Assembly (NCBI GenBank): GCA_016882485.1
Contig: VGPT01000007.1
Span: 1-58,859, forward strand
Length of the DNA: 58,859 nt
Source of the DNA: Cyanobacteria bacterium M_surface_10_m1_298
GTDB lineage: Bacteria > Cyanobacteriota > Cyanobacteriia > PCC-6307 > Cyanobiaceae
Reading direction: 5' to 3'
Below the pieces are notes generated by a model. The model was not told where the DNA came from and did no database searches. It saw only the letters and a program-made list of their open reading frames with translations. Positions 1-58,859 of the stretch are shown here, piece after piece. Position 1 is the first letter of the stretch, and each line of letters opens with the position of its first letter. Both the position numbers and the translations under genes were made by a program.

Positions 1-679
1 CATGACGCACCTCCTGCGGGGTGCCATCCGCCAGGAGCTGCCGATCGAGCACGAGCACGCGGTCATACGTATCGAGATCGCGGCCCCAGTCATGACTGCT
101 CACCAACAGCGTGAGCCCGGCATCCCTCAGCTGAGCCATCACCCGCAGCAACTCCTGGCGCGAGGGGGGATCAATGGCAGCGAAGGGTTCATCCAACAGC
201 AACACCTGGGCCGACTGCACCAGGGTTCGCGCCAACAGGGCGCGTTGCTGCTGCCCTCCGGAGAGTTGATCCAGGCGCCGATCCCCCAGCCCGGCTAGAC
301 CCACCCGCTGCAACGCCGCCTCCACATCGCAGCATCCGGGGCGCCGGGAGGAGAGTCGTCCCAGACCCACCAGCTCCGCCACCGTGATCGGGAAGCTCCA
401 GGTGATCTCCCCACGTTGGGGCATGAGCGCCAGGTGCTGCCGGGCCAAGGCCGGCGACAACACCTGCCCGTTGAACTGGATGGATCCCCCCGCCAGCGGG
501 AGTTGCCCCTCCAGGGCCTGAAGCAGGGTGCTCTTGCCCGCTCCATTCGGCCCCACCAGGGCGGTAAAGCTGCCGGGTTCCAGCACAAAGCTCACCTGAT
601 CGAGGGCGATCTGCTCACCTCGGCGCACCCGGATCTGACTCACCTCGAGAGACACCGCAGCAGGGCCAGGTGCCCTCAC
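1..679 (-). CDS. znuC: Zinc/manganese-type ABC transporter ATP-binding protein (partial, 3' end off window)
   Basis: This ATPase would power metal import from the periplasm across the inner membrane. Translating the minus strand shows the full ABC motif set in order: Walker A GPNGAGKST, a Q-loop (LMPQRG), signature LSGGQQQR, Walker B LLLDEP, and the SSHD switch histidine. The gene runs off the left edge near its C-terminus. The start is GTG at 679, with an in-frame alternative GTG at 655. It is divergent from the zinc-binding lipoprotein gene at 742, and the permease (znuB) is not in the window. Manganese or zinc specificity cannot be read from the ATPase alone; zinc is inferred from the partner gene and the Zur-like box. 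Confidence 0.88.
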   Translation of the reverse strand, partial: MRAPGPAAVSLEVSQIRVRRGEQIALDQVSFVLEPGSFTALVGPNGAGKSTLLQALEGQLPLAGGSIQFNGQVLSPALARQHLALMPQRGEITWSFPITVAELVGLGRLSSRRPGCCDVEAALQRVGLAGLGDRRLDQLSGGQQQRALLARTLVQSAQVLLLDEPFAAIDPPSRQELLRVMAQLRDAGLTLLVSSHDWGRDLDTYDRVLVLDRQLLADGTPQEVRH

Positions 680-710
680 GCTATCGAGGCGCCCGCGTCA
701 CGCCGGAGAA

Positions 711-723
711 GAGAATCGTTATC
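711..723. promoter_or_regulatory. Candidate Zur/Fur box between znuC and znuA
   Basis: GAGAATCGTTATC is an imperfect palindrome: the right arm TTATC is the complement of GATAA and the left arm GAGAA differs by one base. It matches the AT-rich core style of Fur/Zur operators (GATAAtnaTTATC) and stands out in GC-rich DNA. It sits 19 bases before the znuA start and 32 bases before the znuC start, so one site could control both. A Fur-family regulator lies at 5628-6113. Binding is inferred. Confidence 0.45.
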
Positions 724-741
724 GCTTCCTCGACTGTGGTG

Positions 742-1638
742 ATGTCCCGCCTGCGGCGCCTGGTCGCCACCGCCCTTGGACTGAGCCTGCTCACGGCGGC
801 CTGCCGCCAACCCCAGCCTGGTGCCGTTCAGCCCTCAGTGGTGGCCGCCGATGGGGCCCTCTGCGATCTGACGCAACGACTGGCCCAAGAGAGTGTGGCC
901 GTGACCTGCCTGCTGCGCCCTGGCGACGATCCGCACCAGCTGCAACTGACTCCTGAGCAGAGCCGTGCCCTTCAGCAGGCCTCAACGATCCTGATCAACG
1001 GCTATGGCCTCACCCCGGCCCTCGAGCGGCTGCCCCCGGCGATCCGGGTGGCCGAGCGCGCCGTGCCCAACGTGCAGGACCCCCATGTCTGGCACGACCC
1101 GCGCCAGAGCGCTGCGATGGCTGGGCTGATCAGCTCAACCCTTCAGGAGCTGGCCCCAGAAGCCGCGCCGCAGATCCAGCGACGCCAACGCGCCATGGAC
1201 GAGGCCCTGCTGGCGCTGGACCGTTGGAATCGAGAGCAATTCGCCACCATCCCAGCGCCGCGCCTGCTCGCCACCAGCCATCGCTCCTTGACCAGCCTCA
1301 GCCGTGCCTACGGACTCAAGGAACGTGCCCTGGTGGATGCCCACAGCTCGAGCGACAGCATCAGGCCCCAGGATCTGCGCCGCGCCCTCACCCTGTTGCA
1401 GCGCGAGCGACCCGCGCGGCTGTTCAGCGATCAACAGCCACCCAGTCGGGCCATGCAGCGCATCAGCAGCCTCAGTGGGATCCCCATTGCGCCTCAACCC
1501 CTCAGGGCAGACACGGCGATGCACAACCTGATGGCCAACCTCAGCGCCAACACCTGTCTGATCAGCGAATCTCTGCGGGGCCGATGCGATCGCATCGGCC
1601 AACGGGCGCTGATCCAACGCTGGGAAGCGATCCGCTGA
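742..1638 (+). CDS. znuA: Zinc ABC transporter substrate-binding lipoprotein
   Basis: This periplasmic lipoprotein would deliver zinc (or a related divalent metal) to the ABC importer whose ATPase is divergently encoded next door. The 298-residue product starts with a lipoprotein signal ending in the lipobox LTAAC (Cys21). It carries the cluster A-I pattern: a first His in DDPHQL, DPHVWHDP, and a later His in ATSHRSL. A long His-rich loop, typical of many ZnuA proteins, is absent. ATG at 742 was chosen over the upstream in-frame start at 670 because the signal peptide begins there. The 3' end contains a perfect 22-base palindrome (1579-1600). Confidence 0.85.
   Translation: MSRLRRLVATALGLSLLTAACRQPQPGAVQPSVVAADGALCDLTQRLAQESVAVTCLLRPGDDPHQLQLTPEQSRALQQASTILINGYGLTPALERLPPAIRVAERAVPNVQDPHVWHDPRQSAAMAGLISSTLQELAPEAAPQIQRRQRAMDEALLALDRWNREQFATIPAPRLLATSHRSLTSLSRAYGLKERALVDAHSSSDSIRPQDLRRALTLLQRERPARLFSDQQPPSRAMQRISSLSGIPIAPQPLRADTAMHNLMANLSANTCLISESLRGRCDRIGQRALIQRWEAIR
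1579..1600. repeat. Perfect 22-base palindrome with HIP1 core
   Basis: The 22 bases are identical to their own reverse complement and are centred on GCGATCGC, the cyanobacterial highly iterated palindrome HIP1. They lie inside the znuA reading frame near its 3' end. HIP1 cores are common in cyanobacteria, but the palindrome here extends seven bases beyond the core on each side. Confidence 0.8.
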
Positions 1639-1689
1639 GGGCATTGGCGCTCAGCGATCCCATCGGCACGGGCTCGTTGTAGAAAAGCT

Positions 1690-1812
1690 CATCTGGTTTC
1701 AGCGGGGATCAGCCGCTGAAGGAAACGGGGAAAGAACGGTGCAAATCCGTCGCTGTCCCGCAGCTGTGAAACACCGGATCACCGGTGTGAGTCAGAACGC
1801 CCGCCAGTGTTT
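1690..1812 (+). promoter_or_regulatory. Cobalamin (B12) riboswitch 1, upstream of the porin
   Basis: The leader carries the hallmarks of the cobalamin aptamer: a hairpin TTCAGCGG/CCGCTGAA (1698-1705 with 1713-1720), then GGAAAC and GGTGCAAATCC, the B12-box core CCCGCAGCTGTGA (1757-1769), and the closing GTGAGTCAGAACGC with CCGCC. It ends only about 15 bases before the porin ATG at 1829, which suggests control of translation initiation. No terminator-like T run was seen. Aptamer edges are approximate. Confidence 0.92.
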
Positions 1813-1828
1813 CAACCGACGCGGATCG

Positions 1829-3439
1829 ATGACTTCTTTCTTACCCAAGGCTTTGAGGAGCCTTGGCTCTTTGGGCTGTACGTGTGTTGTTGGGTGGGCC
1901 ACCCTCTCTCCGGCCCTGGCCCTCGAGAAGCCGGCGGCGCAGCAACAGCTGAGCAGCATCAGCCAATTCTCTGACGTGCAGCCCAGCGACTGGTCTTATC
2001 AAGCGCTGCGCACGCTGATCGAGCGTTACGGCTGCGTAGCGGGGTATCCCAACGGTCACTTCGAAGCACAGCGGCCCATCAGCCGCTACGAGGCGGCGGC
2101 ATTGCTGAATGCCTGCCTGGAGAGGATCTCGGAGGTCACCGATGAGCTCCAGCGCCTACTCAAAGAGTTTGAGCGGGAGCTCGTCGTGGTGGGCGGCCGC
2201 GTGGATGCGCTGGAGGCCAGCGCCACATCCCTAGAGGCCCTGCAGTTCTCCACCACCACCAAACTCTCCGGGCTGGCGGTGTTTGTGCTGGGGGGCAACC
2301 GCTTTCTCGGCAATGCCCAGAACGCGAACCAAGCCTGCCCCAGCCTGGACGAACCCTCCATTCAATTCGGGGTCGAGCAGGCCAGGCGTTGCTTCGGGGC
2401 GGCCACCTTCAGCTACGAACTCGAACTGTCGTTCGACACCAGCTTCACGGGCAAAGACCTGCTGCACCTCACCCTGAGAAACGGAAACTTCGTGTTCGCC
2501 AGCAACAGTTTTGGTGGCCCATTCCTCGCCCCCACCAACCTCTCGCAGCTGGAGATCGCGTTCCAATCCGATGGCGGGCCCAACGAAGTAGATATCGATC
2601 GCCTCTTCTATCAAGTGCCTCTGGGCGACTTCACGTTCTCCCTCGGCGGACGCATCGGCCAGGAAGACATGCTGGCCCTCTGGCCCAGCGTGTATCCCAG
2701 CCAAAGCATTCTCGATGTCACCACCTTAAACGGTGCGCCGACGGCCTACAACAAAAACCTGGGTGCAGGGGCCGGGCTGTGGTGGCAGAAGAACGGCTTC
2801 TCAATCAGCACCAGCTACGTGGCGGCCTATGGCGGTGATGGCAACCCCAGCCTCGGCGGCATCGCCACGGCGGGAGCCGGGGGCACCGGCACCGTGCAGA
2901 TCGGCTACAGCAAGGGCAACTGGGGAGTGGCCGGGATCTACTCCCAGATTCAGAACGAAAACGGCTGGGTGGGTTACACCACCAACTTCATGTTCAACAG
3001 CCTGATCTTCAACCCCGGCACCACGGCCGCCTTGGGCCTGAGTGGCTACTGGGCCCCTGAGCAGGCCGGATGGATTCCCTCGATCAGCGCCGGCTTGGGC
3101 ACTAACAAGACCACCTACGACCCCAACGTGGCCAACAGCGGTCTTGTGCAGAACAGCCGCTCCTGGGGCCTGGGCCTGCAGTGGCAGGACGTTCTGGTGA
3201 AGGGAAACACCGCGGGGATGGCGGTGGGGCAGGCCACTTACGCCACCAGCCTCTACGGCGGCGGCACCCCCCAAGACGCCAACTACGTCTGGGAGGGCTG
3301 GTATGCCTTCCAAGTGAGTGACAACCTCGCCATCACCCCGGCCCTCTTCTATCTGAGTCGTCCTCAGGGGGGAGTAACCCCCACCGACCAGAGCTTCAAT
3401 CAGCTGGGAGCCTTGATCAAAACCACCTTCCGGTTCTGA
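1829..3439 (+). CDS. SLH-domain iron-uptake-type porin (OprB family) under B12 riboswitch control
   Basis: This is an outer-membrane beta-barrel channel of the cyanobacterial SLH/OprB porin family, 536 residues. In order it has a signal peptide (cleavage near residue 32, after ALA), one SLH motif (about 46-95, FSDVQ..DW..YGCVAGYPNGHF..SRYEAA), a short coiled coil (about 97-135) and a carb-OprB-like barrel ending in the OM signature FRF. ATG at 1829 was chosen because it gives a clean signal peptide directly after the riboswitch. An upstream in-frame start at 1739 would lie inside the aptamer. Being behind a B12 riboswitch suggests a role in passing cobalt or corrinoids through the outer membrane. 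CobW follows on the same strand. Confidence 0.88.
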   Translation: MTSFLPKALRSLGSLGCTCVVGWATLSPALALEKPAAQQQLSSISQFSDVQPSDWSYQALRTLIERYGCVAGYPNGHFEAQRPISRYEAAALLNACLERISEVTDELQRLLKEFERELVVVGGRVDALEASATSLEALQFSTTTKLSGLAVFVLGGNRFLGNAQNANQACPSLDEPSIQFGVEQARRCFGAATFSYELELSFDTSFTGKDLLHLTLRNGNFVFASNSFGGPFLAPTNLSQLEIAFQSDGGPNEVDIDRLFYQVPLGDFTFSLGGRIGQEDMLALWPSVYPSQSILDVTTLNGAPTAYNKNLGAGAGLWWQKNGFSISTSYVAAYGGDGNPSLGGIATAGAGGTGTVQIGYSKGNWGVAGIYSQIQNENGWVGYTTNFMFNSLIFNPGTTAALGLSGYWAPEQAGWIPSISAGLGTNKTTYDPNVANSGLVQNSRSWGLGLQWQDVLVKGNTAGMAVGQATYATSLYGGGTPQDANYVWEGWYAFQVSDNLAITPALFYLSRPQGGVTPTDQSFNQLGALIKTTFRF

Positions 3440-3519
3440 TCCAAGACAGCCCGGGGCGGCCAAGCTCCAAACTGAAGCGAGAGACAGGGCGCCACCAGCC
3501 GCGCCGCCAGCGATTCCCC

Positions 3520-4656
3520 ATGAGCGCCAACGTGATGGAGCAAGCCCCCTCGGGACTGCCGGTGACGATCCTCACCGGCTTCCTCGGGGCCGGCAAAACC
3601 ACACTGCTCAATCACATCCTCACCAATCAGCAGGGCGTGAAAACCGCGGTGCTGGTCAATGAGTTCGGCGAGATCGGCATTGATAACGATCTGATCATCG
3701 CCACCGGCGAAGACATGGTGGAGCTGAGCAACGGCTGCATCTGCTGCTCGATCAACGGCGAATTGCTCGACGCGGTCTATCGCATCCTTGATCGCCCCGA
3801 TCCGGTGGATTACCTGGTGGTGGAGACCACAGGCCTGGCCGATCCCCTGCCCGTGGCCATGACCTTTCTGGGCAGCGATCTGTGCGACGCCACCCGTCTC
3901 GATTCGATCATCACCCTGATCGATGCGGAGAACTTCAGCGACGAGATTCTGGATGGCGAAGTCGCCCGAGCCCAGGTGATCTATGGCGACATCCTGTTGC
4001 TGAACAAATGCGATCTGGTGAGCAAATCGCGCCTGAGCGAGGTGGAAGCCAAATTGCGGGAGATCAAGACCGATGCCCGCATCCTGCGCTCAGTTAAAGG
4101 GGATGTGAGCCTGCCTTTGTTGTTGAGCGTGGGCTTGTTCGAAAGCGACAAGGTGGCCGCTGAGCAGAACCACGACGACTGCGACCACGACCATGGCCAC
4201 TGCGTGCATGAGCACGACCACGAGCATCACCACGACCACAGCAACTGCGATCACGACCACGGCCATTGCGAGCATGAACACGGCCATGGGCACGATCACG
4301 GCCATGAGCACGATCACAGCCATGGCGATCCGGATCACCTCGCGATCGAAGGCTTCACCTCGCTTTCCTTCAGCAGTGAAGGTCCCTTCTCCCTAAGGAA
4401 GTTTCAGAACTTCCTCGACAACCATCTACCGGCGGGGGTGTTCCGTGCCAAGGGGATCCTCTGGTTCAACGAGAGCAGCAAGCGCCATGTGTTCCACCTG
4501 GCCGGAAAGCGCTTCTCGATTGACGACAGTGAGTGGAGTCGCCCCTCGGAGCGCAAAAACCAACTGGTGGTGATCGGCAAGAATCTCGACCACGCCAAGA
4601 TCCGCAAGCAGCTCCAGGCCTGCGTCGCCAAGGATGCCGGCGAAGGCTTCTCCTGA
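3520..4656 (+). CDS. cobW: CobW/COG0523 GTPase with long His-rich metal-binding region
   Basis: A cytosolic GTP-dependent metal chaperone of the G3E/CobW family, 378 residues. Visible features are Walker A G-x-x-G-A-G-K-T (residues 20-27), the metal-binding CxCC motif C73-I-C-C76, the NKCD guanine-recognition motif, a histidine/aspartate-rich stretch of about 55 residues (about 217-273, mostly HDH and HGH repeats) and the CobW C-terminal domain. It follows the riboswitch-controlled porin by 80 bases and precedes a second B12 riboswitch, which favours a cobalt/cobalamin role. COG0523 members also serve zinc (ZagA/ZigA), and the zinc transporter is nearby, so zinc is the main alternative. Confidence 0.87.
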   Translation: MSANVMEQAPSGLPVTILTGFLGAGKTTLLNHILTNQQGVKTAVLVNEFGEIGIDNDLIIATGEDMVELSNGCICCSINGELLDAVYRILDRPDPVDYLVVETTGLADPLPVAMTFLGSDLCDATRLDSIITLIDAENFSDEILDGEVARAQVIYGDILLLNKCDLVSKSRLSEVEAKLREIKTDARILRSVKGDVSLPLLLSVGLFESDKVAAEQNHDDCDHDHGHCVHEHDHEHHHDHSNCDHDHGHCEHEHGHGHDHGHEHDHSHGDPDHLAIEGFTSLSFSSEGPFSLRKFQNFLDNHLPAGVFRAKGILWFNESSKRHVFHLAGKRFSIDDSEWSRPSERKNQLVVIGKNLDHAKIRKQLQACVAKDAGEGFS

Positions 4657-4669
4657 AGCCATAATTCGG

Positions 4670-4815
4670 GAGCGGTTTCTCGGATTCAGCCCGAGAAGGC
4701 AACGAGGAAAGTCCGGTGCGGTGATCACACTCGCCCACTCCGGCACTGTCCCGCAGCTGTGATGGGGTCGGCCTCCAGGCCGTAGCCCTCAGTCAGAACG
4801 CTCGCCGCACTCAAA
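4670..4815 (+). promoter_or_regulatory. Cobalamin (B12) riboswitch 2, upstream of hupE
   Basis: A second aptamer has the same plan as the first: hairpin TTCTCGG/CCGAGAA (4677-4683 with 4691-4697), GAGGAAAGTCCGGTGC, B12-box core CCCGCAGCTGTGA (4750-4762, identical to that of riboswitch 1) and CAGTCAGAACGCTCGCC. It starts just after the cobW stop and ends about 37 bases before the hupE ATG. It should repress hupE when cobalamin is plentiful. Confidence 0.92.
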
Positions 4816-4851
4816 CATCCCCATCAGCCCCGGCGTGGACCGGATCTGCCC

Positions 4852-5427
4852 ATGTCTTCGAAGTTGACCCGATCCCTGCTGGCGAGCTCCGCCGCAGGGC
4901 TGGCCCTAAGCCTGCTCTCCCTGCTGCCGGCCCAGGCCCATGGCGGCGCCGATCACGGCGTGATGGGCGGCGCTCTGCATCCCCTGCTGGGTCTCGACCA
5001 CCTCTTGCTGCTGATCGGTGTGGGGCTGGGGGTCGCCCAACTGGGCCGAGGGGTGCTGGTCGCAGCCCTCAGCGGTGCCGTGGTGGGCGGGCTGTTCGGT
5101 GGCTTCGGGGGCTCCCTACCCGGCGCTGAACTGCTGGCGGCTCTCGCTGTGGCAGCCCTTGGCGCTGCCCTGTTCATCAGCCTGCGCAGCGGCCAAGCTC
5201 AGGCTGCCGTGGCCCTCACCACCGCCTGTGCGGTGGGCATCCACGCCATGCTCCATGGGCTGGAATCCAGCGGCACGGCCGGCTGGTGGGCTGGAGCCCT
5301 GCTCGGCTCCGCGGCCGTGGTGGCCTGCAGCGCCTGGATCGCCCAGCGCTTCGATCAGCGCAAAGCCCTCGGGGCGGCTGCTCTCCTGACCTGCGCGGGC
5401 GGTCTTCTGGCAATCGCGCCCCTTTGA
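4852..5427 (+). CDS. hupE: HupE/UreJ family metal permease, predicted cobalt transporter
   Basis: An inner-membrane nickel/cobalt permease of 191 residues with an N-terminal signal sequence (cleavage likely after AQA, giving a mature start at His30), the family motif LHPLLGLDHLLLL (His43, Asp49, His50) and about six hydrophobic segments. A second histidine pair lies in GIHAMLHGLE. HupE proteins move Ni or Co. The B12 riboswitch directly upstream, a context described for cyanobacterial hupE genes, points to cobalt for corrin synthesis. The gene appears monocistronic or ends with the small ORF at 5494. Confidence 0.88.
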   Translation: MSSKLTRSLLASSAAGLALSLLSLLPAQAHGGADHGVMGGALHPLLGLDHLLLLIGVGLGVAQLGRGVLVAALSGAVVGGLFGGFGGSLPGAELLAALAVAALGAALFISLRSGQAQAAVALTTACAVGIHAMLHGLESSGTAGWWAGALLGSAAVVACSAWIAQRFDQRKALGAAALLTCAGGLLAIAPL

Positions 5428-5493
5428 AGCTGCATCATCCGAGACAACACGGCTTGCCATCGCCGCTAAGTTGTGTCGAACCGCATCGGTCCG

Positions 5494-5634
5494 ATGTCTG
5501 AGCTGATTGCACTCTCAGCGGTTCTGGGTGTGGTGGGCCTGATCTTCTGGCTCGTGAGCAACTCGGATGACGACAACGGTGGCGGTGGCCTGATGGAACC
5601 GGCTCTTGTGCCGGTACGGGTTCGCCGCTACTGA
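5494..5634 (+). CDS. Small single-span membrane protein, unrecognised
   Basis: A 46-residue ORF beginning MSELIALSAVLGVVGLIFWL has one hydrophobic helix (about residues 5-21), followed by an acidic/glycine linker (SDDDNGGGG) and a basic C-terminus (RVRRY). It lies 66 bases after hupE on the same strand and its stop overlaps the end of the convergent Fur-family gene by seven bases. No family is recognised. The amphipathic layout supports a real small protein, but translation is unproven. Confidence 0.5.
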   Translation: MSELIALSAVLGVVGLIFWLVSNSDDDNGGGGLMEPALVPVRVRRY

Positions 5635-6113
5635 CTCAGGCTCGTTGCTTCCTTCGCTGCGCAGTCGGGACAGAGTGCGCGCACATTCAGCACGCAGTTG
5701 AGTAGGCGAAAACCGTGGTGCTCGGCAGCCTGTTCTCCGGCCTGGAGCACCGGCACGCTCTCAAATTCTTCTGTGTGACCACAGCGAACACAGACCAGGT
5801 GGTGATGGTCGCGGTGGGCTTCATCGCTGGCCAGCTCGAAACGCCTTCCCCCCTCCGGGAGCTCCAGCTCACAGAGCAGTTCCATTGAACTGAGCAGGCG
5901 CAGGGTTCGATACACCGTGGCCAGTGACACCCGCTCTTCAGCCTTGAGCAGGCGTTGATGCACCTCCTCGGCGCTGAGGTGACTGCCTTCACCAAGCCGC
6001 TCAAACAGCGCGAGAACCCTCTGGCGCTGGGGCGTCAGCCGTTGCCCCCTGCCGTGCAGGGAACTGCGGAGCGATTCGGCCTGTAGTTGCGCGGCTGGAG
6101 GGACTGACACCAC
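5628..6113 (-). CDS. zur: Fur-family metalloregulator, possibly Zur
   Basis: A DNA-binding repressor of about 161 residues. The winged-helix part contains RLTPQRQRVLALF and SLATVYRTL. The dimerisation part holds the histidine cluster HRDHHHLVC and two structural zinc pairs, CVRC and CPDC. GTG at 6113 (or 6110) is preferred, because the longer frame to 6179 would overlap the upstream gene by 50 bases. The zinc transporter and a GATAA-type box five kilobases away suggest Zur, but Fur and PerR cannot be excluded by sequence reading. It ends the minus-strand run that includes larC. Confidence 0.75.
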   Translation of the reverse strand: MVSVPPAAQLQAESLRSSLHGRGQRLTPQRQRVLALFERLGEGSHLSAEEVHQRLLKAEERVSLATVYRTLRLLSSMELLCELELPEGGRRFELASDEAHRDHHHLVCVRCGHTEEFESVPVLQAGEQAAEHHGFRLLNCVLNVRALCPDCAAKEATSLSQ

Positions 6114-6129
6114 GCACCCAGGACTCTTC

Positions 6130-7038
6130 TCAACAATAACGGCTGTTGCGAAGCCTCGCCAGATCGGAGCGGGAGGCAACGGCGGCCACCAGATCGGCCA
6201 CCGAGACCACCAGGCGGTAGCTCAGGGCCAAGGCCAGCAATGGCGCCTCCGGCACCGTTGCGGCCAACCGCAGCACCAGAACGGTCTCGAACACCCCCAG
6301 GCCTCCGGGAGCCGCCGGCACCACCAAGCCAGCGGTCCAGGCCAGGGCAAAACCGCTCAACCAGGCACCCCAGCCGAGGTTGAACGAGAGCTCGAAGGCT
6401 TCAACGCAGCAGGCAAAGCCGGCGAAGCGCAGCAGCACAAAGCCCAGTTCAGCCAGCAGGGGCTGCCAGGGGTAGCTGGTCAGTGGCGGGCTGCCGTGGG
6501 CAGCGGAGGCCCCCTGCCCCAGCAGCTGTTGGGCGCGGCTGTGCTCCAATCGCTCCATCAAGGGATTGAGGCAGCGGGGCAGCAGCAGCCCCAGGGGGAG
6601 CAGGGCGAGGAGCGACCAACCCCCATCGAAGGCCACCAAGGCCAGAGCAGCCACCGCCATCAGCACCGGATCCAGCAACACCGCCAGCAGCGCCTGGGGG
6701 GTGGAGAGGGGATCGCTCTGGCGTTGCAGGGCACGCAAACGGGCATGCAGGTGCCAGACGCCTCCCGGCAGGTATTTGCGCAGGTTCGAGCTGAGGAACA
6801 GCAGCATCACGGCCCACCACTGGGGCCGGCGCCCCAACCAGCGCAGCACCACCCCCCAGGCCAGGCCATTGGCCATCAGGCTCACCAGGCTGAGGCCCAG
6901 GCCCAGCAACAACCACAGCCAACCCTGCAGATCCAGCGAGAGCTGCGTGATCTGAGCCCCATTGGTCAGCACCGACGCCAGCAGGAAGCCGGCACTGGCC
7001 AGGGTCACCCACAGCCGCACACTGCCGAGACCTTTCAC
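6130..7038 (-). CDS. Lysylphosphatidylglycerol synthase-type (UPF0104) integral membrane protein
   Basis: An integral inner-membrane protein of 302 residues with about eight hydrophobic segments, resembling the flippase half of MprF and the UPF0104 family. It contains the typical SNLRKYLPGGVWH segment and a C-terminal VPAAPGGLGVFE motif. No C-terminal lysyltransferase domain is present. The GTG start at 7038 overlaps the larC stop as GTGA, showing translational coupling; the longer frame to 7284 is rejected for that reason. The substrate (lipid or polyprenol) is unknown. Confidence 0.75.
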   Translation of the reverse strand: MKGLGSVRLWVTLASAGFLLASVLTNGAQITQLSLDLQGWLWLLLGLGLSLVSLMANGLAWGVVLRWLGRRPQWWAVMLLFLSSNLRKYLPGGVWHLHARLRALQRQSDPLSTPQALLAVLLDPVLMAVAALALVAFDGGWSLLALLPLGLLLPRCLNPLMERLEHSRAQQLLGQGASAAHGSPPLTSYPWQPLLAELGFVLLRFAGFACCVEAFELSFNLGWGAWLSGFALAWTAGLVVPAAPGGLGVFETVLVLRLAATVPEAPLLALALSYRLVVSVADLVAAVASRSDLARLRNSRYC

Positions 7039-8246
7039 AGTTGCTCCTCCTGCTCCAACCAGCTGAGCATCCGCCGGCGCAGCTCCGGCAACGGCATCTG
7101 CAGATGATCGGCCAAGGCCCTCAACTCCTCCAGTTCGGGCTTGCGCAGCAGCGAACCATCGGGGCGCTGAGCGCTCTTGATCTGCACCGTGCCCCATGGG
7201 GTCTGGTGGGTTTGCAGCTGCCGGGGCAGGGCCCAGCGCTGCTGAATTTGCTCGCGCACCCCCAGGCTGCTGCCGTGGCGCCACCAGATCTCCCGCAGGG
7301 AAGCAGCCTGCTCCGGCCAGGCCAACACGGTGATCTGCGTCGCCAATCGCCCTTTCTTCATCACCACCGGCTGACTGAACACCTCCAGGGCTCCCGCCTG
7401 CCGCAACTGATCCTGGAGAACAGCCAGATCCTCGGCCGTGGCGTCATCGATCTGGGCCTGCTGCTGCAGCACCACCTCCAGGCATTCGGGACCGCTGGCG
7501 CCGCTGGGCTCGGCCAGGATCAAACGCAGCAGGTTCGGGCGATCCAGCTCCCTAGACCCCAGGCCCACCCCCCGCCGCTGCGGCGTTAAGGCCGGCGGCG
7601 GTGCGAAGCGATCCGCCCAGGCCGCCATCAGGGCTAATCCGGTGGGCGTGGTGAGTTCCCCCGGGGGAAAGCCCTCACTGCTGGCCAGCGGAACCCCATG
7701 GCGATAGGCCAGCTCCAGCACGGCGGGGGCGGGAAGGGGCAATAGGCCATGGGCCGTTCGCACCTGCCCATGACCGGCCGGCGGCGGCGCACAGACCAGC
7801 TGCTGCACCCCCAGGTGCTGCAGCCCGGCGCAGACACCCACCACATCCACCAGGGCATCGATCGCACCCACCTCATGGAAGTGCACCTGCTCCGGCGGAT
7901 GCCCATGCACGGCCGCCTCCGCTTCAGCCAAGAGAGCAAACACCTGCAGCACCCGCTGCTTCAAGGCGAGGGGCAACGGCGCAGAGGCGATCTGCTCACG
8001 CAGGTCGCCCCAATGGCGGTGGCTGGGCTGGGGTTCGAGCGACTCCACCTCCAGATGCAGGCCGCGCAGACCTCCGCTGCGGCGCTCCTCCCGCTGGATG
8101 CGGTAAGCCCCCTCCAGGCCCAGTGCCGCCAGTGGTTCATCCACCACCGACTGGGGCACACCGCAGTCGAGCAGGGCTGCGAGCAGCATGTTGCCCGCCA
8201 GTCCGGTGGGGCAATCGATCACCGCCAGAGCTGGGGCCACCTGCAT
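7035..8246 (-). CDS. larC: LarC-like nickel insertion protein for the nickel-pincer cofactor
   Basis: LarC uses CTP and Ni to load nickel into the pyridinium bis-thiocarboxylate (nickel-pincer) cofactor. The 403-residue frame shows the DUF111 features: the family N-terminus with DCPTGLAGNMLLAAL, AAVHGHPPEQVHFHEVGAIDALVDVVG (quoted parts: VHFHEVG), the GELTTPTGLAL segment and a C-terminal VVMKKGR region. It is one continuous frame, unlike species where larC1/larC2 need a frameshift. No larA, larB or larE is visible here. It starts directly after the upstream protease stop and is coupled to the membrane gene downstream. Confidence 0.87.
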   Translation of the reverse strand: MQVAPALAVIDCPTGLAGNMLLAALLDCGVPQSVVDEPLAALGLEGAYRIQREERRSGGLRGLHLEVESLEPQPSHRHWGDLREQIASAPLPLALKQRVLQVFALLAEAEAAVHGHPPEQVHFHEVGAIDALVDVVGVCAGLQHLGVQQLVCAPPPAGHGQVRTAHGLLPLPAPAVLELAYRHGVPLASSEGFPPGELTTPTGLALMAAWADRFAPPPALTPQRRGVGLGSRELDRPNLLRLILAEPSGASGPECLEVVLQQQAQIDDATAEDLAVLQDQLRQAGALEVFSQPVVMKKGRLATQITVLAWPEQAASLREIWWRHGSSLGVREQIQQRWALPRQLQTHQTPWGTVQIKSAQRPDGSLLRKPELEELRALADHLQMPLPELRRRMLSWLEQEEQL

Positions 8247-8879
8247 TCAGAGCTCCTGCAGCAGCTGTTCGGCCCTGGCCTCCAGCTCAGGGCGATGGCG
8301 CGTCAGCCACTGCTCCACCTCGCGCCGAGCACGGCGCTGTTCGTTCTGGGCGGTGGTGACGTCATGGCCCGACAGCCCCCAGAGGCGGCCCAGCAGGGCC
8401 CGGTCGTCAGCGCCCCCGCGGGAGCCTCCATAGACCAGGCATTCCGCCGCCATTCCGGCCTGGAGCACCCGACTCCAGCGGCGCAGATCCTCCAGCGGCA
8501 TCTTCACCCGGGGCGGAGGCTCCAACTCAGTGCTGCCGCTGACCCGCAAACCATGGCGCAAACAGGCGCGGCTGCCCACCAAGACCTGCTTCACCGGCAA
8601 GGCGTTGTCGCGGGCCAACAGCAGATGCCCGGCCTCGTGGATGGCAATCCTGCGCAAGCGGGCCCGGCCCAGGCCAAAGGGAAGCGACTCCGCCAGCAGA
8701 TGGCCCCCGAGCCCACCGAACTGGGAGGCATCCAGGGTGAGGGCAGCGAGACTGCCGCCGGCGGCTCCGGCGATCAACCAGGGGGAGATTCCGATCAGGG
8801 GACCCACCACGGCCACTGCACTGACGCCCGCAACCGCAATGCCCGCACCCAGGGCCGCCGTTGATCCCTGGGAGGCCAT
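8247..8879 (-). CDS. FtsH-like (M41) zinc metalloprotease domain without AAA ATPase
   Basis: A 210-residue protein has two N-terminal hydrophobic segments (about 8-30 and 33-49), then the zinc protease motif HEAGH (His81, Glu82, His85) and a region GMAAECLVYGGSRGGADD resembling the third-ligand segment of FtsH, with Asp158/159 as candidate ligand. No Walker A or B and no AAA domain are present, so it is a stand-alone membrane protease or a pseudoprotease relative of FtsH. Its stop abuts the larC ATG with no gap. The substrate is unknown. Confidence 0.72.
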   Translation of the reverse strand: MASQGSTAALGAGIAVAGVSAVAVVGPLIGISPWLIAGAAGGSLAALTLDASQFGGLGGHLLAESLPFGLGRARLRRIAIHEAGHLLLARDNALPVKQVLVGSRACLRHGLRVSGSTELEPPPRVKMPLEDLRRWSRVLQAGMAAECLVYGGSRGGADDRALLGRLWGLSGHDVTTAQNEQRRARREVEQWLTRHRPELEARAEQLLQEL

Positions 8880-8881
8880 GC

Positions 8882-9484
8882 TCAGCGCCGCCCGCGGGGG
8901 GGGCGTCCCTTGCCGGCCCGCTGGGGCACGGGGCCGATCACTTCATGCTGCTCCACCTGCAGCACCTGGCCCTGACGGCGCAGATCCAGGGAGACGAAAT
9001 GGCGCAGGTGGGCTGGATCCACCTGACCTTTGAGCTGGAGCTTGAAGGGGGTGGGACGGCTCCCGTCGGGGCGGGGTTGCTGGCGGATCTTCACCACCAG
9101 ATCGCCGTCATCCGGCCGGGTGTAGATCAGCTCCCCGCGCACGGAGAAATAGCCATCACCTTCGGGGAGCTCATCGCTGCTGGAGCCCTCCTCGGGGGAG
9201 AGGGTGCTGGGCTCCCAGACACCCACCAGTTGAAGGTGAAGCTGATCGGGATCGCGGAAGCGGGGATAAGCCACCCACAGGTGAGGCTTGCTCAGATCGA
9301 GATGGCGACGCATCAGGGTCAGCACCCGACCGAGCACCACCGCGTCGATGGCGCTGCCGTCTTCGGTCTGAATCACGCCACGGGTGAGCTGCTCGGGATC
9401 CGCTGGCACGTAGGTCCCCCGCACCACGCCAATGGCCCGGTACTGCATCGGCTCTGTGACCGGGGAAATGGGGTGTTGACGCAT
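8882..9484 (-). CDS. Conserved-looking hypothetical protein, basic C-terminus
   Basis: A 200-residue soluble protein whose family I do not recognise. The first half includes YRAIGVVRGTYVP and a repeated beta-strand-like pattern (VWEPSTL, GYFSVRGELIY), and the C-terminus is a positively charged tail (GKGRPPRGRR) that may bind nucleic acid. ATG at 9484 was chosen because the longer frame to 9598 has weak N-terminal sequence and overlaps the divergent TPR gene. It ends two bases before the metalloprotease start, so the two are probably cotranscribed. Confidence 0.65.
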   Translation of the reverse strand: MRQHPISPVTEPMQYRAIGVVRGTYVPADPEQLTRGVIQTEDGSAIDAVVLGRVLTLMRRHLDLSKPHLWVAYPRFRDPDQLHLQLVGVWEPSTLSPEEGSSSDELPEGDGYFSVRGELIYTRPDDGDLVVKIRQQPRPDGSRPTPFKLQLKGQVDPAHLRHFVSLDLRRQGQVLQVEQHEVIGPVPQRAGKGRPPRGRR

Positions 9485-9587
9485 CGTGGCTGTAACCCTC
9501 TGGGCGCTCGTGAGAACCATGGCCCGCGGGCCAATGTACCCAGCCTGGGAAAAGGGCCCAGACTGGGGCGCATTCCTGACATCCACC

Positions 9588-10406
9588 ATGGCCCGCACTG
9601 GCGTGCTGCTGTCGATCGGAGCGGTCTGTTTGGTGTCGGGCTCCCTGGCGACCGGCTGGTGGCTGGGGCAGCGCAGCGCTCCTCGCGTCAGCGGCGCCCA
9701 AGCCTCGGCTGAACGACAGATTCAGCTGCTGCAGGATCGCCTCACTTCTGGCTCCGCCAGCCCCAGCGATCAGAAACAACTCCTGCAACTGCTCCTGGCC
9801 TCTGGGCATCATGCGGAAGCCACCCTGCTGCTGGAGCAACTGGCCGACCAGGAACCGGAGCGCTGGCAGATCCGTCTGCTCCTGGCTGAGCTGAAGCGCA
9901 ACGGCAACAACCGATCGGCGGCGGAGCGGGAGCTGCGCCAGATCCTCAACCGCCAACCCGATCGCATCGAGGCCCTGCAGCTCCTCACGCTGCTGCAACT
10001 GGAGCAGGGCCGCGGTGCAGAAGCCCAGACCCAGCTCAAGGCTCTGATGGAGAAGAACTCCAAGCCCAGCCCGAAACCCCAGGTGCTGCCCATCGGGCTG
10101 CTGCTGGCGGATCTGCAGCAGCAACAGGGTCAACAACAGCAGGCCGCGGCCACCTACGCCAAATTGGCCGCCGATTTCCCCCGGGATCCCAGGCCCCTGC
10201 TGGCCCTCGCCCTGCTCAAACAGGAGCAGGGCGACAGCAAAGGTGCCCAGGAGAGCATGGCCCTGGCCCGCTCCAGGCAACCGGAAAACAAGGAGCCGCG
10301 ACTGGATCGGGTGGCGGCCAACTGGGGGCTCGCCAGCCTTGCTGCCCCTAAGGCGCCGTCACCAACGGCTTCGAAGACACCGGAGCCGGCGGCTCCAACG
10401 CCTTGA
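9588..10406 (+). CDS. Membrane-anchored TPR-repeat protein
   Basis: A 272-residue protein with an N-terminal transmembrane anchor (about residues 5-27, LLSIGAVCLVSGSLATGWWL) and then several helix pairs of the tetratricopeptide type (EATLLLEQLADQEPERW, AERELRQILNRQPDRIEAL, and others), rich in Gln and Leu. The C-terminus is a Pro/Ala/Thr tail. It probably scaffolds protein complexes on the periplasmic or thylakoid side. ATG at 9588 puts the anchor at the N-terminus. The 3' end overlaps the convergent gene by 59 bases. Confidence 0.7.
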   Translation: MARTGVLLSIGAVCLVSGSLATGWWLGQRSAPRVSGAQASAERQIQLLQDRLTSGSASPSDQKQLLQLLLASGHHAEATLLLEQLADQEPERWQIRLLLAELKRNGNNRSAAERELRQILNRQPDRIEALQLLTLLQLEQGRGAEAQTQLKALMEKNSKPSPKPQVLPIGLLLADLQQQQGQQQQAAATYAKLAADFPRDPRPLLALALLKQEQGDSKGAQESMALARSRQPENKEPRLDRVAANWGLASLAAPKAPSPTASKTPEPAAPTP

Positions 10407-10668
10407 GCGCCGCGTCGATGGCGTCAGAGGGATCGGTGGCGTCATCCATGGCGGTGCTGCGCTTCAGCTTGTTCATCAGATCGATCGGATTGGCACTGTC
10501 GAAGATCGATCCGCCCTTCCCCGTTCCACTGCCACCGCCGCCGGAGGGGCCGTAGTCGTAAAGGCGCTGTTCCTGAGTGGACAGACCACTGTTGTAATCC
10601 GCCCAGGCCGCCGGCGACACCAGAAGAGCAGCCGCTGCAACGGCAACGCTGGCGATTCGACGGGTCAT
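10348..10668 (-). CDS. Small secreted protein, unrecognised
   Basis: A 106-residue product with a clear Sec signal peptide (MTRRIASVAVAAAALL, cleavage likely after AWA near residue 23), followed by a Gly/Ser-rich linker and an acidic region with NPIDLMNKLKRSTAMDD. The mature protein has no recognisable fold and no cysteines. It overlaps the tail of the convergent TPR gene by 59 bases. The signal peptide makes a real gene likely; the function is unknown. Confidence 0.6.
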   Translation of the reverse strand: MTRRIASVAVAAAALLVSPAAWADYNSGLSTQEQRLYDYGPSGGGGSGTGKGGSIFDSANPIDLMNKLKRSTAMDDATDPSDAIDAALKALEPPAPVSSKPLVTAP

Positions 10669-10730
10669 GGCCTAGGCGCGCGAATGGCTGACGGGAATGC
10701 TAGGAGCACCCCCAAGCGTGATGGTCCACG

Positions 10731-11561
10731 ATGCGCATCGCCAGCTGGAACGTGAATTCCGTGCGCACCCGCCTAGAGCAGGTGCAGAGCTGGCTGCAGC
10801 AGGAGCAACCGGATGTGCTCTGCCTGCAGGAAACGAAGGTCTCCGATGACCTCTTCCCCCACCAGGCCTTTGAACAGATCGGCTACCAGTGCGCCATCAG
10901 TGGCCAGAAGGCTTACAACGGCGTCGCTCTGATCAGTCGGCTTCCCCTCGAAGACGTGCAGGTGGGCTTTGAGGCCCTGCTGCCGAACGATCCCGAGGCG
11001 CCGGAGCTGAGCGAGCAGAAGCGGGTGATCAGTGCCCTAGTGGATGGAATCCGGGTGCTGAACCTCTACGTGCCCAACGGCAGTTCCCTCCACAGCGAGA
11101 AATACCCCTACAAGCTCTCCTGGCTCGCCTGCCTGCAGCGCTATCTCGCCGCGCAGGAGGAACAGGGTGATCCGCTCTGCATGGTGGGCGATTTCAACAT
11201 CGGCCTCGAAGCCCGCGATCTCCCCGACCCCGAGCGGCTCACAGGCACGATCATGGCCAGCGAACCGGAGCGCTCAGCCCTACGCGGCGCCTTGGGGGAG
11301 CGGCTCAGCGATGTATTCCGGATGTTTGAGCCCGCCAGCGGGCACTGGAGTTGGTGGGACTACCGCAGCGGAGCCTGGGACCGCGACCAAGGCTGGCGGA
11401 TCGATCACATCTACCTCTCCGAGGAGCTACTGCACTGCGCCACCGGCTGCGTGATCGACAAGCAGCCCCGGGGCAACGTTCAGCCCAGCGACCACGCCCC
11501 TGTGGTGGTCAACCTGGCCTGGCCGCCCGAAGAGGAGGACGACGACGACAACTGGCCCTAG
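10731..11561 (+). CDS. xth: Exodeoxyribonuclease III (AP endonuclease)
   Basis: This enzyme cuts DNA 5' to abasic sites and degrades 3' ends in base excision repair. The 276-residue frame shows the exonuclease-endonuclease-phosphatase fold motifs: SWNVNSVRTR (Asn7), the metal-binding QETK (Glu34), MVGDFNIG, the RIDHIY segment and the C-terminal SDHAPVV. Length is normal for the family. An acidic tail (PEEEDDDDN) follows the catalytic domain. Confidence 0.93.
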   Translation: MRIASWNVNSVRTRLEQVQSWLQQEQPDVLCLQETKVSDDLFPHQAFEQIGYQCAISGQKAYNGVALISRLPLEDVQVGFEALLPNDPEAPELSEQKRVISALVDGIRVLNLYVPNGSSLHSEKYPYKLSWLACLQRYLAAQEEQGDPLCMVGDFNIGLEARDLPDPERLTGTIMASEPERSALRGALGERLSDVFRMFEPASGHWSWWDYRSGAWDRDQGWRIDHIYLSEELLHCATGCVIDKQPRGNVQPSDHAPVVVNLAWPPEEEDDDDNWP

Positions 11562-11574
11562 AAGACCGCTTTCC

Positions 11575-13047
11575 CTAAAAGACCTTGGCTTCAGGGGGAA
11601 GCGGGCGACCTTCCGCCTGCAGGGCCACCAGGCGACGGGCGGATTCAGCGCAGGTTTTGGGGGTCGGGAAGATCTTGCCGGGGTTGGCCAGGCCGCCCGG
11701 GTCAAAGGCGTGGCGGACCCGTTTCATCGTCTCCAGATCGTCCGGGCTGAACATCCAGTCCATGTAGCAACGCTTGTCGCTACCGACGCCGTGCTCTCCG
11801 CTGATGCTGCCCCCAACCTCCAGGCAGAGCCGCAGGATCTCGCCCCCCAGGGCAGTGACCCGCTCCTGCACGCCAGGCTCCTCGGCGCGGTAGAGGATCA
11901 GGGGGTGGAGATTGCCGTCACCGGCATGGAAAACGTTCGCCACCGCCAGGCCGTGCTCCTCGCTGAGGCGCTCGATCGCCGCCAGAACCTGCGGTAGGGC
12001 GGTGCGGGGCACCACGCCGTCCTGCAGGTAGTAACTGGGGAATTGACGACCCAACGCCGAAATCGCACTCTTTCGTCCTTTCCAGAGGCGCTCGCGCTCC
12101 TCCGGCGTCCAGGCCTCCCGCACACCACCAGCCCCGGCCTGGAGGCAGAGCTCCCGCGCCAGCTGCACAGACTCCTGCACCTCGAGGGGGTGACCGTCGA
12201 GCTCCACCAGCAACACCGCCGCGGCCTCCCTGGGGTACTCATCCACCCCGAAGAAATCGTTCACCGCGCAGATGCAGCGGTGATCCATCATTTCCATCCC
12301 CGCCGGCAGCACGCCGGCACCGGTGATCAGGCGCACCGCCTCACCGGCCGCCTCCATCGAGGCGAAGTCAGCCAGCAACACAGCCACACTGGCCGGGGCC
12401 CGCAGGAGGCGCAGGGTGATCGACGTGGCGATCCCCAGGGTCCCTTCACTGCCGATGAACACCCCTCGCAAATCGAGGGCATCAAGCTCCGGCAGGTTTC
12501 CCCCCAAGGTCGTGATCGAGCCATCGGGCAACACCACCTCCATCGCCAGCACGTGGTTGCTGGTGACCCCGTATTTCAGGCAGTGCACACCGCCGGAGTT
12601 CTCGGCCACGTTGCCGCCGATGCTGCAAGCCACCTGACTGGAGGGGTCGGGGGCGTAATAGAAGCCATCCCCCGCCACGGCGCGGGTTACCCAGCTGTTG
12701 ATCACCCCCGGCTCAACGGTGATCCGCTCGTTCGCCAGATCCACCTCCAGCACCCGGCGCATGCGACTGGTGGCGATCACCAGGGCGGGCTGCTCAGCCA
12801 ACGCCCCCCCGGAGAGACCTGTGCCACTGCCACGGGCAATGAACGGAACCTCCAGCTCGTTGCACAGGCGCACCACCTGCGCCACCTGCTCCGCCGTATC
12901 CGGCAGCACCACCAGGGGAGGCTGATGGCGATGAAGCGTGAGGCCATCGCAGTCGTAGGCCAGCAACTCCTGACGCTTGGACACCACAGAACGCTGCGGC
13001 AGAAAAGCCCGCAACCGGCGCTCAAGCAAGCCCCAGTCTGGATTCAC
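11575..13047 (-). CDS. glcD: Glycolate dehydrogenase subunit GlcD (FAD-linked oxidase)
   Basis: It oxidises glycolate to glyoxylate in photorespiration, passing electrons to the membrane chain. The 490-residue frame has the FAD_binding_4 domain ([35 protein letters not shown]) and the C-terminal FAD-oxidase domain ending with the [11 protein letters not shown] motif. It starts at GTG 13047. glcE and glcF are not adjacent, as is usual in cyanobacteria. D-lactate dehydrogenase activity is an alternative for this family. Confidence 0.88.
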
Positions 13048-13183
13048 AGCGTTCCCGGGAACACTGCATGACCATAACGAGCTGGAACGCTCTGGACCGC
13101 AGGGCCCGCGATTGCGTAAGGATGGGCAACGCTTGATCCCCCATCAGGGGAGCGAAGCCCTCTCCAAGTCTGCGGATTCCGTT

Positions 13184-14500
13184 TTGACCTCGGCCCCTGT
13201 TTCGGCACCTGTGCACAACACCACCCGGTCCCAGGAACTCTTCAGTGCCGCCCAGAAGCTGATGCCCGGCGGCGTGAGTTCTCCTGTGCGCGCCTTCCGC
13301 TCCGTGGGCGGCCAGCCGATCGTGTTCGATCGCGTCAAGGGGGCCTACGCCTGGGATGTCGACGGCAACCGCTACATCGATTACATCGGCAGCTGGGGGC
13401 CGGCCATCTGCGGACACGCCCATCCCGAGGTGATCGCCGCCCTGCATGAGGCCCTGGAGAAGGGCACCAGCTTTGGCGCTCCCTGCGCCCTGGAAAACCA
13501 GCTGGCCGAGATGGTGATCGACGCCGTGCCCTCGGTGGAGATGGTGCGCTTCGTGAACAGCGGTACCGAGGCCTGCATGTCAGTGCTGCGCCTGATGCGC
13601 GCCTTCACCGGCCGCGAAAAGATCATCAAGTTCGAGGGCTGCTACCACGGCCACGCGGACATGTTCCTGGTGAAGGCCGGCTCCGGCGTGGCCACCCTCG
13701 GCCTGCCCGACTCCCCTGGCGTGCCGCGCACCACCGCCGCCAGCACCCTCACCGCTCCCTACAACGACCTCGAAGCGGTCAAGCAGCTGTTTGCCGAAAA
13801 CCCTGGCGAGATTGCCGGGGTGATCCTGGAGCCCATCGTTGGCAATGCGGGTTTCATCACGCCTGAGCCAGGCTTCCTGGAGGGCATCCGTGAACTGACC
13901 AAGGACAACGGCGCCCTGTTGGTGTTCGACGAGGTGATGACTGGCTTCCGCATTAGCTACGGCGGTGCCCAGGCCAAGTTCGGGGTGACTCCCGACCTCA
14001 CCACCATGGGCAAGGTGATCGGTGGCGGCCTGCCCGTGGGCGCCTACGGCGGCCGCGCCGACATCATGGGCATGGTGGCCCCGGCGGGCCCGATGTATCA
14101 GGCCGGCACCCTGAGCGGGAACCCCCTAGCGATGACCGCTGGCATCAAGACCCTGGAGCTGCTCAAGCAACCCGGCAGCTACGAGCGCCTGGAAGCGATG
14201 ACCAGCCGCCTGATCGCGGGGATTCTCGAAGCCGCCCGCAGCGCTGGTCTGCCGATCACCGGCGGTTCCGTGAGCGCCATGTTCGGCTTCTTCCTCTGCG
14301 ACGGCCCCGTGCGCAACTTTGAGGAAGCGAAGGCTGCCGACACCGCGCGCTTCGGCAAGTTGCACCGGGCGATGCTCGAGCGCGGCATCTACCTGGCACC
14401 GAGCGCCTTCGAGGCCGGCTTCACCTCCCTGGCCCACTCGGAAGAGGACATCGACGCCACCATCGCGGCCTTCCGCGAGTGCTTCGCGGCGGTGGCCTGA
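13184..14500 (+). CDS. hemL: Glutamate-1-semialdehyde 2,1-aminomutase
   Basis: A PLP enzyme that converts glutamate-1-semialdehyde to 5-aminolevulinate, the precursor of chlorophyll, bilins, heme and B12. Family motifs are seen throughout: [21 protein letters not shown], the [15 protein letters not shown] region, [10 protein letters not shown] and the PLP-lysine segment [17 protein letters not shown]. The start is uncertain: TTG at 13184 gives 438 residues and fits the family length, GTG at 13211 is possible, and the upstream frame to 12977 lies over glcD and is rejected. It ends two bases before the TRAP binding-protein gene. Confidence 0.92.
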
Positions 14501-14502
14501 GG

Positions 14503-15606
14503 ATGCAACGCCGGTTCCTGCTGTCGGCCGGAGCCGCGGCAGGAGCCTCCGGCCTGCTTAGTGCCTGCCGCATCCGAAAAGCGGGTGACAACGCCGGCGG
14601 CAGCGGGCCCCAGGTGCGCTGGCGGATGGCCACCAGCTGGCCCCATTCCCTCGACACCATCTTCGGGGGCGCCCAGACCATCAGCCGCCGGGTCAAGGAA
14701 CTGAGCGGCGGAAGCTTTCAGATCGAGCCCTATGCCGCCGGCGAGCTGGTGCCCGGCCTGGAGGTTCTGGATGCTGTTCAGAACGGCTCGGTGGAGTGCG
14801 GGCACACCTCCAGCTACTACTACGTCGGCAAGAATCCGGCCCTGGCCTTTGGCACGGCCGTTCCCTTCGGGCTCACGGCACAGCAGCAGAACGCCTGGCT
14901 CTACGACGGCGGAGGCAACGACGCCATCAACGGCCTCTACGCCGACTTTGGGGTGATCAGCTTTCCGGCCGGCAACACCGGTGCCCAGATGGGCGGCTGG
15001 TTCAAACGGGAACTGTCGGGTCTCGCTTCTCTGCGGGGCCTCAAGATGCGCATCCCCGGGCTGGGGGGCAAGGTGATGGCCTCCCTCGGGGTGAACGTGC
15101 AGGTGCTCCCGGGTGGGGAGATCTATCTGGCCCTGGATCGCGGTGCCATTGACGCGGCGGAATGGACCGGGCCCTACGACGACGAGAAGCTGGGTCTGCC
15201 CCGCGCCGCTCGCTTCTACTACTACCCGGGTTGGTGGGAACCCGGTCCGACCCTGGCGGCCTTGGTGAACCAACAGGCCTGGCGCCGGCTCCCCGACGAC
15301 TACAAAGCGATGTTCAGCACCGCCTGTTACGAGGCGAACCTGGCCATGCTCAGTCGCTACGAAAGCCTCAACGGAGCAGCCCTCGAGCGGCTTGTGAGTG
15401 GAGGAACGCAGCTGCAGTTCTACGGAGACACCATCCTCAATGCCGCTCGGGAGGCCACCGATCAGCTCTTCGCCGACAGCGCTCGCAGCAACGGAGACTT
15501 CCGCCGCGTCTACACGCAGTGGAGCGAATTCCGCCAACAGATCTGGAGCTGGAACCGCATCAACCAGCTCTCCTACGACAGCTTCAGCTTCGGCCAGCCC
15601 AACTGA
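14503..15606 (+). CDS. dctP: TRAP transporter solute-binding protein, TakP/DctP7-like
   Basis: The periplasmic receptor of a TRAP importer, 367 residues. A twin-arginine-like signal (QRRFLLSAG) is followed by a lipobox-like LLSAC. Conserved ligand segments match the TakP subfamily: [21 protein letters not shown] (substrate-binding Arg) and [14 protein letters not shown] (Glu-Trp that bind Na+/carboxylate in TakP). Ligands of this subfamily are 2-oxoacids or pyroglutamate. The downstream genes (gamma-glutamyltransferase and 5-oxoprolinase) make pyroglutamate attractive. The stop overlaps the dctQ start by one base. Confidence 0.88.
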
Positions 15607-16142
15607 TGGCACGCCCCGACCTGCCGGATGTCATTGATCGGATCAACCAGGGCGCCGGCCGGATCGGGCGCTGGTCGATCCTGCTGATGTTGGCCATCGG
15701 GGCCTGGAATGTGGTCGGTCGCTACCTGGGCCTGGCCCTCGGCCTGAGCCTCAGCTCCAACGCCCTGATCGAAGCCCAGTGGTATCTGTTTTCGATCGCC
15801 TTTCTGCTGGCGCTGGGCTACACGCTCCAACGCGACGGGCATGTGCGCATTGATCTGCTCCACAGCCGCTGGTCGCGGCGACGGCAGCAACGCGTTGAGC
15901 TGGCGGGCACCCTCGCTTTGCTGTTGCCCTTTGCCCTGATGGTGCTGCTGGTGTCCCTGCAGCCCGCCTGGCAATCCTTCCAGATCCAGGAGGTCTCCCC
16001 CGATCCCGGCGGCTTGCCTCGCTTCTGGATCAAGGCTCTGATCCCACTGGGCTTCGCCCTACTGGCCCTGCAGGGCCTGGCCGCCGCCCTCCGTCTGCGC
16101 CGCGACCTGCGCCGCGACCTGCGCCGCGACCTGCGCTCCTAA
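15606..16142 (+). CDS. dctQ: TRAP transporter small permease subunit
   Basis: The 178-residue DctQ protein has four hydrophobic helices and the usual motifs (VVGRYLG; EAQWYLFSIAFLLALGYTL..DGHVRID). It pairs with DctM as the membrane part of the importer. ATG at 15606 overlaps the dctP stop (TGATG). The C-terminus ends in a three-fold RRDL repeat, encoded by a 12-base tandem repeat just before the stop. Confidence 0.87.
   Translation: MARPDLPDVIDRINQGAGRIGRWSILLMLAIGAWNVVGRYLGLALGLSLSSNALIEAQWYLFSIAFLLALGYTLQRDGHVRIDLLHSRWSRRRQQRVELAGTLALLLPFALMVLLVSLQPAWQSFQIQEVSPDPGGLPRFWIKALIPLGFALLALQGLAAALRLRRDLRRDLRRDLRS
16100..16137 (+). repeat. 12-base tandem repeat at the 3' end of dctQ
   Basis: The unit CGCCGCGACCTG occurs about three times in tandem and encodes RRDLRRDLRRDL at the DctQ C-terminus. 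Copy number could vary between strains by slippage. It lies just before the stop codon, so variation would only lengthen or shorten the cytoplasmic tail. Confidence 0.75.
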
Positions 16143-16145
16143 CCG

Positions 16146-17515
<1,370 letters not shown>

Positions 17516-17519
<4 letters not shown>

Positions 17520-19315
17520 GGGGCTTCGGGCACTGCCGCCGCATCGAGCCGGCGCGGGTCGGCGACCCCCAGGCTGCCGCTGGAGCGCACCTCCACGGAG
17601 TTGGCCGATCCCATCGCCGGTGCCAGCACCAGGCGGTGCCCCATCGCCTCAAGACGCTGAATCGTGTCGGGGCTCAGACCCTGCTCGATACTGATCTGAT
17701 CGGGCCAGAGCTGGCTGTGAATCCGCGGCACCGCGACCGCCGACGCCAGGTTGAGGCCATGCACGAGGCGATTGAGCAGCACCTGCAACACCGTGGTGAT
17801 GATCCGGCTGCCCCCTGGGGAACCGGTGGCCAGCAGAGGGCGACCATCGGCATGAAACACCAGGGTGGGGGTCATGGAGCTGAGGGGTCTGCGGCCTGGA
17901 GCGATGGCGTTCTGATCACCCTGGCGCAGGCCGTAGGCGTTGGGCGCACCAGGCTTGGCGCTGAAGTCATCCATCTCGTTGTTGAGCAGAAAGCCAGCCC
18001 CCGGCACGCTGATGCCGTTGCCGTAGGCGGTGTTGAGGGTGGTGGTGGTAGCCACCAGGCCTCCATCCCGATCGACCACCGAGAGGTGGGTGGTGTTGGT
18101 GCCCTCCGCCAGGGGGCTGGGTTCCGCCTCGAGCTCGGTGGCCGGTCGATGACGATCGGCTCGCAAGCGTTGCCGTTGCTCGCGGGCATAGCGAGGGCTT
18201 AGGAGACGATCAAGGGGCATCGCCACCTGATCGGGATCACCCAGCAGGCGATTGCGATCGCGGTAGGCCAGATTCACGGCCTCCACCATCGGGTGGAGCG
18301 AGGCGGCACTGTTGAGCCCCGTGGCCTGCAGGGGCAAGGGCTCCAGCACCTGGAGCAGCTGCAACAGTGTGGCTCCCCCTCCACTGGGCGGGGGCATGGT
18401 CAGCACGCGATAGCCGCGGAACGAAGCCGCCAGGGGAGTCATCCAGGGAGCCCGGTAAGCCTGAAGGTCGGCCCGGCTGATCAGACCGCCCCGATCGCGC
18501 ATCAAGCGCACCAAGGCCTCACCCAAACGGCCCCGGTAGAAACAACTGGGGCCCTCCTGGGCCAGGCAGCGCAGGCTGGAGCCCAGGGCCGGCTGACGCA
18601 GCCGCTCTCCGGGCTCGTAGGGGCTGCCATCCGCCTTGAAGAACTGCCGGGCGCTGGTGGGATCGGCCTTCAGCAGCGGCGCCGCGGCCTTGAGGGAGGC
18701 ACTGAGCTCCGCCCCCACAGGGAAGCCCTGTTCCGCGAGATCAATGGCCGGTTGCAGCACCGTTGTCCAGGGCAAGCAGCCATAGCGCTGCTGCACCTGG
18801 GCCAGCCCCGCCACCGTTCCAGGAACACCGCTGCTGAGCAGGCTGCGCAGGGCTCGCTCCCGGTTCACACTGCCATCGGGATTCAAAAAGAGATCGGCAT
18901 GGGCCCCCGCCGGAGCCATCTCGCGGAAGTTGAGGGCGATCGCTTCACCGCGGCCGAGGGCCATGGCCTGCGGCAGGGCCGGTGCGCGCCGCACCGCCGG
19001 GCAGGTGCTGATCGCTCCGCTGCGCGGCAGCCAGAGCACTAGAAAACCACCTCCACCGAGATTGCCGGCTTGCGGCAGCGTGACTGCCAGGGCGAAGGAG
19101 GTGGCCACCGCCGCATCCACGGCATTGCCACCACGGCGCAGGATCGCAGCCCCCACCGCCGCCGCCTGAGCCTCCTGGGCCGCCACCAGGCCACCACGGG
19201 ATTCGATCGGATGGAAGCGCTGGCTGGCCTCCTGCAACAGATTGGCCCGGGCTGCGGGAGCGCCGACCGCCACGGCCATCAAGGAGAGGGTGGTGGTGAC
19301 CAGAGATCGCTTCAT
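17516..19315 (-). CDS. ggt: Gamma-glutamyltransferase (periplasmic)
   Basis: It removes or transfers the gamma-glutamyl group of glutathione and related peptides in the periplasm. The 599-residue precursor has a signal peptide (MKRSLVTTTLSLMAVAVG, cleavage near ARA). It has the large-subunit motif RRGGNAVDAAVATSFALAV and the autoprocessing site with nucleophilic Thr in GTNTTHLSVVD, then NNEMDDFSAKPG and a glycine-rich GSPGGSRI near the C-terminus. ATG at 19315 overlaps the 5-oxoprolinase stop by one base, so the two are translationally coupled; the longer frame to 19471 is rejected. Confidence 0.93.
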
Positions 19316-22300
19316 CACGGCAGCACCCCGAAGCCACCGCCGCCGGGGGTCGCGATGCACAGCCGATCTCCGCTGTCGAGCTCCACCTGCACCGAACCGG
19401 GTAGGGATTCGCGGCGACCGTCTGCTCGGATCACGCGGTTCTCCCCGCAGCTCGCCGCTGCACCACCGCACAATCCAAAGGGGGGCACCACCCGACTACC
19501 GGTGAGGAGCGATGCGCTGAGGGGTTCGAGGGCTCTGAGCTCCCGCACCACCCCATCCCCTCCAGACCAGCGACCGGCACCACCGCTGCCGCGGCGGATG
19601 GCAAAGCGCTCCAGGCGCACCGGCAAACGCTGCTCCAGGATTTCGGGATCGGTGAGGCGCGAATTGGTCATGTGACTCTGCACCGCATCAGCGCCCGGAA
19701 ACCCCTCTCCGGCTCCGGTTCCGCCGCAGATCGTCTCGTAGTACTGACAGCGGTCGTTGCCGAAGCTGAGGTTGTTCATCGTTCCCTGGCACGCTGCCAG
19801 GGCTCCCACGGCGGCGAACAGGGCATTAGCGACCGCCTGGGAGGTTTCCACATTGCCGGCCACCACCGCCGCCGGCGGCAGGGGGTGCAGCAGACAGCCC
19901 GGAGGCACGATCAGCTCCAACGGCTCAAAGCAGCCGGCGTTCAGAGGAATCGCCTCCCGCACCAGGCAACGGAAGGCGTAGAGCACCACCGCCTTGGTGA
20001 TCGCCAACGGGGCATTGAGGTTGCTGGGTTGCTGCGCTGAGGTGCCACTGAAATCGATCCGGGCCCGGCGGGCCTTGTGATCCACACTCAGGCGCACGGC
20101 GATCTGCAGGCCGCCATCCATTGCCACGCAGGCTTCCCCATCGCTGAGCCGATCGAGCACCTGCCGCACCGCCTCCGCGGCCTGGGCCTGACCATGGGCC
20201 ATAAAGGCGAGAACCCGCTCCTGACCCTCGGCCTGCATCAGCGCCTGGAGGCGTTGCACCCCAAGATCATTGGCGGCCAACTGGGCCTGCAGATCCGCCA
20301 ACAACTGCTCAGGGTTGCGCACCGGCCAGGGCCCCGCGGCCAGCCGCTCGCGCCACTGCTGCTCCAGCAGCACCCCGGAGCACACCAGGGGCACGTTGTC
20401 GAGCAGCAAACCCTCCTCCTCAATGCTGCGGCTCCCCGCTGGCATGGACCCGGGGCAGATGCCACCCACATCGGCGTGATGGCCGCGGGAGGCCACGAAG
20501 GCGATCGGCTCGGCCCCACCGGCAGCGGGGAACAGCGGCGTGATCAGGGTCAGATCGGGCAGATGGGTGCCCCCGTTGAACGGGTTGTTGGACACCACCG
20601 CATCGCCGGGGGCCAGGGGCTCGAGCTCTCCGCGTTGCACCGCCTGCTGCAAGGCCACCACGCTCTCCCCCATGGAACCGAGGTGCACAGGGATGTGGGG
20701 GGCATTGGCCACCAGCCGCCCCTGCCCATCAAACAGAGCGCAGGAGAAGTCGAGGCGCTCCTTGATGTTGACCGACACGCTGGTTTGCTGCAGCCGGGTG
20801 CCCATCTGCTCCGCGATCGCCATGAAGCGATGGCTGAACAGCTCCAGGCTCACGGGATCAGCCTGGGTGACGTCGCTGCGCCGGTCGCGATCCGACCCCA
20901 CGGCGTTTGAACGCGACAAGAGAAGGGCACCACCGGGCCAACAGCGGGCCCGCCAACCGGGCAGCAGCAGGTTGGTGCCAGTGGGCTCACAGATCAGGGC
21001 CGGCCCCTCGATCGACTGATCCACGGGGAGGCCAGCCCGTGACCAAAGCGCTACCTGACGCCAGGCTCCAGCGACATAGAGCGGAATCCTGTCGGGCTCA
21101 ATCGCCTCCCCGCGCTGAAAGGCCGCTGTGTGCAACGACTCCCCGGGCCAGGTGAGCTCCAGGGTGATCCGCTCGACGATCAGCTCAGGGTTCGCTCCCG
21201 GCCGGTAGCCGTAACGCGCCTGGAACTGCTGCAGAAACTGCTCCTGCAGAGATTCGATCGACCGGAGGCCATCCGGCCAGGCCAGCGGCAGAGTCTGATC
21301 CCGCCCGGCCAGGCGGATCTGCAACCAGCGCTGCACCGCTGCGCCCTCAGCACCTTCAGAGCCCTCTGCACCCTGGAGGGCGGCGGCCCTGCGCTCCAGC
21401 TCCGGCAACAGGGAATCCTGCAGCGGTAATCCCACGGGCTGCTCGCGCAGCTGTCCTTCATCGGCCAGGCCGATCCCATAGGCGGAGAGCACCCCCGCCA
21501 GGGGATGCAACAACACCTTCTCCATCCCGAGCTGCTCCGCCAGGGCACAGGCGTGCTGACCGCCAGCGCCGCCAAAGCAACAGAGCACGGCCTGCCGCAC
21601 ATCGTGGCCCTGCTGGATCGAGATGCGCCGGATCGCTTCTGCCATGCGCTCCAAGGCAACCGCCAGCGCCCCCTCGGCGGCCTCTTCCGGGGTGCACTGC
21701 AGGCGATCCGCCAACCGCGCGAAGCGCTCCTGCACCACCTCCCGATCCAGGGGTTGGTCGCTGTGCGGGCCAAAGACCGCCGGGAAGCGCTCCGGCCTCA
21801 AGCGCCCCAGCAGCAGGTTGGCATCGGTGATCGTGAGCGGGCCGCCGCGGCGATAACAGGCCGGCCCGGGATCGGCTCCGGCGGATTCGGGCCCCACCCG
21901 CAGGCATTGACCATCGAACTGCAACTGGGATCCACCACCTGCCGCCACGGTGTGGATGTCGAGCATGGGCGCCTGAATCGGCAGGCCCGCCAACTCCACC
22001 TGCTCCCGCCTCGACCAGGGGCCATCGCAGTAACAGACATCGGTGGAGGTGCCGCCCATGTCGAAGCCCACGATCCGATCAAACCCCGCCGCTGTGGCCG
22101 TGCGCACCGCCCCCACCAGCCCCCCGGCCGGTCCGGAGAGGATCGTGTCCTTCGCCCGCAGTTGTGCGGAGGAGGCGAGCACACCGCTCGATTGCATCAC
22201 CCGCAGGGGCACATGGGGGCCCAGGGCCACCTCCAGTTGCTGCAGATAGTCCCGCAGCACAGGGCCCACCGCTGCCTCGAGCACGGTGGTGTGTCCGCGG

Positions 22301-22920
22301 GGCACCAGGCGCGGCAACGCACTCACCTGATGGGAGAGGGCGATTTGCTCAAAACCGAACGTCTCCAGCCAGGAGCCGAGTTGCCGCTCATGGCTCGGAT
22401 TGGTGGTGCTATGGAGCAGGGCAACCGCAACACTGCGGCAGCCATCGGCCCGGGCCTGCTGCAGCGCCTGCTTAAGAGCGTGATCAAGATGCAGGGGCTG
22501 AAGCTCTCGCCCCTGGGCATCAAGACGGCCCTGCACCTCAATCACCCTCTGGTGGAGCGGTTCAGGGCGCGTGATCGCTAAGGCGAACAGATCCGGGCGG
22601 TGCTGATCACCGATCTGCAGAAGATCCGCGAAGCCGGCGTTCACCAGCAGCGCGCAAGGGGCACCCTTTCGCTCGAGGAAGGCGTTGGTGGCCACGGTGG
22701 TGCCAAGGCGCACCTCATCCACCAGACCAGGAGGGATCTCTGCGGGGCTGCCTTCGAGATTGAGCCAGTCGCGAATCACCCGCACCGCGGGATCGCCCGG
22801 GCACTGAGGCTGCTCGGAGAGCACCTTGCGCACCAACAGTTCTCCCTGGGGCGTGCGCGCCACCAGATCGGTGAAGGTGCCGCCGCGATCGATCCAAAAC
22901 CGCCAGCCGGATGGCGCCAT
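19315..22920 (-). CDS. oplaH: ATP-dependent 5-oxoprolinase, fused HyuA-HyuB type
   Basis: It hydrolyses 5-oxo-L-proline (pyroglutamate) to glutamate with ATP. At 1201 residues it is a full-length single-chain enzyme: N-terminal HyuA part (FWIDRGGTFTDLVAR; KDTILSGPAGGLVGA; GFDMGGTSTDV) and C-terminal HyuB part (from about residue 660, RFMAIAEQMGTRLQQTS; SNNPFNGGTHLPD; RGHHADVGGI; GGGGFG). The separate HyuA and HyuB genes of hydantoinases are fused here, which favours oxoprolinase over hydantoinase. It is coupled to ggt and divergent from a LysR regulator 29 bases away. Confidence 0.92.
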   Translation of the reverse strand: MAPSGWRFWIDRGGTFTDLVARTPQGELLVRKVLSEQPQCPGDPAVRVIRDWLNLEGSPAEIPPGLVDEVRLGTTVATNAFLERKGAPCALLVNAGFADLLQIGDQHRPDLFALAITRPEPLHQRVIEVQGRLDAQGRELQPLHLDHALKQALQQARADGCRSVAVALLHSTTNPSHERQLGSWLETFGFEQIALSHQVSALPRLVPRGHTTVLEAAVGPVLRDYLQQLEVALGPHVPLRVMQSSGVLASSAQLRAKDTILSGPAGGLVGAVRTATAAGFDRIVGFDMGGTSTDVCYCDGPWSRREQVELAGLPIQAPMLDIHTVAAGGGSQLQFDGQCLRVGPESAGADPGPACYRRGGPLTITDANLLLGRLRPERFPAVFGPHSDQPLDREVVQERFARLADRLQCTPEEAAEGALAVALERMAEAIRRISIQQGHDVRQAVLCCFGGAGGQHACALAEQLGMEKVLLHPLAGVLSAYGIGLADEGQLREQPVGLPLQDSLLPELERRAAALQGAEGSEGAEGAAVQRWLQIRLAGRDQTLPLAWPDGLRSIESLQEQFLQQFQARYGYRPGANPELIVERITLELTWPGESLHTAAFQRGEAIEPDRIPLYVAGAWRQVALWSRAGLPVDQSIEGPALICEPTGTNLLLPGWRARCWPGGALLLSRSNAVGSDRDRRSDVTQADPVSLELFSHRFMAIAEQMGTRLQQTSVSVNIKERLDFSCALFDGQGRLVANAPHIPVHLGSMGESVVALQQAVQRGELEPLAPGDAVVSNNPFNGGTHLPDLTLITPLFPAAGGAEPIAFVASRGHHADVGGICPGSMPAGSRSIEEEGLLLDNVPLVCSGVLLEQQWRERLAAGPWPVRNPEQLLADLQAQLAANDLGVQRLQALMQAEGQERVLAFMAHGQAQAAEAVRQVLDRLSDGEACVAMDGGLQIAVRLSVDHKARRARIDFSGTSAQQPSNLNAPLAITKAVVLYAFRCLVREAIPLNAGCFEPLELIVPPGCLLHPLPPAAVVAGNVETSQAVANALFAAVGALAACQGTMNNLSFGNDRCQYYETICGGTGAGEGFPGADAVQSHMTNSRLTDPEILEQRLPVRLERFAIRRGSGGAGRWSGGDGVVRELRALEPLSASLLTGSRVVPPFGLCGGAAASCGENRVIRADGRRESLPGSVQVELDSGDRLCIATPGGGGFGVLP

Positions 22921-22949
22921 GCGGAAGCGATCGGTCTGGGTGCAATCCT

Positions 22950-23846
22950 ATGAACCGCCGGGCTCTGGGAACGGTGGTTGATCTCGAGACCCTGGCGGCC
23001 TTCGATGGCCTGCTCTGGCTGCGCACCGGAGAAGCGGCCGCCCAGAAGCTCTGCCTCAACCAATCCACGGTGTCCCGGCGTACCAAACAGTGTCAGGCGC
23101 TGTTTGCTGTCGCGTGCAGCAAGAGCGATGGCGAGTGGGATCTGCTGGAGGAGGCCACGCTCCTCAATGCAGAACGGCGCGTGCATCAACAGGCCCGCTG
23201 GGCGGGCATGGCACCACTGCGGTTGGAGGGCACCTATTGGAGCGGCCCCCTGCTCTGCGACCCCATCCCCGAGGGCTGGATGCTCGGGCTCTGCAACATC
23301 GTGGGAACAGCGCGCAACCTCTCCCTGCTCCGGCTTGGGATTGTCGATGCCTGGATCGGAGCGGGGCCCGATCTTCCCGAAGCTGACGACCCGGATCTCA
23401 CCAGCCTGCCCCTCTCGGAGATGCCGGTGCACTGCGTGGTGGCCCCGAACCACCCCCTGCTGCTGCAGAGCGATCTGAGCTTTAACGATCTCGCCGCCTT
23501 CCCCAGCCTGGCCCTGCCAGCGGGGGCCTACCCGAAGGTGGAGCAAGCCCTGAAGCAAATCGGCCTCTGGTCGTCGCCAGTGCGCATGAAGCGCTACGAC
23601 CGAAACCTCTGGGAGGGCAGGAGCGAGAGCGAACTGACCATCGGCTACGCCACGGCGATGAGCCTTGAGCTCTGCGGAGACAGCCTCCAACGCCTCCCCC
23701 TCGACCTGCCAATTCGATCCGGGGATGCCCTGGTGATCAAGCGGGAGTTTGAGGGCTCAGAGCAGATCGCCCAACTGCGGCAAACCCTCCTGGAACGGAT
23801 CCAACCCCTGGCCGCACGCCACCCGGAGATTGCAATCGCGGACTAG
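22950..23846 (+). CDS. LysR-family transcriptional regulator
   Basis: A 298-residue regulator with an N-terminal winged helix (TLAAFDGLLWLRTGEAAAQKLCLNQSTVSRRTKQ) and a type 2 periplasmic-binding-like effector domain. The recognition helix is a divergent but recognisable LysR pattern (QSTVSRR). It is divergent from the 5-oxoprolinase gene, the classical position for a LysR regulator of that operon. The effector is plausibly a gamma-glutamyl compound or 5-oxoproline, by inference. ATG at 22950 removes a poor 13-residue extension. The stop overlaps that of yajQ by four bases. Confidence 0.8.
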   Translation: MNRRALGTVVDLETLAAFDGLLWLRTGEAAAQKLCLNQSTVSRRTKQCQALFAVACSKSDGEWDLLEEATLLNAERRVHQQARWAGMAPLRLEGTYWSGPLLCDPIPEGWMLGLCNIVGTARNLSLLRLGIVDAWIGAGPDLPEADDPDLTSLPLSEMPVHCVVAPNHPLLLQSDLSFNDLAAFPSLALPAGAYPKVEQALKQIGLWSSPVRMKRYDRNLWEGRSESELTIGYATAMSLELCGDSLQRLPLDLPIRSGDALVIKREFEGSEQIAQLRQTLLERIQPLAARHPEIAIAD

Positions 23847-24334
23847 CGGTAGTTCTGGAACTGCAGGGGCACCTCCACGTCCTGCTGCTTGAGCAGCTGG
23901 ATCACGGCCTGAAGGTCATCCTTGCTCTTGCCGGTGATGCGCAGAGCATCCCCCTGGATCGCCACGGTGACCTTTTTGAGCTCATCGCGAATGGTTTTGC
24001 TGAGCGATTTCGCCAGCTCCTGGGAGAGCCCCTTGCGTAGCTTCACCACCTGCTTGATCTTGTTGCCTCCCACCGATTCGGGGGTCTGGAAGTCGAAGAT
24101 CTTCAGCGAGAGATTGCGCTTGGTGGCCTTCTGGCGCAGAACGTCCTCCACGGCCTGCAGGGTCATATCACTGGCCGTGGTGATGGTGAAGCTGGTCTCT
24201 TCGAGATCCACCTCCGTGCCGGAATCCTTGAGGTCGTAGCGGGTGGCGACATCGCGGCGCACCTGATCAAGGGTGTTCACCAATTCCTGCCAATCGAAAT
24301 CAGAAACGACGTCGAAGGAGTAGCTGGATGCCAT
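23843..24334 (-). CDS. yajQ: YajQ-family nucleotide-binding protein
   Basis: A 163-residue UPF0234 protein with the family start ASSYSFDVVSDFDWQELVNT and segments RYDLKDSGTEV and KKVTVAIQGDALRITGKSKDDLQAV. YajQ proteins bind nucleotides, with cyclic di-GMP reported for some members, and consist of two ferredoxin-like domains. ATG at 24334 matches the conserved family N-terminus; the longer frame to 24361 is rejected. Confidence 0.92.
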   Translation of the reverse strand: MASSYSFDVVSDFDWQELVNTLDQVRRDVATRYDLKDSGTEVDLEETSFTITTASDMTLQAVEDVLRQKATKRNLSLKIFDFQTPESVGGNKIKQVVKLRKGLSQELAKSLSKTIRDELKKVTVAIQGDALRITGKSKDDLQAVIQLLKQQDVEVPLQFQNYR

Positions 24335-24371
24335 GAAGGGCGTCAGGACCGTGCTGGCCACAGCCTAGAAA

Positions 24372-24389
24372 AGGAGGCAACTCCCTCCT
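24372..24389 (+). promoter_or_regulatory. Hairpin occluding a strong Shine-Dalgarno site
   Basis: AGGAGG (24372-24377) is followed after six bases by its exact complement CCTCCT (24384-24389), ending 10 bases before the MAPEG ATG at 24400. In the transcript this would hide an ideal ribosome binding site in a six-pair stem. It could also simply be two convergent elements in the short divergent promoter. Confidence 0.4.
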
Positions 24390-24399
24390 ATGGCCGCCG

Positions 24400-24816
24400 A
24401 TGCATCCAGCCTTTGCCTGGTCTCTCCTGCTCAGTGCGGGCGTTGTGGTGGCAAGCCTGGTGCCCCTGGGAGCCGCCCGATCCCAGGCCGACTTCCAGAT
24501 CAGTGACCTGGCGGCACCACGGGCGATGGCCGAGCGGCTACCCGAGTGGGGTAAGCGGGCCAACTGGGCCCATCTCAACAGCTTTGAGGCCTACATCCTG
24601 TTCGCACCCTCCGCCCTGCTGTGCCTGATTGCCGGGGTGAACAGCGGCGTGGCCATCGCCGCGGCCTGGGCCTATCCGGCCCTGCGGCTCGCCTACATCG
24701 CGGCCTACGTGGCCAACCTGCCCCCGCTTCGCTCCCTCTGCTGGGCCGGCGGCATGGTCTGCGCCGGAACTCTCTATCTCAGTGGTTTGCGTGCGGTGAT
24801 GGCCGCCTCCGGCTGA
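24400..24816 (+). CDS. MAPEG-family membrane protein
   Basis: A 138-residue inner-membrane protein with four hydrophobic helices and the MAPEG-type segment RANWAHLNSFEAYILFAPSAL, followed by YPALRLAYIAAYVANLPPLRSL. Bacterial MAPEG members may act in glutathione- or eicosanoid-like conjugation; substrates are unknown here. ATG at 24400 is used; an overlapping ATG at 24390 opens a different, short frame. Confidence 0.78.
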   Translation: MHPAFAWSLLLSAGVVVASLVPLGAARSQADFQISDLAAPRAMAERLPEWGKRANWAHLNSFEAYILFAPSALLCLIAGVNSGVAIAAAWAYPALRLAYIAAYVANLPPLRSLCWAGGMVCAGTLYLSGLRAVMAASG

Positions 24817-24830
24817 GGCTGAGAGCTGGG

Positions 24831-25343
24831 TCAGTCGAAGAACATCAGGCTGACCACCTTGCCCATGTCTTCGGCGGCGCGGCAGCTGGCCAGCAGCGTT
24901 TCGCTGTCGTGGAAGGCGAAACAGATCAACTGATCACAACGGCGAATGATCTCCTGATTGCAAAGGCTGCTGGCCATCGGCAACGGCAGTTCGTCGTTCT
25001 CAGGTTTCTCCACCAGGTGCAGCACCCGATCGAGCTGATCGCGGGATTCGCGGGGTTGACGCTCCAGGCTCTGGGGCAGAAGCACCGTGAGCCGGGCCGC
25101 ATCCACCTCGAGCACACTGCGAATCACCGCAGCATTGACCCCTTGGGCGCCGGAGGTGATCAGGCTGTGGCCCTCCTGGGCCAGGGAGCGGGACACCAAC
25201 TCCACCAGGTGCACCGACACCACAGGCACATGCCTGCTGCCGAGGATGGCGATGCGTCTCTTGCTGCGGTCCTGCAGCATCGCCAGCTCTTGGGCCAGGG
25301 TGTCAATCCGGTCGAGGGCCGGCAAATCAAGAGACCGGGTCAA
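24831..25343 (-). CDS. DprA/Smf-like Rossmann protein
   Basis: A 170-residue protein with a Rossmann-like core RRIAILGSRHVPVVS and the SLITSGAQGVNAAVI segment that resembles the nucleotide/ssDNA loop of DprA and LOG-type proteins, but it lacks the extra domains of full DprA. It may handle ssDNA or nucleotides. The N-terminal helix DRIDTLAQELAMLQDRSKR looks like a short coiled coil. Assignment is to the superfamily only. Confidence 0.62.
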   Translation of the reverse strand: MTRSLDLPALDRIDTLAQELAMLQDRSKRRIAILGSRHVPVVSVHLVELVSRSLAQEGHSLITSGAQGVNAAVIRSVLEVDAARLTVLLPQSLERQPRESRDQLDRVLHLVEKPENDELPLPMASSLCNQEIIRRCDQLICFAFHDSETLLASCRAAEDMGKVVSLMFFD

Positions 25344-25380
25344 CGCACAACACCTGCTGACAGTTTGAAATTAGCAGTGG

Positions 25381-26505
25381 TTATGCGGGAACCGGCAGCC
25401 GCAAGCGGGTGAACAGGGGCTCGAAATCACAGTGCTCCTCCACCAGGCGGAAGGCATAGGTGGCCTTGACGGATTCGTGCAGGCGTACCTGACCGAAGGC
25501 GTTTTCGATCACCTCCACCGTGGTGAGGGTGTCGTGCTCCACCTTCAGGATCGGAACCTCCAGCTCCTCGGCGCGAGAAATCAGTTGCGGCAGAGGATCC
25601 CCGGCCCCGGTGAGGATCAGGCACTGGGTGGAGGCCTCGAGGGCCGCCAACTGGATATCGGTGCGATCAGCCCCGGTGACCACCGCCATGTTGCGGCGGC
25701 GGCGGAAAAACTCCATCGCCGAATTCACATTCATTGCCCCGATCGAGAGGGTTTCCACCAAGAGGTCGTGCCGTTCGGCGCAGCAGAGGGTGCGAGCATC
25801 CAGACGCCTGGCCAGCTCTTCCACGGTGACGCTGCGCAGCAGCGGGGAGCGGGGCATCACCCCCAGCACCGGCAGCCCCAGGCGCTCCAGCGCAGGAACC
25901 ACCTCGGAGCGCAAGGCGTTCACCTGATCGGGTGGAACTCCATTCAGCACCACGCCAGCCAGGAGATCCCCCAACTGCTCCCTCGCCGCCAGCAGGGGCT
26001 CCACGCTGCCGCTGTCTTCCCAGGCATGCACCAACAGCACCGGAGCCTGGAGCCCTTCCGCCACCTGGGCGAGGCTGAGGCCATAGAGGCGCCCGTCGTT
26101 GAGGCTGCCGGAGGCCTCCATCACGGTGAGGCCCTCGGGATAGGTCTGCAGCTGCTGCCGCAGCGCCGCAAAGCCATCTCCAGGCAGCAGGTTGCCCTCC
26201 AGCAGGCGTTGGCGGGCGGTTTGGGAATCCTTCAGCAGAACCGAAGGCACCAACTGTTCATCCGCCAGGCCGAGGATCTGACCAACGAAGCGCACGTCAT
26301 CGTCGATCAGGCGGCCATCCGATCCGCCCACAGGAGCACTTTCGGCGCTGTCGGCCAGGGGCTTGCCCAGACGCACCGGCACACCCCGCTGCAGCAGCTG
26401 ACGGGCCAGACCCAGCACCAGCGCCGACTTGCCGCTGAAGGGCGCGCAGGATCCGATCAACAGAGCTGAAGAGCGGGCGGCTGTCGACGCGCTTCCCAGA
26501 TCCAT
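25381..26505 (-). CDS. Phosphotransacetylase-like ATPase with DRTGG domain
   Basis: A 374-residue cytosolic protein. The N-terminal AAA_26/BioD-type P-loop is CAPFSGKSALVLGLA, and a second half holds the DRTGG domain (VVTGADRTDIQLAALE) as in the N-terminal part of bacterial Pta. The catalytic phosphotransacetylase domain is absent, so it is probably regulatory or of unknown activity. It precedes the DprA-like gene by 37 bases on the same strand. Confidence 0.75.
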   Translation of the reverse strand: MDLGSASTAARSSALLIGSCAPFSGKSALVLGLARQLLQRGVPVRLGKPLADSAESAPVGGSDGRLIDDDVRFVGQILGLADEQLVPSVLLKDSQTARQRLLEGNLLPGDGFAALRQQLQTYPEGLTVMEASGSLNDGRLYGLSLAQVAEGLQAPVLLVHAWEDSGSVEPLLAAREQLGDLLAGVVLNGVPPDQVNALRSEVVPALERLGLPVLGVMPRSPLLRSVTVEELARRLDARTLCCAERHDLLVETLSIGAMNVNSAMEFFRRRRNMAVVTGADRTDIQLAALEASTQCLILTGAGDPLPQLISRAEELEVPILKVEHDTLTTVEVIENAFGQVRLHESVKATYAFRLVEEHCDFEPLFTRLRLPVPA

Positions 26506-26529
26506 GGACCCTTAGTCGTTCGCGGGAAT

Positions 26530-26949
26530 CTAAGTCGGGCCCGCGGAGGGAGCGCTGCCCAGGAGCAACCATTGCCAAAAGCTCTCCGGCAGATCTGCCG
26601 ACTGGGCCTGCGCTCCTCCGGCAGCGAGCCAATCCATCAGCCACAGCACCAGTTGATAGGTGGCGATGGAGCAGCGGTAGTGGGCCTCGCTGTTGGCGCT
26701 GTCCGATCCGGCGGAGCGGGTTGGATCCGCCGCCACCAGAAGCTCAAGCTGGGCCGGCTCCAGGGGGGCCACTCCCGCCTGCCAGCGCAGCTGAAAGGGC
26801 CTCTCCCCAGCCGGGCGCAGGGGGCGGACGCCGCGGATCTCCCCCGCCGCCAGCTGCTCGAGCGCCTGCTGCAGACCGTCGGCGCGCACGCTCCCCTGGC
26901 AGTAGGGAGCGAACAGGGCCACCAGACCGGCCGACATGCCGTTGCGCAT
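26530..26949 (-). CDS. Hypothetical protein, unrecognised
   Basis: A 139-residue protein with the pattern GLVALFAPYCQGSVRADGLQQALEQL and a C-terminal helix LVLWLMDWLAAGG. It is not clearly membrane-bound and has no recognised domain. ATG at 26949 (MRNGMSAG) is the plausible start, because the upstream frame to 27387 lies entirely over the divergent SDR gene. It ends 24 bases before the phosphotransacetylase-like gene, suggesting one transcript. Confidence 0.6.
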   Translation of the reverse strand: MRNGMSAGLVALFAPYCQGSVRADGLQQALEQLAAGEIRGVRPLRPAGERPFQLRWQAGVAPLEPAQLELLVAADPTRSAGSDSANSEAHYRCSIATYQLVLWLMDWLAAGGAQAQSADLPESFWQWLLLGSAPSAGPT

Positions 26950-26962
26950 CGCTGATCCGAGG

Positions 26963-27706
26963 ATGACGCATGCTGACGGCAACGCCCAGCTGCGCATGCG
27001 CCTCGAGCGGTTCCAAGGACGCACCGTTGCCGTGACCGGAGCGAGCGGCAGCCTCGGCCAGGCTTTGCTGCGACAGTTGCACCGCTGCGGAGCCCAGCTG
27101 ATCGCCCTCACCAGCAGCTCCAATGCCCTGACGGTTTTGTCTGCCGAGGGGCAGCCGATCCCCTTGGAGCAAGTGCGCTGGCGTTGTGGAGAGGAGCAAG
27201 ATCTGCAGCCGCTGCTGTCCCGCTGCGACGTGCTGGTGGTGAACCACGGGCTGAACAGCCACGGCGATCGCAGCCCCGCGGCGGTGGAGCGTTCCCTGGA
27301 GATCAACGCCCTCAGCAGCTGGAGGCTGCTGGAGCTGTTCGCCTCCCTGGAGCCCAGGGAGCAGCAACGGGAGATCTGGATCAACACCTCCGAGGCGGAG
27401 ATCCAGGCGGCCGTGAGTCCGCTCTACGAAATCAGCAAACGACTCGTGGGGCAGCTGCTGAGCCTGCGCAGCCTGGATCTGGCGGGTCCCCAACTGCGCA
27501 TCCGCCGCCTGGTGCTGGGCCCGTTTCGATCAGCCCTCAACCCCATCGGCCTAATGAGCGCCGATTTCGTGGCTGGAGAAATCCTGCGGCAGGTGAGCTG
27601 GAACTGCGGGCTGGTGATCGTGACCCCCAATCCCCTCACCTATCTGTTGATGCCGATCAGCACCCTGAGCCGCTGGCTCTACTTCCGGGCCGTGAGCCGG
27701 CCCTAG
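26963..27706 (+). CDS. Short-chain dehydrogenase/reductase family protein
   Basis: A 247-residue NAD(P)-binding Rossmann protein with the cofactor motif TVAVTGASGSLGQALL and a plausible active-site YEISKR (Tyr-x-x-x-Lys). The C-terminus is hydrophobic (LTYLLMPISTLSRWLYF), suggesting membrane attachment. ATG at 26963 is used, with MRLERF further in as an alternative. It is divergent from the hypothetical gene by 13 bases and converges on map, overlapping its end by four bases. The substrate is unknown. Confidence 0.8.
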   Translation: MTHADGNAQLRMRLERFQGRTVAVTGASGSLGQALLRQLHRCGAQLIALTSSSNALTVLSAEGQPIPLEQVRWRCGEEQDLQPLLSRCDVLVVNHGLNSHGDRSPAAVERSLEINALSSWRLLELFASLEPREQQREIWINTSEAEIQAAVSPLYEISKRLVGQLLSLRSLDLAGPQLRIRRLVLGPFRSALNPIGLMSADFVAGEILRQVSWNCGLVIVTPNPLTYLLMPISTLSRWLYFRAVSRP

Positions 27707-28572
27707 AAGTCGCGATCCGTGAGGATTTCGCAGCCGTCGCCGGTCACCGCGATCGTGTGCTCCCACTGGGCCGAAAGGCTTCCATCCACGGTGACCACAG
27801 TCCAACGGTCCTTGAGGGTGCGGCAGGCCTTGCTGCCGGCATTGAGGATCGGCTCCACCGCCAGGGTCATTCCTGCCCGCAGCTTCATGTTGGGAAGCTC
27901 CCGGGTGCGGTAGTTGAACACCGAGGGCTCCTCGTGCAGGTTCCGGCCCACGCCGTGACCGGTGTAGTCCTCCACCACCGCGAAGCCATGGGCCTCAACG
28001 TGATCCTGCACCGCCCCAGCCAGATCCAGCAGGGTGCTGCCGGCCTTCACCGTGGCCAGGCCCTTCATCAACGATTCCTGGGCCACCTTGGCCAGGGCCT
28101 TGGCGTGATCGGGAGCGCCCTCACCCACCAAGAGGCTCACGCAGCTGTCGCCGTGGTAGCCGTCGAAGTAGGCCCCGGTGTCGATCTTGACCAGATCACC
28201 GGCCTTAATCACCCGCTTGTTGCTGGGGATGCCGTGCACCACCTCGTTGTTGATCGAGGCGCAGATGCTGGCGGGGAACCCGTGGTAGCCCTTGAAGCTG
28301 GGCACGGCGCCCATCTCTCGGATGCGCTTCTCCGCGTGAGCATCAAGGTCTCCGGTGGTCATCCCCGGAGCGGCCATCTCCATGATTTCGCGGAGCACCG
28401 TGGCCACGATGCGGCTGGCCTGGCGCATCGTTTCGATCTCGCGGGCGCTCTTCACCTCAACGCCGCGGCGGCTTTTCTGAATGCGGGGTCCGGTCTGGGT
28501 GACCACCGGCTGCGCGCTTTGACCCTGCTGTTCCTTCTGGGTGGCGGCCAGCAAATCGGCGAAGAGGTTCAT
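27703..28572 (-). CDS. map: Type I methionine aminopeptidase
   Basis: It removes N-terminal methionine from nascent proteins. The 289-residue frame has the five metal ligands in context: KIDTGAYFDGYHGDSC (two Asp), DYTGHGVGRNLHEEP (His), LAVEPIL (Glu) and WEHTIAVT (Glu). About 35 residues precede the catalytic core (QKEQQGQSAQPVVTQTGPRIQ), longer than the shortest bacterial forms and similar to other cyanobacterial Map1 enzymes with an N-terminal tail. Confidence 0.93.
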   Translation of the reverse strand: MNLFADLLAATQKEQQGQSAQPVVTQTGPRIQKSRRGVEVKSAREIETMRQASRIVATVLREIMEMAAPGMTTGDLDAHAEKRIREMGAVPSFKGYHGFPASICASINNEVVHGIPSNKRVIKAGDLVKIDTGAYFDGYHGDSCVSLLVGEGAPDHAKALAKVAQESLMKGLATVKAGSTLLDLAGAVQDHVEAHGFAVVEDYTGHGVGRNLHEEPSVFNYRTRELPNMKLRAGMTLAVEPILNAGSKACRTLKDRWTVVTVDGSLSAQWEHTIAVTGDGCEILTDRDF

Positions 28573-28643
28573 CCCAGCGGTGCAGGCCTGCTCTTTGCAA
28601 GTTAGAACCTGATCCCGAGTTCCTGCCGCCAGGCTCTCCCGCG

Positions 28644-28949
28644 ATGAGCAAGCCCTTGGTTCTGCTGCGCCGCCTGCATGCGGCCGCGGCCCCTGTGGTG
28701 CTCGCCCCGTTGCTGGTGACTGTTTGCAGCGGCATGAGCTATCGCCTGCTGAAAGACTGGGGAGGGCTCAGTCGCGATCAGGTGCACTGGCTGATGGTGC
28801 TCCACGAAGGGGAGTGGCTGGGCCCCGCCGCCGAGCCAGTGGTGGTGCTGCTCAACGGGCTGGGACTGCTCTGGATGCTGGTGACCGGCGGCAGCATGGC
28901 CGCCCAGGCGCTGCTGCGGAAATGGGGCCGAGGGGAAGCGGCACCTTGA
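28644..28949 (+). CDS. Small two-span membrane protein (PepSY-TM-like)
   Basis: A 101-residue protein with two hydrophobic helices (about 14-32 and 64-84) and the internal motif [18 protein letters not shown], which resembles the PepSY-associated transmembrane family found near reductases. It begins 71 bases after the map start region in a divergent arrangement and ends 43 bases before rplS. Function unknown. Confidence 0.6.
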
Positions 28950-28992
28950 GCCAGTACACTGGTTGTTTGGCCAGGCGTTTTACGGAGCTGGG

Positions 28993-29520
28993 ATGGCAGC
29001 GGAATCCAAAGACATGACTGACGACATCCAGAACGTCGAGATCCAGAGCGAAGAGGTCAACGAAGCTGCCAGCGCCGAGGCTGCGCCTGAAGCTCAGGCC
29101 AGCGTTGCTGTTGCCGAGAAGAAGCCTGCTGCTGCCAAGGCCACCGTGGGCAAGCTCAGCGCCTACGCGCTGATGCAGGCCTTCGAAGCCGAGCAGATCG
29201 CCAAAAATCCCAAGGAGCTGCCTGACATCTACGTGGGCGACACCGTCCGCGTGGGCGTGCGCATCACCGAGGGCAACAAGGAACGCATCCAGCCCTACGA
29301 GGGCGTTGTGATCGCCAAGCGCCACGGCGGCCTGAACGAGACCATCACCGTTCGCCGCATCTTCCAGGGCGTGGGCGTGGAGCGTGTGTTCATGATTCAC
29401 AGTCCCCAGGTGGCTTCCATCAAGGTGGAACGTCGCGGTAAAGTGCGCCGGGCGAAGCTCTTCTATCTGCGTGACCGGGTGGGCAAAGCCACTCGCGTTA
29501 AGCAGCGCTTCGATCGCTGA
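28993..29520 (+). CDS. rplS: 50S ribosomal protein L19
   Basis: L19 sits at the 30S-50S interface. The conserved domain begins near residue 65 ([36 protein letters not shown]) and ends with [11 protein letters not shown]. The 175-residue product carries an N-terminal extension of about 60 residues rich in Ala, Glu and Val that is not in the E. coli protein (115 residues). ATG at 28993 precedes this extension; an internal start at MQAFEAEQ is less likely but possible. Confidence 0.93.
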
Positions 29521-29571
29521 GGCCTTCGCGGTTACAGCACCATCGCCACAATCTCTGGGTTGTGGCCCGCT

Positions 29572-29597
29572 GAGGCACCGGGCTCGCCAGGTGCCTC
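29572..29597 (+). terminator. Inverted repeat after rplS, possible terminator or processing stem
   Basis: GAGGCACC (29572-29579) and GGTGCCTC (29590-29597) form a perfect eight-pair stem with a ten-base loop between rplS and tRNA-Trp. There is no T run after it, so it is not a textbook intrinsic terminator and could be an RNA processing or stability stem. Confidence 0.4.
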
Positions 29598-29618
29598 GAC
29601 TGAGGGGACATCGGCCCT

Positions 29619-29691
29619 GCGCCGTTAGTTCAGTTGGTAGAACGCAGGTCTCCAAAACCTGATGTCGGGGGTTCAAGTCCTCCACGGCGCG
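29619..29691 (+). tRNA. trnW: tRNA-Trp (CCA anticodon)
   Basis: A 73-base cloverleaf: acceptor GCGCCGT pairs with ACGGCGC, with discriminator G at 29691. The anticodon stem CAGGT/ACCTG frames the loop CTCCAAA, giving anticodon CCA at 29652-29654. The T arm is GGGGGTTCAAGTCCTCC. The 3' CCA is not encoded. It lies between rplS and a small gene. Confidence 0.95.
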
Positions 29692-29728
29692 TTCGGTGCC
29701 CCCTCCTTGCAGTCTCTCGTTTCCGGAC

Positions 29729-29917
29729 ATGGAGTTGGATCTACAGCCCGGTGATGTGGTCAAGGTTCTGGAATCAGCCGCCCTCGGCTGGGTTCGTGCC
29801 CGGGTGATCCGCGTCAAATCCGGCGGTCGCGTGGTCGTCCAAAGCGACCAAGGCCGCGAGTTCACTGCTCGTGGTAACCAAGTGCGCCTGATTGAACCCG
29901 CAGGTTTCCGTCCCTGA
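29729..29917 (+). CDS. Small SH3/KOW-like protein between two tRNA genes, unrecognised
   Basis: A 62-residue protein, beta-rich: MELDLQPGDVVKVLESAALG, then WVRARVIRVKSGGRVVVQSD. The pattern of short strands suggests a small KOW or SH3-like barrel that might bind RNA, but no family is certain. It starts 38 bases after tRNA-Trp and is followed by an intrinsic terminator, so it may be read through from the tRNA. Confidence 0.6.
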   Translation: MELDLQPGDVVKVLESAALGWVRARVIRVKSGGRVVVQSDQGREFTARGNQVRLIEPAGFRP

Positions 29918-29967
29918 TCACATCCTGATCACACGTTGCTTCAGCCTCGCTGGAGCAATTGCATTCC

Positions 29968-29995
29968 AAAGCCCGTCTTCGGACGGGCTTTTTTT
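29968..29995 (+). terminator. Intrinsic terminator after the small KOW-like gene
   Basis: The stem AAAGCCCGTC/GACGGGCTTT with loop TTCG is followed by a run of seven or eight T (29989-29995). It ends the rplS/tRNA-Trp/small-gene transcript and isolates tRNA-Asp. Confidence 0.9.
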
Positions 29996-30027
29996 GTGCC
30001 ATTCCGGAGGCGTTCCCGCTGAGGTTA

Positions 30028-30061
30028 TGGACGGGGTTGTTGACGGGGTTGTTGACGGAGG
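30028..30061 (+). repeat. 12-base tandem repeat in the tRNA-Asp leader
   Basis: The unit GACGGGGTTGTT occurs twice plus a partial third copy (GACGGAG) between the terminator and tRNA-Asp. The rest of the 233-base gap from 29918 to 30150 holds only the terminator and nothing else that I recognise. Confidence 0.75.
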
Positions 30062-30150
30062 GCAGGGCGACAACGGATACTTTTGAGGTCGCGACAGCGA
30101 TCCAGGCGAGGCCGCAAAGCCCTGACTGGGAGAGCTCTTTGAGCGCTCAT

Positions 30151-30224
30151 GGGACTGTAGTTCAATCGGTTAGAGCACCGCCCTGTCACGGCGGAAGTTG
30201 CGGGTTCGAGCCCCGTCAGTCCCG
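30151..30224 (+). tRNA. trnD: tRNA-Asp (GTC anticodon)
   Basis: A 74-base cloverleaf: acceptor GGGACTG pairs with CAGTCCC, with discriminator G at 30224. Anticodon stem CCGCC/GGCGG encloses CTGTCAC, giving GTC at 30185-30187. The T arm contains GGGTTCGAGCCCC. The 3' CCA is not encoded. gltX starts 23 bases downstream. Confidence 0.96.
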
Positions 30225-30247
30225 TTCTCAACATTGAGGCAACACCA

Positions 30248-31684
30248 GTGTCAGGAACTGGAGCGGCGGTCCGTGTGCGTCTCGCCCCCAGCCCGACGGG
30301 GACGCTTCACATCGGCACCGCCCGAACGGCAGTGTTCAACTGGCTGTTTGCTCGCCATCACGGCGGGCAATTCCTGCTGCGCATCGAAGACACCGACAAG
30401 GAACGCAGCAAGCCTGAATACACCGCCAACATCCTCGAAGGCCTGCAATGGCTGGGGCTCCACTGGGATGGCGAACCGGTGATCCAGAGCGCACGGATCG
30501 ACTCGCACCGAAGCGCGATCCAACAACTGCTCGATTCCGGCAAGGCCTACCGCTGTTACGCCAGCGAAGCGGAGCTCACGGAGATGCGCGAACGGCAGGC
30601 TGCCGAAAACCGCGCCCCCCGCTACGACAACCGCCACCGCGACCTCAGCGCAGAACAGGAGCAGGCCTTCATCGCCGAAGGGCGCGAAGCCACGATCCGC
30701 TTCCGCATCGATGACGACGCGGTGATCACCTGGACCGATCTGGTGCGGGGCGAGATGCGCTGGTCGGGCTCCGATCTGGGCGGCGACATGGTGATCGCAC
30801 GCCGGGCCCCCGCCGACCAGATCGGTGATCCCCTCTACAACCTGGTGGTGGTGGTGGATGACGCCACCATGGCCATCACCCACGTGATCCGCGGTGAAGA
30901 CCACATCGCCAACACCGCCAAGCAACTGCTGCTCTACGCCGCCCTCGGGGCTCCCGAACCCGAGTTCGCCCACACGCCTCTGATCCTCAACAAAGAGGGC
31001 AAGAAGCTCTCGAAACGGGATGGGGTCACCTCGGTTAGCGATTTCCGTGACCAGGGCTACACCGCCGAGGCCCTGGCGAATTACATGACCCTGCTGGGCT
31101 GGTCTCCGCCGGAAGGCATGGAGGAGCGCTTCAGCCTTAGCGAGGCCGCAGAAGTGTTCGGCTTCGATCGCGTGAACAAGGCCGGGGCGCGCTTCGACTG
31201 GGACAAGCTCAACTGGCTCAACAGCCAGGTACTCCACGAACGCAGCCCGGAGCAACTGCTCGAAGACCTGCAACCGCTGTGGAGCGCCCAGGGTTGGAGC
31301 GCCACCGACAGCTCCTGGCTGCTCGAGCTCTGCGAATTGCTCGGCCCCTCGCTGGTCACCCTTCAGGACGGCATAGCCCAGGCGCGGCCCTTCTTCGAGA
31401 GGCCGGAGCTGAGCGAAGCGGCCCTGCAACAGCTGGATCAAGAGGGGGCTCGCCCGGCCCTGCAGGCCCTGCTGCAACATCTGCCCTCCGGGCACCTCAG
31501 CGCCGAAGCCGCCCAGGAGCTGCTCGGCAAAGCCGTCGCCGATGCCGGAGTGAAGAAGGGGGTGTTGATGAAAACCCTGCGGGCCGCCCTACTCGGCAGT
31601 CTTCAGGGGCCCGATCTGCTCACCACCTGGCTGCTGCTCCAACCCAGCGGAGAGGCCCGCTCCCGGATCGAGCGCAGCCTTTAG
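30248..31684 (+). CDS. gltX: Glutamyl-tRNA synthetase
   Basis: A class I synthetase of 478 residues that charges tRNA-Glu (and, without GlnRS, probably tRNA-Gln). Signature sequences: [21 protein letters not shown] (HIGH region, as HIGT) and KKLSKRDG (KMSKS region). GTG at 30248 is the start, 23 bases after tRNA-Asp, so tRNA and synthetase may share a transcript. Its product also feeds hemL through glutamyl-tRNA reductase. The last 96 bases overlap the convergent antiporter gene. Confidence 0.95.
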
Positions 31685-32875
31685 ACCGAGTCGCTCAGCC
31701 AGCAGCGGCGCCGTGAACCCTTGCAGGGCCACGGTGACCACGATGGTGAGGAACACCAGCCCCTTGAGTGCGCCGCCACCGGGCAGGCCGGCGGCGCTGA
31801 GCTTGAGGGCAAACAGGCTGGCCACCGCTGCGGTGACGATGCCCCGCGGCGCCACCCAGCTGAGCATCAACTTGTCGGACCAACGCAAGGCCGGCAGCCC
31901 CAGCCCCGCCACCTGCACCACAGGCCAACGGAACAGCATCAACGCCAGCACGCAGGTGAGGCCGCCCCAGCCCAGGGGGCTGAGCTCTCCCCAGGACAGA
32001 TCCGCCGCCAGCAAAGGGAAGAGCACCGTGATCGCCAGCTGGGCCAATTGGGCGATCCATTCATCGAGCTGAGTCGCCTGCTCATCGAGTCGCAGACCCA
32101 CCACCACGCCCGCAGCCACCGCCGCCGGCAGACCAGCCTCCGGCAAGAACGCTTGGATACCGCTCACCAGCAGGAACAACACCCCGAGCGTGAGTTGCAG
32201 CTTCAGGGCGTCCGCATCGGCGGGCAGGCGCTGAAGCCCCAACACCAGCAGCCAGCCCGTCAGGGCACCCAGCAAGGCACCCCCTCCAAGCCTCAGCAGC
32301 AGAAGAGGGAGCACTGCATCCCAGTGCTGCAGATCGCCAAGAGCCAACTGCAGCAGCACCAGGGCCAGCACCGCCCCGACCGGCTCCAGGATCAGGCCCT
32401 CCGCCTCCAGCACCCCGGCCAAGCGGGGCACCAGGGCCATCTGCCGCACCATCGGGGTGATCACCGTGGGGCCCGTTCCCAGAGCGATCGCCGCAAACAC
32501 CCAGGCCAGGGGCCAGCTCAGACCCGCCAGTTCATGGGCCAACACCGCACCCCCCAGCAGACCGAGCAGGCAGCGGGCGAACACCAGCTGAATCACCCTG
32601 CGCTGCAGCTCCCGGCCCGCCAGGCGCAGGTTCAAGCCGCCATCGAAGAGCACCAGGCTCACCAGCAGGCCCACCAGCGACTCCAAACCACCCCCAAGGC
32701 GCTCAGGGTTCACCAGATCGAGCCCCGCCTGGCCGATCAGCAGACCCACCGCCAACAGCAGAACCACCGCCGGCAAACCGCTCAAGCGGGCCGTGAGCTG
32801 CGCCAGGGAGCCTGCAAAAAATGAGGTGCCCCAGAGCAGCTCTGGGCTGTTCCCCTCAAACGTCATCGTCATCAA
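31589..32875 (-). CDS. Cation:proton antiporter, CPA1/NhaP-like
   Basis: A 428-residue inner-membrane antiporter with about 12 hydrophobic helices and the family patterns [52 protein letters not shown] and [19 protein letters not shown]. It probably exchanges Na+ or K+ for H+. No C-terminal TrkA-type domain is present. Its start overlaps the end of the 83-residue gene by 20 bases and its 3' end overlaps gltX by 96 bases. Confidence 0.87.
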
Positions 32876-33107
32876 GGGCGCCGTAGATCGGCTCCACCCG
32901 GATTCCCTTCACAGCACTGGGCCGCACCACCAAATACTCCCCCGGCAGGTCGGTGATCGGAACGTTGATGAAGGCATCAGCCGGCCCCGCGTTGAGCACC
33001 GTGCCGTACCACTGCTGAAAGGCATCGAGGCTGGGGAACGACACCACCTGTTCGTGCCCCCCCGAGAGCAACAGGTGGATGGCGTAGCGGCTGGGGGTAC
33101 GGATCAT
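32856..33107 (-). CDS. Small hypothetical protein, unrecognised
   Basis: An 83-residue soluble protein with the pattern AIHLLLSGGHEQVVSFPSLDAFQQWY and VPITDLPGEYLVVRPSAVKGIRVEPIYG, ending in an acidic tail (DDDDV). Its ATG overlaps the preceding gene's stop (ATGA) and its end overlaps the antiporter start, so three minus-strand genes are tightly coupled. No function is assigned. Confidence 0.65.
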   Translation of the reverse strand: MIRTPSRYAIHLLLSGGHEQVVSFPSLDAFQQWYGTVLNAGPADAFINVPITDLPGEYLVVRPSAVKGIRVEPIYGALDDDDV

Positions 33108-33655
33108 CGCCAGCGGGAACGAGGCCGAAGCTCATCCCCAGGATGGGTCAAGGCCAGCGGCTGCGCAGCCTTGGGGGCATAGAGCGGATGGCGGGGCTGA
33201 CCGCTGGCGGTGAGGCCGATCGCCACCAGTGGACTCTCACAAGCCTGCAGCACAGCCAGCACCTGCTGATCACGATTCTTCCAGCAACCTCCATTGCCCC
33301 AGCCGAGCCACACCGCCCCACCGGGCTGTTGATCGAGATCCCGCAACCGCCTGCGCAGCCAATGATCGGTCTCCTCCCCCACCGGATCAGCGCTGCGGCG
33401 CAGCACGGCCGGGGAAGCAGACAGGCGTGAAAACAGATTCAGCACCTCGAGCCGTCCGAAGTCCCAGGAGCGGGCAAACCCCTGCAAGCGCCGAAGGGTG
33501 GGGTCATCGCACTCAGCGGTGGCCCGCGAAGGATTGAGCCCGATGAACAGCAGGGGCGGCCGGGCGGCATCCCAGCGGCGCTCAAGCCACCAGCGATAAC
33601 GGCCACAGCCACTGAAGGCGGCCTGTCCTGTTCTGTCAGTCTGGGGCGACTGCAC
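33104..33655 (-). CDS. DUF1643-like protein
   Basis: A 183-residue protein with the DUF1643 hallmark LLFIGLNPSRATAECDDPTLRRLQGFARSWDFGRLEVLNLFS and the later segment VWLGWGNGG. The fold resembles uracil-DNA-glycosylase-like proteins, but the activity is unknown. The start is unclear: GTG at 33655 is used, only 12 bases from the divergent polA start. The longer frame to 34348 runs over polA and is rejected. Confidence 0.7.
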   Translation of the reverse strand: MQSPQTDRTGQAAFSGCGRYRWWLERRWDAARPPLLFIGLNPSRATAECDDPTLRRLQGFARSWDFGRLEVLNLFSRLSASPAVLRRSADPVGEETDHWLRRRLRDLDQQPGGAVWLGWGNGGCWKNRDQQVLAVLQACESPLVAIGLTASGQPRHPLYAPKAAQPLALTHPGDELRPRSRWR

Positions 33656-33667
33656 CCCCAGGGCGTT

Positions 33668-36600
33668 TTGACCGGCGGCAACTCCACCCTCAAACCCCTG
33701 CTGCTGCTGGTGGATGGTCACTCCCTGGCCTTCCGCAGTTTTTACGCCTTCAGCAAGGGGGGCGAGGGAGGGCTCAGCACCAAAGAGGGGGTCCCCACCT
33801 CGGTGACCTACGGGTTTCTCAAGGCCCTGCTGGACAACTGCAAAGGTCTGACCCCCCAGGGGGTGGTGATCGCCTTCGACACAGCTGAACCCACCTTCCG
33901 CCATGAAGCTGACGAGGCCTACAAAGCCCATCGTGACGTAGCCCCGGAACACTTCTTCCAGGACCTCGCCAATCTCCAGCAGATCCTCGAGCAGGCCCTC
34001 GACATTCCGCTCTGCATGGCTCCCGGCTATGAGGCCGATGACGTGCTGGGCACCCTGGCCAACCGCGCTGCCAACCAGGGCTGGCGGGTGAGGATCCTCT
34101 CCGGCGACCGGGATCTGTTCCAGCTGGTGGACGACCAGCGCGACATCGCCGTGCTCTACATGGGTGGCGGCCCCTATGCCAAAAGCAGTGGTCCGGTGGA
34201 GATCCGCCGCGAGGGGGTGGTCGCCAAGCTCGGGGTCACGCCCGAAGAGGTGGTCGACCTCAAGGCCCTCACCGGAGACAGCAGCGACAACATCCCTGGG
34301 GTGAAAGGCGTGGGCCCCAAAACCGCCATCACCCTGCTCCAGGCCCATGGAGATCTCGATGGCATCTATGGAGCCCTCGAGCAGCTTGAGGCCGCTGGGC
34401 CGAAAGCGAAGGATCCCAAAGGAGCGCTGAAGGGGGCCCTACTCGGCAAGCTCAGCAGCGATCGGGAGAACGCCTACCGCTCGCGGATGCTGGCCGAAAT
34501 CCTGGTGGACATCCCGCTGCCTGCCGAGCCGCGGCTGGAGCTCGGTGCCGTCAAGGCCGAGGCCCTGGCCGAGAGCCTTGAAGAGCTGGAGCTATTCAGC
34601 CTCCGGCGTCAGGTGAACAGCTTTGCGGAGGTGTTCTCCCTCGAGGCACCGGATCCGCTGCCATCTGCTGGGAGCTCAGGTGCGGTGAATGGGAGTGTCC
34701 AAGGTGAGTCGACTCAGTCGACCAACCTCGGACAGCCCGCAGACGCAGAACCAATGGCCTCCCCCCCCGAGGCCAACCTGCCGGCACTCAAACCGGAACT
34801 GATCAACAGCGAGGCCGCCCTGGCTGCTCTGGTGGATCGCCTGCTGGCGAGCGTCGAGGCGAGCAAGCCCATCGCCCTTGATACCGAAACCACCAGCCTC
34901 AACCCCTTCCAGGCGGAATTGGTGGGCATTGGCCTCTGCTGGGGTGAGGGGCTGAGCGATCTGGCTTACATCCCGATCGGGCATCAACCGGCTGCGGGCA
35001 CTGAAGACACGCCCGATCTGCTCAACCCGCCGCCCGCGCAGCTGCCCCTCGATCAGGTGCTCTCTGCTCTAGCCCCCTGGCTCAGCAGCGCCCAGCACCC
35101 CAAAACCCTGCAAAACGCCAAATACGACCGCCTGATCCTGTTGCGCCACGGGCTTTCCCTGGAGGGCGTGGTGATGGACACCCTTCTGGCGGATTACCTG
35201 CGCGACGCCAACGCCAAGCACGGCCTCGAGATCCTGGCCCAACGCAACTTCGGCTTCCTGCCCACCAGCTATGGCGAACTGGTGCCCAAAGGCGCCAATT
35301 TCTCCGCCGTGCCGATCGAGCAGGCCGCTCTGTATTGCGGCATGGACGTGCACGTCACCTACCGGCTGACGCCCCTGCTGCGCGGCCAGCTCACAGAGCT
35401 CGGACCACAACTGCCGGCCTTACTCGATCAGGTGGAGCTGCCCCTGGAGCCGGTGCTGGCGCAGATGGAAGCCACTGGCATCCGCATCGACACCGATTAC
35501 CTGGCCGCACTGAGCCGCGAGCTGGGGCAAACGCTGGAGCGCCTCGAGGCTGAGGCCAAGGCAGCCGCCGGCACCGAGTTCAATCTCGCCTCCCCCAAGC
35601 AGCTGGGGGAGCTGTTGTTCGACACCCTGGGGCTGGATCGCAAGAAATCCCGCAAGACCAAAACCGGCTGGAGCACCGATGCCACCGTGCTCGAAAAGCT
35701 GGAAGACGCCCATCCCGTGGTGCCCCTGGTGCTGGAGCACCGCACCCTGAGCAAACTCAAAAGCACCTACGTCGATGCCCTGCCGGCGCTGATGGAAGCG
35801 GAAACCGGCCGGGTGCATACCGACTTCAACCAGGCGGTGACCGCCACCGGGCGACTGAGCAGCAGCAACCCCAACCTGCAAAACATCCCCATCCGCACCG
35901 AGTTTTCGCGCCGGATCCGCAAGGCCTTCCTGCCGGAGGCCGGCTGGCAACTGATCAGCGCCGACTACTCCCAGATTGAGCTGCGCATCCTCACCCACCT
36001 CTCCGGAGAAGAGGTGCTGGTGGAGGCCTACCGCAACGGCGACGACGTGCACGCCCTCACCGCACGCCTGCTGCTGGAAAAAGACGAGGTGAGCGCCGAT
36101 GAGCGCCGCCTGGGCAAAACGATCAACTTCGGCGTGATCTACGGCATGGGTGCCCAGCGCTTCGCCCGCGAAACCGGCGTCAGCCAGGCTGAAGCCAAGG
36201 AGTTTCTGAGCAAATACAAGCAGCGCTACCCGAAGGTGTTCGCCTTCCTGGAACTGCAGGAGCGACTGGCTCTGTCGCGGGGCTATGTGGAAACGATCCT
36301 GGGCCGCCGGCGCCCTTTTGCCTTCGATCCCTCCGGCCTCGGCCGCCTGCTGGGCAAAGACCCGCTCGAGATCGATCTGGAGGTAGCCCGCCGCGGCGGC
36401 ATGGAGGCCCAGCAGCTGCGGGCCGCCGCCAACGCTCCGATCCAGGGTTCCAGCGCCGACATCATCAAGCTGGCAATGGTGCAGCTCCAGCACAAGCTCG
36501 CCGCCAGTGGGCTGCCGGCGCGGCTGCTGCTGCAGGTGCACGATGAACTGGTGCTGGAGGCGGCGCCCGAGGCCCTCGAGCCCGTGCTGCACCTCACGCG

Positions 36601-36685
36601 TGCAACCATGGAGCGCGCGGTTGATCTGTCTGTGCCCTTGGTGGTGGAGACAGGTGTCGGCCCCAACTGGATGGAAGCCAAGTAA
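33668..36685 (+). CDS. polA: DNA polymerase I, three-domain
   Basis: A 1005-residue replication and repair polymerase. Domains: 5' nuclease (about 1-320; [30 protein letters not shown]), 3'-5' exonuclease (about 390-590; [12 protein letters not shown] retains the catalytic DxE), and polymerase (about 620-1005; motif [12 protein letters not shown] near 765, motif [14 protein letters not shown], motif [11 protein letters not shown] near 956). A low-complexity linker around residue 345 contains the GTCGAC-rich element at 34705-34727. TTG at 33668 is the only start in frame before the conserved N-terminus. Confidence 0.95.
34705..34727 (-). repeat. GTCGAC-rich dispersed element, copy in polA linker
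   Basis: Read on the minus strand, these 23 bases match the element at 38180-38202 in 21 of 23 positions. Both start GGTTGGTCGAC and end AGTCGACTCA, differing only at two central bases. Here it is in frame and encodes part of the nuclease-exonuclease linker (ESTQSTN). Confidence 0.75.
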
Positions 36686-36696
36686 GCAGCAGCGCG

Positions 36697-38133
36697 ATGA
36701 CCCTCAAGCTCACCAACACCCTCACCCGCCGCGTTGAGGAGTTCCAGCCGATCGAACCCGGCAAGGTGAGCATCTACTGCTGCGGGGTCACGGTCTACGA
36801 CCTCTGCCACCTGGGTCATGCCCGCAGCTACATCGCCTGGGATGTGCTGCGCCGCTACCTGCGCTGGAGCGGTTATGCGGTGACGTTCGTGCAGAACTAC
36901 ACCGATATCGACGACAAGATCCTCAACCGCGCCGCCGAAGAGGGCAGCTCGATGGAGGCGGTGAGCGAGCGCAACATCGAGGCCTTTGTGGCCGACATGG
37001 CGCGGCTCAACATCCTTCCCCCCGATCGCATGCCGCGGGCCACCCGCAGCCTCGATGCGATCCGCGCGCTGATCAGCGAACTGGAGGCCAAAGGCGCCGC
37101 CTATTTCGCCGATGGTGATGTGTATTTCGCCGTGATGAAGCACGCCGGCTACGGCAAGCTCAGCGGCCGCGACCTCGAGCAGCAGCAGGACAACGCCGCC
37201 GGCCGCGTGGCGTCTGAGGAAGAAGCGCGCAAGCAGCACCCCTTCGATTTCGCCCTTTGGAAAGGCGCCAAACCCGGCGAACCCAGCTTCCCCTCCCCCT
37301 GGGGCCAGGGGCGCCCCGGTTGGCACATCGAGTGCTCGGCAATGGTGCGAGAGGAGCTGGGCGACACGATCGACATTCACCTCGGCGGCGCGGATCTGGT
37401 GTTCCCGCACCACGAGAACGAGATCGCCCAATCAGAAGCCGCCACCGGCAAGGAGCTCGCCCACTACTGGCTGCACAACGGCATGGTGAACGTGGGCGGC
37501 CAGAAGATGAGCAAATCGCTCGGCAACTTCACCACGATCCGAGCCCTGCTGGATTCGGGCGTGTCGCCGATGACATTGCGGCTGTTCACCCTGCAGGCCC
37601 ACTACCGCAAACCGCTCGACTTCACCGCCGAAGCCCTCGAGGCCGCCGCCACCGGTTGGAAGGGTCTCAACGCCGCCCTCGGCCTCACCAGCAGCACCCC
37701 TGAGTTGCGGCTCGGGCTCGCCGGCGACGCCCGCGAGCGCTTCGCCGCCGCGATGGACGACGACCTCAACACCTCGGCGGCCCTGGCAGTGCTGTTTGAA
37801 CTGGCCAAACCCCTGCGGGCCCTCGCCAATCGCCTTGAGCGCGGAGATGACAGCGCCAGGCTGGAGTTGAAGCAGCCCGAGAGCCAGCAGCAACTGGCCC
37901 TGCTGCAGGAGTTGAGCGCCGTACTGGGGCTGGTGCATGAAGAGCAAGCTCCAGCCGATGGTTTCAGCGGTGGCCTCAGCGATGGGGCGATCCAGGCCCA
38001 GATCGAAGCGCGCCAGGCCGCCAAGGTCTCCCGCGATTTCGCCAGCGCCGACCGCATTCGCGATGAGCTCAAGGCCCAGGGCATCGAACTGATCGACAAA
38101 CCCGGTGGAGTGACGGACTGGATTCGCAGCTAA
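36697..38133 (+). CDS. cysS: Cysteinyl-tRNA synthetase
   Basis: A class I synthetase of 478 residues. Zn ligands include YCCGVTVYD and the WHIECSAM segment; the HIGH motif is HLGHARSY and KMSKS is present as KMSKSLGNF, with [17 protein letters not shown] between. It begins 11 bases after polA, so both may be read together. The C-terminal DALR region is complete. Confidence 0.96.
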
Positions 38134-38179
38134 CCCAGGTCGGCGGCGGGTGGGAATGCTCTGTGTGGCGTGTGTCTGT

Positions 38180-38202
38180 GGTTGGTCGACCAAGTCGACT
38201 CA
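38180..38202 (+). repeat. GTCGAC-rich dispersed element, copy upstream of toxin-antitoxin genes
   Basis: This copy contains the perfect palindrome TTGGTCGACCAA (38182-38193) followed by AGTCGACT. It lies in the 111-base gap between cysS and the antitoxin gene, in the likely promoter of the latter, and is inverted relative to the copy in polA. Confidence 0.75.
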
Positions 38203-38244
38203 GCTCAGAGAGGCGCCAACACACACCACCACCCCTCCATCACC

Positions 38245-38448
38245 GTGCGCCGGGTCAACATGCATGAGGCCAAAACTCAGCTCTCTCAGTTGGTGTCTGA
38301 GGCAGCGGCCGGACAGTCGTTTGTGATCTGCAAGGCGGGCCGGCCGATGGTGCAGGTCACCTCCATCGCAGAGGCCGTGCCTCACAGCCGCCTGGGCCGG
38401 CTCCGCGGGCTCTGCTCGGTGCCCGATGACTTCGATCGGCTGCTCTGA
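38245..38448 (+). CDS. Type II antitoxin, Phd/YefM-like
   Basis: A 67-residue protein with the typical Phd/YefM core VRRVNMHEAKTQLSQLVSEAAAG, SFVICKAGRPMVQV, and a C-terminal toxin-binding tail (GLCSVPDDFDRLL). GTG at 38245 is preferred over the longer frame from 38170, which has no Phd-like sequence; ATG at 38260 is possible. Its stop overlaps the PIN toxin start (TGATG), as in most toxin-antitoxin operons. Confidence 0.82.
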   Translation: MRRVNMHEAKTQLSQLVSEAAAGQSFVICKAGRPMVQVTSIAEAVPHSRLGRLRGLCSVPDDFDRLL

Positions 38449-38837
38449 TGCGCTACTTGATCGACACCCATCTGCTGGTCTGGGCGATGGCCTCCCCCGA
38501 ACGGCTGCCATCGGCTCTGGCAGCCCTGCTCGAAGCACACGACACCACCCCAGTGTTCAGCGTGGCCAGCCTCTGGGAACTGATGCAGAAAGGTGCTCTG
38601 CGGCGGCCCGGCTTCCGGCTGAACGTTTCGGTGTTGCGGCGTGCCCTTCTGGATTGCGGTTGGGATGAGCTGCCGATCCTGCCGGCCCATGTGCTGGCCC
38701 TCTCCGGTTGGTTGCGCAACACCACGGATCCGTTTGATGGCCTACTCCTGTCGCAGGCCAGCTGCGAGGGAATCCTGCTGATCAGCTCAGACCCGCAACT
38801 CGGCCGCCAGCCGGGACCCGTGCGCTGGATGACCTAG
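38448..38837 (+). CDS. PIN-domain toxin (VapC-like ribonuclease)
   Basis: A 129-residue PIN nuclease with the acidic residues in place: Asp6 (YLIDTHLLVW), Glu44 (SLWEL), Asp94 and Asp97 (TTDPFDGLL) and Asp115 (ISSDPQL). The DTHxxxW and DPFDxLL patterns match the COG3744 subgroup that pairs with Phd-like antitoxins. It would cleave RNA, probably tRNA, when the antitoxin is degraded. All catalytic residues are intact. Confidence 0.87.
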   Translation: MRYLIDTHLLVWAMASPERLPSALAALLEAHDTTPVFSVASLWELMQKGALRRPGFRLNVSVLRRALLDCGWDELPILPAHVLALSGWLRNTTDPFDGLLLSQASCEGILLISSDPQLGRQPGPVRWMT

Positions 38838-38853
38838 CGGGACAACACCACTC

Positions 38854-39069
38854 CTAACCCTGAGGGCCCTGTTGATCGCGCATCATCTGCTCGATCTTGC
38901 GGATGCGCTGGGCGGTGGTGCTCCAGACCTCCTTCTGGAAGCCCGGCTCGCACTGCTCCACCAGCTGCTCGATCGGCTCACCGCGCTCGAAGGCATCCCA
39001 GAGCTGACGCTCCAGCTTGGCCCGCTCAATGAAGTTGAAGCGTTGCAGCCACTGGGGTCCGATCGCCAT
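38854..39069 (-). CDS. Small hypothetical protein, unrecognised
   Basis: A 71-residue, mostly helical protein (MAIGPQWLQRFNFIERAKLE; VWSTTAQRIRKIEQMMRDQ). It is highly charged and without cysteines or membrane segments. ATG at 39069 is used; the longer frame to 39927 only shadows the transporter gene upstream. It lies 23 bases after that transporter's stop on the same strand. Confidence 0.6.
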   Translation of the reverse strand: MAIGPQWLQRFNFIERAKLERQLWDAFERGEPIEQLVEQCEPGFQKEVWSTTAQRIRKIEQMMRDQQGPQG

Positions 39070-39092
39070 GGGGGGACGAGAGCTCGAATCAG

Positions 39093-40460
39093 TTAAGCGC
39101 CAGAAGCGCTCCAGCTCCGCGCCAGATCCACGATCGAGATCACCAGCCCACAGGCAATCACGGGCACCGACACCCAGCGCAAGGCCAGTTGCAGCAAGCG
39201 GAGCAGCCCCGGCGAGGTGCCCGACTCCTGCAAATCCGTGCGCAAACGATCGGGAGCACGCCAGCCCATCAGCAGGGCCATCAGCAAGCCCCCGGCAATC
39301 AGGCACACCCCTCCAAACAAGGCATCCATGCGCTCCAGCACGGCCACATCCAGGGCCGACGGCAAGCCGATCACGGCGATCACCAGCACCATCAGCCAAA
39401 CCGCTCGCGCCCGGGGCCATCCCAGGCGATCCATCAGTGAGCTCACCGGCACCTCCAGCAGAGACACCGAGGAGGTGATCGCAGCGATGTAGGCCAGGAA
39501 GAAAAAGGCCGCGGCCACCAATCGCCCCGCGCCCCCCAGGGAAGCCAGGCCCGTAGGCAGGGCGATGAACAGGGTGCCAACGGTGCTGCCGCTCACCACA
39601 TCGCCAAGGGCAAAGCTGGCCACGATCGGGAAGGTGACGCAGCCGGCCATCAGGCCCACCGCCGTGTCCATCCCCACCACCGCCACCGCCTCGCCGGGGA
39701 TCCCGCTGCGGCGATCGAGATAGGAGGCGTAGGCCAGGATGCAGCCGATCCCTGCCCCGATCGAGAAAAACGCCTGGGTGAAGGCGTTGCGGATCGTGGT
39801 GAGGTCGGTGAGTTTGCTGGCATCCCAGCGCAACAGGAAGTCTTGGTAGCCCAGGTGGGCACCGGGCAGAAACGAGGCCCAGACCAACAGGGCAAGCAGC
39901 AGAACAAACAGCAGAGGCATGCCCCAACGGGAGAGCTTCTCGATCCCTCCCCTCACGCCAGCAGCCACCACCACTCCGGTGAGGGCAAGGCTGACCAGGT
40001 GGCCCAAGACGGCATCACCCCCACTGCTGATGCCGGCGAAAAAGCCCTGCGCTGCGGCCATGTCGGCCGGCAGGGGAGCACTGATGGCATGCAGCAGGCT
40101 GCGACCGGTCCAGCCCATCAGCACGGCGTAGTAGCTGAGGATCCCCACGGAGGCGGCGATGTAGAGCCAGCCCAGGGGAGCCCAGCGGCGGCCTCCGGCG
40201 GTGATCGGCGCCACCAGAGGCGCGTGTCCGGTGCTGCGCCCGAGCACCATCTCCGCCACCAGAACGGGCAGGCACACCAGAGACACGATCAAGACATACA
40301 GCAGCACAAAGGCCGCTCCGCCCCCCTGGGAGGCCCGGTAAGCGAAGCCCCAGAGGTTGCCGAGGCCCACTGCGCTGCCGGCAGCGGCCAGCACAAACCC
40401 CAGGGAGGAGCCCCACTGCTCGGGGGGGTGTCCGCGATCGCCGGAGGCCGAATCCACCAT
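39093..40460 (-). CDS. Sodium-dependent NSS-family transporter
   Basis: A 455-residue neurotransmitter:sodium symporter homologue (LeuT fold). Twelve or so hydrophobic helices are seen, with the TM1 motif AAAGSAVGLGNLWGFAYRASQGGGAAFVLLY that binds Na+ and substrate, and a TM6-type FFSIGAGIGCILAYASYL. It probably imports an amino acid. The C-terminus is shorter than eukaryotic members, as in bacteria. Confidence 0.92.
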   Translation of the reverse strand: MVDSASGDRGHPPEQWGSSLGFVLAAAGSAVGLGNLWGFAYRASQGGGAAFVLLYVLIVSLVCLPVLVAEMVLGRSTGHAPLVAPITAGGRRWAPLGWLYIAASVGILSYYAVLMGWTGRSLLHAISAPLPADMAAAQGFFAGISSGGDAVLGHLVSLALTGVVVAAGVRGGIEKLSRWGMPLLFVLLLALLVWASFLPGAHLGYQDFLLRWDASKLTDLTTIRNAFTQAFFSIGAGIGCILAYASYLDRRSGIPGEAVAVVGMDTAVGLMAGCVTFPIVASFALGDVVSGSTVGTLFIALPTGLASLGGAGRLVAAAFFFLAYIAAITSSVSLLEVPVSSLMDRLGWPRARAVWLMVLVIAVIGLPSALDVAVLERMDALFGGVCLIAGGLLMALLMGWRAPDRLRTDLQESGTSPGLLRLLQLALRWVSVPVIACGLVISIVDLARSWSASGA

Positions 40461-40512
40461 CAGGGCTGCCGAGTGCAGCCCCTAGTTTCCCTTCTCCAGC
40501 AAGGGGTCTGGA

Positions 40513-41451
40513 TCAGCCGCCCATCTCAGCGCTGCCCACCTGCTCCTGCAGGCGCTCCAGACCCACCACCAACAGCACCCCCAGGCCCATCAGCAGCAGG
40601 GCCAGCGCCAGGGCGGAGGCACTGGTGGGGGCGGCCAGGGCATCGCGCAGCACGATCACCTTGCCCTTGGCATTGACGGTGCTCTCCAGAACGGTGCGGA
40701 AGGGCCAGATCTTCCAGAGGGATCCGACCATGAAACCCACGAGCAGGGCCACGGTCTGGCCATGCCAGCGCTCGAGCAGCCATTTGAGCAGGCGCACGAA
40801 CAGCAGCAATCCGGTGGCGCAGCCCAGGGCAAAGGGCACCAGGGTGCCGAGATCGAGGCCCTTCACCGACTCCATCACGTGCTGGTATTGCCCGAGCACC
40901 AGCAGCAGGAACGATCCCGACACGCCCGGCAGGATCATCGCCATGATCGCCACCGCCCCACTCCAGAAGAGGGTGAAGGGGTCGTGCGGCATGGTCACCG
41001 GGGTGCTGGTGACCAGCAGCAGGGCTCCGAGCACGCCGGCGGCCATCGCCACCAGACCGGATCGGCCCCAGTGGGCGTGCCTGGCAATCAGCAGGATCGA
41101 GCCCACGATCAAGCCGAAGAACAACGAGAACAGCTCAGCCGGCTGGTGCTCGTACAACCAGGTGATCGGGCGCACCAGCAGCAGCACCGATCCCGCCAGG
41201 CCGCAAACCAGGGGAATCAGAAAACCGAGGTGAATGCGTTGGGCCGCCTGCTGCCAGGCACCGCGGCGCAGCAGGGCGAGCAGCTCGAGATCAAAGCCGG
41301 AGATCGCCTCCAGCAGCTGCCCGTAGATGCCGAGGATGAAAGCCATGGTGCCTCCAGACACCCCGGGCACCACATCGGCGGATCCCATCGCCAGGCCGCA
41401 GCCCAGCAGATAGGGCCAGCGCGCCTGGGGAGGAGTGGGCTGCTCAGCCAT
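40513..41451 (-). CDS. DUF368 membrane protein, candidate undecaprenyl-phosphate translocase
   Basis: A 312-residue integral membrane protein with the duplicated DUF368 signature, seen as [20 protein letters not shown] and [24 protein letters not shown]368 proteins (PopT) recycle undecaprenyl phosphate across the inner membrane for envelope synthesis. ATG at 41451 (MAEQPTPP) is favoured over the start at 41475. It lies 52 bases from the NSS transporter start and is divergent from dxr. Confidence 0.87.
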
Positions 41452-41527
41452 CACACAAGAGAGGGTGCCCAGCACGCTAGGCGCCCGGCAATGGGAAACT
41501 TGTGGCCCAGATCAACGGAGCCTCGCC

Positions 41528-42778
41528 GTGAAAGCCCTCTCAGTGCTCGGCTCCACCGGTTCGATCGGCACCCAGACCCTCGAGATCGTGGAGGATTTTC
41601 CCGATCGCTTCCGGGTGGTGGCCCTGACGGCCGGCAACAACCTTGATCTGCTGATCACCCAGATCCAGCGCCACGCTCCCGAAGTGGTGGCCCTGGCCGA
41701 TGCCGAGCGCGTGGCGGAGCTGCGCGCCCGCCTTGAAGCCCTCGAACCTGCCGCACGGCCCGCCAAGCTGCCCGAACTGGTGGGCGGATCCGAGGGGATC
41801 TGCACCGCTGCCGCCTGGCCGTCGGCCGATCTGGTGGTGACCGGCATCGTGGGCTGCGCCGGCCTGCTGCCCACCCTGGCCGCGATCCGCGCCGGCAAGG
41901 ATCTGGCCCTGGCCAACAAGGAAACCCTGATCGCCGCGGGCCCGGTGGTGCTGCCGGAGCTGGCCAAGAGCGGCTCGCGCCTACTGCCTGCCGATTCCGA
42001 GCACTCCGCGATCTTCCAGTGCCTGCAGGGCACCCCCTGGGCCGACACCGCCCGCCTCAGCACCGGCGTGCCCACTCCGGGGTTGCGCCGCATCCAGCTC
42101 ACCGCCAGTGGTGGAGCCTTCCGCGACTGGGATGCCGCTGATCTGCATAAGGCCACGGTGGCCGATGCCACCAGTCATCCCAACTGGAGCATGGGCCGCA
42201 AGATCACGGTGGATTCCGCCTCCCTGATGAACAAGGGATTGGAGGTGATCGAGGCCCACTACCTGTTCGGCCTCGATTACGACCACATCGAGATCGTGAT
42301 CCACCCCCAATCGATCATCCACTCGATGGTGGAACTGGCCGATTCTTCGGTGCTGGGGCAACTGGGCTGGCCCGACATGAAGCTGCCGATCCTCTATTGC
42401 ATGAGCTGGCCCGAGCGCCTGGAAACCCCCTGGCGCCGCCTCGATCTCACCGAAGTGGGCTCCCTCACCTTCCGCAAGCCCGACCCGGCCAAATACCCCT
42501 GCATGGAGCTGGCCTACGCCGCGGGCCGCGCCGGCGGCACGATGCCGGCGGTGATGAACGCCGCCAACGAGCAGGCGGTGGCCCTCTTCCTCGAGGAGCA
42601 GATCCACTTCCTCGATATCCCCCGCTTGATCGAGGTGGTGTGTGATCGCCACAAGGCCGATCTCAAAGCCGATCCCTCTCTGGGCGACGTGCTGGCCGTC
42701 GACGCCTGGAGCCGTACGGCGGTGCGTGAGGCTGCAGCCCGGCTGAACGCCCGCCCGACTGCGGCACTGCCGGCTTGA
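41528..42778 (+). CDS. dxr: 1-deoxy-D-xylulose 5-phosphate reductoisomerase
   Basis: Second step of the MEP isoprenoid pathway, converting DXP to MEP with NADPH. The 416-residue frame has the NADPH motif [16 protein letters not shown], the metal and substrate segment [24 protein letters not shown], and the flexible-loop region [34 protein letters not shown] at 41528 gives the family length; the upstream frame to 41435 overlaps the divergent gene. Confidence 0.96.
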
Positions 42779-43122
42779 TCAGCCACCACCTGCTGCTCTG
42801 CGCCACGCCGGCCAAGGCGCTCTGCTGCCCCGATCCAGCCCTGGGTGCCGCCAGCTGGGACACCCTCAAGCGATTGGTGCGGGAGTGGGGCCTGGAGGAT
42901 CCGGCGCGGCCCGAGGGGATCGTGCTGCGCACCAAGGCCGACTGCCTGCGCATTTGCGCTGAGGGGCCGGTGCTGCTGATCTGGCCCGATGGGATCGTCT
43001 ATGGAGGGGTCAGCCCGGAGCGGATCGCGCGGATCCTGAGGGAGCACCTGATCGAGGGGGTCCCGATTGAGCCGTGGATTGTGAAGCGGATGCCACTTGC
43101 CGCCTTAGCCAGCCGGCCGTGA
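42775..43122 (+). CDS. Thioredoxin-like 2Fe-2S ferredoxin
   Basis: A 115-residue protein of the thioredoxin-like ferredoxin type: [40 protein letters not shown] (quoted as two parts in family order) with four candidate cluster cysteines. It probably carries electrons. The start is TTG at 42775, overlapping the dxr stop. Its last 113 bases overlap the convergent hydrolase gene. Confidence 0.77.
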
Positions 43123-44080
43123 GCTGATCGCCCCAGCAGCCCTCGGGGGCATGGAAGCCGTTATGGCCGCCCTGGGGGGTCAGCAGCACCTGCAGACCAG
43201 GGATCCGAGCCTCCAGCAGCTTCCGAGCGGGGGCCACCGGCACCCAGGGATCGTCCTCGGCGTGAACGATTAAGCAGGGGGGAAGCTCCACCGCTCCCTG
43301 CAGCAGGGCGGCGAGGGGGCTGGCCTGGCGGTAGTACTCCTCCACCGAGGGATAGCCCCAACGGGGTGCCGTGATGGCAGCGTCAAACTCCCGAATCGTG
43401 CGGGGGCCGGGCTCGAGCAGGGCACGGCGCTCCTCGGGGCTAACGCCGAAGGGATCGGCCAGGGTCTGATCCACCAGGCGCTTCAGCAGCCAGTGCTGGT
43501 AGAGGCGGTTGCGGGGCAACTCGATCTGACGCGAGCAGCCCTCCAGATCCAGAGGGGAGCTGATGGTCACCAGGGCATCCAGCAACCCAGGGCCACTGAG
43601 GAGGGCATTCAGCAACTTGGTGCCCCCCAGGGAGATGCCCATGCCCAGCAAGGGGCGACCCTGCGCCAGCTCCCGGGCCTGATGCAGCACCGGCAGCAGA
43701 TCCCGATTGCTGTTGGCGGCATAGGTGCCGCGGGCCAAGTGCCGCCCGGGCCCCGCCCCGCGCATGTTCAGGCGCAAGACGGAAAAGCCCGCCTGCTGCA
43801 GGGCCTGCCCCATCCGACGCAGGCCCTCACGCTCGCTGCTGCCGCCCAGGCCATGCATCAGCACCACGAGCCCGAGGGGGTCAGCCCCCGGGGCAGGGTC
43901 GAGCATGACCAGCAGGCTCTCAGAGGGGCCGATGGGGATGGGGATCGGGGTGCCGCAGTCCGGTCCAAGGGGATCGCGGCGCAGGGTGTCCCGCAGGGTT
44001 TGCAGATCAGCCCCGATCCAGGGGAAGCGCTGGCGGAAGGGCTGAAGATCCAGCTCCTGCAGCAGGTGGGTCGGCTCCAT
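43010..44080 (-). CDS. YheT-type alpha/beta hydrolase
   Basis: A 356-residue hydrolase (COG0429). Visible features are the oxyanion turn VLMHGLGGSSERE, the nucleophile elbow MGISLGGTK (Ser), the acid in IVHAEDDPWVP and the His in TPQGGHNGF. It probably acts on esters or thioesters. ATG at 44080 replaces a frame to 44230 that lies over pntB. The C-terminal 25 residues are Ser/Gly/Pro-rich and overlap the ferredoxin gene. Confidence 0.82.
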   Translation of the reverse strand: MEPTHLLQELDLQPFRQRFPWIGADLQTLRDTLRRDPLGPDCGTPIPIPIGPSESLLVMLDPAPGADPLGLVVLMHGLGGSSEREGLRRMGQALQQAGFSVLRLNMRGAGPGRHLARGTYAANSNRDLLPVLHQARELAQGRPLLGMGISLGGTKLLNALLSGPGLLDALVTISSPLDLEGCSRQIELPRNRLYQHWLLKRLVDQTLADPFGVSPEERRALLEPGPRTIREFDAAITAPRWGYPSVEEYYRQASPLAALLQGAVELPPCLIVHAEDDPWVPVAPARKLLEARIPGLQVLLTPQGGHNGFHAPEGCWGDQLTAGWLRRQVASASQSTAQSGPPRSGAPSGSARSAPG

Positions 44081-44090
44081 CGGGCCAGTC

Positions 44091-45491
44091 TCAGCCGGCG
44101 CTGCGCACCTCCGAGCAGAGCTGCTGCAGCACTGCCTTGGCATCACCGAAGACCATCGCGGTCTGCGGCAGCTCGAACAGGGCGTTCTTGATGCCGGCGT
44201 AGCCGGCCCCCATGCTGCGCTTGACCACAAACACCTGACGGGCCTGATCCACCTCCAGCACGGGCATCCCGTAGAGGGGGCTCTGGGGATCGTTCTTGGC
44301 GTCGGGGTTCACCACGTCGTTGGCCCCGAGCACGATCACCACATCGGTGCGGGGGAATTCAGGGTTGATGGTCTCCATCTCCAGAAGCTGCTCGTAGGGC
44401 ACATCGGCCTCCGCCAGCAGCACATTCATGTGACCGGGCATGCGTCCGGCCACCGGGTGAATGGCGTAGCTCACCTCAGCTCCCTTGGCCTCGAGAAGCT
44501 TGGAGAGCTCGCGGAGGGCGTGCTGGGCCTGGGCCACCGCTAGGCCGTAGCCAGGCACGAACACCACCCGTTCGGCAGTTTCGAGGGCCATCGCGCACTC
44601 TTCGGCGCTACAGCTCACGATGCGGGTGTAGCCGGCTTCGTCACCGCCTCCGCCGACGTGGGCACTGCCACCGAGGGCACCACCGAACAGCACGCTCACT
44701 AGGGAGCGATTCATGCCTGTGCACATCACCTGGGTGAGGATCAGGCCCGCCGCTCCGACCATGGCTCCGGCCACGATCAGCAGCTGGGATCCCACCACGA
44801 AACCGGCGGCCGCCGCGGCCACACCGGAATAGGAGTTGAGCAGGGAGATCACCACCGGCATGTCCGCCCCGCCGATGGGCAGGGTCACGCCGATCCCCAG
44901 CAGGCTCGAGGCCACCAGCAACAGCCAGAGGGGTGAACCTGTGGGGTCAGCAGGCAGATAGATGGCGCTCACCAGGGCGGCAATTGCCAGAGCGATGTTG
45001 ACGCCGTGGCGCACGCTGCTCTGGGTCCAGCTGGGGGTTCCGAGCCAACCCTGGAGCTTGCCCATGGCGGCGATCGAACCGGTGAAGGTGATGGCACCCA
45101 CGAACACCGAGATCACAATCGACACCTTGGCCACCAGGTCGGCTTCGCCGCTGTCGTAGAGGGCCACGGCCATGGCCACCAGGAGCGAGGCCATGCCACC
45201 GCAACCGTTGAACAGGGCCACCGTCTCCGGCATGGCCGTCATCGGCACGCGACGGGCGGTGATCAAGCCAAGCAGTCCACCAACGGCGGTGCCGACAGCG
45301 ATCCAGAGCCAGCCGGTGAGGCTGGGCTGCTCCTGAAGCAGAAGTCCGATCACCGCCAGGCCCATGGCCAGGGCCGCCAGTCCATTGGCGGAGCGGGCCG
45401 AGCGCACGTTGGACAAGCCTTTGAGACCGAGGGCCAGCAGCAGAACTGCCAGCAGATCGATCAAGTAACCAAACAGATCGAGCAGGTTCAT
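44091..45491 (-). CDS. pntB: NAD(P) transhydrogenase subunit beta
   Basis: A 466-residue subunit with about nine transmembrane helices and the NADP-binding domain III near the C-terminus (VPGYGLAVAQAQHALRELS, PVAGRMPGHMNVLLAEA, VIVLGANDVVNP). The complex moves hydride from NADH to NADP+ with proton uptake. Its ATG overlaps the end of pntA2 by four bases, so the three pnt genes form one operon. Confidence 0.95.
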   Translation of the reverse strand: MNLLDLFGYLIDLLAVLLLALGLKGLSNVRSARSANGLAALAMGLAVIGLLLQEQPSLTGWLWIAVGTAVGGLLGLITARRVPMTAMPETVALFNGCGGMASLLVAMAVALYDSGEADLVAKVSIVISVFVGAITFTGSIAAMGKLQGWLGTPSWTQSSVRHGVNIALAIAALVSAIYLPADPTGSPLWLLLVASSLLGIGVTLPIGGADMPVVISLLNSYSGVAAAAAGFVVGSQLLIVAGAMVGAAGLILTQVMCTGMNRSLVSVLFGGALGGSAHVGGGGDEAGYTRIVSCSAEECAMALETAERVVFVPGYGLAVAQAQHALRELSKLLEAKGAEVSYAIHPVAGRMPGHMNVLLAEADVPYEQLLEMETINPEFPRTDVVIVLGANDVVNPDAKNDPQSPLYGMPVLEVDQARQVFVVKRSMGAGYAGIKNALFELPQTAMVFGDAKAVLQQLCSEVRSAG

Positions 45492-45787
45492 CGGCCGCCT
45501 CCGGATTTCTTACGGCTGAACATGGCGAGCATCCGGTCGGTGACCAGGAAGCCGCCAATCACGTTGAAGAGCGCGAAGCCCAGCGACACCGAGCCGAGGA
45601 TCAACAGCGCAGGGTTGCCATCGGCCTTGGTGATCAAGGTGATTGAAGCGAGCACCGTGATGCCGCTGATGGCATTCGCTCCGCTCATCAGAGGGGTGTG
45701 CAGGGTGGGGGGCACCTTGCCGATCAACTCGAGCCCCAGGAGGCTGCCGAGCAGCAGAACCCAGAGCGCTTGACTCAGGCTGCTCAT
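45488..45787 (-). CDS. pntA2: NAD(P) transhydrogenase subunit alpha, membrane part
   Basis: A 99-residue, three-helix protein corresponding to the C-terminal membrane domain of E. coli PntA: ALWVLLLGSLLGLELIGKVP and LMSGANAISGITVL, plus a final helix. In cyanobacteria PntA is split, and here both splits overlap by four bases. Confidence 0.92.
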   Translation of the reverse strand: MSSLSQALWVLLLGSLLGLELIGKVPPTLHTPLMSGANAISGITVLASITLITKADGNPALLILGSVSLGFALFNVIGGFLVTDRMLAMFSRKKSGGGR

Positions 45788-46929
45788 GCAGCACCTCCAA
45801 CAGCAAGGGGGGATTGGGTAAACAGACAGCCCGAGACGATCTCATCGTCGAGATCGAGATGCAGACCGGAGGCCTCGGCGGGCGTTGCCTTGAGGATGTG
45901 CTCCAGCAGCGCCGCCAGGTTGCGGGCGTAGAGCGCACTGGCGTGGTTGGCCACTGAGCAGGGCAGCTGGTCGGCACCGATCAGCTGAACGCCATGGCGG
46001 AAGACGGTGGCGCCGGGCTGGGTGCCTTCGCAGTTGCCCCCCTGGGCTACCGCCAGATCCACCACCACACTGCCGGCGCGCATGTGCTGGAGCATCGCGT
46101 CATCGATCAGGCGCGGGGCGGGGCGCCCGGGCACCTGGGCGGTGCAGATCACCATGTCGGCCAGGGCCAGCTGCTCGGTGAGCTGCCGGCGCTGCTCCGC
46201 CAGGAAAGCGTCGGTGGCCTGCTGGGCGTAGCCCCCGGTTTCACCGGGCTTCTGCTCCAGTTCGGGGGGATCGATGAAGCGCCCCCCCAGGGATTCCACC
46301 TGCTCCTTGGCGGCGGCCCGCACATCGCTCACGTAGGCCACTGCCCCGAGGCGGCGCGCCGTGGCCAGGGCCTGCAAGCCAGCCACACCAGCCCCGAGGA
46401 TCAGGGCGCGGGCGGGCTGGATCGTGCCGGCGGCCGTCATCAGCATCGGCACATAGCGATCCAGTGCCGAAGAGGCCAGCAACACGGCCTTGTAGCCAGC
46501 AATGTTGGCCTGGGAGGAGAGCACATCCATGCTCTGGGCCCGGCTGATGCGCGGCAGAAGCTCCAGGGCCAGGGCCTGGAGGTTGCGCTGCTGCAGACGC
46601 GTTTTCAGGGCGTCGTTGCCATGGGGTTCGAGCAAGCCCACCAGCACGGAGCCGGGTTTCAGATGGTCCAGTTCGGATCGGCTCTCCACCAGGGCAGAGC
46701 CCTGGACCGCCATCACCACATCGATCTGCCCCCAGACCTCGGGGCCCGCATCCACCAGGGAGGCTCCAGCCTCCTCATAGGCAGCATCGGGAAAACCGCT
46801 CGCCTCGCCTGCACCACGCTCGATCTGGAAAGAGCAACCGCGCGCGGAGAGGCGGCGAACGGTTTCAGGGGTCGCCGCTACCCGCGTTTCGCCAGGGCGA
46901 CTCTCCCGCGGCACCAACACACGGACCAA
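45784..46929 (-). CDS. pntA1: NAD(P) transhydrogenase subunit alpha, NAD-binding part
   Basis: A 381-residue cytosolic domain I similar to alanine dehydrogenase: MVRVLVPRESRPGETRVAATP at the start, then RALILGAGVAGLQALATARRLGAVAYVSD (Rossmann fold). It binds NAD(H). The start is TTG at 46929; an in-frame GTG a few codons later is an alternative. Confidence 0.94.
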   Translation of the reverse strand: MVRVLVPRESRPGETRVAATPETVRRLSARGCSFQIERGAGEASGFPDAAYEEAGASLVDAGPEVWGQIDVVMAVQGSALVESRSELDHLKPGSVLVGLLEPHGNDALKTRLQQRNLQALALELLPRISRAQSMDVLSSQANIAGYKAVLLASSALDRYVPMLMTAAGTIQPARALILGAGVAGLQALATARRLGAVAYVSDVRAAAKEQVESLGGRFIDPPELEQKPGETGGYAQQATDAFLAEQRRQLTEQLALADMVICTAQVPGRPAPRLIDDAMLQHMRAGSVVVDLAVAQGGNCEGTQPGATVFRHGVQLIGADQLPCSVANHASALYARNLAALLEHILKATPAEASGLHLDLDDEIVSGCLFTQSPLAVGGAA

Positions 46930-47026
46930 TACTGTTCGCCGTCACGTCACAACCGAACCAGTGTTCGCCGGAGAGGCCTCTGGAGGCAACGGATCCAGAG
47001 GCCGTGTGGGCACTTCCGCACATGGC

Positions 47027-47698
47027 CTAGGCCAGCCAGGCCGCCAGGGTTGCGGGTGCTTCTGGGGTGGTCTCAGCCTCGGAGCTGGAGGTGATTTCCA
47101 CGATCCGACCGATGCTGGCTGGGGTTTCCAAGGCGTCGAGGCAAACCTGAGCCACCAACCGGCGGGGGATGCTGCCATCGCGCTGTTGATCGGCGCCGGA
47201 GAACCGCAGGCGCTGTTGGGAGAGATCGTTCTCCGCTTCCTTCAGCCCTCCGGGGCGCACCACGGTGACCTGCAGCCCGCTCTGCTCAAGCCAGGCTTCC
47301 CCTAGTCGCTTCCAGACCAGGATCAAACCGAACAGGTTGAGGGGATGCCACCAGCGCCCGGCGCAGAGAGAACTCACCAGCACCACCCGCTGGAGCCCCA
47401 CCGCCTGGCAGGCCTGAAGTTGTTGGCGCACCCCAAGGGCATCCACCTTCATCGGGCCGGTGAGATCGACGCTCGGGCGAGCACCGGTGGCGATCAGCAG
47501 GGCATCGCATCCCCGCAAGGCGGCTTCGAGGGCTGAGCGATCCCCCAGATCCAGGCGAATCAGCTCTGCGGCGCCAAGACCCTCGGGGATCTGGGAGTTG
47601 GGCCTCACGATCGCGCGCACCTGATGGCCGCGACGGAGGGCCTCCTCAACGAGGCGCCAGCCGGTTTTGCCGGAGGCGCCGGTGACAGCCAGATGCAT
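47027..47698 (-). CDS. NAD(P)-binding SDR-like protein
   Basis: A 223-residue atypical short-chain dehydrogenase (NmrA/BVR-B type) with the cofactor motif MHLAVTGASGKTGWRLVEEA and a conserved VRPGGL segment. No Tyr-x-x-x-Lys pair is clear. The protein could be an NADPH sensor or reductase. It ends about 97 bases from the divergent pntA1 region and starts six bases before the stop of the small upstream gene. Confidence 0.78.
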   Translation of the reverse strand: MHLAVTGASGKTGWRLVEEALRRGHQVRAIVRPNSQIPEGLGAAELIRLDLGDRSALEAALRGCDALLIATGARPSVDLTGPMKVDALGVRQQLQACQAVGLQRVVLVSSLCAGRWWHPLNLFGLILVWKRLGEAWLEQSGLQVTVVRPGGLKEAENDLSQQRLRFSGADQQRDGSIPRRLVAQVCLDALETPASIGRIVEITSSSEAETTPEAPATLAAWLA

Positions 47699-47704
47699 GC
47701 GGCT

Positions 47705-47881
47705 TCAGAACAGGGGCAGAAGCTCCTGTTCTAGGCAGCGGGCCTGGGGGGCTGAGCCCTGGCGCCGCAGCTGCCGGGCCCGAAGAATCATCGGATCGAG
47801 ATCACACTCGAGTGCCAGAACCTCCTCAAGGTGCTGGCGGTAGTCGTCGGGGTTGATCGCAAACGGCGAACGCTCATCCAT
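47705..47881 (-). CDS. Small hypothetical protein, unrecognised
   Basis: A 58-residue helical protein (MDERSPFAINPDDYRQHLEE, then LRARQLRRQGSAPQARCLEQELL). It is probably cotranscribed with the SDR gene, six bases downstream. ATG at 47881 is preferred to the upstream frame at 47992 because the latter has no support. Divergent from the helicase gene. Confidence 0.55.
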   Translation of the reverse strand: MDERSPFAINPDDYRQHLEEVLALECDLDPMILRARQLRRQGSAPQARCLEQELLPLF

Positions 47882-47999
47882 GGGCTGAGGGGCGAAAGGC
47901 CCGGGAGCGGGGTGATGGCCGGACGGTAAGGGTTTCCGCGCCAATGCGAATAGGTAGAAGTTCCCGAATCTGTCTTGCCAGTCGCCACACAATGGCGAG

Positions 48000-49472
48000 A
48001 TGCCCTCCCTGTCGTTTGACCTGCGCCTGCCACGGCGTGCTCAGCCCTCCAGCAGCCCCACACCGCTTCCACTGCCGCAACTGAAGCCACGCCAGTGGCA
48101 AGTGCAACTGCTTCAGCTGCTGCGGCGGCGCTTGGAGCTCGGGGGCAGCGGGGATGTGTTGATCAATGCAGGTCCGGGGGCCGGCAAGACCCTGGGGGCT
48201 CTGCTGAGCTTCGAGCGCCTGCAGCGGGAAGGGCGCCTGCAGCGCTTTCTGGTGTTCTGCCATCGCAGCTCGATTGCCTCGCAGTGGATCGCCTCCAGCG
48301 AGCGCCTGCAGCTGAAGCTGAAGGAGTGGCAACCGGGCCTAGGGGAGAGCGATCTGCACGCTGCCCACGGCCTGCTGATCACCTACCAGGCGGCGGGCCG
48401 CAACTTGGAGAGCCTGCTGCTGCAGCTCAAGGGCTGGGGCTGGGGACCCTGGCTGGCCATCGCCGATGAGGTGCACCACCTGGGGGTTGATCCCGAAGAG
48501 CCGGAGGCCACGGCCTGGGGCCATGCCTTCAGCCAGCTGAGCCAAGGGGCGACCCTCCGGCTCGGCCTCACCGGAACCCCATTTCGCGCCGACAACCTGG
48601 GCTTCTGCGCCGCCCGGCGCATCCAGGTGCATGACGGGCAGGAGTGGGTGGAGCAGATCGCCCCGGATCTGAGCGTGGAGCCTCGGGAGCTGATCGCCGC
48701 CGGCGATGTGCGGCCACTGGAGTTCCGATTCCAGGATGGCTGGGTGGATCACGGCCGCCAGGGGGAGCTCGGCGACACGGAACGCTCGCCGCTCTCGCAG
48801 GAACAACGGGAGAGCTGGCGGGCCCGCAACCTGCGGCGGGCGATCCGCCTGGGAGACGACAGCAGCATCGCCTTGCGCCTGTTGCTGAATGCCCGCAAAC
48901 GCCTGGAAACGGTGCGCCTGGAGCACCCGCAGGCCGGGGGGCTGGTGGTGGCCCGCGACATTGCCCACGCGCGGCAGATCTGCGGATTGCTGGAGGAAGA
49001 GGGCGACCGGGTGCAGCTGGTGCACTCCCAGGATCCGGAGGCCCCCCAGCGCATGCAGGCCTTCAAGGCAGGCGACTCCGACTGGTTGGTGAGCATCGAC
49101 ATGTGCGCCGAAGGCTTCGATGCACCCCGCCTACGGGTGGTGGCGTATCTGACCACCGTGGTGACCCGCACCCGCTTCGTGCAGGCGATCACCCGGGCGG
49201 TGCGCATGAGCGGACAACGGGCTGAACACGAAGGTGTTCCCAGGCAGCCTTCCTATGTGTTCGCCCCGGCGGACCCCCTGCTGATGCAGTACGCCCGCAC
49301 CTGGTCGCTCAGCGAGCCCTACGTGCTGAGAGCGCGCAGCAGTGAGAGTCCCGAGGAGCCCAGCGGGGCGGGGCGGGGAGCTTCCTTGCCCCTGCAGGCG
49401 GTGGAAGACGGAGCCGGAGCGGTGATTCGGATGCGAGGCCCCGCCTTGCCGAATTTCCTTATGCAGCAATGA
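48000..49472 (+). CDS. SF2 DEAD/DEAH-box helicase
   Basis: A 490-residue SF2 helicase of the type I restriction/XPB-like group: Walker A NAGPGAGKT (about 56-64), DEVHH box (about 156-160), LTGTPFR (motif III), and a C-terminal RecA domain with the motif V/VI segments VSIDMCAEGFDAPRLRVV and QAITRAVRMSGQR. There is no nuclease domain or target-recognition domain. The role could be DNA repair or phage defence. The final 40 residues are low complexity. Confidence 0.82.
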   Translation: MPSLSFDLRLPRRAQPSSSPTPLPLPQLKPRQWQVQLLQLLRRRLELGGSGDVLINAGPGAGKTLGALLSFERLQREGRLQRFLVFCHRSSIASQWIASSERLQLKLKEWQPGLGESDLHAAHGLLITYQAAGRNLESLLLQLKGWGWGPWLAIADEVHHLGVDPEEPEATAWGHAFSQLSQGATLRLGLTGTPFRADNLGFCAARRIQVHDGQEWVEQIAPDLSVEPRELIAAGDVRPLEFRFQDGWVDHGRQGELGDTERSPLSQEQRESWRARNLRRAIRLGDDSSIALRLLLNARKRLETVRLEHPQAGGLVVARDIAHARQICGLLEEEGDRVQLVHSQDPEAPQRMQAFKAGDSDWLVSIDMCAEGFDAPRLRVVAYLTTVVTRTRFVQAITRAVRMSGQRAEHEGVPRQPSYVFAPADPLLMQYARTWSLSEPYVLRARSSESPEEPSGAGRGASLPLQAVEDGAGAVIRMRGPALPNFLMQQ

Positions 49473-49568
49473 ATACACTCTGATTGCAGCAAAAGATGCG
49501 AACTTCTGCGAAACAACTAGCCAATGCGGCCTACGGGTCGCCAAGCTCGTTCCACGCGCAAGCGACCC

Positions 49569-49814
49569 ATGAAAGGCTCGATCCAACGCCGTCTAACGGT
49601 GGCGATCAACTGGTCCAGCACCCGCATCGCCTGTCTGGATGATCGCGAGCAATACGAAGACAGCTACGCCCTGACCGAGGAGTTCCGGGAATGGATCCTC
49701 TGCGTTGACGAGCACCCTGAATTGCTGGCCGAGCAGGTGCTGATGGTTCCCGATCTCAGCGCATTTCCGGGGATCGAAAACAGCAACGAGCCCGACGGAC
49801 TTCTGGAAATCTAA
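49569..49814 (+). CDS. Small hypothetical protein, unrecognised
   Basis: An 81-residue soluble protein with an acidic, Leu-rich body (LTEEFREWILCVDEHPELLAEQVL). Start at ATG 49569 (MKGSIQRRL) or 49524 (MRPTGRQAR); the first is chosen because the longer version only adds a basic tail. No family recognised. It lies between the helicase and NTRC genes. Confidence 0.55.
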   Translation: MKGSIQRRLTVAINWSSTRIACLDDREQYEDSYALTEEFREWILCVDEHPELLAEQVLMVPDLSAFPGIENSNEPDGLLEI

Positions 49815-49925
49815 AGAGAAACTTAAGAAGCCAATTCAATTCGAGTTGACCTCTCCGGGCTCGGTCCGTCGACAGCTCGAGCGGGCTGATCCCTACACTC
49901 AAAGCGAAGTCATTCCGCTTAAGCA

Positions 49926-51296
49926 ATGGCAGCTGGTGCTCCAGGGCCCGTCGAAAACCTTGTGATTGTTGGCTCCGGTCCTGCCGGATACACCGCAGCG
50001 ATCTATGCCGCGCGGGCCAACCTCTCCCCTGTTGTGATCACAGGCTTCAAGGATGGAGGCATCCCCGGTGGCCAGCTGATGACCACCACCCACGTGGAGA
50101 ACTTCCCCGGCTTTCCCGATGGAATCCTCGGGCCGGAGCTGATGGATCGGATCAAGGCCCAGGCCGTGCGTTGGGGCACCCGGCTGGTGGAGGCCGATGC
50201 CGACCGGATTGATCTGTCCCAACGCCCATTCCGGATTGAAGCCGAGGGGCGCACGATCGAAACCCAGGCCGTGATCCTGGCCACCGGGGCCAGCGCGAAC
50301 CGTTTGGGCCTGCCCAGTGAAGAGCGGTTCTGGAACGCGGGCATCAGTGCCTGCGCCATCTGCGACGGCGCCACCCCTCAATTCCGGGATGTGGAGCTGG
50401 CGGTGGTGGGCGGGGGCGACTCCGCCTGTGAAGAAGCCGTGTATCTGACCAAATACGCCAGCCGCGTGCACCTGATCGTGCGCGGCGACAAGCTGCGGGC
50501 CAGCAAGGCAATGGCCGATCGGGTGCTGGCCAACGCCAGCATCCAGGTGCATTGGAACCGTCAGATCTCCGACTGCAGCGGGGGCGACTGGCTCGAGGCG
50601 ATCGAGCTGCGCAACAGCGTGGATGGCAGCAGCGAACGCCTGCCGGTGCGGGGCCTCTTCTACGCCATCGGCCACACCCCCAACACCCGCCTGGTGCAGG
50701 GACAACTGGAGACCGATGCCAAGGGCTACCTGATCACGCGGCCGGGCCATCCGGAAACCAGCCGGGAGGGCGTCTACGCCGCCGGGGATGTGGCCGATGC
50801 GGAATGGCGCCAGGGCATCACCGCCGCTGGCAGCGGCTGCCAGGCCGCCCTGGCGGCGGAGCGCTGGCTCACCGAACACGATCTAGCGGTGACCGTGAGC
50901 CATGACCCGGTGGATCCGGTGGAGGTCGGTGAGCGTGTGCGCACCGCCGTGAGCGATGAGGCCAACTTCAATCCCGAGGCCCTCTGGCAGAAGGGAAGCT
51001 TTGCCCTGCGCAAGCTGTACCACGACAGCAACAAGCCCCTGCTGGTGGTCTACACCTCACCCACCTGCGGGCCCTGCCACGTGCTCAAGCCCCAGCTCAA
51101 GCGGGTGCTCGACGAACTGGGTGGCCGAGCCCTGGGCGTGGAGATCGATATCGAGGCCGAACAGGAGATCGCCCAGCAGGCCGGTGTCACCGGCACCCCC
51201 ACGGTTCAGCTGTTCCTGAACAAAGAGCTCAAGCAGCAGTTCAAGGGGGTGAAACAGCGCAGCGAATTCAAAGCTGCGATCGAAGCCCTGCTCTAA
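49926..51296 (+). CDS. ntrC-type trxB: NADPH-thioredoxin reductase fused to thioredoxin (NTRC)
   Basis: A 456-residue bifunctional redox enzyme: an FAD- and NADPH-binding thioredoxin reductase (IVGSGPAGYTAAIYAARA; active-site CAIC near residue 142; second nucleotide site VVGGGDSACEEA) followed by a C-terminal thioredoxin with CGPC near residue 381. The reductase-thioredoxin fusion is the NTRC of chloroplasts and cyanobacteria and reduces peroxiredoxins using NADPH. Confidence 0.95.
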   Translation: MAAGAPGPVENLVIVGSGPAGYTAAIYAARANLSPVVITGFKDGGIPGGQLMTTTHVENFPGFPDGILGPELMDRIKAQAVRWGTRLVEADADRIDLSQRPFRIEAEGRTIETQAVILATGASANRLGLPSEERFWNAGISACAICDGATPQFRDVELAVVGGGDSACEEAVYLTKYASRVHLIVRGDKLRASKAMADRVLANASIQVHWNRQISDCSGGDWLEAIELRNSVDGSSERLPVRGLFYAIGHTPNTRLVQGQLETDAKGYLITRPGHPETSREGVYAAGDVADAEWRQGITAAGSGCQAALAAERWLTEHDLAVTVSHDPVDPVEVGERVRTAVSDEANFNPEALWQKGSFALRKLYHDSNKPLLVVYTSPTCGPCHVLKPQLKRVLDELGGRALGVEIDIEAEQEIAQQAGVTGTPTVQLFLNKELKQQFKGVKQRSEFKAAIEALL

Positions 51297-51305
51297 CGCA
51301 GGGGC

Positions 51306-51572
51306 TCAGCGGCGGCGAGGACCGCCGGGGCGGTTGCCACCGGGGCGAGGGCCAGCATTGGCGTTGCGTTCCCGGTAGGTGATCCGCCCGCGGCTGAGGT
51401 CGTAGGGGCTGATCTCCACCAGCACCTTGTCTCCGGCGAGCAATTTGATGCGGAACTTGGTCAACTTGCCCGCTGCCCGGCAGAGGCATTGGTGGCCTGC
51501 AGGCTGCTCGAGGGTGACCAGATAGAACCCGTTGCCCTGTTCCTTCTCGATGACGCCGGAGGTCTCAATCAT
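51306..51572 (-). CDS. infA-like: IF-1-like S1-domain protein
   Basis: An 88-residue OB/S1-fold protein like translation initiation factor IF-1 (LAGDKVLVEISPYDLSRGRITYRER), but its N-terminal half differs from the main IF-1 (ETSGVIEKEQGNGFYLVTLE; CLCRAAGKLTKFRIK) and it carries a basic Gly/Arg tail (GPRPGGNRPGGPRRR). It may be the second IF-1 paralogue or a regulatory RNA-binding protein. It lies just after NTRC, convergent with it. Confidence 0.78.
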   Translation of the reverse strand: MIETSGVIEKEQGNGFYLVTLEQPAGHQCLCRAAGKLTKFRIKLLAGDKVLVEISPYDLSRGRITYRERNANAGPRPGGNRPGGPRRR

Positions 51573-51667
51573 GCGTTGCTGCTAGGGGCCGACCAATCTG
51601 AACTCCCCACACCTTAGGTGGCCTCCGAAACCGCTAAGGTCCCGGCTCAGTGCCTCGATTCGCTCCC

Positions 51668-51757
51668 ATGGTTCTTCCTCCCATCTCGATGGACCTGGGT
51701 CTGCTGATGATCTCGATCGGGGTTGTGAATCTCTGGAAGGCTCGCCAGTCTTCCTGA
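51668..51757 (+). CDS. Very short ORF, 29 residues, one hydrophobic helix
   Basis: ATG at 51668 opens [20 protein letters not shown] followed by a short basic end (NLWKARQSS) before a TGA at 51755-51757. The hydrophobic helix would fit a very small membrane peptide or simply be leader sequence before the pseudouridine synthase gene. I see no family match and no strong ribosome binding site. Low confidence. Confidence 0.25.
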
Positions 51758-51773
51758 ACGGCGCTGCAGGGCC

Positions 51774-52460
51774 CTGACCACACTGCTGTTCAACAAGCCC
51801 TACGGGGTTCTCAGCCAATTCACTCCGGAAGAGGGCTCCCGCTGGAGCTGCTTGGCGGAGTTCATCGCGATGCCCGGGGTCTATGCGGCCGGCCGTCTGG
51901 ATGCCGACAGCGAAGGGTTGCTGCTGCTCACGGCGGAAGGTCGCCTGCAGCAGCGCCTCACCGATCCGCGCTGGGGCCACTGGCGCCGCTACTGGGCGCA
52001 GCTGGAGGGCATCCCCAGCGCCAAGGCCTTGCAACAACTGCGCGATGGCCTGACCATCCAGGGGCAGCGCACCCTCCCGGCGCGGGCGAGGCTGCTGGAG
52101 GATCCCGCCCTCCCGGAGCGGGATCCTCCGATTCGCAGCCGCCTGCACATCCCCACCAGCTGGCTGGAGCTGGAGCTGCGGGAGGGCCGCAACCGTCAGG
52201 TGCGCCGGATGACCGCCGCGGTGGGCTTCCCAACGCTGCGACTGCTGCGGGTAGGGATCGACCTGATGGATGGAGGCCCCTGCCTCAGCCTTGAGGGACT
52301 CGAACCGGGGCAATGGCGCGAGGTCAATCCCACGGAGAGGCAGCGTCTGCAAGCGTTGCTGCAGACCAGTGCTCACTCCCCAGGCCGGGGGGGTCGCGCG
52401 GGAGGCGGGAAGTCAGGCCTGGCAGGAGGGGGCGCGAAGGGCGGCTTGGCACGCCCCTGA
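51774..52460 (+). CDS. RsuA/RluE-family pseudouridine synthase
   Basis: It would isomerise a specific uridine in rRNA to pseudouridine. The conserved core is complete: [20 protein letters not shown], catalytic [15 protein letters not shown] (Asp), and [25 protein letters not shown]. The first ATG/GTG/TTG in frame is TTG at 51852, which would delete the conserved N-terminal segment. In the frame upstream there is a TGA at 51726, and no standard start until then; CTG at 51774 is the best candidate, giving 228 residues. A Gly-rich C-terminal tail follows the domain. Confidence 0.77.
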
Positions 52461-52514
52461 AGATGCCATCTCTGGATTCCGGAGATAAGACAGGGCAAAG
52501 AAGAGGTGCCGCTC

Positions 52515-52631
52515 ATGGACTATGCCCTTCCTCTGCTGGTGGGTGGAATTTTGATTGGCCTGGCGCTCTATGGCGTGCGCGAGCTGATCCGTGAGCTCGC
52601 CATGGCCATGCACAGCAGCGTGGATCACTGA
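52515..52631 (+). CDS. Small single-span membrane protein, 38 residues
   Basis: ATG at 52515 gives MDYALPLLVGGILIGLALYG then an amphipathic end (VRELIRELAMAMHSS..DH). One hydrophobic helix spans about residues 4-21. It is not a recognised photosystem or cytochrome subunit. It follows the pseudouridine synthase gene by 54 bases. Confidence 0.45.
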   Translation: MDYALPLLVGGILIGLALYGVRELIRELAMAMHSSVDH

Positions 52632-52651
52632 ATCGCTCAGCGGCGTTGGTG

Positions 52652-52816
52652 ATGCGAAAGCTGGCGGCTGGTTGTTTTTGGCTGATGTTCCTGGTGGTGG
52701 GGATTCTTTCTTCCCAGCTGCGATGGCAACCGTCAAAGAACAGAATTGAATTCTGCGATGAGCGCAGTGTCAGCAAAATCTGCGGCTTGCATTCGATCCT
52801 GAGCAACTCCGAGTGA
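52652..52816 (+). CDS. Small secreted/membrane protein, 54 residues
   Basis: ATG at 52652 gives a signal-anchor (MRKLAAGCFWLMFLVVGILS) followed by a short exposed domain with two cysteines (EFCDERSVSKIC). A disulfide there would suit the periplasm. Its TGA overlaps the next gene's GTG start (GTGA), suggesting translational coupling. Confidence 0.5.
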   Translation: MRKLAAGCFWLMFLVVGILSSQLRWQPSKNRIEFCDERSVSKICGLHSILSNSE

Positions 52817-53151
52817 AACAACTGCCCGGGCAAAGCCCGCAACAGAGGCGTTGGCTGGCCTTGCTACTGCAGGGGATCGCCGCCGTGGTGATGACGATCT
52901 GGCTGGCCAGCCTGCTGCCCTATCTGCTGCTGCTTGCTCTCGTGGTGAGCCTTCTGCTGATCCCGACCCTGCGCAGCCTGCGCCATGAGGCGCAGCAGAT
53001 GCCGGTGAACCCCTTTGCGGGTACGCCGTTCGAGGCGCTGTTCAGCCAGCTGCAGGCGCGCAACACTCCGCGGCCAATGGTGGATGTGACGCCGCCCCAC
53101 CGCAAAGTGATCCGCGCCTTTTGGCTGTGGCGGCAGCAGCGGCGCCCCTGA
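52813..53151 (+). CDS. Small membrane protein, unrecognised
   Basis: A 112-residue protein with two closely spaced hydrophobic helices (about 15-35 and 37-55: LLLQGIAAVVMTIWLASLL, LLLLALVVSLLLIP) and a basic soluble C-terminus (PHRKVIRAFWLWRQQRRP). The GTG start at 52813 overlaps the upstream stop. Function unknown. Confidence 0.6.
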   Translation: MKQLPGQSPQQRRWLALLLQGIAAVVMTIWLASLLPYLLLLALVVSLLLIPTLRSLRHEAQQMPVNPFAGTPFEALFSQLQARNTPRPMVDVTPPHRKVIRAFWLWRQQRRP

Positions 53152-53179
53152 TCCGGGTCGGCATCGCTACGGTCTGCCC

Positions 53180-53686
53180 ATGGGTGATTCCGAGCAGTTC
53201 GTCAAAGATCTGGTGGGGGATGTGCGCCCCTTGCTGCGGGCCCCCGCCGCTCTGGTGAAAGCGGAACGGGAATGGTCACTCTCGAGCATCTGCGCCGTGA
53301 TCGATGCCCGCAAACCCACCCCCCTGGTGGTAACCAGCGCCATCGGCACGATCAACTCGGTGCTGGTCGCCAGCAGTGCCCTCGACCATCCGCTGCTTCA
53401 GGCGTTTCTCCAACGCGCCCGGGAGCTGGATGCGGAGAGTGCCCTGGCGGAATTTCTGAACAGCGATGACGCCGAGGCTTTCTCCGAGGTCTACGCCCGC
53501 TACAGCGAAGAGCGGGAAGAAAAAGGCCATCCGGTGTGGTCTGTGGGGGATTCAGCCGCCTTTGCCGCCAAGTCGAGGGAGGCATGGCACGACCGGGAAC
53601 TGGCCTGCGTCGCGATCACGCCGGGCCCCACCAGCAGCACCCATGGGGTGCTGACATTTTCGCTGCCCCTGGATTGGTTGAGCTGA
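53180..53686 (+). CDS. Hypothetical protein, unrecognised
   Basis: A 168-residue acidic, soluble protein, with MGDSEQFVKDLVGDVRPLLR and the segment TPLVVTSAIGTINSVLVASS. No recognisable domain. A ribosome binding site is not obvious, but codon use and length look like a real gene. It is the largest of the small-gene run from 52515. Confidence 0.6.
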   Translation: MGDSEQFVKDLVGDVRPLLRAPAALVKAEREWSLSSICAVIDARKPTPLVVTSAIGTINSVLVASSALDHPLLQAFLQRARELDAESALAEFLNSDDAEAFSEVYARYSEEREEKGHPVWSVGDSAAFAAKSREAWHDRELACVAITPGPTSSTHGVLTFSLPLDWLS

Positions 53687-53736
53687 GTTCGCAGCTCGCG
53701 GCTCAGGCTGAGATCACTCCCTTTTGGGGGTAGAGG

Positions 53737-53759
53737 AGTCTGCCGGTTAGCAGCAGACT
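53737..53759 (+). promoter_or_regulatory. Leader hairpin before the 53790 gene
   Basis: AGTCTGC (53737-53743) pairs with GCAGACT (53753-53759) around a nine-base loop. There is no T run, and a purine-rich GGAGGAGG stretch (53774-53781) precedes the ATG at 53790. It could be a regulatory leader or an mRNA stabilising stem. Confidence 0.4.
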
Positions 53760-53789
53760 GAACCCAACAAAACGGAGGAGGTGTGCGCG

Positions 53790-53987
53790 ATGACGACCCT
53801 CAATCAATGGACCAGCGGAGAGAGACAGCGCACTCAGGACTGCCTTGGCTCCACCTGCATGAAATGGATGCCGAGCGGTGAGCTCTCGGATGTGGATCAG
53901 GCGCGGATCATGGAGCGCCTCGCCGAGGTCGACGCCAACTTGAGCGCGTGCAGACAGCCGAGCGCCACGCTGCTAAGACAGCAGTAG
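53790..53987 (+). CDS. Small hypothetical protein, unrecognised
   Basis: A 65-residue soluble protein, MTTLNQWTSGERQRTQDCLG, with three cysteines. ATG at 53790 follows the GGAGGAGG site at a good distance; GTG at 53781 is an in-frame alternative. It is 14 bases upstream of the next small gene, which may share its transcript. Confidence 0.55.
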   Translation: MTTLNQWTSGERQRTQDCLGSTCMKWMPSGELSDVDQARIMERLAEVDANLSACRQPSATLLRQQ

Positions 53988-54001
53988 AACCGTGCTCAGC
54001 G

Positions 54002-54190
54002 ATGGTGTTTGGCGTCTTCCGCAGGATCAAGAAGCGTCTGATCGAATCCACCTCCCGCGTTCGTGGGCTGCGCCCTCAGCGCTCCATCCGCAAGCAAGCC
54101 ATCCAGATCAGGGAAGGAGATGACTTTGAAGTGGTGTGCGGCGTCGCCGGCTGCGTGGTGAAGAAGAAAGATCCCCTCTCCAAGGGCTAA
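54002..54190 (+). CDS. Small basic hypothetical protein
   Basis: A 62-residue basic protein (FRRIKKRLIESTSRVRGLRP) with two cysteines and a basic C-terminus. Its high positive charge suggests nucleic acid or membrane-surface binding. ATG at 54002 is chosen because the longer frame from 53948 overlaps the upstream gene. It is followed by a strong terminator. Confidence 0.55.
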   Translation: MVFGVFRRIKKRLIESTSRVRGLRPQRSIRKQAIQIREGDDFEVVCGVAGCVVKKKDPLSKG

Positions 54191-54259
54191 TCGATAAGTC
54201 GTTCTACCTATGGCCGGGCGCCCACATAGCGTTTCGATGGGGCCGGGTTTATGGGAGAT

Positions 54260-54295
54260 ACCCGCGGGAGGCAGCGTCCCCGCGGGTCTTTTTTT
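54260..54295 (+). terminator. Intrinsic terminator after the 54002 gene
   Basis: ACCCGCGGG (54260-54268) and CCCGCGGGT (54279-54287) form a nine-pair GC-rich stem with a ten-base loop, followed by a run of seven T (54289-54295). It separates the small-gene run from the convergent gene at 54305-54520. Confidence 0.88.
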
Positions 54296-54304
54296 GAGCA
54301 AGCC

Positions 54305-54520
54305 CTAACCCAGACAGTCTTTGAGCTCGCGCACCACCTGCAGCTGCCCGTAGTAGTAGTTGGCGCGGGCACGGCGATCGGGATCCTCGAGGCTGTCGAG
54401 CGCATCGGGGCCGATCGATTGCCAGAGGTCGTGACCGCAGGCGCGGCTCACCTCATCAACGGCCTCCTGCTCGAGAAGCCCAAGGCGGCGCTGCAGGTTC
54501 TTGATCTGAGCGATGGCCAC
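54305..54520 (-). CDS. Small hypothetical protein, unrecognised
   Basis: A 71-residue protein with long helices (MAIAQIKNLQRRLGLLEQEA, and DRRARANYYYGQLQVVRELK). No domain is recognised. It is read toward the terminator at 54260-54295. ATG at 54520 is clear. Confidence 0.6.
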   Translation of the reverse strand: MAIAQIKNLQRRLGLLEQEAVDEVSRACGHDLWQSIGPDALDSLEDPDRRARANYYYGQLQVVRELKDCLG

Positions 54521-54580
54521 GGGTCAACCCAACAGGAAACTCAATAGTACAGGCGAACCACAAGCGTCCGCCAGTGCCGC

Positions 54581-55543
54581 CTAGAAGGGCAGCTTCTTCT
54601 TGGCGTCTTTATCGAGATCGGCCTCCATGTCGCGCAGGCGCTTGAGGATCGTGTCGTAGTACTCCTTGAGGTAGTCCTCCAGCTGGGTGGTCTCCTCGGG
54701 ATCGAGTCCGAAGGCGGCATAGCTCTCCTCCATCGGCGCGGTGAGAGGTTCGCCGCCACCCACCACCTTGTCGAAGGCGAGGCGCTCGGCCACGTTCACC
54801 GAGGGCTCAAAGAACGCGGTCACCGACTCCATCAAGCGCAGCAGGAAGGGCTGCACGCGAATCACACGGGCGCTCTTGCTGGTGTATTTCTCGCAGATCT
54901 GGGTGATTTCACCGGTGTTCCAGGCGCGGGGACCCACCACCGGGAAGGCCTTGCGGCTGGTTTCAGGGCGCTCCAGGGCGGCGACCGCAAAACGGGCCAG
55001 ATCCTGGGTGTTCATGTAGGCGATCGAGGTGGGGGTGCCGCTCACCCACACGGTCTGGCTCTCGAGCACCGGAATCGCCATCTGGCTGATCAAGCCCTGC
55101 ATGAAGGCCACGCCCCGCAGGATCGTGTAATCGAAATCCGACTCGATCAGGGCGCGCTCGGTGCAGTATTTGATGTCCATCAGGGGGACATCACGGTGCT
55201 TCTCTGCCCCAAGCAGAGAAAGGAAGACAAAGCGCTTCACCCCGGCCCGCTCGCAGGCGTTCAGGAGGTTGAGCTTGCCGGTCCAATCGGTGTCGTAAAC
55301 GCTGCCGGCATCGGTGGCACGCGCAGTGGCGGCATCAATCACCGCCTCCTGCCCCTCCAGGGCGTAGTCGAGGCTGTCGGGCTCCAGCAGGTCGCCGCGG
55401 GTGAGCTCACAACCCCACTCCTGCAGGAAGGAAGCCTTGCGGGGGGAGCGCACCATGCAGCGCACCTGGTGGCCGGAATCGAGGGCCTGCCGAGCGATTT
55501 GACGACCCAGAGTTCCGGTCGCACCGATCACCAGGACCTGCAT
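54581..55543 (-). CDS. ycf39: Ycf39/HCF244 photosystem II assembly factor
   Basis: A 320-residue atypical short-chain dehydrogenase. It has the NAD(P) motif MQVLVIGATGTLGRQIARQA, the family segment FVFLSLLGAEKHRDVPLMDIKYCTE and a long helical C-terminal extension (EDYLKEYYDTILKRLRDMEAD). Ycf39 binds early photosystem II intermediates and chlorophyll-loaded D1. It follows petM on the same strand by 93 bases. Confidence 0.93.
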   Translation of the reverse strand: MQVLVIGATGTLGRQIARQALDSGHQVRCMVRSPRKASFLQEWGCELTRGDLLEPDSLDYALEGQEAVIDAATARATDAGSVYDTDWTGKLNLLNACERAGVKRFVFLSLLGAEKHRDVPLMDIKYCTERALIESDFDYTILRGVAFMQGLISQMAIPVLESQTVWVSGTPTSIAYMNTQDLARFAVAALERPETSRKAFPVVGPRAWNTGEITQICEKYTSKSARVIRVQPFLLRLMESVTAFFEPSVNVAERLAFDKVVGGGEPLTAPMEESYAAFGLDPEETTQLEDYLKEYYDTILKRLRDMEADLDKDAKKKLPF

Positions 55544-55636
55544 CAGGCTGAGTCAGAGAGGCACGAGCCTAGAGGTGTGGGTGAACCCACGGCGGAGAGG
55601 GCAACCCGAAGATCTCGCGCCTCAGGCTTGGCGGGC

Positions 55637-55738
55637 TCAGTTGTCGCCCTGAAGCTTCAGCAGCAGGGCACCACCCACAAGGCCGATGGGGATCAGAACC
55701 CAGAACAGCGCTGCGGTGCCGAAGATTTCCGAGGCCAT
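55637..55738 (-). CDS. petM: Cytochrome b6f complex subunit PetM
   Basis: A 33-residue thylakoid membrane subunit that begins [20 protein letters not shown] and ends LLLKLQGDN. Only one helix is present, as in all PetM proteins. The sequence fits cyanobacterial PetM well. It is read from the same strand as trm1 upstream (18-base gap) and ycf39 downstream. Confidence 0.9.
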
Positions 55739-55756
55739 GACCCTGTGCCGTAACGC

Positions 55757-56899
55757 CTACCTATTTAGCGCAGAAGCCAGCTCGAGAACGCGCTGAAACG
55801 GTGCATTGCAGCGGAACTGTCCGGCCATCACCGCTGAACGATCCGCCAGGAAGCCCTCCGAGCGCAGCAACTCCAGCAGGCGATCGAGCGCTGGGGGGCC
55901 TCCCCCCAGGCGCCGGCCCAGCTCCGCGAGCGACCAACAACTCAGCGGCAGGCCAGGGTCGGATCGAAGCTTGGCCGCAAGGCGCAGGCTGGCTGGGCTG
56001 ATGCTGCTGCTGGGCAGCTCAGCTGCGGCCTGCTCCATGGCCTCGAGCGTGGGGGCGTGCTGCAGGGGCCCCAGCCAGAGCGGCCCGGAAATGGAGAGCG
56101 GCGAGGCCTCCGAGCAGGCACAGGCTGACCATTGGCGCAAGTGCAGCAGGCTTTGGTGCTGCTGATCGGCGCAGCGATGGCAGTAGGCGAAGAGCCCCAT
56201 CTGCTCCTCCTCCCTGGGCTCAGGGCGCCGCCTCAGCTGGATCGCCGTGCGGAAGGTGCGGCCCTCACTGAAGCTGAACAGCGGGCGAATGCCGCGCCCA
56301 AGCGCCCAGGCGGTGCGAGCCACCACGGCGATCTGCAGGCGCAGGGCCAGCTCCCAGCTGGCGGGATGGGCCCGGGCCGCAGCCCCGAGCGATCGAATCG
56401 CCGCCGGCCGGTCGTGGCCGGTGGGAGAGCGCCCATCGGTGCTGGCCAGATAGAGCACCCCATCGAACGCGAGGGCCTCCAGGGCCAGGGGCACCAGGCT
56501 GGTGGGGCATCCGAAGGCATCGAGATCCATAAGGGCAAAGCGCCGCTGCTGCATCAGGCAATCCGCCAGCAGATGCTGGGCCGTGCGGGCACTGGTCTCC
56601 AACTGGCAGCCCTGCCTCTCCAGGGGCTGAAGGTTGTTCTTCAGCAGAGGCAATCGATCGGCATCGGCATCGTTGGCCCACACCTGAGCCGCTCCGCCCT
56701 CGAGGCCGTAGCGAAGCGCCCGGATGCCGCAGCCGGCCATCAGATCCAGGAGCGTGAGGGGCCGCTGGGCGGCGATCACCCGGGCCAGCAACACCCCGAG
56801 ATCGCGCGACGGCCGTGACTCCGGCCGGAAAAACCCTGCTCCCAACTCCAGTTGGGCTGCGCCTTCGCAATAGTGAGCAGGGTTTGCCGTGTCGGCCAC
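55757..56899 (-). CDS. trm1: tRNA (guanine-N2-) dimethyltransferase, Trm1 family
   Basis: A 380-residue SAM-dependent methyltransferase that makes N2,N2-dimethylguanosine in tRNA. SAM motif LDLMAGCGIRALRYG, the D-x-D-x-F-G motif MDLDAFGCPTSLVP, and a zinc-binding C-terminal region (YCHRCADQ..CACSE) are visible. Trm1 is typical of archaea and eukaryotes and found in few bacteria, cyanobacteria among them. GTG at 56899 overlaps the divergent hydrolase start by 11 bases. Confidence 0.88.
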   Translation of the reverse strand: MADTANPAHYCEGAAQLELGAGFFRPESRPSRDLGVLLARVIAAQRPLTLLDLMAGCGIRALRYGLEGGAAQVWANDADADRLPLLKNNLQPLERQGCQLETSARTAQHLLADCLMQQRRFALMDLDAFGCPTSLVPLALEALAFDGVLYLASTDGRSPTGHDRPAAIRSLGAAARAHPASWELALRLQIAVVARTAWALGRGIRPLFSFSEGRTFRTAIQLRRRPEPREEEQMGLFAYCHRCADQQHQSLLHLRQWSACACSEASPLSISGPLWLGPLQHAPTLEAMEQAAAELPSSSISPASLRLAAKLRSDPGLPLSCWSLAELGRRLGGGPPALDRLLELLRSEGFLADRSAVMAGQFRCNAPFQRVLELASALNR

Positions 56900-57848
56900 C
56901 GTGTCTCCGCCACTGCCATCTCAACCCCAGACTGCCGCGACGGGTGCCCACTGGGGCGAGCCGGGGCTGTGGCATTGGGAGGGGCACAGCATCCATTGGC
57001 GGGTTCTCGGCTCCAGCGATGCCCCTGCCCTGGTGCTTCTGCATGGCTTCGGAGCCGCGAGCGGGCACTGGAGGCACAACGCCGGAGCCCTGGTGGAGGC
57101 GGGCTGGTGCGTGTACGCGATCGACCTGCTGGGCTTCGGGGCCTCGAGCCAACCCGGGCACCAGCGCCACCGCCCGCTCGACAACCGTCTCTGGGCTCGG
57201 CAGCTCGAGGCTTTCTTGCAGCAGGTGGTGCAGACGCCAGCGGTGCTGATCGGCAACTCCCTGGGAGCATTGGTGGGCCTCAGCTGCGCCGTGTTCTCTC
57301 CGCAGTGGGTGCGGGCGGTGGTGGCCGCCCCCCTGCCCGATCCAACGCTGCTGCTGCCAGTCCAACGGCGCCGCGGGCGCTGGGAGCGCCGTCTGCAGCG
57401 CGCTGTAGTGACCATGCTCTGCCGCCTGCTGCCCCTGGAGCTGCTGCTGCCCCTGATCGTTCGCTCTCCCCTTCTGGATCTGGGCCTGCGCAGTGCCTAC
57501 AGCGATCAGTCGATGGTCGATCGTGAACTCAGGCGCCTGGTGGCCATTCCGGCCCTGCGGCCCACGGCGGCTCGGGCGCTAAGAGCGATGAGCATTGGTA
57601 TGACCCTGCGGCCCCGGCAAGCCACCGCCGCTTGCCTGCTGCGGCGGATGCAGCAGCCCCTTCTGGTGCTGTGGGGCAGCCAGGACCGCCTGGTGCCCAT
57701 CGAGGTGAGCCAACAGTTAAGACAACACAAGCAGGATCTGGAGCTGCAGCACCTGCCGGGCGTGGGGCACTGCCCGCAGGATGAGCACCCTGAGCTGTTC
57801 AACACCGCCGTGCTGCGCTGGTTGGCGCGTAACTTGGTGGTCGGTTAG
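56889..57848 (+). CDS. Alpha/beta hydrolase
   Basis: A 319-residue hydrolase with the oxyanion turn [14 protein letters not shown], nucleophile elbow GNSLGAL (Ser), acid in [10 protein letters not shown] and His in [12 protein letters not shown]. The N-terminal 20 residues look unstructured; GTG at 56901 is an alternative start that would avoid overlapping trm1. Substrate unknown; cyanobacterial relatives are sometimes linked to pheophytinase-like or haloalkane-type reactions. Confidence 0.85.
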
Positions 57849-57868
57849 CCACGCAAACAGCCCTGGGC

Positions 57869-58399
57869 ATGAAGCACACCCTCTCGGTGCTGTTGGAAGA
57901 CGAATCCGGTGCCCTGAGCCGCATCGCCGGCCTGTTCGCGCGGCGTGGTTTCAACATCGAAAGCTTGGCGGTGGGCCCGGCCGAGCAACACGGCCGGTCC
58001 CGCCTGACGATGGTTGTCGACGGCGACGAGCAGACCCTCGAGCAACTCACCAAGCAGCTCAACAAGCTGGTGAACGTGATCGGGGTGACCGATCTCACCC
58101 GCATTCCCGCTGTGGAGCGGGAGCTGATGCTGATCAAGGTGTCGGCACCGCCTGAGCAGCGTGCCGCGATTCTCGATTTGGTGCAGGTCTTCCGGGCCAA
58201 GGTGGTCGATGTGGCCGACACCGCCCTGGTGATCGAAATCGTGGGTGATCCCGGCAAGTTGGTGGCCCTCGAGAAGGTGCTCTCCAGCTACGGGATCCTC
58301 GAAATCGCCCGCACGGGCCGGATTGCCCTGGAGCGGGAATCCGGCGTGAACACCGCCTACCTGAAGGTCACCAGCCTCGACAAACGGGTGCCGGCCTAG
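57869..58399 (+). CDS. ilvH: Acetolactate synthase small subunit
   Basis: The 176-residue regulatory subunit of AHAS, with the ACT domain [20 protein letters not shown] followed by [32 protein letters not shown] and a second ACT-like half. It confers valine feedback control on IlvB, whose gene is not in the window. Its stop overlaps the cyclophilin stop by four bases. Confidence 0.96.
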
Positions 58400-58859
58400 T
58401 TGGCATCCTTCACCAGGGTTCCGCCCTGGAGAACGGTGGCACTGATCAACTTGTCTCCCTGGTTGATCTTGTCGACCACGTCCATCCCTTTGGTGACCCG
58501 GCCGAAGACGGCATAACGACCATCGAGCTCGGGGAGGGCGCGCAGGGCGATATAGAACTGGGCGCTGGCGGAATTGGGGTCGCTGGAGCGGGCCATTGCC
58601 AGAGATCCGCGCTCATGGGGAAGCTTCAGACGCTGCTGCTGACCAGGGCCGGCCGTGATTTCTCCATAGCGGGGCGCGGACTCCCCATTGAGGAGCAACT
58701 CCAGGGGGATGAAACGGGACTGACCGGTGGACGGGTCGTTGAAGCTGCCAGTGCCGAGCTCACTCACCGGTGTGGAGGGGTTGGCGCTCTGGGGATCACC
58801 CCCCTGCACCACAAAGGGGATGGGCTCTTTGACCACCCGGTGGAACACGGTGCCGTTGT
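58396..58859 (-). CDS. Peptidyl-prolyl cis-trans isomerase, cyclophilin type (partial, 5' end off window)
   Basis: The 3' part of a cyclophilin-type prolyl isomerase. The frame reads off the right edge as [23 protein letters not shown], then [20 protein letters not shown] and [16 protein letters not shown]. Arg and Phe of the catalytic [11 protein letters not shown] and QFYI segments are present. A signal peptide cannot be judged because the N-terminus is missing. Confidence 0.93.

Follow-up and report, generated by a model that had tools for sequence, protein, structure and literature searches.

Cobalamin riboswitches of two lineages in a putative island for zinc/cobalt uptake in a Vulcanococcus-type picocyanobacterium

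The locus at positions 1,690-5,427 of contig VGPT01000007.1 is best read as a zinc/cobalt island of a Vulcanococcus-type picocyanobacterium, in which a cobalamin riboswitch of another lineage (RS1) would gate an outer-membrane porin and the island's own riboswitch (RS2) would gate hupE, in the service of cobalt/B12 supply. From the sequence, this reading was given a probability of about 0.6. When a corrinoid is bound, L5-L13 pairing would mask the ribosome site, and the porin and HupE would not be made. When cobalamin, and hence cobalt, is scarce, both proteins would be translated and Co2+ would enter via both.

Gene organization of the locus

The window, that is the whole stretch of DNA analyzed, comprises 58,859 nt (positions 1-58,859) from Cyanobacteria bacterium M_surface_10_m1_298 (GCA_016882485.1). 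The features of the locus and its flanks are as follows.

2-661, minus strand: ZnuC-like ABC ATPase, truncated by the contig start (PF00005, 105.7 bits)
710-726, plus strand: Zur-box-like palindrome 5' of znuA (PWM score 18.8)
742-1638, plus strand: ZnuA-type metal-binding protein (PF01297, 136.1 bits)
1633-1656, plus strand: 7-bp inverted repeat spanning the znuA stop codon, a possible hairpin without a T run (from the sequence)
1677-1822, plus strand: RS1, cobalamin riboswitch aptamer, type A lineage (RF00174, 56.3 bits; tail type and tree)
1817-1828, plus strand: P13/L13 hairpin of RS1 (from the sequence and the survey of CGNGGA tails)
1829-3439, plus strand: SLH + OprB outer-membrane porin (NF033921 232.4, PF04966 38.4, PF00395 33.9)
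3520-4656, plus strand: COG0523 GTPase with CxCC motif and His-rich linker (PF02492 189.1, PF07683 90.6 bits)
4656-4823, plus strand: RS2, cobalamin riboswitch aptamer, type B lineage (RF00174, 50.0 bits; tail type and tree)
4830-4843, plus strand: P13/L13 hairpin of RS2 (from the sequence and the tail survey)
4852-5427, plus strand: HupE/UreJ-family permease (PF04955, 49.3 bits; cut-off 23)
5628-6179, minus strand: Fur-family regulator, closer to Fur than to SynZur (PF01475, 115.3 bits)

Judged by its gene content, the locus is a zinc-type uptake island, with znuC, znuA and a predicted Zur-like box upstream. The znuC of the window is 70-82% identical to that of seven regions from the genus. 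The original prediction mentioned neither these upstream features nor the Fur-family gene downstream. It had placed the porin, GTPase and HupE genes between two riboswitches; RS1 does precede the porin, but RS2 lies before hupE and after the GTPase gene, so the riboswitches do not bracket all three.

Identity and expression platform of the riboswitches

Both predicted aptamers proved genuine, as the Infernal run placed RS1 (E = 2.4e-11) and RS2 (E = 1.6e-09) above the RF00174 gathering cut-off of 31.5. RF01689 had no row for either leader in the Infernal table, which omits one overlapping, lower-scoring match to a family of the same clan. The B12-box cores are identical, as had been stated, but this identity is uninformative because the core is invariant or nearly so across 28 aligned riboswitches; the same near-invariance rules it out as a sign of kinship between RS1 and RS2.

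RS1 and the porin ATG are separated by 6 nt. The L13 loop of RS1, CGCGGA (1820-1825), holds an SD-like GGA 3 nt 5' of the ATG and is complementary to UCCCG in L5 (1756-1760). RS2 ends 28 nt before the hupE start codon, and its L13 loop, CGTGGA (4834-4839), is likewise complementary to UCCCG in L5 (4749-4753); both pairings were judged by eye. A second GGA of RS2 (4842-4844) starts in the 3' arm of the hairpin, 7 nt 5' of the ATG. Because each P13 hairpin bears an SD-like GGA complementary to L5, RS1 and RS2 probably both repress translation. The P13 loop CGNGGA was present in 111 of 115 distinct riboswitch tails (shuffled tails: mean 9.7, maximum 18 in 200 rounds), with covarying closing pairs (A-U 42, G-C 68, other 1). 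The search pattern for these 115 riboswitches requires the L5 core, and L5 invariance was therefore judged on the 28 aligned ones. RNA folding of the two leaders gave z values of -1.36 and -0.92. A pairing of P4 CGTCG with tail CGACG was rejected, since two loci (L029 and L007) retain the tail without its partner, and UCCCG-CGNGGA fits instead.

An L5-L13 kissing loop has been described for cobalamin riboswitches (PMC9600662). RS1 and RS2 resemble btuB-type RF00174 leaders in the aptamer, the conserved core and the L13 hairpin at the ribosome site. However, btuB leaders precede a TonB-dependent receptor, whereas RS1 precedes an SLH/OprB porin.

Origin of RS1

In a tree built on 125 columns, RS1 and RS2 fall into different clades and have different tail types (A and B, respectively); the tail types require three changes on this tree. 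The nearest relatives of RS1 are hupE2 leaders of other genera, with 88.9% identity over 144 nt to G141. Its best 14 of 123 matches were all confined to 1689-1839; for RS2, the best 14 of 69 extended into the flanks and all came from the genus of the window. RS1 thus looks grafted before the porin, because its lineage differs from that of RS2 and is nearest to the hupE2 leaders of other genera. An origin of RS1 as a tandem duplicate of RS2 was rejected on the same grounds of closest relatives, clade and tail type. The RS1-porin arrangement was found in a single genome of the genus, in an assembly where it lies near a contig end.

The porin and its leaders across relatives

The porin call was borne out by three models: NF033921 (cut-off 100), PF00395 (20.8) and PF04966 (22.9). 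The N terminus is signal-peptide-like by eye, and a PDB search gave three SLH-domain sequences, aligned to the N-terminal part. The NCBIfam model NF033921 is called iron uptake porin, for iron a matter of name only. Scanning of genome contigs for the porin gave six loci, one labelled Vulcanococcus.

Ninety-five porin copies were sampled, i.e., 127 tblastn matches minus duplicates and loci without entered genome coordinates. A B12 riboswitch leader without a box was present in 13, a Zur-like box in 38 and neither in 44, a few of which (L061, L175) have little or no upstream sequence. No copy (0 of 95) carried both, and the box occurred in 38 of the 82 other copies versus none of the 13 B12-led ones. 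With kinship considered, this exclusion is not significant (six independent pairs, the box opposite in two to three, sign test p at least 0.25), and since the sample was picked via riboswitch and porin matches, the shares are not family frequencies. One locus (L072) was counted outside the 13, its hupE and porin lying 4 kb apart.

The porin directly followed 3 of the 115 distinct riboswitches, and 12 more were linked to it via hupE2; these 12 include L063 and L065, two riboswitch-hupE2-porin loci with truncated porins that stand outside the 13 B12-led copies. Comparison of gene order in relatives, which had been proposed as a check, showed that SLH/OprB porins recurrently accompany B12 riboswitches and HupE in three more genera of this family (g5, g30, g34), the porin following the riboswitch directly or via hupE2. 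In one further genus the porin family is linked to a riboswitch-led CbiMNQO. Close relatives differ in the kind of leader. A group with support 100 joins G101 (box, porin-znuABC), G123 (riboswitch-hupE2-porin-znuABC) and G075 (riboswitch-porin-znuABC), and in G200 the order is znuA-porin-GTPase, a Zur-like box (27.1) occupying the position that RS1 has in the window. The closest porins carry neither leader (G211, 78%; G092 and G009, 68-69%; tblastn), so a swap from Zur to B12 control within the window's own lineage is unsupported.

One Anabaena porin has been tied to zinc, and a zinc-binding cyanobacterial porin is cited in the same source (PMC9705863). Among the literature matches listed, the titles, abstracts and passages gave no account of a porin preceded by a B12 riboswitch; an earlier notice is possible, for instance in RegPrecise.

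Zur-like box and transcription of the locus

The predicted Zur-like box 5' of znuA scored well above the best of 950 shuffled porin upstreams (10.28), the box itself having been excluded from PWM training. No such box was found 5' of the window porin, where the best PWM score was -8.0. The Zur-repressed znu cluster of Synechococcus WH8102 is similarly arranged, with divergent znuC and znuA and a Zur box between them (PMC9337993). The window cluster differs by including porin and GTPase genes, the porin behind a riboswitch; the main text of the WH8102 paper does not contain the terms porin, cobW or COG0523.

The label zur was rejected for the Fur-family gene at 5628-6179, whose best PDB match is 9ire, "Ferric uptake regulation protein" (85.4 bits, versus 46.9 bits to 7ne9). 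7NE9 is named as SynZur in PMC9337993. Homologues of this gene in relatives are 77-89% identical to it. In addition, Fur-family matches of ~30-39% identity adjoin znuC or the porin; the one compared, adjoining znuC in L095, gave 172.2 bits to 7ne9, and we infer that the others are of SynZur type as well. The genome that contains the window yielded no gene of SynZur type; such a gene may lie beyond the contig end, because the contig starts inside znuC.

These features also suit an alternative in which a Zur-repressed promoter reads through znuA-RS1-porin-GTPase-RS2-hupE, and the riboswitches gate translation of the porin and HupE only; the porin would therefore be made only if zinc and B12 were both low. 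Besides the box, the tight spacing is consistent with this: RS1 starts 38 nt past the znuA stop codon, the GTPase gene 80 nt past the porin, and RS2 on the final base of the stop codon of the GTPase gene. Also, neither promoter-like nor plus-strand terminator-like sites were found in 600-6300. However, the promoter scan covered the sigma-70 consensus only and found no site at znuA either; it says little, because no promoter-like site was found anywhere in this region. The hairpin at 1633-1656 might terminate the znuA transcript, although it is absent from the sites listed by the terminator scan. Moreover, a cobalt response silenced under zinc sufficiency would presumably serve B12 supply poorly. 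This alternative is considered rather unlikely, though it is the strongest of the three rival explanations.

The GTPase, HupE and routes for cobalt

The GTPase had been called a His-rich CobW protein. It is indeed a His-rich COG0523 GTPase, with both domains and the CxCC motif, but not CobW, as it scored 165.9 with TIGR02475 (cut-off 332.1). CobW has an extra cysteine pair, C56/C61 (PMC7895991), and none was found before the CxCC motif of the window GTPase. A paralogue on contig C16 (L239), located behind a third riboswitch (RS3) and hupE2, passed TIGR02475 with 362.6 and has CGFC in the extra-cysteine region, with different spacing. For the window GTPase, a COG0523 protein of zinc type is the likelier identity.

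The HupE call held, and a PDB search with HupE gave no match. The hupE genes of marine cyanobacteria are preceded by B12 riboswitches, and HupE was proposed to carry cobalt (PMC4284471). RS2-hupE and RS3-hupE2 are of the same kind; unlike those marine systems, the window adds a riboswitch of another lineage before an upstream porin in the same cluster. The expectation that no TonB-dependent receptor is present was upheld beyond the window: 25 genomes from the genus, including 14 with a completeness of 90% or more, gave no PF00593 match. CbiM was also not found in any of the 25, CobN is present, and the genome of the window, 93% complete, gave no match to MetH (PF02965). In Anabaena 7120, the BtuB2 operon likewise couples a riboswitch to an outer-membrane step that cobalt starvation induces; BtuB2 is, however, a TonB-dependent corrinoid receptor (PMC10878165), of which none was found in the genus of the window.

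The original prediction of a three-protein cobalt route thus stood in part: the riboswitches before the porin and hupE and the lack of a TonB receptor agree with it, and the role of the GTPase as cytosolic cobalt chaperone is not supported. A single dedicated cobalt path of porin, HupE and this GTPase, from the outer membrane to the cytosol, would also be consistent with the absence of CbiM and with the conservation of the His-rich GTPase beside RS2-hupE in many genomes of the genus. Nevertheless, it is improbable given the failed CobW model, the CobW-passing protein behind hupE2 and a riboswitch on C16, and the GTPase genes that follow Zur-boxed porins in relatives (e.g., G200, G107, G108). 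Least probable is that RS1 is a relic or of little effect, accidentally placed before a general outer-membrane channel, as the bare leaders of the closest porins, the single genome of the genus with RS1-porin and the short SD-to-ATG spacing might suggest, since RS1 retains its conserved core, P13 and L5, and riboswitch-led porins of the same family occur in three other genera.

A cobalt route through the porin and HupE is plausible, and we infer that RS1 and RS2 act jointly in it. Given its zinc-type neighbourhood, the porin may be a channel for Zn2+, Co2+ or both.

Concluding remarks

In the preferred reading of a zinc/cobalt island, the porin would probably pass divalent metal of either kind, since in the sampled genomes the family carries a box, a riboswitch or neither, never both, and the leader would set which shortage calls the porin. 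The GTPase would more likely be of zinc type, with the CobW-passing protein encoded elsewhere, behind RS3. The B12 riboswitch before the porin here and the Zur-like box in some relatives suggest that a metal porin of this kind can be coupled either to zinc or to the supply of cobalt/B12. More broadly, and more tentatively, the picocyanobacterial porin (in one genus together with ZnuABC) might swap Zur and B12 leaders through riboswitch cassettes of ~140 nt that move between lineages, the riboswitch-led systems importing cobalt; this idea is given less than an even chance, its odds reduced somewhat further by the occurrence of riboswitch-porin-znuABC in a single genus. If true, it would constitute an unrecognized non-TonB route for cobalt across the outer membrane, and would be a case of riboswitch leaders taking the place of a transcription-factor site within one gene family. 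The porin provides a concrete gene for asking how cobalt and zinc cross the picocyanobacterial outer membrane without TonB receptors, a question that bears on cobalt-zinc exchange in aquatic phytoplankton.

Leaders of the zinc-island porin family

Both cobalamin riboswitches of the original prediction were confirmed, each scoring above the Rfam gathering cut-off, in a genome assembly of 1.99 Mb in 145 contigs (completeness 93.2%). The island around them is zinc-type, in the order znuC (-), znuA, RS1, SLH/OprB porin, COG0523 GTPase, RS2, hupE and a Fur-family gene (-), and the same cluster is present in another genome of the genus, G211 (locus L232).

710-726, palindrome upstream of znuA, score 18.8
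1677-1822, RS1, cobalamin riboswitch before the porin, 56.3 bits
3520-4656 (+), COG0523 GTPase
4656-4823, RS2, cobalamin riboswitch before hupE, 50.0 bits

A third riboswitch, RS3 (62.3 bits), lies on contig C16, with a second HupE-type gene (hupE2) and a COG0523 gene (cobW2) downstream.

What stands out, and was absent from the original prediction, is a zinc-island porin family with, depending on the genome, a Zur-like box or a B12 riboswitch as its leader. In relatives, a palindrome like TGAGAAYNRTTATCRTT is found upstream of znuA; that of the window is weaker, its score of 18.8 being obtained with its own box excluded from the matrix. The matrix was built from 17 znuA boxes, which had been preselected by means of a Zur-like pattern, and took in no upstream region of a porin; the highest score among 950 shuffles, 10.28, served as the threshold for porin boxes. 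Boxes having TTCTC halves could be Fur sites. Among 95 porin copies, 44 with neither leader, the threshold was exceeded by 0 of 13 riboswitch-led porins versus 38 of the 82 others (Fisher p 0.0013, uncorrected for kinship). Counted by kinship, there were six independent pairs; the box went the opposite way in two to three of them and the same way in none, and the test is unable to reach 0.05.

Individual genomes illustrate both leaders. The order is znuA-porin-GTPase in G200 (box score 27.1) and box-porin-GTPase-riboswitch-hupE in G107. The porins of G101, G123 and G075 form one group with a support of 100 and short branches, with box-porin-znuABC in G101 versus riboswitch-hupE2-porin-znuABC in G123 and riboswitch-porin-znuABC in G075; likewise, the box-led porins of G181 and G193 are close in the porin tree to that of G156 (riboswitch-porin-znuABC). 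The nearest kin of the window porin, in G092, G009 and G211 (78%; L232), have neither box nor riboswitch.

In G009 (L173, 5950-6723) and G211 (L232, 3-797), the gene directly 5' of the porin, at the place of RS1 in the window, encodes a probably exported protein whose N-terminal part contains His residues; the two proteins are similar. A codirectional ZnuABC-type importer lies 3' of a B12 riboswitch and porin in loci L078, L159 and L153 (G156, G075 and G123, respectively), a hint that this importer may carry cobalt. In another genus, L070 5766-13350 (G083) and L061 1-7589 (G128) have porin, riboswitch, cbiMNQO, a COG0523 gene, riboswitch and hupE, all codirectional, an arrangement that is a two-riboswitch cobalt island; the G083 porin additionally has a Zur-like box (19.4).

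A core pattern yielded 115 distinct riboswitches from the fetched loci, followed first by a HupE-type gene in 105 (hupE2 and then the porin in 12), by the porin in three (the window, G156 and G075), by cbiM in three and by no recognised gene in four. Riboswitch-led porins beyond the genus of the window occur in three genera (g5, g30, g34). Within the genus, riboswitches are present in 24 of 25 genomes (46 in total, three of them in the window's own genome). Of forty other regions, with one riboswitch each, 39 have hupE or hupE2 next and one lacks a recognised gene there, and none of the remaining three (L038, L051, L054), examined with 1.5-kb flanks, is porin-first; within the genus, the RS1-porin arrangement was thus observed in the window's genome only. 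The exception, L089 ~6849-6995 (G115), is a weak match (33.6 bits). In L179 (G193) and L180 (G181), a riboswitch precedes a tandem of two different hupE genes.

Two riboswitch lineages and their expression platform

The motif CGNGGA occurs in the tail 3' of the aptamer in 111 of the 115 riboswitches (shuffled tails, 200 rounds: mean 9.7, maximum 18), as the loop of a hairpin of 3-4 bp with covarying pairs (closing pair A-U 42, G-C 68, other 1; third pair C-G 85, U-A 23, other 3). Type A tails, CGA-CGNGGA-UCG (42/111), include that of RS1, and type B tails, GG-CGNGGA-CC (69/111), those of RS2 and RS3. In a tree of 115 rows and only 125 columns, on which the tail types need three changes in total, RS1 belongs to a group of 44 rows with support 100/99, 41 of them type A and three from cbiM operons, whereas the group of RS2 has 34 rows, every one type B (100/97). 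In a 28-row alignment, L021 (78.5%), L152 (75.8%) and L078 (73.6%), all from another genus, come closest to RS1; for RS2 the closest is L092 (72.2%), which precedes hupE in a genome of the window's genus. By blastn, the best 14 of 123 matches to the RS1 region are confined to 1689-1839, the top one (88.9% over 144 nt) being L080 of G141, arranged riboswitch-hupE2-porin; the best 14 of 69 matches to the RS2 region span about the whole 500 nt and all belong to the window's genus. That the RS1 matches end sharply at the start codon is to be expected in part, since the downstream genes differ. From these sequence comparisons, we interpret RS1 as having been grafted onto the porin gene as its leader. 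A second foreign-looking leader in the genus is L084 (G092 C1:1699265-1699412); this riboswitch accompanies hupE2 and is type A, and the two others of that genome are type B.

The L5 stretch UGUCCCGCA is unchanged across all 28 aligned riboswitches, and by eye its UCC and CG are complementary to the GGA and CG in the hairpin loop (L13), a kissing loop already known as such (PMC9600662). The loop GGA lies 3 nt upstream of the ATG in RS1 and 12 nt in RS2, where a second GGA, starting within the hairpin's 3' arm, is found at 7 nt; the gap from riboswitch match to start codon is 6 and 28 nt, respectively. We infer that L5-L13 pairing would repress translation in both. Plain folding of the leaders gave no clear advantage over shuffles. 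The P4 loop of RS2 (~4718-4735) has an extra stretch common to several relatives in the genus and absent from RS1.

The COG0523 GTPase and the proposed cobalt route

The window GTPase had been taken for CobW, a cytosolic cobalt chaperone, a step that is unsupported as stated. It scores below the cut-offs of both the CobW model (TIGR02475, 165.9 versus 332.1) and the ZigA model (201.1 versus 600), so neither name holds. Only one other PF02492 protein was found in the genome, the C16 paralogue, which passes TIGR02475 (362.6). According to PMC7895991, CobW has an extra cysteine pair and Zn-preferring relatives do not; the window GTPase has none in the corresponding region, and the C16 protein has CGFC there, with a spacing that differs from C56/C61. 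Cyanobacterial cobW orthologues are described as not controlled by B12 riboswitches in PMC2770081, whereas hupE2-cobW2 is riboswitch-led here (36 of 115 riboswitches); the contrast holds if cobW2 is CobW, tested for the C16 copy only.

TonB receptors, whose absence had been proposed, were indeed found in 0 of 25 genus genomes, as was CbiM (0/25), and a search of the window's genome for B12-dependent MetH (PF02965) found none. The genome does encode CobN (TIGR02257, 1631.2 bits), as would be expected if inorganic cobalt is required. Of the proposed cobalt route, the GTPase part is unsupported as stated and the porin and HupE part is plausible, in which the porin would carry cobalt.
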